Source: Microcaldota archaeon (GTDB taxonomy: Archaea; Micrarchaeota; Micrarchaeia; Micrarchaeales; CABMGC01). Taken from it: a DNA stretch of 34,785 bases. A program made the translations under genes and the position numbers. Location: the NCBI GenBank assembly GCA_021850625.1, contig JAJZLJ010000027.1:87389-122173 (forward strand). The letters are read 5' to 3'. The notes under the pieces are model-generated. The model was not told where the DNA came from, did not search any database, and saw only the letters and a program-made list of their open reading frames with translations. This document shows positions 1-34,785 of this stretch, one piece after another (within the stretch, counting starts at the first letter, position 1; each line of letters starts with the position of its first letter).

Positions 1-298
1 TCTTTCCAGAACAGGCAGTTTCGATAGCTTTCTTAGACTCAGCTGTTCCAAACTTTCCTAACGCTTCAGACAAACCAGAATAGTTTTTCTTTACATTTGA
101 AGTTAAACCTTCTGCATATTTATCTAATGAAGCAGTATCTATCCCCAAAAGCTCGAATGCTTTTTTATCTATAGATTGACGTATACCAGCTATGGCAAAA
201 GCTATCTCTTCTGGCGTGGTGTCAGGATATATTGAGGTCTTGCGTATAGCTACCCAATTTTTATATTTGGCTGCGAATTCTATACTTTCTGAATCCAT
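1..298 (-). CDS. Hypothetical protein, N-terminal part (runs off left edge)
   Basis: Open minus-strand frame from ATG at 298 to window edge: MDSESIEFAAKYKNWVAIRKTSIYPDTTPEEIAFAIAGIRQSIDKKAFELLGIDTASLDKYAEGLTSNVKKNYSGLSEALGKFGTAESKKAIETACSGK. No family recognised. Confidence 0.6.
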   Translation of the reverse strand, partial: MDSESIEFAAKYKNWVAIRKTSIYPDTTPEEIAFAIAGIRQSIDKKAFELLGIDTASLDKYAEGLTSNVKKNYSGLSEALGKFGTAESKKAIETACSGK

Positions 299-315
299 AC
301 AAAACTCACCGATAA

Positions 316-531
316 TTATTGTATTATATAATATCCGGATGCTTTTTCTCTTACTACGCGCTTTATAGCTCCCTTTTGAGACATAGCAACCAACGCATTG
401 GTCACCATGCTTTTTGGCCTATTGCATTTTTTTGCTATATCATCAGCGGTTTTCTTCTTTTCATCGCTTACCGCGCCTATTTCTTTCATAGCTTCTAAGA
501 TCGTATTTTCTATTGGAGTTAACTCTACCAT
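316..531 (-). CDS. Small winged-helix/HTH DNA-binding protein (71 aa)
   Basis: Sequence TPIENTILEAMKEIGAVSDEKKKTADDIAKKCNRPKSMVTNALVAMSQKGAIKRVVREKASGYYI has the helix-turn-helix plus wing pattern. Confidence 0.7.
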   Translation of the reverse strand: MVELTPIENTILEAMKEIGAVSDEKKKTADDIAKKCNRPKSMVTNALVAMSQKGAIKRVVREKASGYYIIQ

Positions 532-553
532 TAAATTACCTTATTGAATATGA

Positions 554-706
554 TTATTTCTTTGCCATCTTTTCCTTTCGCTTTACACGCATGGCCTTGC
601 CGCCACACTTTCTGCATTTGAGTGTTCCTGCCTTATTTCTTGCCTTGCATTTCCTGCACAGCCATATATTAGTTAAAGCTTCGTCTGCTAGTGAAAATTT
701 TCCCAT
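554..706 (-). CDS. rpl40e: 50S ribosomal protein L40e (50 aa); absent from the supplied ORF track
   Basis: Minus-strand translation MGKFSLADEALTNIWLCRKCKARNKAGTLKCRKCGGKAMRVKRKEKMAKK; CxxC-x10-CxxC zinc finger and N-terminal pattern typical of archaeal L40e. Confidence 0.92.
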   Translation of the reverse strand: MGKFSLADEALTNIWLCRKCKARNKAGTLKCRKCGGKAMRVKRKEKMAKK

Positions 707-847
707 GTGTAACACAAATTAATTATTTTATTTATAAATATTATACGGAAAGATATTTAACTTACTCGGATTACATGGCTGTTTTACTGCCAATTTGAAG
801 ATGTAAGTTTTATTACGTTTTTGTTAACGTATTTTTGTATGCAAAAG

Positions 848-856
848 TATATATAA
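848..856 (+). promoter_or_regulatory. Putative archaeal TATA box for the CDC48 gene
   Basis: TATATATAA about 44 nt upstream of ATG 900, in an AT-rich intergenic region. Confidence 0.5.
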
Positions 857-899
857 GTTTTTTAGTAAATATTAAATACTAATCTTTAGGGGTTAAAGT

Positions 900-3056
900 A
901 TGGTTAACAGTATAGAACTAACCGTTGCAGATGCACTTGTAACAGACTCAGGCAAGAGCGTAGCAAGAATAGATGGGAAGTCAAGAAAGCTGTTAAACAT
1001 AAATACAGGAGATATAATAGAGCTTAAAGGCAAGATAAAATCTACAGCTGCTATAGTAGGACCGGCACACCCTAGCGATGAAGGATTAGGATTTATAAGA
1101 ATAGATGGTTATCTAAGACAAAATTTAGGCGTAGGAATAGGAGATAAGATCTTTACGTTTAGGGCAGATACAAAGGATGCTGAAAAGGTAATTCTTGCGC
1201 CTCCGCCTAGCCAAAGACCACCGCTATCGCCTGACTTTTCTGAGTATGCAAGAAGAAGGCTTGACGGAAGGCCACTTGCCAAGGGAGATTCAATACCAAT
1301 TCCTATGTTTGGGCTTGTGTTTAATTTTTTGGTTGTGCAGGTAATACCACATGGCATAGTAAAGATAACTAACAATACAAATCTTATAGTAAAGGATGAG
1401 CCAGTATCCGAGTCGCTTGTAAAAATAGCTGATGTCCATTATGAAGATATAGGAGGGCTTGATGATGCAAAACAAAAGATAAGAGAGATGGTAGAACTTC
1501 CTATAAGATATCCAGAGCTTTTCGAAAGGCTTGGAATAGATCCGCCAAAGGGTGTTCTGCTTTATGGACCTCCAGGTACAGGAAAGACACTTCTTGCAAA
1601 GGCCGTGGCAAATGAGAGCGATGCTAACTTCATAGCTATCTCAGGACCAGAACTTGTAAGCAAATTTGTTGGAGAGAGTGAAGAAAAACTTAGAGAGATC
1701 TTTAAAAATGCCAATGAAAAGGCGCCTACAATAATCTTTATGGATGAGATAGATGCTATAGCGCCAAAAAGAGAAGATGCAACAAATGAGGTCGAAAGGC
1801 GTATGGTATCGCAGCTACTTACACTTATGGATGGCATGCCTCCAAGAGGACAGGTAATAATACTTGCGGCAACAAATAGGCCTGATGCCATAGATCCTGC
1901 ATTAAGAAGACCAGGAAGATTTGATAGAGAGATAGAGATAGGAGTTCCAAACAGAAACTCAAGAAAAACTATTCTTCAAATACATACTAGAAATATGCCC
2001 ATAGCAAAAGATGTAAATCTTGATGAACTTGCAAACATAACGCATGGTTATACAGGAGCAGATATGAATGCGCTTGTTAAGGAAGCAGCAATGGCTACCT
2101 TAAGAAATATACTTCCAAACATTGTAGATAAACAAAGTATACCAGTAGACATACTAACCAATCTTGTAGTAACTAGAGAGAACTTCATGGAGGCAATGAA
2201 AAACATACAGCCAAGTGCATTGAGAGAGGTCTTTGTTGAAAGACCTAATGTGCACTGGATAGATGTTGGAGGATTGGAGCGGGTTAAAAATGAACTTAAA
2301 GAAGCTGTAGAGATGCCGCTCAAAGAACCGGAAAAGTTCGAGAAGATGGGAATTAGAGCAGTTAGAGGAGTTTTGCTTGTAGGACCTCCAGGTACAGGAA
2401 AGACAATGTTGGCAAAGGCTGTAGCAACAGAAAGAGAGGCAAACTTTATCTCAATTAAAGGACCAGAGGTTCTTAGCAAGTATGTAGGAGAGAGTGAAAA
2501 AACAGTCAGAGAGATCTTTAGAAAAGCAAGACTTGCAGCGCCATGTATTATATTTATAGATGAGATTGATGCCATTGCACATTCTAGGGGAAGTGGGATT
2601 GATGATGCAAGAGTAACAGAAAGGGTAGTAGACACTATGCTTACTGAGATGGACGGCTTGCAAGAGCTGAAAAATGTAGTTGTTCTTGCGGCAACAAATA
2701 GACCAGAAGAGGTGGATAGCGCACTACTAAGACCTGGAAGGTTTGATAAGATAATTGAGATACCGATGCCAGATGCTAATACACGATTTAATATTCTTAA
2801 GGTTCATACAAAAAAGATGCCGCTTGAAAAGGATGTTGATCTTGAAGATATAGCCTCGTTAACAGAGAACTACACAGGAGCAGAGATTGAAAATGTATGC
2901 AGAGAGGCAGGAATGAATGCAATAAGAAGTAATAGAGATGCGGTTAAGGAGGAGGACTTCTTAAAGGCATTAAACGAGGTAAAACCAGCAGTTCCTAAAG
3001 AGATCTCTGAGAGAATAAAAAGATTCAAAGAAGAACCAGGTAGTATGTATAGGTAA
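900..3056 (+). CDS. cdc48: CDC48/VCP-like AAA+ ATPase with two AAA domains
   Basis: Two Walker A motifs ([26 protein letters not shown]), two DEIDAIA Walker B motifs, CDC48 N-domain. Confidence 0.97.
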
Positions 3057-3079
3057 TATTATTTTTATCAGGTGAATAT

Positions 3080-3466
3080 ATGCAGATTGTTTACTCAGAC
3101 AAGAAAACAGGAAAAACAGGACAAGCTCAGGTCCCTAAGGACAGAGAAGCTCAGCTAACAGGAAAGCTCATAGGAGATATCGTAGAGGGTGCGGTAGCAG
3201 GCTTAGACGGCTTTAAACTGAAGATAACAGGCATGAGCGATAATGCAGGCTCTCCTTCTAGAAAGGAGATAGATGGCATAAGAAAAACCAAGTCGCTCAT
3301 AAGCTATGGAGTAGGTATGCGAGTTAGAGGAAAGGGCTATAGGGCTAGAAAGCTCGTTAGAGGAAACTCAGTAGGACCAGATACAGCTCAGATTAATACA
3401 GTTATAGAGCAGTTCGGCTCAAAGACACAGGAAGAGATCTTCAAGCCTAAGGAAAAGAAAGAATAG
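3080..3466 (+). CDS. rps6e: 30S ribosomal protein S6e
   Basis: IGDIVEGAVAGLDGFKLKITGMSDNAGSPSRKEIDG...; precedes aIF2-gamma as in many archaea. Confidence 0.95.
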   Translation: MQIVYSDKKTGKTGQAQVPKDREAQLTGKLIGDIVEGAVAGLDGFKLKITGMSDNAGSPSRKEIDGIRKTKSLISYGVGMRVRGKGYRARKLVRGNSVGPDTAQINTVIEQFGSKTQEEIFKPKEKKE

Positions 3467-3473
3467 TGAATAT

Positions 3474-4679
3474 ATGAATAAACAAAGCGAGCTTAATATT
3501 GGCACTTTAGGACATGTAGATCATGGAAAAACAACGCTAGTATCTGCGTTAACGCATACATGGACCGATGTGCATAGTGAGAGTCTTAAGAGAAGTATGA
3601 CTATAAAATTAGGCTACGCAGAAATGACAATAAGAAAATGCAGTCATAATGGCGTTGAAAAGTTTACGGTGGAGGAAAACTGCAAAGATGATATAAGCGC
3701 AGTTCCGTTCAGAAAGATCTCGCTGCTTGATGCACCTGGACACGAAACGCTTATGGCTACTGCGATTGCAAGCTCTAGTATTATAGATGGTGCCTTGTTT
3801 GTTATCTCTGCTTCTGAGCCATGTCCAATGCCTCAGACAAAGGAGCATCTTATGATACTCAATGCGCTTGGAATAAAAAATATAATTGTTGTACAGACAA
3901 AAATAGATATAGTTGGAGAGAATAAGGCAAAACAAAACTATGAACAGATAAAGGCATTTCTTAAAGGCAGTGTTGCTGAAACTGCCCCAGTAATACCAGT
4001 CATGGCAAACAAAGGAATAAATATAGACGCACTTTTAGAGGAGCTTGCAAAGATAAAGATTCCTGAACGAGATAAAAGTGCAAATGCAATAATGTATGTA
4101 GCAAGAAGCTTTGATACCAATAGGCCAGGTACTCACATAAAGGATATAATAGGTGGAGTAATAGGAGGCTCTGTAATAAGAGGCACCTTTAAGATAGGAG
4201 ACGATATAGAGATTAAACCCGGCATTAATTTCGGAGACAATCAAAAGAAAGACGATTATGAAAGTATAATAACAAAAATAGACTCTCTTTCAGCAGGATC
4301 TGAACAATTAGAAAGCGCAATTGCCGGAGGATTAATTGCTGTCGGAACAGAGTGCGATCCATCCTTTACAAAGGCCGATGGATTGGTAGGGCAGGTAGTT
4401 GGCAAGGCAGGAACACTTCCTGAAGCAATAAACGATATTACCCTAAATTATGCTTCTTTAAATAGAACAGATATACCAAAACAATCATTTAAAAATGGTG
4501 AACAAGTCCTTTTAGGAATAGGTACAGGCACTTATGTAGGATATATAACACATATTAAAAAAAATAGATTGGAGATGAAGCTGAACAGGATCGCGTGTAT
4601 TGATAAATCAGCAAAGATCTCGGTGCTTAGAAACTTTAGCCAACGATGGAAACTTTCAGGCTTTGGAAGTATTGTATAA
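3474..4679 (+). CDS. eif2g: Translation initiation factor aIF2 subunit gamma
   Basis: GTPase motifs GTLGHVDHGKTTL, DAPGHE, VVQTKID; strong similarity in layout to aIF2-gamma (LGYAE..., ASEPCPMPQTKEHL). Confidence 0.96.
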   Translation: MNKQSELNIGTLGHVDHGKTTLVSALTHTWTDVHSESLKRSMTIKLGYAEMTIRKCSHNGVEKFTVEENCKDDISAVPFRKISLLDAPGHETLMATAIASSSIIDGALFVISASEPCPMPQTKEHLMILNALGIKNIIVVQTKIDIVGENKAKQNYEQIKAFLKGSVAETAPVIPVMANKGINIDALLEELAKIKIPERDKSANAIMYVARSFDTNRPGTHIKDIIGGVIGGSVIRGTFKIGDDIEIKPGINFGDNQKKDDYESIITKIDSLSAGSEQLESAIAGGLIAVGTECDPSFTKADGLVGQVVGKAGTLPEAINDITLNYASLNRTDIPKQSFKNGEQVLLGIGTGTYVGYITHIKKNRLEMKLNRIACIDKSAKISVLRNFSQRWKLSGFGSIV

Positions 4680-4939
4680 TTTTTCTTTTATTTTGAATAT
4701 CACAAAAGGGCTTTTTCTCTGTCGTAAAGCTTTTCTTATATTTTCAATTTTTATCAAAGTTGGCGTAAAACTCATTTCCTTCAGAGGTGGGATAGTTTAG
4801 GGTTTACTCAGCAAAGTAATTTTGAATGCAGAATATGTTTTTACTTTTTAGATTCATAGATAATTGGCCAGTATTTTCTGACATCCTCGCTCATCTAAAG
4901 GATTGTAAAATGTGGCAAGTTAAAATTAGAATGGTATGA

Positions 4940-4958
4940 GCCTGCTGTGGAGGCAGGC
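4940..4958. other. Stem-loop (GCCTGC-TGTGGAG-GCAGGC) between convergent genes
   Basis: Perfect 6-bp GC-rich inverted repeat in an AT-rich intergenic region. Confidence 0.5.
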
Positions 4959-4966
4959 CCACCCAT

Positions 4967-5542
4967 CTACCGTGGAGGTGATATAATAAGTGTATTGGTC
5001 GCCTTGCCAGCATCATATTTGTAGTAAACTTTGTGACCAAGCTGGAATCTTTCTAAAAGACCCTGCTTGTGTAATTTATTTAGTCTAGCGCATGCTGCAT
5101 TTCTTCCTTTGTAGCTCATTTCTGAGCGTAGATCTTCAGCACAGATCATGCCCTTAGACTGCGCATAATTAAGTATTTTAACATCCAATGTTGATAGTGG
5201 AATCTCCCTATTAGACATAGAGTCAACAAAGGTTGTATCTGGCTCTGCCACATAGCTTTGTTCGAGATCCTGTTCTATTTTTTTAATCTTTGAGGTAATA
5301 GCGTATAGTATTTTATTGGTTTTTTCGCGCTCCTCTATTATATACTTTAATAGCGCATTTACGCCATCTTCTGAAGATGGAGCCCTTTCAGACTTGGTAG
5401 ATAAAGAGGCAAGCTCATTCTTTAATGAGAGAAGCTCCTTTTCTATTCTTTTTTGCGTTTTTGCCATTTTAATGCAATCCTCGACAGAACCATAATGTTC
5501 GTGAACCTTATATAGAGGTATCTTGAAACAATCACGATTCAA
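4967..5542 (-). CDS. Coiled-coil protein with C-terminal winged helix
   Basis: Central heptad-like RIEKELLSLKNELASLSTK; C-terminal LSTLDVKILNYAQSKGMICAEDLRSEMSYKGRNAACARLNKLHKQGLLERFQLGHKVYYKY fits a wHTH. Confidence 0.6.
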   Translation of the reverse strand: MNRDCFKIPLYKVHEHYGSVEDCIKMAKTQKRIEKELLSLKNELASLSTKSERAPSSEDGVNALLKYIIEEREKTNKILYAITSKIKKIEQDLEQSYVAEPDTTFVDSMSNREIPLSTLDVKILNYAQSKGMICAEDLRSEMSYKGRNAACARLNKLHKQGLLERFQLGHKVYYKYDAGKATNTLIISPPR

Positions 5543-5652
5543 TCATATTATAATTAAGAAAGATATTTAAAGCTATTGTATTAAAATACAGTATATAGTA
5601 TATATTGCACCTAGAAACACATTTATAAAAATATAAGTATATTCTAAGAGTC

Positions 5653-6162
5653 TTGATTAAAATGGAAACTGTTTTGATACCTAATAAAAGAATCTCTGCC
5701 TTTGAAAAGGTTCTTGATAAAGCAAGCAAAAAGCTTAACTGCACAATAGAGTTGCTTGACAATGAAAGAGTAAGAATAGATGGAACGCCGTACGACGAGT
5801 ATAACGCAAAAAATGTTATACTTGCATTCGGAATGGGTTTTTCAATGGTAGAAGCATATAAATTATTAGATGATAATTATTATTTTAAATTTATAAATAT
5901 CAAGGATCTATTAAAAAATGATTCTGAAATGAAAAGAATAAAGGCAAGGATTATAGGAGAAGATGGAAAAACAAAAGCATATATAGAAGAAGTAAGTGGT
6001 GTAGTGTTATCCTTATACGAAAACACTTTAGGCATCATAGGTACAACAGAGCAGCTCGCTATTGCTACAGCTGCATTGCAGGTTCTTGTAGAAGGCGGAA
6101 CACATAAAAAAGCGTATAGGATTATGGAAAGCCTAAGAAAAAAATATAGAATGATGATATAA
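5653..6162 (+). CDS. KH-domain RNA-binding protein (Pno1/Dim2/Krr1-like); ATG start likely at 5662
   Basis: KARIIGEDGKTKAYIEEVSGVVLSLYENTLGIIGTTEQLAIATAALQVLVEGGTHKKAYRIME: tandem KH pattern; directly upstream of top6B as commonly seen in archaea. Confidence 0.88.
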   Translation: MIKMETVLIPNKRISAFEKVLDKASKKLNCTIELLDNERVRIDGTPYDEYNAKNVILAFGMGFSMVEAYKLLDDNYYFKFINIKDLLKNDSEMKRIKARIIGEDGKTKAYIEEVSGVVLSLYENTLGIIGTTEQLAIATAALQVLVEGGTHKKAYRIMESLRKKYRMMI

Positions 6163-7826
6163 TGGCTGAAAATATAAAATCAGAGGAGATTTTTAAAGAG
6201 TTTAAGGAGCATTCTATTTCAGAATTCTTCAGAAAAAACAGCCAGATGCTTGGATATTCTGGTAAGACAAGATCCTTGACTACAATAGTGCACGAGTATG
6301 TAACTAACTCTCTTGATGCTTGTGAAGAAGCCGGAATTCTTCCGGAGATAGAGGTGGTAATTAAGCTCCTAGCAGAGAATAAATATAGTATAAAGGTTAG
6401 AGATAATGGTCCTGGAATACCGTCTAAACATGTAGGCAAGGTATTTGCTACTGTGCTTGCAGGAACTAAATTTCATAGATATATACAACAAAGAGGGCAG
6501 CAAGGAATAGGTGCATCTGGATGCACGTTGTTTGCAAAGATAACTACCGGAAAACCCATAACCATAAAATCAGTAAATGAAAAAGAATCATATGAATGCA
6601 ATGTTGATTTGGATATAAAATCTAACAAACCATTGATTAGTGAGATGAAAAAGATAGAATCTGATGTACGTGGAACGGAGGTTTTTGGGGAGTTTGGGGA
6701 GATAAAGTATGAAAATAGTGATCATGGAGTATATGAATATTTAAAAAGAACAGCACTCTCAAATCCACATGCAACTATAAAACTTTTAGATCCTGAAGGA
6801 AAGGAAACTGTTTTTATAAGAGCAGTTAATGAGATGCCTAAAAGGCCTAAAGAGGTAAAACCGCACCCACTAGGTATAGATACTAATGATCTTATCGAAT
6901 TTGCACATAGGAGTCATGAAAAGAAGCTTTCGCTGTTTTTAATAGAGACCTTTTCTAGAATGACCCAGGGTAAAATAGCAGAGATTAAAGCAATAGCTCC
7001 TGAAATAAACTTTGATATAGAACCCGCAAAGATGCAGTGGAGCGACTCTGAAAAGCTTGTAAAAGCATTTAAACAGATAAAATGGATGATTCCAGAGCTT
7101 GATGCACTTTCTACTATAGGAGAAAAACAGATAGAGATAGCGATTAAGAATATACTCAATCCAAAGTTCTTAAGTGTAATAGAGAGAAAACCTAAGGTTT
7201 TCAGAGGTGGGATACCATTTATTGTAGAGTCAGGAATAGCTTATGGTGGCGAGTCTGGAAAAGAGATAAGCCAAATAGACAAAGACGGAAATAAGATAGA
7301 AGCTGAAGGTAATGTGCTTAGATTTGCAAATAAAGTACCGCTTCTTTTTGATGGTTCGAACTGCGCCATAACCGAAGCAATTAAAGGCATACAATGGAAA
7401 AGGTATGGAATAAATAATTTTGATGAAGAACCTGTAAGCATCTTTGTTAATGTATCTAGCGTTTATGTACCGTATTCAGGGGTTGGAAAACAAGCAATAG
7501 CAAAAGAAGATGATTTGATAGAAGAGATACGGCTTGCAGTTATGGACTGCGGAAGAATACTGCAGAGATATTTGAATGGTGTTAAAAGTATGCACCTTCA
7601 AGAAACAAGATACAAAACAATTATGAGGTATATTTCTCAGTTATCAAAGGATCTTTCTGAGATAACAAATATGAATAATAAGGAAATAGAAAACTCATTA
7701 AAGATTCTTATAGAAAAGAAGTATAGCAAACTCTTTGGAGAAAATGCGGATATGGCCTCTGATCAAAAAAACAATGAATTGCAAGAACAAGAAGCAACTG
7801 TGGATGAGTCTGAAGAAGCAGAATAA
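6162..7826 (+). CDS. top6B: DNA topoisomerase VI subunit B
   Basis: GHKL ATPase motifs (EYVTNSLDACEEAG, VRDNGPGIP, QQRGQQGIGASGC) and transducer region. Confidence 0.96.
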   Translation: MAENIKSEEIFKEFKEHSISEFFRKNSQMLGYSGKTRSLTTIVHEYVTNSLDACEEAGILPEIEVVIKLLAENKYSIKVRDNGPGIPSKHVGKVFATVLAGTKFHRYIQQRGQQGIGASGCTLFAKITTGKPITIKSVNEKESYECNVDLDIKSNKPLISEMKKIESDVRGTEVFGEFGEIKYENSDHGVYEYLKRTALSNPHATIKLLDPEGKETVFIRAVNEMPKRPKEVKPHPLGIDTNDLIEFAHRSHEKKLSLFLIETFSRMTQGKIAEIKAIAPEINFDIEPAKMQWSDSEKLVKAFKQIKWMIPELDALSTIGEKQIEIAIKNILNPKFLSVIERKPKVFRGGIPFIVESGIAYGGESGKEISQIDKDGNKIEAEGNVLRFANKVPLLFDGSNCAITEAIKGIQWKRYGINNFDEEPVSIFVNVSSVYVPYSGVGKQAIAKEDDLIEEIRLAVMDCGRILQRYLNGVKSMHLQETRYKTIMRYISQLSKDLSEITNMNNKEIENSLKILIEKKYSKLFGENADMASDQKNNELQEQEATVDESEEAE

Positions 7827-7918
7827 AAATGTAAAAATATTTTATGTATTAACTATTATGGATAAGAAAAATATTATAATATATTTTAATACTTAACCTC
7901 GCCGCTTTGGAAATATAT

Positions 7919-10288
7919 TTAAGATAAAATAAGATCTGGATTTTCTATATCAGCAAGTCGCACATAATTAGAGTAGATAACCAGGCGTATATCGTTCATA
8001 TCTTTAGTATACGTATTATTTAGCTTGTCCTTAAATGAAAGCCTAGTTTCCCTATCCAAAAATACTATTATATTATTATTACTTTTAATGTTAATTTTTC
8101 TAACTCCGGAGATGCTGGAGAAGATATATAAGTTTATATTTTTATCTCGCAATGTTGCAACCATATCTGCTTCAGGAGCAAGATCTAAATCAGTGAATGG
8201 AATAGCGTGGGAAACAAACAAATCTCGTAATTTCCTAAAGATTACAAGATATTCTATGTCATGGCTGGAACTCTTTGACCACTCATAAGGCATATAATAC
8301 TCGCTAGTTGTTGATAATTTACCCTCTATATTTAACTGATTAAGTATCTTTTTGGTATTTTGCAAGGTTATAGAAATTGGCATATTATTTTCACGTATGC
8401 TAGAGCTTATACTTAATTTTATCTCTTCTGGAGTTAGTGGCATGTACTTCCATTTATATTTGAAATTAACAGAATCAAAAAGGCTTATTATTTTATCTGA
8501 TTTTACAGTTACTCGTTCTTTCTTTATAGGAGGCATCTCAGGTATATCTATATAATAATCTTCGGAGTTAGGAGGTCTTAAAACAATATTCATAATCAGT
8601 ATTAGAAATGCAGCAATGCCAAATTCTATGTATATGGATGGTATTCCTGGAGGAGACTGATAATACTCTGGTATTACATAATTTATATTTATTAATGAGA
8701 GATTTAGATATTGATAACCGTAATTAAGAGTGGTACCTTTAGGAAGGGTATAATTTATTGTTCCATTTTTTAGCATTCCTTGCGTTTGATACTGCCCATT
8801 TATATTTATAGAGTATGGTATGTCTGAAAGTTCTTGATTATTGCTTGAGATGTTAAATATAAAAGTTCCATTTTTGAAGTTTGAATAAAGAGTGGTAACA
8901 TTTAGATATGGGACATAGAAAAGAACACTCCCATGGGAGACGTTGTTTATATCAACAAGATAACCAATATAATACTGTCCTGTTGGAACATCAAAGCTTC
9001 CGTATTTTACTATAGAGTAGGTAGTGTTGAAAAAATTGAGAGGAAAGCTATAGACAGATTTAAAGGTTTTATTGTAAGATATAACGCTAAAGGCTTTGTT
9101 TGTAGAAAGCTGGTTTATTGAAACCCCTATAGGAACCTGATCCCCATACCCTAGCACTGGTGGAAGACTAAGATCAGCAGAGTTGTTATAAATAATATGA
9201 AGAGGATACTCTAAATTTTGATACTTATAACCATTGCTGCTGTTTATTAAAAGTAGTTTAAATGAGGAGTTTATATTTAGTGCAGCTCCAGAGTTAAATG
9301 GAATATCTTTTTTAAGAGTAAAGATAAGAGTTCTCCCAGATAAGGAATTTGGAGATGGAGCTTGTGATATGTTTGTAGAACCATATGCAAGCTGCTTTAG
9401 CCAGAATCGTTGATATATTGCAGTAGAGATATCAGAAGCTAAATTTCCACTTGTTTGCCAACCTACTTTCGGATAGTTACTAAATGCGACTACAGTGCCA
9501 TTTCTAGTATTATTTCCAAAATTAATGTAAGAGATTGAACCTATTGATGTTCCATTTGATAACATAAAGGTTGGAAGATTAAATAGATATCCAGGGGTGT
9601 TTATTTTTTTTGAAAAAGAGTTTGTTTGAAACCCCTCTTTGTTCAATGCAGAGCTTGTGTAGTTGTTTGCTATTAATATCTGTCCATTTTCTATTAATCT
9701 TGTTGAATTTTGACCGACGTAGATTATTGTATCGCTTTCATTTAATAATTGTATCATGTTTTTTATTTCAGCTCCGCTTGAAAAGCCAGTATATGGAAGT
9801 ATCTCTGCTGGAAGAAGTCCTGTTGGAAGTATTACTATTGAATCTGGAGAGATAGTGCTTGTATTAAAGATATTAACTACTTGAAAACTTGATGAATTAA
9901 ATATAAGTCCATAATTTGATAAATCTGTAGAGAGATTTGCCTCTAGAGCGCCAGTATTAAAACAATCATAACATGAATTAAGAGGGTTTACAAGGTATAT
10001 TTTCATGATTGGATTTTTCTGATATACAAGCAATAGCATCTTTGCATCAGTGGCGTTTTTTATTGTGTAGTTTAAATAAGCATAAGCTGAGAGTTCTCCA
10101 GAATAATTGTAGTCTGCTATTCCTGACTTAAATAAAGAAATATTCGTAGAGATTGTTCCATTTTCAACATAAACTGGCTTTAGTGTGCTGATTAGATTAT
10201 CAACATATAGAATTATAACTGACAGAAAGATAATTATAAGCACGGCTATAATCAAGCCAATAATTAGTATCTTCCTTTTGGAAACCAT
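7919..10288 (-). CDS. Large bitopic membrane protein: N-terminal TM, ~530-aa N-glycosylation-site-rich ectodomain, second TM, ~220-aa cytoplasmic tail
   Basis: Hydrophobic KILIIGLIIAVLIIIFLSVIILYV near N-terminus, second hydrophobic segment IYIEFGIAAFLILIMNIVL, more than 20 N-x-S/T sequons between them. Confidence 0.75.
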   Translation of the reverse strand: MVSKRKILIIGLIIAVLIIIFLSVIILYVDNLISTLKPVYVENGTISTNISLFKSGIADYNYSGELSAYAYLNYTIKNATDAKMLLLVYQKNPIMKIYLVNPLNSCYDCFNTGALEANLSTDLSNYGLIFNSSSFQVVNIFNTSTISPDSIVILPTGLLPAEILPYTGFSSGAEIKNMIQLLNESDTIIYVGQNSTRLIENGQILIANNYTSSALNKEGFQTNSFSKKINTPGYLFNLPTFMLSNGTSIGSISYINFGNNTRNGTVVAFSNYPKVGWQTSGNLASDISTAIYQRFWLKQLAYGSTNISQAPSPNSLSGRTLIFTLKKDIPFNSGAALNINSSFKLLLINSSNGYKYQNLEYPLHIIYNNSADLSLPPVLGYGDQVPIGVSINQLSTNKAFSVISYNKTFKSVYSFPLNFFNTTYSIVKYGSFDVPTGQYYIGYLVDINNVSHGSVLFYVPYLNVTTLYSNFKNGTFIFNISSNNQELSDIPYSININGQYQTQGMLKNGTINYTLPKGTTLNYGYQYLNLSLININYVIPEYYQSPPGIPSIYIEFGIAAFLILIMNIVLRPPNSEDYYIDIPEMPPIKKERVTVKSDKIISLFDSVNFKYKWKYMPLTPEEIKLSISSSIRENNMPISITLQNTKKILNQLNIEGKLSTTSEYYMPYEWSKSSSHDIEYLVIFRKLRDLFVSHAIPFTDLDLAPEADMVATLRDKNINLYIFSSISGVRKINIKSNNNIIVFLDRETRLSFKDKLNNTYTKDMNDIRLVIYSNYVRLADIENPDLILS

Positions 10289-10297
10289 TCATATCAG

Positions 10298-10444
10298 CTA
10301 TAACTGTTGTTTTTTCAATACATATTTGTCAATAATGGATTGAAGAAGTCTTGACGCAGCATTTGTGTTGCCCTTGGAACTTTTCATGATGCGGTAGGAT
10401 TTAATGTTCCTGAATTTCTTATTTATATAGACGTGATACTCCAT
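10298..10444 (-). CDS. Small basic protein (48 aa); absent from the supplied ORF track
   Basis: MEYHVYINKKFRNIKSYRIMKSSKGNTNAASRLLQSIIDKYVLKKQQL; fills the gap between flanking co-directional genes with almost no spacing. Confidence 0.5.
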   Translation of the reverse strand: MEYHVYINKKFRNIKSYRIMKSSKGNTNAASRLLQSIIDKYVLKKQQL

Positions 10445-10445
10445 A

Positions 10446-11171
10446 CTATTCCCTCATTTCTAGATAGCCCTTGGAAACCATCTTGTCTAATATGTCTTCG
10501 ACTCTAGGAGGAGTAAGGTTATATGTCTTGGCAAACTCTTCTATATCAATGCTGCTTCCATGCACCATTATCCAATCTTCAACCATTGACATGAGCGATT
10601 CGTCTGAGTATTTTTGAAGCCGAGTGAGGATTTCGTTTAATTTTTTATTTTCTTCACTTAATTCTGAAGATTGGAGCGCAAGATTCCTATTTGATGCTGA
10701 AAGTTCTATATTAAGACGTTTTATAGCGCGATATTCACTTAACAAGGAGTCATACTTATTAAATAAAGTGCTATAATTTAAAGAGATTCCCGAAAGTAAT
10801 TTATCCAGTGTTGAATCAACATATTGTAAAAAAGTATTTTTATCGATTTCATAAAGATCTGATATGCTAGAAAGGAATGAGGATAAATTCCTTAAAACGA
10901 ATGCGCGGCGCATTGTTTCGCTGATATCATTTGGTATAGAGTATATTATCTCAATTGTGTTTGGATGAAATATAAAAAGGTAAAACAAGTATGGCTGTTT
11001 TTTGATGTTTCTACTTTCAACCATTGCTATAGTAGCAGAATCATTAGATGAAGAACTGGCATAAAATGGTACTTTAGATGCTATATCTTTTATTCCGTCG
11101 AAAGTTCCTATAAGTTTTCCGGAAATCTCTATTTTCTCTACTTTTGGTGTTATAATACCTTCTTCTACCAA
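10446..11171 (-). CDS. Cytoplasmic coiled-coil protein with C-terminal winged helix
   Basis: Coiled coil LSASNRNLALQSSELSEENKKLNEILTRLQKY followed by SSIDIEEFAKTYNLTPPRVEDILDKMVSKGYLEMRE (wHTH pattern). Confidence 0.65.
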   Translation of the reverse strand: MVEEGIITPKVEKIEISGKLIGTFDGIKDIASKVPFYASSSSNDSATIAMVESRNIKKQPYLFYLFIFHPNTIEIIYSIPNDISETMRRAFVLRNLSSFLSSISDLYEIDKNTFLQYVDSTLDKLLSGISLNYSTLFNKYDSLLSEYRAIKRLNIELSASNRNLALQSSELSEENKKLNEILTRLQKYSDESLMSMVEDWIMVHGSSIDIEEFAKTYNLTPPRVEDILDKMVSKGYLEMRE

Positions 11172-11204
11172 AATACCACTATTATATCTAAACCTTGAAT
11201 GTAT

Positions 11205-11639
11205 TTATTGCTTATGTTTTTGCTTTTGCAACCTTGTAGCGGCATTTTCTAGAATGGTGGTGTGTGAAGTTTCATTTGTAATAATTAAATCTGGAGTATA
11301 ATTAAGAAGGGATATGAGGTAAAGAAAGATTAATACAGAAACTGAAAGGATTATAGTCTGAATCGTTGGTGAGATAAAGATTGAAAATATTACAAATACA
11401 ATTCCAAGTGTAATATAAAGTCTTTGACGTGATACGTATCTTTTTCTATTTTTTATATATAGGGGATAACATTCCTTTGAGACCACAAGACGATTATTTT
11501 TTTCTGTTTTAAAGATTGTTTTTTTAAGATACCGTATAGTTTTTATAACATTATCTATCTTTATTTCTATTCCATCGGCTTGTTTGCCACATATTATACA
11601 ATAACTTTTTTGGTTTTTCGTTGCCATATTACTCAACAT
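11205..11639 (-). CDS. Small membrane protein with N-terminal CxxC and two TM segments; start likely M5 (about 11627)
   Basis: YCIICGKQADGIEIK motif; hydrophobic LYITLGIVFVIFSIFISPTIQTIILSVSVLIFLYLISLL. Confidence 0.6.
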   Translation of the reverse strand: MLSNMATKNQKSYCIICGKQADGIEIKIDNVIKTIRYLKKTIFKTEKNNRLVVSKECYPLYIKNRKRYVSRQRLYITLGIVFVIFSIFISPTIQTIILSVSVLIFLYLISLLNYTPDLIITNETSHTTILENAATRLQKQKHKQ

Positions 11640-11925
11640 TTAACTCAGCCACTTTTCCAAAAGTAGCTTCTATTCTTTCCTCGTCTAACGTATTAAAGAT
11701 CTCAACTATTCTAGTATCATCGACGCCTATTCTTCTAAGTATATTTTCAATGTCTGAAGATTTTATTCCTAACTTTTCTAACATTCCTACAAAAGCTATG
11801 GCATCTACATGCCTATGTGATTTTTCTATTATACTTAGCATTGCTTCTATACTTCCAGGACTTACATTTAGCGATGAAAGCATCTTTTTGATATCTATTT
11901 TATTTACTATAAAGGTTTTTTTCAA
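11629..11925 (-). CDS. Small all-helical protein sharing a module with the C-terminus of the adjacent VirB4-like ATPase (TTG start if full length)
   Basis: RHVDAIAFVGMLEKLGIKSSDIENILRRIGVDDTRIVEIFNTL aligns with ATPase C-terminus RHVDIREFAKTALSTGINRQYLIGFLRSIGLNDTIISRIMSYL. Confidence 0.6.
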   Translation of the reverse strand: MKKTFIVNKIDIKKMLSSLNVSPGSIEAMLSIIEKSHRHVDAIAFVGMLEKLGIKSSDIENILRRIGVDDTRIVEIFNTLDEERIEATFGKVAELNVE

Positions 11926-11929
11926 ATAA

Positions 11930-13456
11930 TCACGAAAGATAAGACATTATTCTAGAGATTATTGTATCGTTAAGGCCAATTGAACGTAGAAAACCTATAA
12001 GGTACTGTCGGTTTATTCCAGTTGAAAGTGCGGTTTTAGCAAACTCTCTTATGTCAACATGCCTGCCCTTCTCATTTAATGAATTTAATATTATAGATAT
12101 AGCGTCTGAGCTGTATCCAGACTCTATTAAAATTGAGGTAAGCGACATCTTGTCAAAAGAGTAATCTTTTTTGACGCTAGTATCTGAAAGTTCTTTTTCT
12201 GTCAATATATCAGAGGTAAATATAGAGTAAGTATCTAAAGGTAGCTCCCCTACTATTTTGTTTACAAGAAACACATTAGGAAATCTTACCCCAGTATTGA
12301 AAGCCATATCTATTGCTGCTTCTCCTACGCCGAGTTTACTTATCTCGCTTCTTATAAAATCTGAAAAGTTTAATGAACCCTGAAGATAATTCATGAATTT
12401 CTCGAATCTTATTCTAAGCATAAAGGTTGTTCCTACATTAGAGAAGATGGCTTCATTTACATCGGTAGGATTTTGTGAAGCGACTATGAGACCAAAGCTA
12501 TACTTTCTTCCCTCTCTTATTATAGTTACGGCATCGCTTCGCTCATCGCTTGCTACCTTCCAAGCCTCATCTAGCACTACCAAGGTCTTTAGCCCAGCGC
12601 TTGAGCTCCAGCTTTCAAGTCTCATTTTTTCCTTTAATGTCTGAAGTATGAACAGCGCTGCCATAGCCCTAAAACGCTCATCTGGAAGGCTTGAAAGATC
12701 CAAATCTACAAGACCAGAACTTGTAAGTTTTCCTATATCTATAGTGCTCTTATTGGCAAAGTAATCCTCTCCTTCTCTTGAAAACTGTCTTAATCTATAA
12801 ATAGTATTTTCAAGCTCTGCAGGATAGGCATATGTTCCTTCCTGTAGCTTTTCTTCGAGTAATTTAGTTACATCCTTTAATGTAGGCGGTTCTTTTCCCG
12901 GTGGTGGAGGCGATGCAAGCGGAAAGCCCATGTTTAGATATGCCTGCTCTATTGCTTCCGAGGTAAGACGACGCTGCTCGGGATACTGTGCTATATCTGT
13001 TAAGATATCAAGCGAGTTCATTATCTGTTTTGCTCTGTCTATTGGCTTTATTCCTGAAAGATCCATTATGTTAAGATAATCGCCTTTTGAAAGAGCTACG
13101 ATCTTGCCTCCACTTTGTTTTACCCAGGAGATATACTCCCCAGCCCAGTCAATTATTATGGCATTTGTATTCCATATGTAACTGGCTCTAGCTAAAAAGG
13201 TTTTTACAAAGAAGCTTTTTCCTGCCCCAGTTATACCAACAACTGAGATATGTGGGTTAGTTATATTTGAAAATGTCCACGTGAATGGAACCTTGAAGAT
13301 TTTTGTAGTGCCTACAAAGATTGAATTAGTAGGATCATTAAAAAGTATCTCTGGCGGCGGTTCTGGAGGCCTACTTAAGAATATTCTTTTTGAAAGTTCG
13401 TTGCTCATTAATGTTTGAATGCGTATAAGAGTCATATGATCAATATTAAAATACAA
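11930..13456 (-). CDS. VirB4/HerA-type (DUF87-like) secretion or DNA-transfer ATPase; start may be internal M8
   Basis: Walker A VVGITGAGKSFFVKTFL; IIIDWAGEY; Walker B LKTLVVLDEAWKVA; IIREGRKYSFGLIVASQNPTDV; preceded by FVGTTKIFKVPFTWTFSNITNPH as in VirB4-class ATPases. Confidence 0.88.
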   Translation of the reverse strand: MYFNIDHMTLIRIQTLMSNELSKRIFLSRPPEPPPEILFNDPTNSIFVGTTKIFKVPFTWTFSNITNPHISVVGITGAGKSFFVKTFLARASYIWNTNAIIIDWAGEYISWVKQSGGKIVALSKGDYLNIMDLSGIKPIDRAKQIMNSLDILTDIAQYPEQRRLTSEAIEQAYLNMGFPLASPPPPGKEPPTLKDVTKLLEEKLQEGTYAYPAELENTIYRLRQFSREGEDYFANKSTIDIGKLTSSGLVDLDLSSLPDERFRAMAALFILQTLKEKMRLESWSSSAGLKTLVVLDEAWKVASDERSDAVTIIREGRKYSFGLIVASQNPTDVNEAIFSNVGTTFMLRIRFEKFMNYLQGSLNFSDFIRSEISKLGVGEAAIDMAFNTGVRFPNVFLVNKIVGELPLDTYSIFTSDILTEKELSDTSVKKDYSFDKMSLTSILIESGYSSDAISIILNSLNEKGRHVDIREFAKTALSTGINRQYLIGFLRSIGLNDTIISRIMSYLS

Positions 13457-13488
13457 ATCAAACTATTTAAATTGATTGTATATTTTCT

Positions 13489-14313
13489 TTAATGCTGTAA
13501 ATTGAAAAGCTTGTCAATTGAATTAGGATCTAAAAGGACATAATTAAGTCTATGTAGTGTATGAATCTCTCTTCCAGTAATTCGTATTATATTCAAATCG
13601 AAGGTGTGGAATACTGTTTCTAAACGATTAAGTTGGGTTGTTAATGCATCTGAAGCATCTTTTTCGCTTATCCCTACCCCAGTGGTTTCTATATACATTA
13701 TAGTATTGAGTGGAAGTTCTCCTGAGGACATACGATCTATCTTTGCTTGTAATACATTTACCTTTCGCTGAAGCTCAGTTAAGGTCATTTGATTTGGATT
13801 GCTCGAGTTGGATTCTCTTGAAATCTGAAACTCTAAAAATCCTCTGTCTCCTTCTAGGTCCTCTCGATATTTTTGTACATCCTTGGGATTTGTTATTACA
13901 TTAAATTTAAATGGAAAATCTATATTCATAACTATACGTTCCCATTTTTCAGGAGCTAATATTATCTCGCTGTCATCAGAGTTTTCTATGCCTTCTGCTC
14001 TGAAAATATAATTGTAAAGGTTTGCAGTCAAATACCCCGTAGCGTAGTATATTCCATTTGTATACTTAATTATACGATTTTGCTCCTTGGGGCAATAATG
14101 GTCTTTTGATAACTGTATCTTTATCCCAAGTAAACCAGTAACTACTGGAAAGATCATAAAGTCAACATAATTAATCATTAAAATCAAGGCTACCGCAATT
14201 ACAGCGAAGATTCCTAGAATTATGCCCATAATACCAGTACTCGCAGCGGTTATAAGAATAACAAATGGCGGTATGCAGGAGATTCCAAGATACATTATAG
14301 TTTCTTCATCCAT
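13489..14313 (-). CDS. Membrane-anchored protein: 2 TM plus soluble domain resembling VirB3 + VirB4 N-terminal region
   Basis: N-terminal hydrophobic hairpin; then GIYYATGYLTANLYNYIF ... LTTQLNRLETVFHTFDLNIIRITGREIHTLHRLNYVLLDP, similar in layout to the next gene. Confidence 0.6.
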   Translation of the reverse strand: MDEETIMYLGISCIPPFVILITAASTGIMGIILGIFAVIAVALILMINYVDFMIFPVVTGLLGIKIQLSKDHYCPKEQNRIIKYTNGIYYATGYLTANLYNYIFRAEGIENSDDSEIILAPEKWERIVMNIDFPFKFNVITNPKDVQKYREDLEGDRGFLEFQISRESNSSNPNQMTLTELQRKVNVLQAKIDRMSSGELPLNTIMYIETTGVGISEKDASDALTTQLNRLETVFHTFDLNIIRITGREIHTLHRLNYVLLDPNSIDKLFNLQH

Positions 14314-14322
14314 TAAGATCGC

Positions 14323-15255
14323 CTATATTCCTTCTTTTATGCTTTTTTGTCTGATTATCTCATTGACTGTTTCTACAGGTATCATGTAATTTGGCTCAAG
14401 TAGAGATAACAGTTCATCTCCTTCTGGAATATATGCTGGAACACCAAGCGTTGCACTTATTCCTGTTGCTAACTCCTCGGCTCGTTGATGCACTATACTT
14501 ATTGCTTCTTCTTCATTATCTCCGAAAGCACTTACTGTATAATAGGTCACTAATGCTTGAGAACGAGAGCTGCTTATATTTGAGATAATATTTTGCCACA
14601 TTGTCAGCTCTCCTTTTAATCTATTTATAGTTACAGTATTTTGTTTTTCATTTGACTCTGCTTCTCTTAAGAGTTGGGAGGTATCGTCAAGTTTAGACCT
14701 CAGTTTTGTTATATATTCATCTTTATTCACTACAAGCATTTCAGAGGATATCTTTGTAGTATTTTTTGAGATTGTTATGGCTCTGCTAAAGGTTCTGCCG
14801 AAATCTAATTTCTCAGGATCTGTCATCTCAGTAGATGAACGATAAAGAGGGACTTTTATAAAGGTTGTTGCGTATGTTACTCCCTCGTCTCTTACTACTA
14901 TGGAATTTCCGCTTGGAGATAAGATAAACATTTCCTTTTCATTGAGTACAATAGTCTTGTTTTTCATTTTTGCTGCAGGTATGTATAAGTAGGTATAATA
15001 CTTTGCAGAAAAAGCAACCACAGAAAGTATGAGAGATAATACTCCAAATATGAATATGATTATAGGATTTGTAGTTGATAGGGAAATAACTGCAAATACG
15101 ACACTTATGCCTACAAGTATAATAAAGATAAGCATCTGTGTCTTCAAAGCCAAGTTAGCACCAATAAAGTATATGGTATATTTAATTATATACTTTACCC
15201 TGATAAAGCATATGTTAGAGTATTTTAAATCTAGAGGAGGTTTGTGTAGCTCCAC
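14323..15255 (-). CDS. Membrane-anchored protein paralogous in layout to 13489-14313; likely start M41 (about 15135)
   Basis: Two TM (MLIFIILVGISVVFAVISL, PIIIFIFGVLSLILSVVAFSA); GVTYATTFIKVPLY ... VHQRAEELATGISATLGVPAYIPEGDELLSLLEPNYMIP. The annotated N-terminal extension overlaps the upstream gene. Confidence 0.6.
   Translation of the reverse strand: MELHKPPLDLKYSNICFIRVKYIIKYTIYFIGANLALKTQMLIFIILVGISVVFAVISLSTTNPIIIFIFGVLSLILSVVAFSAKYYTYLYIPAAKMKNKTIVLNEKEMFILSPSGNSIVVRDEGVTYATTFIKVPLYRSSTEMTDPEKLDFGRTFSRAITISKNTTKISSEMLVVNKDEYITKLRSKLDDTSQLLREAESNEKQNTVTINRLKGELTMWQNIISNISSSRSQALVTYYTVSAFGDNEEEAISIVHQRAEELATGISATLGVPAYIPEGDELLSLLEPNYMIPVETVNEIIRQKSIKEGI
15165..15197. promoter_or_regulatory. 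Inverted repeat TAAAGTATAT-N13-ATATACTTTA containing TATA-like sequence
   Basis: 10-bp perfect arms at 15165-15174 and 15188-15197, in the gap between the membrane-protein block and the ATPase block. Confidence 0.4.
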
Positions 15256-16402
15256 CTATTAATTGTGCAAGCTGTGTTACAAGAGCATATGTCATTGCAA
15301 AGATTAATGCAGGATAAAAAAGAACCGATAACCAGAAGGTTCCCATTCCTTGCTCTGCAAGATTTGCCTCTATAACCAAAGGTCCTGTTTGTGATGCGGC
15401 ATTAAGCTGAGCCTCCCCTCCAGCAGAGTTCTGTCCGAAATATGCCGCTTCTGAATTAAGTTGATTTAGAAGGTTTGTGTTTGTAAAGTAAAACGCCACT
15501 GAAAAAAAAGTAGGCATTATTACATAGAAGCCTATTGCTAATGCTATCATAAGTCCACCTAATGCACGCGTAGGTAAAAGTGCCCGTAGTATTATGCCAG
15601 GTATGAGAAAGACTGGTATTGCGGCATACATAAAGATTAGGATAATATAAAACTCTCCGTATAATACAGTCAGCCCATCAAGAAAATATGTAATAAGAGT
15701 GACTGCTGGTAGATAAAACAAATAGTTTATTGCAAAGGAAAATACACCGATTATATTTGAACTGCATACTAATGATGCACAGATTTCTAGGCCAGTAGAG
15801 GTGTAAGATTTATCTGCTACGGCTATCTGAAAAAGCTGCGATGTTAGACTTTGTGTAGTAGAGATAGTATTGCTTATGTAAGATAAAGAGGTAGTATAAG
15901 GATTCGCATTTACTATTAGCGATGGAATTAGACCGAGAATTGTTGCGGCTAGGGAAAGAAAACCTATGACTATAAGTCCAGTAGCTATTGCTTCATAAAA
16001 TTCTCCAATTGCAAAGTTCTTTAGCTTTTCATCAGCAAAAAGAACACTTGCTATATATATTATTAATGCAAGATCAAATGATATAAAAAGTGCAACCATG
16101 GCTACTGGCGCCCATGTATCCCAATTTGAGATCATAGCCTGATTTATCTGTGAGCAGTACCAAGGTGCATTCTGGTCTACAATCTGATTTTGAGAACAAT
16201 AAGTAGTGCTTGAAGAGATTGGTATTGTTGTGGTAGAAGATGAACTAATCGATGTAGAGGTAGCTGGAAAAGCTGAGGTTAACGCTGTTGTTTGTAGTTG
16301 AACGCTAGTTGTTGAAGAAAATGCATATGAGATAAGATAACCAAACTGCATTGGTATAAGAATAAAGGCAAAAAACAGTATCAATATTTTTTTTGTTTTC
16401 AT
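15215..16402 (-). CDS. Polytopic membrane protein, paralog family (copy 6 of 6), VirB6/TrbL-like in style
   Basis: Signal-like N-terminus, Ser/Thr-rich segment, multiple TM, motif GIILRALLPTRALGGLMIALAIGFYVIMPTFFSV, C-terminal LAQLIGGATQ. Confidence 0.7.
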   Translation of the reverse strand: MKTKKILILFFAFILIPMQFGYLISYAFSSTTSVQLQTTALTSAFPATSTSISSSSTTTIPISSSTTYCSQNQIVDQNAPWYCSQINQAMISNWDTWAPVAMVALFISFDLALIIYIASVLFADEKLKNFAIGEFYEAIATGLIVIGFLSLAATILGLIPSLIVNANPYTTSLSYISNTISTTQSLTSQLFQIAVADKSYTSTGLEICASLVCSSNIIGVFSFAINYLFYLPAVTLITYFLDGLTVLYGEFYIILIFMYAAIPVFLIPGIILRALLPTRALGGLMIALAIGFYVIMPTFFSVAFYFTNTNLLNQLNSEAAYFGQNSAGGEAQLNAASQTGPLVIEANLAEQGMGTFWLSVLFYPALIFAMTYALVTQLAQLIGGATQTSSRFKIL

Positions 16403-16406
16403 AACA

Positions 16407-17510
16407 TCACAGCAGATTTATAAACAACGATTCGAAATCAAAGGTTTCTCCCATAGCATGTGAGAAATCAGATATAAAGGTTGTTACAATAGTAAAGGTA
16501 AGTACAGGAATAATAGTTAAGCCTACTACAATGAGCCCTATGTACGCAAAAAGATACTCAGGTAATATGTTTGCTGCGTATCCTAATAATGAACCGCTTC
16601 CTGAAAAAAAGCCTGTTACTACACTTATTGCAGTTATTGCTGGATTTACAACAGGCAAGATTGCCTGGGTTGCCGTAACTCCAGAACCAAATCCTAAGGT
16701 AAGAGCGTTTTGTATTGCCGTATCCATAAAACCATAATTAATACTTACTATTATAGGAAAGATAAAACCTAAACCTATTCCAAATGCCATCATTCCATTC
16801 CCAAAGGTTCTTGTTATCTCGAATGAACGTGCTATTAAGCCTATAGCCATAAAAAGGGCAAAAAGCAATGGAGCAGCAGCGAGCAATAATAGTTGTACTT
16901 GGCTTAGAACAGCAAAATCAAATATTAAAGGAAGTGCAAATCCATCAAATTTGTTGGTTTTTCCGAATGGATCCAAAGCAGCTGCACCGCTCTTTGCAGA
17001 GACAGATGCGCCAAAAGTTGAACTTGTAGAGGAATAACCTAATGTAAGATATGCACCAACATCAGGAGTTATAGAAAACATTAACAATGCAAAATAAAGA
17101 TACTGATTGAACTGCAAAGTATAGGTATTAAACTGTTGAAGATCGCAAAGTGATATCGCATATATATTATTTACAGATGAACCAGAACACGCAGTAGGTA
17201 TTAGTCCCGAACTAGAAAAAATAGGTTCAGGATTGCTTGAGCAGATAAGAGTTGATACTGTTCCAAATGACATTATTAGAACTAATGTTATAAGCAAATC
17301 AAATATTTTACTCTTTGTCCATGATCTTACATTATTCCAATTTATTATCGGAGCTAGTGCATATATCAAAATAAGTATAGACATGCTTGCGAGTACTGCT
17401 AGGAGTATTACTGGAAACCATCCAGTATATGGAGAGGTAAGAAAGTAACTTACACTACTAACACAAGAGTTTGCAACTGCAAGTATAATTTGTGAAAGTA
17501 GTGTAATCAT
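16407..17510 (-). CDS. Polytopic membrane protein, paralog family (copy 5 of 6)
   Basis: Motif GLIARSFEITRTFGNGMMAFGIGLGFIFPIIVSI; multiple TM. Confidence 0.7.
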   Translation of the reverse strand: MITLLSQIILAVANSCVSSVSYFLTSPYTGWFPVILLAVLASMSILILIYALAPIINWNNVRSWTKSKIFDLLITLVLIMSFGTVSTLICSSNPEPIFSSSGLIPTACSGSSVNNIYAISLCDLQQFNTYTLQFNQYLYFALLMFSITPDVGAYLTLGYSSTSSTFGASVSAKSGAAALDPFGKTNKFDGFALPLIFDFAVLSQVQLLLLAAAPLLFALFMAIGLIARSFEITRTFGNGMMAFGIGLGFIFPIIVSINYGFMDTAIQNALTLGFGSGVTATQAILPVVNPAITAISVVTGFFSGSGSLLGYAANILPEYLFAYIGLIVVGLTIIPVLTFTIVTTFISDFSHAMGETFDFESLFINLL

Positions 17511-18739
17511 ACAATCTTACCAAACAATTTTTTGCCACTAAATGATGGCGAACCTAACAATTTCGAAAGCACCTCGACCATATCATAAGATATGATAAAG
17601 GAAATAAATAAACCAGTAAGCATCAATACATAAAAAGCTACCTCTTCGGAATATAGTGAGATATTACCATCTATGCCAAAACCATTTTTGAAAAGAAATC
17701 CCAGAAGAAATGAACCGGCACTTCCAGAAGAGAAGGAGTTTATTCCAAACTGCTGCACAAATGTAACTATATTTCCGCCAACACTGCTAGAGCTAATGCA
17801 TAAATTGTTAGTAGTTGATCCGGCTCCGCAAAGTGAGGAGATACTTGAGAGTATATTAGATGCTGTTGAAAAAGTAAACACAGATAGAATAGATGGAAAT
17901 ATTATGAAAAATGAGATGAATAGTGCTATTAATGAACCCCCTGCAGCCCTTGTCCATGGAAAAGAACGGAAAAGCACTCCGACGTAGAAGAGTATTGGAA
18001 ATAAGAAGTATATTACAAATAAAAGCAAAACTGTTGCTATGCTTACGCCTATAAATCCTGAGAGGACCGAAAATTCATTGTATATAAAACCCTGTATTAT
18101 TCCAAGTCCTGCAAAGGGGGTCAATCCGACGCTTGGAAGAAGGTTTCCGATTGAAGATAATCCCGCACCAGTAAATGAAAACTGTATAGATAATCCAGAT
18201 AAAAGCTGATATCCTACCAACTCAATGTATGTTCCAAACATTATTAATACTCCAGTGAATATTTGTACATTTACTATATTGTTGCAGATGTTTACATAAA
18301 GATTCTCTATATTTCCATTAGAGGTAGTTAATGCAGGAGTTGATGAACTGGTAGTTGTTGAAGAACTAGAAGGAACTGTGGAAGAGGATAAATTTGAAAA
18401 GAACGCAATTGCTCCAGTAGATGTGAATATGGCACTTGCTACAAACATTAATATTAAAATATTTACAAAGGATTCTATGTATTCTGTTTTTGCAAACTGC
18501 TTAAAGCTGTCAAGACCAATTGCAACACCTAGTCCATAAATAAAAGACATGAAGATTATGACAGCTATTATTATAAGGCTAGTAAAAGAAAGTAAATCGT
18601 TGTATGTTGAGAGATTGTAAACTGCCGGGCTTACTATGTTATGAACATTTCCAAAAAAATCGCTGCAATATGTTTGCGCTGCTGAGGATGATCCAAGGAT
18701 CATCAACGCAAAAAGAAAAATCAATAACGATTTTCGCAT
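17507..18739 (-). CDS. Polytopic membrane protein, paralog family (copy 4 of 6)
   Basis: Motif GVLFRSFPWTRAAGGSLIALFISFFIIFPSILSV; C-terminal VLSKLLGSPSFSGKKLF; Ser/Thr-rich outer segment. Confidence 0.7.
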   Translation of the reverse strand: MRKSLLIFLFALMILGSSSAAQTYCSDFFGNVHNIVSPAVYNLSTYNDLLSFTSLIIIAVIIFMSFIYGLGVAIGLDSFKQFAKTEYIESFVNILILMFVASAIFTSTGAIAFFSNLSSSTVPSSSSTTTSSSTPALTTSNGNIENLYVNICNNIVNVQIFTGVLIMFGTYIELVGYQLLSGLSIQFSFTGAGLSSIGNLLPSVGLTPFAGLGIIQGFIYNEFSVLSGFIGVSIATVLLLFVIYFLFPILFYVGVLFRSFPWTRAAGGSLIALFISFFIIFPSILSVFTFSTASNILSSISSLCGAGSTTNNLCISSSSVGGNIVTFVQQFGINSFSSGSAGSFLLGFLFKNGFGIDGNISLYSEEVAFYVLMLTGLFISFIISYDMVEVLSKLLGSPSFSGKKLFGKIV

Positions 18740-18749
18740 AATATAACAC

Positions 18750-20252
18750 TCATAATAATTTATTTAATCCTAGTATACTAGTTGTGCCGCCTAGAAGGCC
18801 AGATATTCCAATTGTTGCAGTTATTCCTATGAAAATATTTATTAATGGAAAGATTATTCCTAAAACAGACATCATGCCGTATAAATTTATAAGGCTAAAT
18901 ATGGTATTAATTGAATTTTGTGGTGTACAATTAAAGTAAGGTATTGGAAGAACACTAGGAGAAGAACCGGTTAATGAACCAAAAGTGTTTATAATACCAA
19001 GTATAAGACCGTATCCAGGAAGACCATATGCACCTATAACAAGAAGTTCTTGTGATATAAGACCTCCATGTGGCCAACAGCCATCGTTATTTATAACATA
19101 TTCTGCATTTGGAAAAACAAAGAAGTTTATGCCTGTTTTATCATAAGTTACAATGTTTGAGTTTAGATCCTTGCCCGTTAAATATACTGAAGGATAGGAA
19201 GTTGCACCTATTGGTGAGATTGTATTTGAGTTTAAAGTAGAGTACTCCATTAAAAATATTAAAGGAAAAATAATTATTGCAGCAAGAACAAATGCTATTA
19301 GAAAACCTCCGGCTTTTCTTGTTATTGAGGATGCGCTTAATATTATTCCAGCTGCAAGTATATACGGCCAGCCAAATAATATTAATAATATAAAAAGAAG
19401 CTGTAACAAAAATGAGTAGAATACCACAGTAGATTGTGTTGAAAGTATATATGTTGCTCTTGAAATTATATCATAACCTGCAAAGGGTTTATAAGAATAA
19501 TCCACTGTTAGTGCGGTTAGAGTTCCAGTTTCTAAACATGTGACTTGTGGATAGCAAATTGTATCTGTTGCAGTAAAAGATGAAAGAAATGCCATATAAG
19601 TTCGATATACATAAATTGCATTGAGATTATTTGCAGCTTGATTTGTAAGATTTGAAAGTATTACATAAGTTGCGCCAAGTCCATAGTCTATATTTGCAGT
19701 TACATTAAGTGCGCCAGCATTTTGAATAAGCCCAGAACAAATGTTATACGTTGGAGAGTTTACAGTAGCTGCAGTATTTACGAATGCAAGAGAGTTATCC
19801 CCGGCCGGATTATTAAGCTGCTGGCAGATCGTAAGAATAGAACTTTTAGAGATTAAAGAGGTAGAGTATGTTGCCTGTCCTATCCAATTAAGTAAAAGAA
19901 TAACAAGAACCAGTATTACTGCTGTGAAAAGGACTTTTTCTAATTCTGCTTTTCCTCCAGAAACCATGCTTTTGTTATTTAAAATATAGCCCAGCACATA
20001 GTATAAAATAACAATTGAAAAACTTACAGTTATTGCCAAGATAATTACAGGATACCATCCGCTAAATTGAGATACAGGAGTTTCAAGAGGGTAGTTTTGA
20101 GATGTTAAAATAATTCCTGAAAATAGAGTTTTATTTAAAATATTGGCTTTACTATTAAGGAGTATATTTGTAGTTGTAGCTCCAGAAAGATTAAAAACAC
20201 CAAAGAGTAACAAAGAGAACAGAATAATAAATAATATTTTGTTTTTTAACAT
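18750..20252 (-). CDS. Polytopic membrane protein, paralog family (copy 3 of 6); start set to internal Met at 20252 to remove overlap
   Basis: Motif GIILSASSITRKAGGFLIAFVLAAIIIFPLIFLM; C-terminal ISGLLGGTTSILGLNKLL; hydrophobic N-terminus MLKNKILFIILFSLLLFGVF. Confidence 0.7.
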   Translation of the reverse strand: MLKNKILFIILFSLLLFGVFNLSGATTTNILLNSKANILNKTLFSGIILTSQNYPLETPVSQFSGWYPVIILAITVSFSIVILYYVLGYILNNKSMVSGGKAELEKVLFTAVILVLVILLLNWIGQATYSTSLISKSSILTICQQLNNPAGDNSLAFVNTAATVNSPTYNICSGLIQNAGALNVTANIDYGLGATYVILSNLTNQAANNLNAIYVYRTYMAFLSSFTATDTICYPQVTCLETGTLTALTVDYSYKPFAGYDIISRATYILSTQSTVVFYSFLLQLLFILLILFGWPYILAAGIILSASSITRKAGGFLIAFVLAAIIIFPLIFLMEYSTLNSNTISPIGATSYPSVYLTGKDLNSNIVTYDKTGINFFVFPNAEYVINNDGCWPHGGLISQELLVIGAYGLPGYGLILGIINTFGSLTGSSPSVLPIPYFNCTPQNSINTIFSLINLYGMMSVLGIIFPLINIFIGITATIGISGLLGGTTSILGLNKLL

Positions 20253-20256
20253 TATA

Positions 20257-21519
20257 TCACTCGGAATGCCCCAAAGCAGGTATTGTTCCAAGGGCTTTAG
20301 CCAATCCCTCTGCAAAACCTATTGTTATCATTATATCTATCGCAATTAAAAGAACACCTTCAAAAAAGTATTCTGATATCTGAACGCCAAAACTTGCTAT
20401 ATGATTAGGCAAGGTAATTATATTTTCGAGTAGAGATGTTACAACTGCCCCTATTCCCCCACCACTGCCAACTAAGGTAGCGTAAAAGTTTACAGGAAGA
20501 TTTATTGAGGTGCCTCCATAATTTAAGAAATTTACTGTATTTTGCTTGAACAAATAGCCAATAGGAACTTGTTGTATTTGATATGTTCCCACATATTGAG
20601 AATAGGGATTACATACTGATTGTGGATTTGTACAGAAAACCCAGTTTATTATGTAAACGTTCATGCTTATAGTAAGGGGAAATACTATGTAAAAAGCTAT
20701 TGCAATAGCGAACAAAGTATTTGATATCTCGCGTATCTTAGGGCCTAAAAATAAAAATGAACGCATTATTAATGCTATAGGTATTATAAGTGTAAATGAA
20801 ACTATGCTTATTATTGGAAACAGAAAATAAAGAACAAAGAGTAATCCAAATGTAATAACTATAAGCATGCCATATGAAAGATAGGTGTCTGCGTAGCCAT
20901 CAAATAAAGAAACTGTATCTCCAGAATTTTCAAGATAGACTCCAAATCCAAGATTTGTACTTCCTGTTGAACTGCTACCTATCTGCGCTGCACCGGAATT
21001 ACCAGAACCAGATGAACTAGAGGAAGAGCCACCATTATATAAAGCGTCTGTTGCACCTAATGCTTTGTTAAGTGAACTGACAACTTGATTTAAAAGAGTT
21101 GTTACTATATTTCCATCTATTGAAAGTGCTATTCCTTGAAAGGTAAGATCGGTAACTAATGAGGTTCCTTTTACAAAAAGAAGATTTCCTATATAGTATT
21201 CGTCAGCTTGAAATATATTTTGATAATTACTTCCATCGCCGGATAAACCTGCACCAACAGAACAAGAGGCATACACTAAAGAGATTAAAGATAAAAATAT
21301 TAACAGGCTTATTATCCCTTCTCCAAATTCATATATTACTGTATTTCGTATCTTTTTGCCTCTGCCTGAAGGAAGAAGTGTGCTTAAATTATATATAAGT
21401 AAACCTACAGAAAACATTGCGAGTAGTACCAACGCATTTATAAAAATCCAGTTATTAGCATTAATATTTCCAAGATTACATGCAGTTGTTGTTATTGTTG
21501 TGAAGATAAATGAGGTCAT
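20257..21519 (-). CDS. Polytopic membrane protein, paralog family (copy 2 of 6)
   Basis: Motif ALIMRSFLFLGPKIREISNTLFAIAIAFYIVFPLTISM; C-terminal GLAKALGTIPAL; Ser/Gly-rich loop. Confidence 0.68.
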   Translation of the reverse strand: MTSFIFTTITTTACNLGNINANNWIFINALVLLAMFSVGLLIYNLSTLLPSGRGKKIRNTVIYEFGEGIISLLIFLSLISLVYASCSVGAGLSGDGSNYQNIFQADEYYIGNLLFVKGTSLVTDLTFQGIALSIDGNIVTTLLNQVVSSLNKALGATDALYNGGSSSSSSGSGNSGAAQIGSSSTGSTNLGFGVYLENSGDTVSLFDGYADTYLSYGMLIVITFGLLFVLYFLFPIISIVSFTLIIPIALIMRSFLFLGPKIREISNTLFAIAIAFYIVFPLTISMNVYIINWVFCTNPQSVCNPYSQYVGTYQIQQVPIGYLFKQNTVNFLNYGGTSINLPVNFYATLVGSGGGIGAVVTSLLENIITLPNHIASFGVQISEYFFEGVLLIAIDIMITIGFAEGLAKALGTIPALGHSE

Positions 21520-21520
21520 T

Positions 21521-22780
21521 TTAGATCAACTTTAATTTCTTTGAAACCTTTAGATTTATGCTGCCGCCCAATAAACGCGCTATATTATCGGTTACGGTGA
21601 ATGCTATAACCAAATCAAATATAAAAAGTATGAAAACCTGAAATATTATATAAATTAAATTCTGAAGCATATAATTTAATGCCGGAAATATTGAGTATAA
21701 TGTAGATAATGCTATTAGAAATGGATTAATTATGTTGGAACTTGTAGATGTAGGTATAATTGAGTATGTTTCAAAGTAAACAAGATTTGAAAGTCCGTTA
21801 CAGACAGAGGAGATAAGACCTAGGGAGTCGCAAGTTCCAGTAGTAGGATAGCTGCCATGTACTGTTAGATAACTTGAAAAGAAATTTGACACTGGAGCGT
21901 TGAAAAGTACAATAACAGATGGCCATATCAAACTTATCCCTATGCCAAATGCTATCAACGTGCCGCCAATTCCTCTCAAAAATGGAAGCGCTCTGAAGAT
22001 TATTCCTACAGGAATAAGGATCCAAAGTCCTATTATCTCAAAAATAGGGAGTATATTTATCTGCACAGTGATTATATTTATTGCAGGAAAGAAAACATAA
22101 TTAAAGGCATCATTCATTAATGAGGTTTCAAATTGTTTTCCTGTGACAAAATCCGTTTGAAGTATATTGTTTGTCAAAAGAGAAAAACTTACGCCAGATT
22201 TAACAACTGGAAGAAAGATGAAGGGCCCTGGAAGAGGAACAGGTGGTATCGGAAGTCCGCCCCAGCTTATTGAAATCCCTTTTAGAAGGCCATCTGCAAG
22301 TGCAAGGCTGTTGAGATTTTCAATACTTTGAACTAACACATTATTGGTATTGCATAGATATACCTCTCCATTATAAAGAAGATTTCCAATATTAGTTGAG
22401 AAGTTGCTTATTGATGATCCTGTCAAGGATACTGCTATGCCACTTATAAACGATATAGCGGCATATATTATTACTATTATTAGTATTGACTTGACTAATT
22501 CTTTATATTCATTGCCTAAAAAAGAGCCCACTTTTGTTTGCGGGAAGACTTTGCTTATTATGTATACAATTCCAATAAATGCAAAGGATACAAACAATGC
22601 CAATGCAGAAAGAGCAACTGCCGTATTCAATGCAACACTTGAGAATAAAGCCACCTCGCTATAAATATTATTATTGTTTGTAAGGAATGTAGAGCTACAT
22701 AGAAGAGGAGAGGCGTATGTAACGCCTATTACCATAAGAAGCATTAGCATTGATATGCGTAGCTTTCTAAAACCCTGCAT
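21521..22780 (-). CDS. Polytopic membrane protein, paralog family (copy 1 of 6)
   Basis: Motif GIIFRALPFLRGIGGTLIAFGIGISLIWPSVIVL; C-terminal IARLLGGSINLKVSKKLKLI. Confidence 0.7.
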   Translation of the reverse strand: MQGFRKLRISMLMLLMVIGVTYASPLLCSSTFLTNNNNIYSEVALFSSVALNTAVALSALALFVSFAFIGIVYIISKVFPQTKVGSFLGNEYKELVKSILIIVIIYAAISFISGIAVSLTGSSISNFSTNIGNLLYNGEVYLCNTNNVLVQSIENLNSLALADGLLKGISISWGGLPIPPVPLPGPFIFLPVVKSGVSFSLLTNNILQTDFVTGKQFETSLMNDAFNYVFFPAINIITVQINILPIFEIIGLWILIPVGIIFRALPFLRGIGGTLIAFGIGISLIWPSVIVLFNAPVSNFFSSYLTVHGSYPTTGTCDSLGLISSVCNGLSNLVYFETYSIIPTSTSSNIINPFLIALSTLYSIFPALNYMLQNLIYIIFQVFILFIFDLVIAFTVTDNIARLLGGSINLKVSKKLKLI

Positions 22781-22880
22781 ACATAATTATTCTTATAATA
22801 GTATTATAAAGGTAACGTAAAAGATTAGAGTCGGATAGTCGAGTATATTTTTAGTTTATGCGTTAAAAAAGTGATTTGAG

Positions 22881-24167
22881 TTAATCTTCCTCATCCGAGT
22901 CGGTTGTTTGTTTTTGTTCTGTTTCCTCGTTTTGTTCTTTTTGTTTTTCCTCTTTTTTATTCATGACTTTTTCTCCCGTATCGTCTTTTGTGTCTTCTTC
23001 TTCTTCATCTTCATTTGTTTCAGGAGTTTTTTTACCAGCTCCCCTACCAAAATTAAATTTTATTATATCTAATCGTTCATCCTCTTTGTCACCACCCCAT
23101 ATCTTCAACTTATAACCATATTTTCCAGTATTGGGTTTATGACCATTAATGATATTATCTGCAAGCTGGGTTGCTTGTATATCGCTTGGGGTGTCAAAGA
23201 GTTTATCGTAAGTATTTTTAAAGTTAGAAAAGGTACTTTCGTCTAGTTTTTTCTGCTCTGCTGCTCTGAGATTAGGATCATTTATTTTTTTGATTTCTGT
23301 GCTGCGCGTTTGATATTGTGCTATCTGTTTGTTTAATTTGTTCTGCGAATCTCTAAGCTCCTTCTTTCTTTTTAAAAGTAATGAGCTTGCCATTGCCATT
23401 TCCTGGAGTTTCATTTTCTTTTGCATCGCTCCCAAATTTTTATCTGTCTTTATTTTTTGCATGAGTTTAGAGATGGCTCTTCTTTGTTCTGAAACTGTCC
23501 TAAGAGAATCGCCTAAAATAGTATCTTTAATAGTAGAGTTATATTTTGAGTTATAGTTCTCAAGTTCTTCTTCTTTAGATTTGTAAAAAAGCTCTTTTGC
23601 CTTTTTAGGAGCCTTGCCAGTTACGACCATATTAATAAAACCTGTAGATGCAAGTATAGAACCTCTCACAAGAGGAGAAAATATGTATGTTGCTCTACCT
23701 ACATTCTTCATTAAACTATCAGAATCTGATTGATTTTTTTCTTTGCTTCCGGAATTTTTTTTACCGCCAGTTTTACTGCCAGGAATAATTGCTGCTCCAC
23801 TTATACCTAATTGCGCTGCGCCTGCGCCTCTATTAAAAAGCGTATTAAAGTCTTTATTCAAAGCTTCATTCTTTTTATTCTCATTGACTCCAACATTCCT
23901 TTTTGTTTTCTTTAATGGTTTTTGTGTATAACCAAGGAAATCTTTTTTGAAGGTTTTATTTGCTAGAGTGCCTTTGCCCTGTCCGCCGCCTAATCCAGCT
24001 ATAGTTCCTATACCAAAAACATTAAACAGACTCCAGCCACGTGCTATTCCAGCTGCAGCCCCTATGAAAAAAAGTATTATCAAAACAGGAATAAGTGCAT
24101 TTATTGCACCTACTGAAAGTATTATTGAATAAAGAATAGAAAATATTAAAACAAGAGCATATTGCAT
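22881..24167 (-). CDS. N-terminal 2-3 TM protein with long charged, partly coiled-coil cytoplasmic tail and acidic C-terminus
   Basis: N-terminal MQYALVLIFSILYSIILSVGAINALIPVLIILFFIGAAAGIARG...; Lys-rich middle; C-terminal NEDEEEEDTKDDTGEK...TDSDEED. Confidence 0.65.
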   Translation of the reverse strand: MQYALVLIFSILYSIILSVGAINALIPVLIILFFIGAAAGIARGWSLFNVFGIGTIAGLGGGQGKGTLANKTFKKDFLGYTQKPLKKTKRNVGVNENKKNEALNKDFNTLFNRGAGAAQLGISGAAIIPGSKTGGKKNSGSKEKNQSDSDSLMKNVGRATYIFSPLVRGSILASTGFINMVVTGKAPKKAKELFYKSKEEELENYNSKYNSTIKDTILGDSLRTVSEQRRAISKLMQKIKTDKNLGAMQKKMKLQEMAMASSLLLKRKKELRDSQNKLNKQIAQYQTRSTEIKKINDPNLRAAEQKKLDESTFSNFKNTYDKLFDTPSDIQATQLADNIINGHKPNTGKYGYKLKIWGGDKEDERLDIIKFNFGRGAGKKTPETNEDEEEEDTKDDTGEKVMNKKEEKQKEQNEETEQKQTTDSDEED

Positions 24168-24358
24168 TTTATATACCTTATTGCACGCTTTATCCCTATC
24201 TCAAAAATAGGAGTTTGCGCACATGTTTGAATCCATCATAAAACTATATACTGCAAGTAATATATTTATATGGTATTTACCTTTGCTTTATAATCTTTAT
24301 GTATGCTTTTGTGTAATTATGTCAAAATTCATTTATGTAAAGAATAAGTTTTATTAAT

Positions 24359-24429
24359 GGCCTTGACCGGGGGTCGGACCCGGACCTAGGGATCCACAGT
24401 CCCTTATGCTACCGCTACACCATCAAGGC
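24359..24429 (-). tRNA. tRNA-His (GTG anticodon)
   Basis: Reverse complement GCCTTGATGGTGTAGCGGTAGCATAAGGGACTGTGGATCCCTAGGTCCGGGTCCGACCCCCGGTCAAGGCC folds as a cloverleaf: acceptor GCCTTGA/TCAAGGC, anticodon arm AGGGA-CTGTGGA-TCCCT, T arm CCGGG-TCCGACC-CCCGG; C73 discriminator typical of His. Confidence 0.93.
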
Positions 24430-24736
24430 GCCAGATTTTTTGAATTGTTTTGAATGTAATGTTTTATATAAAATATTTTTTAGATGTTTAAATAATTTTT
24501 ATTAGTAATTTTATACACTAATAGTTTACACGTGTTCATATATAAATATTATTACTGTATTTTTTCTGTTTCTTTTCTAGAAGTAATGAACCTCCTATGA
24601 AATGTTGTAAGTATCTTTTGCTGCAAGACTGAGAACTCTTTGACGTTTGAAACAAACTACAAGTAGTCTAGGTATCCAGTACAATAATAAAGTAAATTAA
24701 TAAAAAACAAATAATTAGAGTAAAATAATTTTACAA

Positions 24737-25438
24737 TTATAATAAAGCTTTTACTGCATCTACGTTTTTTATCTCGTTAATTGCCTTTAAGGCTTTCTGT
24801 GTGGCCATAGCAACGTTATAGATGTCCCTTGTTCTTCCTCTAGAATAAGTCCATACATCCTTTACTCCGGCTAATTCCAAGACCGAACGCATAGTATCAG
24901 CAGCAACTATACCTACCCCACGAGGAGCAGGTTTAAGTATTATTTGTGAGCTTCCTACCTTTGTTTTCATTGTAAGAGGAAGTGTATGTGGAGTACCACA
25001 GTTGCATTCCCATGAACCACAGCCCAATTTTATTGAAATTATATTTTTCTTTGCTATTCTTATTGCAGTATCTATTGCAGGTCTTACTTCGACATCCTTT
25101 CCAACGCCCACACCGACATGACCAGCTCTATCTCCTACGACCACAGTTACACGAAACTTCTGTCGTCTATTATTTTTTGTCATTCTTTGTACAGATGCTA
25201 TTTCAAGAACCTTGTCTTCTAGTGTAGGTATCAATGCATCTACTATGCCTACCTCTTTTATAGGCTTTCCGCTTGAAAAGATCTCTTCTATGTTTTTTAT
25301 TTTACCTTCGCTTACTAGAACACCTAACTTTGTTTTAGGAGTCCATGAAAATTCTGATGCAGTATTAATTTCTCTTTCTCTCTTTTCCAATAAATCACTC
25401 ATTAAGTATCTTTCCTTTAACTGTTTTGAATAAGGCAT
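24737..25438 (-). CDS. rps5: 30S ribosomal protein S5 (start likely M13, about 25402)
   Basis: FRVTVVVGDRAGHVGVGVGKDVEVRPAIDTAIRIAKKNIISIKLGCGSWEC; RGVGIVAADTMRSVLELAGVKDVW. Confidence 0.96.
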   Translation of the reverse strand: MPYSKQLKERYLMSDLLEKREREINTASEFSWTPKTKLGVLVSEGKIKNIEEIFSSGKPIKEVGIVDALIPTLEDKVLEIASVQRMTKNNRRQKFRVTVVVGDRAGHVGVGVGKDVEVRPAIDTAIRIAKKNIISIKLGCGSWECNCGTPHTLPLTMKTKVGSSQIILKPAPRGVGIVAADTMRSVLELAGVKDVWTYSRGRTRDIYNVAMATQKALKAINEIKNVDAVKALL

Positions 25439-25961
25439 TTAACTCTTCAGGCTTTATATTAGCTTTTAAATATGCCCCAAATGTTCGCTCGTATGCTTGT
25501 TTATCATCCTTTAATTTAAGAGCGTATGAATTTGAACCATCATACGTATTTTCTTCAATTTTTACTCCGGAACGTAGTTTTATTCCGCCATCTATACAAC
25601 CCTGTGCAAAAACAAATGGTATTGAGTTTTTGACTGGAGCACTTAGACCTATATCTAGTATGTATTCCTTGTTTTCAAGCTTCTTTTCTTTTAATTTTTT
25701 GGATAGAAGTAGTCCAGTAAGATATGCTGTGGCTTTGTTGCTTCTTGATGGCCAACCATACTTTGAAAGAGAATCTGAATAAACAGAAGCGAGGATTATA
25801 TCGCCTTTTTCTTCGTATTTTATAAGTTGCCCAGATATACGCCTATTTGACTTTCTAATTGCTATTCTTTCTAAATCTGATTTAACCAATGGAAATCGTT
25901 TATGATAATTGGTTATGTGTTTTCTTTTTCTTTTAAAACTTAATTTAAATATTTTTGCCAT
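25395..25961 (-). CDS. rpl18: 50S ribosomal protein L18
   Basis: RLAIRKSNR-type motif (RIAIRKSNRRISGQLIKY), LLLSKKLKEK, DIGLSAPVKNSIPFVFAQGCIDGG. Confidence 0.94.
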   Translation of the reverse strand: MAKIFKLSFKRKRKHITNYHKRFPLVKSDLERIAIRKSNRRISGQLIKYEEKGDIILASVYSDSLSKYGWPSRSNKATAYLTGLLLSKKLKEKKLENKEYILDIGLSAPVKNSIPFVFAQGCIDGGIKLRSGVKIEENTYDGSNSYALKLKDDKQAYERTFGAYLKANIKPEELNALFKTVKGKILNE

Positions 25962-25969
25962 TTACTCAT

Positions 25970-26464
25970 CTATTTTTTGTATTGACTTTTAGCATAGTCG
26001 TTTATTGCTTTTATGTCCTCTTCATTTATCTTTATGCCACCTTCCCTTATGTGTAGTATTAATGATGCTTTATCTGGAAAACTGTTGCCCTTAACAAGCA
26101 TATAATATTTGTTAAATGTGATGTTGTCGAGTTTGCCCATTGACCTAAGTCTATCAAGAAGTAATCTTTGCGATCTTACCTGTTTTATCCAACGTTCGCC
26201 TCTTCTAGCTTTTAAGGTACCTTTTCTTTTTCCAGGGCCGCGTCCTCGTCCTTTGCTTCTCCTTATCTTAAGAAGTTTTGAATTCATACTGACATTGTGT
26301 TTTTCTTTTGTTGCGTATACTCCGCCATTTTTTACCAATGCTCTTACATCGTCACGAGTCATTGCTTTTTTTGCCTCTTCTATGCTAGAGGCATTTATTC
26401 TTATCGAACTTTCGCCTCGTTTCATAATCTCTGAAGCTATACGTTTAGTAAATTTTATGGTCAT
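25970..26464 (-). CDS. rpl19e: 50S ribosomal protein L19e
   Basis: DVRALVKNGGVYATKEKHNVS...KGRGRGPGKRKGTLKARRGERWIKQVRSQRLLLDRLR. Confidence 0.95.
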   Translation of the reverse strand: MTIKFTKRIASEIMKRGESSIRINASSIEEAKKAMTRDDVRALVKNGGVYATKEKHNVSMNSKLLKIRRSKGRGRGPGKRKGTLKARRGERWIKQVRSQRLLLDRLRSMGKLDNITFNKYYMLVKGNSFPDKASLILHIREGGIKINEEDIKAINDYAKSQYKK

Positions 26465-26817
26465 GCTTTCACCTTATTTGCAACCTTTAACCCTGCTTTT
26501 TCAGCTTCGGTCTGTAAAAGGAATTTTTTTCTTTTTGAAAGTGCATGATGAAGAACTATTGAAACATCAGGTATAAGCATTGCGCCTTTTAGCTCGGCAG
26601 AATTGCTTATTAAAACCTTTTGTTTACCATCTGCACCTATGCCATTTTTAAGAATATCATTTTTATATCCTATTTTAGGTATTGCGCCGTAGCCGCTTCT
26701 CATCACTCTTTTTTTATTGTCTATTCCTCTTTGGTGCCTCCATCTATTCTTAACTCCTTTCCTGCTTTTAGCACCATAGTTAGGAACCACGAACTTTGAT
26801 TTCTTTTTTATATTCAT
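26461..26817 (-). CDS. rpl32e: 50S ribosomal protein L32e
   Basis: FVVPNYGAKSRKGVKNRWRHQRGIDNKKRVMRSGYGAIPKIGYKND. Confidence 0.93.
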   Translation of the reverse strand: MNIKKKSKFVVPNYGAKSRKGVKNRWRHQRGIDNKKRVMRSGYGAIPKIGYKNDILKNGIGADGKQKVLISNSAELKGAMLIPDVSIVLHHALSKRKKFLLQTEAEKAGLKVANKVKA

Positions 26818-26835
26818 ATAATCACAATATAGTCA

Positions 26836-27357
26836 TTATTCCTTTGATATGTATATTCCATCTTGGAATACGCGCGTATCATATCCTCTTGCAAAACAAA
26901 CCTTTCTTAGATTTGCAACTGTCTGACCTACATCATAAGCATCTACACCTTTAACCGTAACTGCCTGGCCTTTTACCTCAACTTTTGTATCTCCAACAAT
27001 CTTTGTTTCTCTAGGAACTCTCTCACCGAATACGTTTTTAACAAATATATCCTTTCCTTTTATTTCTAAAGACATTGGAAAGTGTGCAAAAAATATGGTC
27101 ATCTTTGTTTCTATACCGTTCTCTACGCCTTTCATTGAGGTCTTGACTTCTGAACCTAAAGCTTGCGCAGCAAGAACTGCTTTTTGAGCTAATTTTTTAT
27201 TTGAAACTTCTTCAATCTTTATCTTTGAACCTATGACTGAAACAGAAAGTAGTCTTTTGTTAAAGCGCTTAGTGCAAGAGCCAAGCTTGCCAGTAATTTT
27301 AATTAAGGTGTCATTCACTGAAACCGTTACTCCTTTTTCAATATCTAATTCTTGCAT
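26836..27357 (-). CDS. rpl6: 50S ribosomal protein L6
   Basis: Typical L6 layout: VSVNDTLIKITGKLGS..., FGERVPRETKIVGDTKVEVKGQAVTVKGVDAYDVGQTVANLR. Confidence 0.94.
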   Translation of the reverse strand: MQELDIEKGVTVSVNDTLIKITGKLGSCTKRFNKRLLSVSVIGSKIKIEEVSNKKLAQKAVLAAQALGSEVKTSMKGVENGIETKMTIFFAHFPMSLEIKGKDIFVKNVFGERVPRETKIVGDTKVEVKGQAVTVKGVDAYDVGQTVANLRKVCFARGYDTRVFQDGIYISKE

Positions 27358-27374
27358 AAAATCAACTTAATTCC

Positions 27375-27785
27375 TCAGTACAGATATGCCAGTAATCTAC
27401 CGCCAGTATTCTGTTCTTTTGCCTCTCTGTTTGTAAGTATGCCATTTGGTGTTGAGATTATCAAAATGCCAAAGTCCTTACTTGGAATGTATCTTTTTTC
27501 ATATTTTTGATACTCTTTTAATCCTACAGCATGTCTAGGTTTTACAACACCTATGTCGTTTATTTTCTTAGAAAGTTTTACTTTAAGGGTTTTAAATTTC
27601 CCATCGCTCTGTTCCTCAAAACTTTCTATGTAACCATTTTTCTTTATAGTTTCTAGAACAGCACGCACTAATTTTGTCGATGCCACAGTACACTCATATC
27701 CACCTGTGTTTTCGCACACTTTTATCTTATTTAAAACATCTGCCAATACATCCATAAATTCACTCATTGAACTAATACTTTTCAA
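27375..27785 (-). CDS. rps8: 30S ribosomal protein S8 (start likely M7, about 27767)
   Basis: DVLADVLNKIKVCENTGG...KPRHAVGLKEYQKYEKRYIPSKDFGILIISTPNGILTNREAKEQNTGGRLLAYLY. Confidence 0.95.
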   Translation of the reverse strand: MKSISSMSEFMDVLADVLNKIKVCENTGGYECTVASTKLVRAVLETIKKNGYIESFEEQSDGKFKTLKVKLSKKINDIGVVKPRHAVGLKEYQKYEKRYIPSKDFGILIISTPNGILTNREAKEQNTGGRLLAYLY

Positions 27786-27927
27786 AACCTATGTACTTTG
27801 CAGATTCGCGGAAACATCTTCTGCATATTCTTAGATTATAACGTCTTATTAATCCTCTTGATGAACCGCACATTCTGCACTTTCTGACTCCTTTTCCTTT
27901 CATCTTTTGCTCAAAATTTATCTTCAT
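27772..27927 (-). CDS. rps14: 30S ribosomal protein S14 (51 aa); absent from the supplied ORF track
   Basis: Minus translation MKINFEQKMKGKGVRKCRMCGSSRGLIRRYNLRICRRCFRESAKYIGFEKY with CxxC...CxxC zinc motif; expected operon position between L5 and S8. Confidence 0.95.
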   Translation of the reverse strand: MKINFEQKMKGKGVRKCRMCGSSRGLIRRYNLRICRRCFRESAKYIGFEKY

Positions 27928-27946
27928 TTAATCATATCCCATAAGT

Positions 27947-28474
27947 TTATTCCTGTAAGGTTATCTTTAAATTATTTTTTAAGTACTCTGCTATCTCCTC
28001 GCGTTTTATTCTGCTGTGTTTTATAGAAGGTTTGGTTGTTTTTCGTTTTCTATTTGCAACCCTTGCACCTTTTCGAGCAAATGCGGCATTAACATTCATG
28101 CCTAAGATACCTATTTTAGGATCATATTTTACTCCAGAAAAATAAATGTATTCCTTAACTCCGAAATTTAATGAGTTGTTTGCTATTGCATTTTTGCCCA
28201 AAACATTATTGTTAGCATCTAGTGCTCTCTTTAGAAAGTCCAATGCTTCCTTTCCGCGTATTGTTGATACTGCACCTATGTGCTGTCCTTTTTTGAGTTT
28301 GAGTTCTGGATCTCGTCTTTTTGAAAGTGTTGTTCCGGCATTATGATTTGTTAATTTTTTAATTAGCGCTTTGGCATTGTCCACAAGATTCTCATTAAGC
28401 CCTACTCCTATATTTATTACTACCTTTTCCAAATATATTTTTTCCATCGGATTTTCTGCCATTTTAATCAGCAA
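27947..28474 (-). CDS. rpl5: 50S ribosomal protein L5 (start likely M5, about 28462)
   Basis: EKVVINIGVGLNENLVDNAKALIKKLT..., KRRDPELKLKKGQHIGAVSTIRGKEALDFLKRAL. Confidence 0.95.
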   Translation of the reverse strand: MLIKMAENPMEKIYLEKVVINIGVGLNENLVDNAKALIKKLTNHNAGTTLSKRRDPELKLKKGQHIGAVSTIRGKEALDFLKRALDANNNVLGKNAIANNSLNFGVKEYIYFSGVKYDPKIGILGMNVNAAFARKGARVANRKRKTTKPSIKHSRIKREEIAEYLKNNLKITLQE

Positions 28475-29147
28475 TTGCCATTATATTTTTAAGAGTTGTC
28501 TCAAACTCTGTGCTTCCGGAATTTATAGTAACCAATGTTGATCTTGTCGCAGTGCCTTTTAGAATTTTACTTATAGTTCCAGATTCAGATGCGTGTGTAC
28601 CATTTATAACAAAACATTTTGAACCCTCGGCCAACTTTACTACGGATCCTATTTTTCCGTCTTTTAATAATACAGAATCATTTACCATTACATCATTAAT
28701 ATCCTTTATTTTCATTATTGAGCCGTCATGAAGTCGTACCATTGGGATCTTTCCTTTAGATAGATATTTCCCAACAACCTTGAAAAGTGATCTTGATTCT
28801 TTTTGTTTCTCTATTGAGAAAACACCATGCTTATTTGTATTTATATAGTAAGTATCCTTATTGTTTTCTATATTTATTATATCTCCAAAACCTACTGGAA
28901 AGAGCGGCTCTATTACAATCTTGCCATTTACCTTTATATTTTTATTTTTTATTACTATCTCTGCTTCTCTTGCTGTAGAAGTTAGACCTAACTTTTCAGT
29001 AAGTACGGTTTTTAGTGCTATGTTTGTATTTTTTGTATGTCTTCCAGGAAGTGGCTTGGCTATATAAGTAGAGCTCTTTCTTCCAATAGCCATATACTTA
29101 CTCGATGCGAGTCTTTTTATATGTCTGCCGTTTGCCTTATTTCCCAT
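28464..29147 (-). CDS. rps4e: 30S ribosomal protein S4e
   Basis: HIKRLASSKYMAIGRKSSTYIAKPLPGRHTKNTNIALKTVL; S4-like then KOW-like region. Confidence 0.95.
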   Translation of the reverse strand: MGNKANGRHIKRLASSKYMAIGRKSSTYIAKPLPGRHTKNTNIALKTVLTEKLGLTSTAREAEIVIKNKNIKVNGKIVIEPLFPVGFGDIINIENNKDTYYINTNKHGVFSIEKQKESRSLFKVVGKYLSKGKIPMVRLHDGSIMKIKDINDVMVNDSVLLKDGKIGSVVKLAEGSKCFVINGTHASESGTISKILKGTATRSTLVTINSGSTEFETTLKNIMAIAD

Positions 29148-29163
29148 TTTATCACATTAATAT

Positions 29164-29526
29164 TTATTCTTTAATACCAAGCTTTAGCTTTCTGAGTTTG
29201 TCGTTAAGTTCCAAATCTGTTATGTATACATTTGAGGTTCTAATAGGTATAAGCAGCTCTTTTCCTTTTGCATTTCTTCGCGTTATACCTTCTATAAAAA
29301 GCATACCGCTCTTTGTTTCTACCTTATTTACTTTTCCGCTTTTACCCTTGTTTGAACCTGACATTACTTTAACAGTATCTCCTTTTTTAACCTGCGCATT
29401 TCTCTTTTTTATATTAAGCTTTTTTGAAAGTTCTTTTGAGATTCTTGAATGAACAAATCCCTTGCGTATGTGGGCAGGTGCTGTATATCTGAATAATCTT
29501 TGTTTTCTTGGTTTGCCGCTTTTCAT
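29164..29526 (-). CDS. rpl24: 50S ribosomal protein L24
   Basis: KSGKPRKQRLFRYTAPAHIRKGFVHSRISKELSKKLNIKKRNAQVKKGDTVKVMSGSNKGKSGKVNKV (KOW). Confidence 0.95.
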   Translation of the reverse strand: MKSGKPRKQRLFRYTAPAHIRKGFVHSRISKELSKKLNIKKRNAQVKKGDTVKVMSGSNKGKSGKVNKVETKSGMLFIEGITRRNAKGKELLIPIRTSNVYITDLELNDKLRKLKLGIKE

Positions 29527-29530
29527 ATTA

Positions 29531-29935
29531 TCACACTATCCTTGAGGCTACACCTTTTATATTTGAAAATCTTTCGGCTACCTCTCTTGCTATTGCACCT
29601 TTTATTTCAGTTCCTACGGGCATGTTTTCTTCATTTACCATAACACCGGCATTGTCTTCAAAACGTATATGAAAACCATTTGCTCTTCTTAACGATGCTT
29701 TCTGTCTTACTATAACTACACGTACTGGTTTTTTAAGATACGTTGGAGTTCCCTTTCTTACACTTGCAGAAACTATATCTCCTATGCCTGCAGAGGCAAG
29801 TTTTCCATGTCTTCCGCCTCCTCCTTTACCTATTATATGTATTATTCTAAATTCGTAAGCGCCACTGTTATCTGCGCATGTAAGGACACTTCCCGGTATA
29901 AGCGTTTTCATTATTTTTGATGATACTCCTCGCAT
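29531..29935 (-). CDS. rpl14: 50S ribosomal protein L14
   Basis: LIPGSVLTCADNSGAYEFRIIHIIGKGGGGRHGKLASAGIGDIVSASVRKGTP. Confidence 0.96.
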   Translation of the reverse strand: MRGVSSKIMKTLIPGSVLTCADNSGAYEFRIIHIIGKGGGGRHGKLASAGIGDIVSASVRKGTPTYLKKPVRVVIVRQKASLRRANGFHIRFEDNAGVMVNEENMPVGTEIKGAIAREVAERFSNIKGVASRIV

Positions 29936-29947
29936 TATAAAACCTAA

Positions 29948-30241
29948 TTATTTTACTAAACCAGTCACAACAAAAGACTTTGTTTTGCTAAGCCTTCTGG
30001 TTTCATCTATATTTACTATATCTCCTTCCTTGACTGCCATGCAGTCTGGATTATAAGCAGGTATTCTTGATCTTTTCCTTAAATATCTTTCATACTTGTA
30101 CATGTATTTAGTGTAATCTATCTCTACTATTGCTGTTTTCTTTGCCTTTGCACTGACGACCTTCCCTGAAAGTTTTATGCCTCTGGTACTTAGATTGCCG
30201 TGCACAGGACATTTAATATCATTACATTCCAACATATACAC
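29948..30241 (-). CDS. rps17: 30S ribosomal protein S17
   Basis: CPVHGNLSTRGIKLSGKVVSAKAKKTAIVEIDYTKYMYKYERYLRKRSRIPAYNPDCMAVKEGDIVNIDETRRLSKTKSFVV. Confidence 0.95.
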   Translation of the reverse strand: MYMLECNDIKCPVHGNLSTRGIKLSGKVVSAKAKKTAIVEIDYTKYMYKYERYLRKRSRIPAYNPDCMAVKEGDIVNIDETRRLSKTKSFVVTGLVK

Positions 30242-30243
30242 CT

Positions 30244-30576
30244 TTAAATATCATCTTTATTATTTTCAGTTTTATTTAAGTCCATGTGTTCTCTTCTTTT
30301 ATAATATTTAAGTCCTTTTTCAATGCGATCATCAGGACGAAAATTTATCTCCTTTCCATCAACATCAAAGTGTAGTTTTCCATAATAAAATCTAAACTTT
30401 GAAGTTTTCTTTATTAGAGATTTGACTCCATTTCCTGTACTTATTTTTATGGTGTTTTTTGTTTCGTCAATCACTGTCCCGCGCAGACCGCGCTGATTTT
30501 TATCAAGACAGCTTAGAACAGACACCTTAAGCCCTATGAGCTCATTGAGGACTATATTCTTATTATCATAGTCCAT
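30244..30576 (-). CDS. rnp1: RNase P protein component 1 (Rnp1/POP4/p29)
   Basis: NELIGLKVSVLSCLDKNQRGLRGTVIDETKNTIKISTGNGVKSLIKKTSKFRFYYGKLHFDVDGKEI, expected position upstream of S17. Confidence 0.9.
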   Translation of the reverse strand: MDYDNKNIVLNELIGLKVSVLSCLDKNQRGLRGTVIDETKNTIKISTGNGVKSLIKKTSKFRFYYGKLHFDVDGKEINFRPDDRIEKGLKYYKRREHMDLNKTENNKDDI

Positions 30577-30681
30577 AACTATTACTGAATTTAAATATGT
30601 TTTATAGCTGTAAAGTATTTAATCCTTTCTTTACATATGCGTGTAGTAGATTTATGTGCGATTTAAGCTAAAAAACAAAGT

Positions 30682-31065
30682 TTATCTTCTTTTTTTTAAA
30701 CTTTTTATTTTATCAGAGGTTAATTTTGCTTGAATACGTACATCCTCAACTATATCATGTTTTAAAACCTCCAAAAGATGTAAATTTAATTTTGGATTTG
30801 TTGCTAAGCTTAATCTAACAGCCCAATTAATATCCAAAGAAAGCTTTTGTTGATCGGATATTGTTGAAGTTATAGACGCATATGCAGCTCTTATTTTATA
30901 GTAAGGATGAGTTAATAATAATTTTGAAAACGCAATATTTTCAGACAATTCCAATATTACTGTTGTTGGTATGTATTTTAGTTCTTCTCTAGATCTATCA
31001 TTTTTAAGTAATGTCTTGTAATACTCTAATGAATCTATAGGAGTTATACCAAATTTAATTTTCAT
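30682..31065 (-). CDS. Variant leucine-rich/HEAT-like repeat protein (127 aa)
   Basis: LSLDINWAVRLSLATNPKLNLHLLEVLKHDIVEDVRIQAKLT resembles LRV/HEAT-type repeats. Confidence 0.5.
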   Translation of the reverse strand: MKIKFGITPIDSLEYYKTLLKNDRSREELKYIPTTVILELSENIAFSKLLLTHPYYKIRAAYASITSTISDQQKLSLDINWAVRLSLATNPKLNLHLLEVLKHDIVEDVRIQAKLTSDKIKSLKKRR

Positions 31066-31188
31066 ATTTATAAATAGGAATTAAATTTTAAATTACTTTG
31101 TTAAAATCGTTTGAAAAAAATAAATAGTACAGGTTAAAATATAAATGAAAATTCAAAAAGATAGTTATTTATATTTTAAAGATTAAAT

Positions 31189-31208
31189 ATAGTTTAATTT
31201 TAAACTAT
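31189..31208. promoter_or_regulatory. Palindrome ATAGTTTAA-TT-TTAAACTAT upstream of the MFS gene
   Basis: Perfect 9-bp inverted repeat, 2-nt spacer, 14 nt before ATG 31223. Confidence 0.45.
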
Positions 31209-31222
31209 CTATACTGATAATT

Positions 31223-32968
31223 ATGGAGGTTAGTGAAAATATTGATATTCAAAAAGAAGATGAGTATTCCAAATATGATTTAGAGGAGCGAAAGAAGGAG
31301 GAAAGATTTGGAGAAAATTATAAGTGGATAGCTCTTGCCAATACCACTCTTGGAGTATTGATGGCAACAATAGATAGTTCAATATTAATAATATCACTTC
31401 CAGCAATCTTTAATGGACTCGGAATAAACCCTCTTACTCCAGGAAATATAACGCTTTTGATATGGCTGCTTTTAGGATACATGATAATGTCGTCAGTGGT
31501 GGTTGTTACTATCGGTAGGCTGTCAGATATTTTTGGAAGAGTTAAACTTTACAATTTAGGCTTTGCCATCTTTGCTGCAGGCTCTACCATGCTATATATA
31601 ATATCATATTCATTTACAGGAGTTTTTGCTGTACTGCTTCTTATATTATTCAGGCTTGTTCAGGGATTCGGTGGAGGTTTCCTTTTTGCAAACGGTAGTG
31701 CCATAATAACAGATGCCTTTCCAAAAAATCAAAGAGGAACAGCTCTCGGATTAAATATGGTTGCAGTAACTGTAGGAAGCCTGCTTGGCTTGATATTAGG
31801 AGGGGTTTTATCTGCAATAGATTGGCATCTCATATTTTTGATAAGTGTGCCAGTAGGAATACTTGGAGCTGTTTGGGCATATTTGAATTTGCATGAAATA
31901 GCAATTATTAAAAAAGGCCAGAAAATAGATTATCTAGGAAATATTCTTTTTGCAGTTTCATTATTATCTATACTTATATCATTAACGTATGGACTTTTAC
32001 CGTATGGAACAAGTAGCATGGGATGGTCAAATCCTTTCGTTATATTAGGATTGATTTTAGGAATTATTTTTATGATTATCTTTATTTTTGTAGAGACAAA
32101 AGTAAAGGATCCTATGTTTCATTTGGATTTGTTTAAAATACGTGCATTTACCACTGGAAATCTAAGTATGTTCCTAGCTGGAATTTCCAGAGGAGGATTA
32201 CAGTTCATGCTGATAATATGGCTACAGGGAATATGGTTACCCTTACACGGAGTAGATTTTATAAATACGCCATTACAAGCTGGCATTGATTTAATTCCTT
32301 TGCTTTTGGGATTTTTAATTATGGGCCCCATAGCAGGAAAATTATCCGATAAATATGGTCCACGTTTTCTTGCGACTACAGGAATGATGCTTAATGTAAT
32401 AGGATTTATTGCAATCTTCATGCTTCCAGTTAACTTCAGTTTTGCAATCTTTGCAGTAATAACCTTTATAATGGGTTTTGGACAAGGAATGTTTTCAGCG
32501 CCAAATACATCGTATGTAATGAGTTCTGTTCCTCCAGAACATAGAGGAGCAAGTGCAGGAATGAGGGCCACGCTTATGAATATGTCGTTTATGTTTAGTA
32601 TAATAATATTTTTTAGTGTTCTTGCAATAGGACTAAATACAGCATTACCTGCTGCATTATACAAAGGATTGGTTAACCAAAATGTCCCCGTAACTCTTGC
32701 AACTCAAATATCACAACTGCCCCCTACATCAGCACTTTTTGCTGCATTATTGGGATATAACCCTATGAAAACACTAATACCTGCAAATGTTTTGAGCAGT
32801 ATCCCTAAGGCAAACTCAAGTGTTATAGTAGGCGATGAATTTTTCCCTAACTTAATATCGCAGCCTTTTTCAGATGGCCTGAAAACGGTTTTGATTGTAG
32901 GTATAATAATGGCAGTCATAGCTGCGATAGCTTCAGCTATAAAAGATAAAAAACCAAAGATAAAATAA
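31223..32968 (+). CDS. MFS transporter, DHA2 (14-TM, EmrB/QacA-like) family
   Basis: Motif A GRLSDIFGRVKLYNLG; FRLVQGFGGGFLFANGSAIITDAFPKNQRGTALGLN; motif C-like GSLLGLILGGVL; many TM segments. Confidence 0.92.
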   Translation: MEVSENIDIQKEDEYSKYDLEERKKEERFGENYKWIALANTTLGVLMATIDSSILIISLPAIFNGLGINPLTPGNITLLIWLLLGYMIMSSVVVVTIGRLSDIFGRVKLYNLGFAIFAAGSTMLYIISYSFTGVFAVLLLILFRLVQGFGGGFLFANGSAIITDAFPKNQRGTALGLNMVAVTVGSLLGLILGGVLSAIDWHLIFLISVPVGILGAVWAYLNLHEIAIIKKGQKIDYLGNILFAVSLLSILISLTYGLLPYGTSSMGWSNPFVILGLILGIIFMIIFIFVETKVKDPMFHLDLFKIRAFTTGNLSMFLAGISRGGLQFMLIIWLQGIWLPLHGVDFINTPLQAGIDLIPLLLGFLIMGPIAGKLSDKYGPRFLATTGMMLNVIGFIAIFMLPVNFSFAIFAVITFIMGFGQGMFSAPNTSYVMSSVPPEHRGASAGMRATLMNMSFMFSIIIFFSVLAIGLNTALPAALYKGLVNQNVPVTLATQISQLPPTSALFAALLGYNPMKTLIPANVLSSIPKANSSVIVGDEFFPNLISQPFSDGLKTVLIVGIIMAVIAAIASAIKDKKPKIK

Positions 32969-33007
32969 TTGAGAATTTGATTTGATAGTTAATTTAATTT
33001 TTAAATA

Positions 33008-34222
33008 CTATAAAAATAATGAGAGGAATACCTCTGCGTCTTTTAGTATGCTCTCTACATAACAATATTCGTTTATTTGATGTGCCATTTGGTTATCTAT
33101 GCTCCATGCAACAGCATCTATTTTGGCTTTTCTGAAAAAAGCAGCGCATGTTCCGCCGCCTATGCCTATAATTTTTGGTTTTGCGCCTAAAGAAGACTCT
33201 ACAGCAGAAGACATCAACTTTACTATTTCGGAATTTGAATCTGTTGGAGGAGCTGCCTCTTCCTTATTTACTACCTCAACATTTATTTTAACACCTTTGT
33301 TTCTCATGCAAAATGATTCTGCATTTTTCTTTATAAATGAAAGTACGTCTGCTATTTTATATTCTGGAAGCACCCTGCAGTCCATGTACGAAATTTCTGT
33401 TCCAGGAATTATATTTATGCTTTCTACATTGGCTTCATGTTTTGTAATCTCGAAGGTTGAATAATTAGGTGCAAATAATTTGTTTTGTGCATTGAATTTT
33501 TTTTGCAGATCCTCTCTTAATGTCATTAAAAACTCCATAGCGTGTAAATAAGCATTAACACCCTCATTAGGTACACTTGCATGTATCTGTTTTCCCATAA
33601 TAGTAAAACGTAGCCATAACATCCCTTTTTCTGCAACCTCGATCCATAAACCTTTTTCATCTCCAGCATCAGGAACTATTACAAGGTCATCTTTATTGAA
33701 TAATTTATCATTTATTAATTTTTGAATACCATATTCGCTGCCCATTTCCTCATCAGCAACAAGAGCTATTCCTAATCCATATTTTGGAGTTTTTGTAAGT
33801 TCGGAAAGTATTTTTATTGTGTATATAGATGCAATAAGATCCTGTCCATTGTCAGAGCTCCCTCTCGCATAAATTTTTCCGTCTAAAACATAAGGCTCAA
33901 AAGGATCTCGGTTCCATAATTTAATCTCTCCTGGAGCAACAGTATCCATATGTGCAACCAGCCAGATACGTTTCTTGTTTTTTTCGAAACCTAATGTTGA
34001 GATTATATTCGGGCGAACACAACCGGTTTTGTCCTTGTATTCATATCTTTGTGTTTTTAAATCAAAAGAAATTAAAAGTTTTTCCAGATATTCTGCTCTA
34101 TTCGATTCGCCAGTGCCGCCACTTGAAGGAGAGATAGATTTTATCGAGAGCGTTTTTAACATGGAATTTATTATCTGTTGCCGATTTTCTGAAACCTTTT
34201 TTATTATCTGATCTTTTTCCAT
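33008..34222 (-). CDS. M20-family metallopeptidase (ArgE/DapE/carboxypeptidase-like)
   Basis: HMDTVAPGE, ARGSSDNGQDLIASIYTIKIL, VADEEMGSEYGIQ, GGGTCAAFFRKAKIDAVAW. Confidence 0.9.
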   Translation of the reverse strand: MEKDQIIKKVSENRQQIINSMLKTLSIKSISPSSGGTGESNRAEYLEKLLISFDLKTQRYEYKDKTGCVRPNIISTLGFEKNKKRIWLVAHMDTVAPGEIKLWNRDPFEPYVLDGKIYARGSSDNGQDLIASIYTIKILSELTKTPKYGLGIALVADEEMGSEYGIQKLINDKLFNKDDLVIVPDAGDEKGLWIEVAEKGMLWLRFTIMGKQIHASVPNEGVNAYLHAMEFLMTLREDLQKKFNAQNKLFAPNYSTFEITKHEANVESINIIPGTEISYMDCRVLPEYKIADVLSFIKKNAESFCMRNKGVKINVEVVNKEEAAPPTDSNSEIVKLMSSAVESSLGAKPKIIGIGGGTCAAFFRKAKIDAVAWSIDNQMAHQINEYCYVESILKDAEVFLSLFL

Positions 34223-34426
34223 TTTATCAAATTTTTAAAAAAATTATTTTTTTATTTTTTCCCTTTTTTTAATTTATTTTTCAAATATTTTTCTTGTTGT
34301 TTTTGATATTTTGTCAATTTTTAGTAAACTTTTGATTGTCATATCTACAAAATCCCAAAACTCCATAAATATATCTGTTTTTTATTTAATTGCCCTGTCA
34401 TTTAATACCTTGGTTATGCCTAAATG

Positions 34427-34434
34427 TATATAAA
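34427..34434 (+). promoter_or_regulatory. Putative TATA box for the 23S rRNA transcription unit
   Basis: TATATAAA in an AT-rich intergenic region, about 190 nt upstream of the apparent mature 23S 5' end. Confidence 0.45.
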
Positions 34435-34621
34435 CCTTTTTCTACAAATATATTCCGGTGCTTTTATGGCAACCGTTAGCTCCTAATAGGCTACTGTGTT
34501 TTGAAGGCTATTTTTTGCTTGATGAAATACAAAGTATCTATCTTAGAGCTTATGCGCCATAATACCAAAGTGAGATTGCCAATAGGCAATTGATTTGAGG
34601 AGAAGCAAGCTTGAAAATTTA

Positions 34622-34785
34622 TAATTTTAAGCCACCTAGGGGATGGCTTGGCTCTAGTAGCGTCAAAGGCCGTGGCAAGCTGCGATAAGCCCAGGGTAGT
34701 TGCATGTCGAACGTTGAACCTGGGATAGCCGATTGCACCATGAATAGTGGTGCATGCAAACGCGGGGAACTGAAAGAACTTAGTA
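34622..34785 (+). rRNA. 23S rRNA, 5' end (runs off right edge; 5' boundary approximate)
   Basis: TAAGCCACCTAGGGGATGGCTTGGCTC...CAAAGGCCGTGGCAAGCTGCGATAAGCCCAGGGTAG...AACGCGGGGAACTGAA matches the conserved archaeal LSU rRNA 5' domain. Confidence 0.93.

Follow-up and report, generated by a model that had tools for sequence, protein, structure and literature searches.

The window analyzed here, a 34,785-nucleotide stretch of DNA from a Micrarchaeota (DPANN) archaeon, contains a block of minus-strand genes that raises the question of whether these archaea carry a transfer machine related to type IV secretion systems (T4SS) and to the archaeal Ced system, and what it would be used for. The preliminary description, made from sequence alone, had read about 15 co-directional genes as a chromosomally fixed T4SS/Ced-like machine with an expanded membrane channel, lying between housekeeping genes and lacking a relaxase or VirD4. 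Structure searches and synteny in relatives were named there as checks, and membership of the ATPase in the DNA-repair HerA group, beside NurA, as a refutation.

Organization of the gene cluster

The cluster comprises 14 tightly packed ORFs, all on the minus strand, running from position 24167 down to 7919 of the window. Intergenic gaps range from -59 to +33 nt, with two exceptions: the first gene is followed by a gap of 100 nt, and the last is preceded by one of 157 nt. Topoisomerase VI-B (TopoVI-B) lies on one side and tRNA-His (24359-24429) on the other, with ribosomal proteins, read from the sequence, farther out. The cluster encodes one HerA/VirB4-type ATPase, six proteins with 6-7 predicted transmembrane (TM) segments (m1-m6), two 2-TM proteins with soluble domains (g6, g7), and additional proteins described below. 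The preliminary description held with respect to the tight co-directional arrangement, the single ATPase, the two 2-TM proteins, the bitopic surface protein and the housekeeping flanks, with 14 ORFs counted instead of about 15. A scan for sigma-70-type promoters returned no more matches than chance would give, the result to be expected in an archaeal genome.

The bitopic protein g1 (7919..10288; 789 aa) consists of a signal anchor, a ~500-aa ectodomain, a TM segment and a conserved ~215-aa cytoplasmic domain. It is accompanied by g2 (10446..11171), a 241-aa coiled-coil protein with a winged-helix-like C-terminal part, and g3 (11205..11639), which combines a cytoplasmic CxxC zinc-ribbon-like part with two TM segments in 144 aa. 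The 98-aa helical protein g4 (11629..11925) is paralogous to the C-terminal domain of the ATPase (profile comparison, E 3e-10). At the other end, the accessory g14 (22881..24167; 428 aa) displays an N-terminal membrane hairpin and a long charged tail. It is variable between relatives, with conservation mostly limited to the first ~65 residues, and was identified in 7 of 20 relatives, where it either precedes m6 or separates m1 from g7.

Conservation across Micrarchaeota

The order of all core genes is kept in 19 of the 20 family loci, and the ATPases of relatives are 64-86% identical, so that the arrangement is not due to chance. Synteny also holds in sister and class-level families, so that the synteny check was answered in favor of a conserved cluster. 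TopoVI-B is the same chromosomal neighbor throughout the family. The cluster was found in most to nearly all Micrarchaeota with high conservation over the phylum, and its parts either co-occur or are absent together. Families f10, f15 and f22 and most of f17 lack the machine. Among the six polytopic proteins, m1 is the best conserved, and m2 forms a single clade up to class level. The claimed chromosomal fixation holds across the genome, as far as an 83%-complete assembly allows.

The motor ATPase

The ATPase (11930..13456), a motor of the VirB4/CedB/CedD/HerA class without an N-terminal domain of its own, is shown by homology to be VirB4-class. Its Pfam matches were led by DUF87 (9e-15), followed by AAA_10 (3e-11) and the TraG P-loop (6e-8), and hhalign aligned it with the VirB4 profile over 318 columns (E 1.7e-20). 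The best NCBIfam matches were CedD (3.1e-21), VirB4 CD1110 (1.4e-16) and CedB (1.9e-16), all far below equivalog cut-offs (CedD 76 vs 600 bits, CedB 60 vs 700). PDB sequence searches placed HerA structures slightly ahead of VirB4 (3e-13 vs 9e-9).

No NurA (PF09376) was identified in the operon or in the 83%-complete genome. Genome searches for the VirD4 coupling protein (PF02534) and for a relaxase (PF03432, the only relaxase family searched) were also empty, so that the absences first noted for the window extend genome-wide within the same limit of completeness. Together, these results speak against DNA-repair HerA as well as a plasmid conjugation element. With respect to the coupling protein, a 559-aa ORF elsewhere gave a P-loop-only cross-match. 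Among the operon proteins, no Pfam match to the PilB/FlaI secretion ATPase or the TadC/FlaJ platform was observed.

A probable split VirB4 N-terminal part

The N-terminal part missing from the motor is very likely carried as separate polypeptides by g6 (13489..14313) and g7 (14323..15255), mutually paralogous 2-TM proteins with a VirB4-N-like soluble domain. A combined profile of g6, g7 and their counterpart in a compact locus (see below) scored 36.2 against the VirB4 N-domain, compared with a maximum of 19.5 over 60 column shuffles. Only the combined profile supports this relationship, as neither g6 nor g7 alone scored clearly above shuffles. The same profile matches a 319-aa Geobacillus plasmid protein (E 4e-5), which is encoded between PrgI and the VirB4 ATPase.

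Structural evidence rests on two AlphaFold models of moderate confidence, for g6 and m1 (pLDDT 68 and 74). In the Foldseek check, R388 T4SS chains of VirB4 size accounted for 8 of the top 11 matches of the g6 model, with weak E-values. The Pfam VirB4 N-domain (PF03135) matched nothing in the genome, VirB3/PrgI gave no profile match, the g6 and g7 profiles returned nothing in PDB sequence searches, and family members of g6, g7 and m1 showed no more than scattered weak Pfam matches. The g6 protein of the window resembled the N-terminus of CedB (E 0.013), but this similarity was not relied on, being found in only 2 of 21 members.

Six polytopic paralogs

The polytopic proteins occupy consecutive positions: m1 (15215..16402, ~7 TM), m2 (16407..17510, ~7 TM), m3 (17507..18739, ~6 TM), m4 (18750..20315, ~7 TM, 521 aa), m5 (20257..21519, ~6 TM) and m6 (21521..22780, ~7 TM). 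All 15 of the 15 profile pairs align (E 3e-8 to 2e-21), demonstrating that the motif sharing noted in the preliminary description is real homology.

Their assignment as VirB6/CedA homologs is inferred and not proven. The sole support is the N-terminal hairpin of m5, which aligns with the VirB2-type pilin profile (score 47; shuffled maximum 29); a likeness between pilin and channel N-terminus has been reported for CedA1/CedA and VirB2/VirB6 (PMC9905601). No similarity to VirB6 of R388 or of Gram-positive systems was detected by hhalign, the m1 profile found nothing in PDB sequence searches, and m1-type proteins had no NCBIfam match. The m1 model gave no clear fold match in Foldseek; its hits were noise, with an R388 T4SS chain seventh (probability 0.35).

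The pilin and the compact single-copy locus

In relatives, the operon is preceded by a VirB2/TrbC-type pilin gene, whereas the pilin of the window genome is unlinked, on another contig (G000:C29; E 1e-22 to the family profile). Its class is shown by homology: PF04956 scores above cut-off for the pilin in a sister-family operon, and the pilin matches R388 TrwL (E 7.5e-9). It was detected in 58 of the 59 family genomes, many of which carry 2-4 copies.

A compact locus encodes pilin, polytopic protein, VirB4N-like protein and ATPase in single copy each, together with a counterpart of g2 (E 3.7e-13); its polytopic protein is a seventh paralog. The locus was present in each of the 21 family genomes checked, with the arrangement kept in 22 of 22 loci; the window genome contains two copies, one near a transposase-like fragment. 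A 182-aa protein of this locus was considered as a shortened g1 and rejected as unproven, its score lying within the shuffled range. In a deep lineage, single copies only were observed beside the main-type ATPase, and the window operon therefore has the appearance of an expanded minimal T4SS.

Comparison with known systems

The Ced (Sulfolobales: CedA, CedA1, CedA2, CedB, CedD, CedE) and Ted (Thermoproteales) systems are likewise chromosomal and archaeal, with a VirB4/HerA-class ATPase, polytopic proteins of 6-7 TM, a VirB2-like pilin and no relaxase. In Ced, CedB and CedD divide the VirB4 N-domain between polypeptides (PMC11868833), and the CedA N-terminus resembles pilin (PMC9905601). Ced has CedA and the CedA-like CedE, whereas the micrarchaeal cluster has six polytopic paralogs, with the seventh in the compact locus. 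Unlike in Ced, two distinct membrane proteins that lack ATPase domains carry the VirB4-N-like part, the conserved genes g1-g4 are extra, and the ATPase falls far short of the equivalog cut-offs.

Conjugative T4SSs (VirB2-VirB3-VirB4-VirB6; R388, MPF-FATA/CD1110 plasmids) similarly gather pilin, motor, VirB4-N-like domain and polytopic proteins in one gene block. The cluster differs in that no VirB6 is recognizable by sequence and neither VirB8, VirD4 nor a relaxase was seen, and in its probably split VirB4, six channel paralogs and chromosomal fixation. In Patescibacteria, T4SS-type genes are also conserved in ultrasmall host-dependent cells (PMC12102498), but with full VirB4, PrgI/VirB3 and TrsD, and that system is not known to have a six-fold VirB6 expansion. 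SPEARE, the giant VirB4-fused surface proteins of Nanohaloarchaeota, shares the DPANN setting, a VirB4-class ATPase and a proposed host-directed secretion (PMC10266531); in those archaea, the ATPase forms part of a fusion with a ~9,000-aa adhesin and PF03135 occurs in a second VirB4, whereas in the cluster the motor is a protein of its own and the membrane complex is encoded by several genes. No earlier description of the cluster was found in the searchable literature. Viral contigs gave no match, and plasmid collections only distant VirB4s and no close relative.

A proposed transfer machine

The T4SS/Ced-like reading with an expanded channel is supported, with the homology of the polytopic proteins to bacterial VirB6 and the role of the machine unproven. 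That the cluster encodes a T4SS-class machine is likely; that it is a chromosomally fixed envelope machine with a role in macromolecule transfer is favored by a narrower margin. In the proposed arrangement, an ATPase ring would be docked to the membrane by g6/g7, beneath a platform of six non-identical channel paralogs, possibly one per platform position. On this platform, the pilin would polymerize to form a tube that crosses the S-layer, with ATP hydrolysis powering pilin insertion and substrate passage. The putative contact or scaffold protein is g1, with its ectodomain, and g2, g3 and g4 may act as cytoplasmic adaptors.

Most likely, the machine would serve, like Ced, to exchange DNA with kin or host or to import it. 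This use is favored over effector delivery because the closest named ATPases are CedD and CedB, and because no relaxase or coupling protein is evident, as in Ced. Substrate and direction of transfer are, in our inference, the weakest step, and whether DNA is the main cargo could fall either way. In a bolder reading, which we consider rather less probable than its negation, six non-equivalent subunits resembling VirB6/CedA would make up the pore as an obligate hetero-oligomer, with a split VirB4 feeding it; through this conduit nearly all Micrarchaeota would exchange macromolecules with their archaeal hosts, and the single-copy compact locus would be a second, parallel machine.

Alternative explanations

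The strongest alternative, to which we give clearly less weight, is that the same machine delivers proteins/effectors, or metabolites, to an archaeal host. Host-directed delivery has been proposed for the giant VirB4-fused nanohaloarchaeal proteins (PMC10266531), as a secretion role, and for Patescibacteria T4SS, whose genes are reported essential for growth of an epibiotic patescibacterium (PMC12102498). Near-universal retention in tiny host-dependent genomes and the ectodomain protein in the operon are also in its favor. However, the genome search revealed no VirD4-type coupling protein, no genes resembling effectors were found to accompany the operon, and the best ATPase matches are DNA importers.

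An attachment organelle, in which the motor only builds VirB2-like filaments for host or biofilm adhesion without cargo, is unlikely. The pilin, near-ubiquitous in the family and often multicopy, and the reported pili-like links between ARMAN cells and Thermoplasmatales (PMC5498576) support it, but a filament by itself would hardly require six channel-like paralogs and a duplicated VirB4-N part, and a related Micrarchaeon already encodes type IV pili (PMC5498576). A decayed or domesticated conjugative element of recent origin is very unlikely: the two compact copies, one with its transposase-like neighbor, could suggest mobility, but the constant TopoVI-B neighbor in the family, the empty PF03432 search, the lack of any match in viral contigs, the merely distant VirB4s on plasmids and the phylum-wide conservation speak against it. 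A DNA-repair HerA complex next to unrelated transporters, suggested by the PDB ranking and the top DUF87 match, is all but excluded by the absence of NurA from the operon and the 83%-complete genome, the 318-column VirB4 alignment, the adjoining VirB4-N-like partners, and membrane proteins and pilin that are syntenic and co-inherited with the ATPase; the refutation named at the outset does not apply.

Implications

It has long been asked how DPANN archaea make contact with their hosts and draw on them. Cryo-ET has revealed tubes linking a Micrarchaeon to its host, which were attributed to the host (PMC11329633). The operon supplies a probable machine on the symbiont side that most of the phylum conserves and whose named genes are testable in co-cultures already established. 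In addition, nature provides a series of T4SS-like machines leading from one channel to six, which can help in studying the assembly of such pores. For the Micrarchaeota themselves, the cluster could possibly be a route by which they exchange DNA or other molecules with their neighbors.

Organization and conservation of the operon

The operon comprises 14 minus-strand genes (24167 down to 7919) separated by gaps of -59 to +33 nt, except for 100 nt after the accessory gene g14 and 157 nt before g1, which encodes a bitopic protein. It is flanked by TopoVI-B on one side and tRNA-His on the other, with ribosomal protein genes further out. The order m6-m5-m4-m3-m2-m1-g7-g6-ATPase-g4-g3-g2-g1-TopoVI-B, in which m1-m6 are polytopic membrane proteins, was preserved in 19 of 20 fetched loci, the stretch fetched for L027 lacking g2, g1 and TopoVI-B. 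The only rearranged operon (L026) has g1 and g2 inverted between m1 and g7. Relatives of g3 (11205-11639) keep a zinc-ribbon-like CxxC...CxxC pair, and the window copy lacks one cysteine of the second pair.

The ATPase profile matched all 59 family genomes searched, near full length and with 64-86% identity in the large majority; weak matches were confined to a few fragmentary genomes. Relatives that bear a name and have an ATPase 63-86% identical belong to Candidatus Micrarchaeota; Ca. Micrarchaeum sp. A_DKE and a Mancarchaeum are among them. The sister family carries this block too, and a class-level family has it with six polytopic genes (L155, L157, L159, L164). Outside the genus, identity of the polytopic proteins drops to about 26-49%, with one-to-one correspondence retained. 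Across the phylum, g6-type proteins were found in 247/295 genomes (88/96 in the high-quality subset) and m1-type proteins in 178/196 (85/93). Profile searches gave no m1-type, ATPase or pilin match in families f10, f15, f22 and most of f17, and only weak ATPase-domain matches in f13; three f17 genomes of one genus contained all three. One assembly (G023, contigs C16 and C23) carries the main ATPase region twice, with duplication or strain mixture undecided.

Motor ATPase and putative VirB4-like anchor

The ATPase matches DUF87, AAA_10 and TraG P-loop in Pfam, and its profile aligned with plasmid VirB4 over 318 columns (E 1.7e-20). The nearest NCBIfam models were CedD, VirB4-CD1110, CedB and HerA, all far under cut-off. 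The protein lacks the VirB4 N-terminal domain, and profile comparison identified g4 (98 aa) as a repeat of its C-terminus. No NurA was found in the source genome (807,689 bases, 32 contigs, ~83% complete). Elsewhere in this genome, a 559-aa DUF87 protein (L186:6547-8223), whose cross-matches to T4SS coupling proteins are confined to the P-loop, adjoins an AP-endonuclease-family gene, not NurA.

The soluble part of the paralogous 2-TM proteins g6 and g7 (E 1.8e-9, profile versus profile) likely resembles the VirB4 N-domain. A combined profile of g6, g7 and their homolog from the compact locus described below reached scores of 36.2 and 33.6 with two VirB4 N-domain profiles, compared with maxima of 19.5 and 21.3 in 60 column shuffles; the likeness rests on this profile, the single ones being weaker. 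The first Foldseek matches of the g6 model were mostly R388 T4SS chains of VirB4 size, with non-significant E. The combined profile also matched a 319-aa Geobacillus plasmid protein (E 4e-5; 17.2 bits versus a maximum of 3.2 in 500 sequence shuffles) located between PrgI and the VirB4 ATPase. These three genes are consecutive (L202:2324-5485), possibly a bacterial parallel of a split VirB4. In Ced, CedB and CedD are reported to carry different pieces of a VirB4 N-domain (PMC11868833), a division paralleling the VirB4-N-like parts of g6 and g7.

Polytopic proteins and pilin

Every m1-m6 profile is homologous to the other five (E 3e-8 to 2e-21). In the tree, m1, m3, m4, m5 and m6 each form a single clade across families f1 and f2 (SH-aLRT 100), as does m2 with the class-level family included (SH-aLRT 98), which places the duplications before the split of these families; the deeper placement of f11 copies remained unresolved.

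In relatives, small proteins with a signal peptide and 2 TM are encoded upstream of m6. One passes the TrbC/VirB2 Pfam cut-off, and the pooled pilin profile matched R388 TrwL (E 7.5e-9). Of the 59 family genomes, 58 have the pilin, whose usual position is 13-15 kb upstream of the ATPase; in the window's genome it lies on contig C29 beside a 6-TM protein gene, the neighbour that accompanies it in relatives. Many relatives also encode a ~630-aa protein with 11-13 TM between pilin and m6 (L188:4307-6181, L189:8009-9961, L191:7377-9290).

Profile comparisons detected no direct similarity between the polytopic proteins and bacterial VirB6. The pilin profile aligned with the N-terminal hairpin both in m5 and in the combined polytopic family (E ~5e-6; scores 47 and 46, shuffled maxima 29 and 13), and decoy membrane profiles scored <23. 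Such a pilin/polytopic relation is published for CedA1/CedA and VirB2/VirB6 (PMC9905601), and the hairpin lends indirect support to a possible VirB6/CedA kinship, inferred from sequence alone.

Compact locus and origin of the operon

A compact locus, ordered pilin, VirB6-like, VirB4N-like, ATPase, g2-like and a 182-aa protein, was conserved in 22/22 loci from 21 genomes. It occurs twice in the window's genome (L183:7979-12498, contig C2; L184:991-5498, contig C27; 47-86% identity gene by gene). After each copy comes a ~735-aa protein that has a HerA-like P-loop, and a transposase-like fragment, judged by eye, adjoins the second (L184:2-907). The compact VirB6-like, VirB4N-like, ATPase and g2-like proteins matched m1 (E 9.6e-22), g6 (E 1e-14), the window ATPase (E 1.8e-43) and g2 (E 3.7e-13), respectively. 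In the deep lineage f17-g78, VirB6-like, VirB4N-like and main-type ATPase genes stand next to one another as single copies, with a pilin match about 2 kb upstream. On the simplest reading, the window operon looks to have expanded from a minimal machine.

Proposed role

A motor with a split anchor, a pilin and a membrane platform of several paralogs point to a T4SS-class transfer machine as the likely product of these genes, as the preliminary description had proposed; this is inferred from homology. VirB or secretion terms were not found in the searchable text of a 2022 Micrarchaeota co-culture paper or a 2025 comparative genomics paper, and the Mancarchaeum paper records type IV pili and, besides these, mentions only genomic islands with likely conjugative elements. 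None of the Micrarchaeota papers searched mentions such a system; priority is uncertain, since supplements and subscription journals lay outside the search.

Host-directed secretion by the same machine remains open, although we lean slightly against it. A simple attachment role is unlikely but not excluded. Cryo-ET of a micrarchaeon showed host-derived nanotubes and a symbiont docking barrel of unknown identity (PMC11329633); the machine may or may not be related to either. Since neither VirD4 nor a relaxase of family PF03432 was found in the ~83% complete genome and the nearest relatives are CedB/CedD, we favour Ced-like DNA exchange or import, a function that is inferred and that may as readily prove wrong as right, as the role of this machine.
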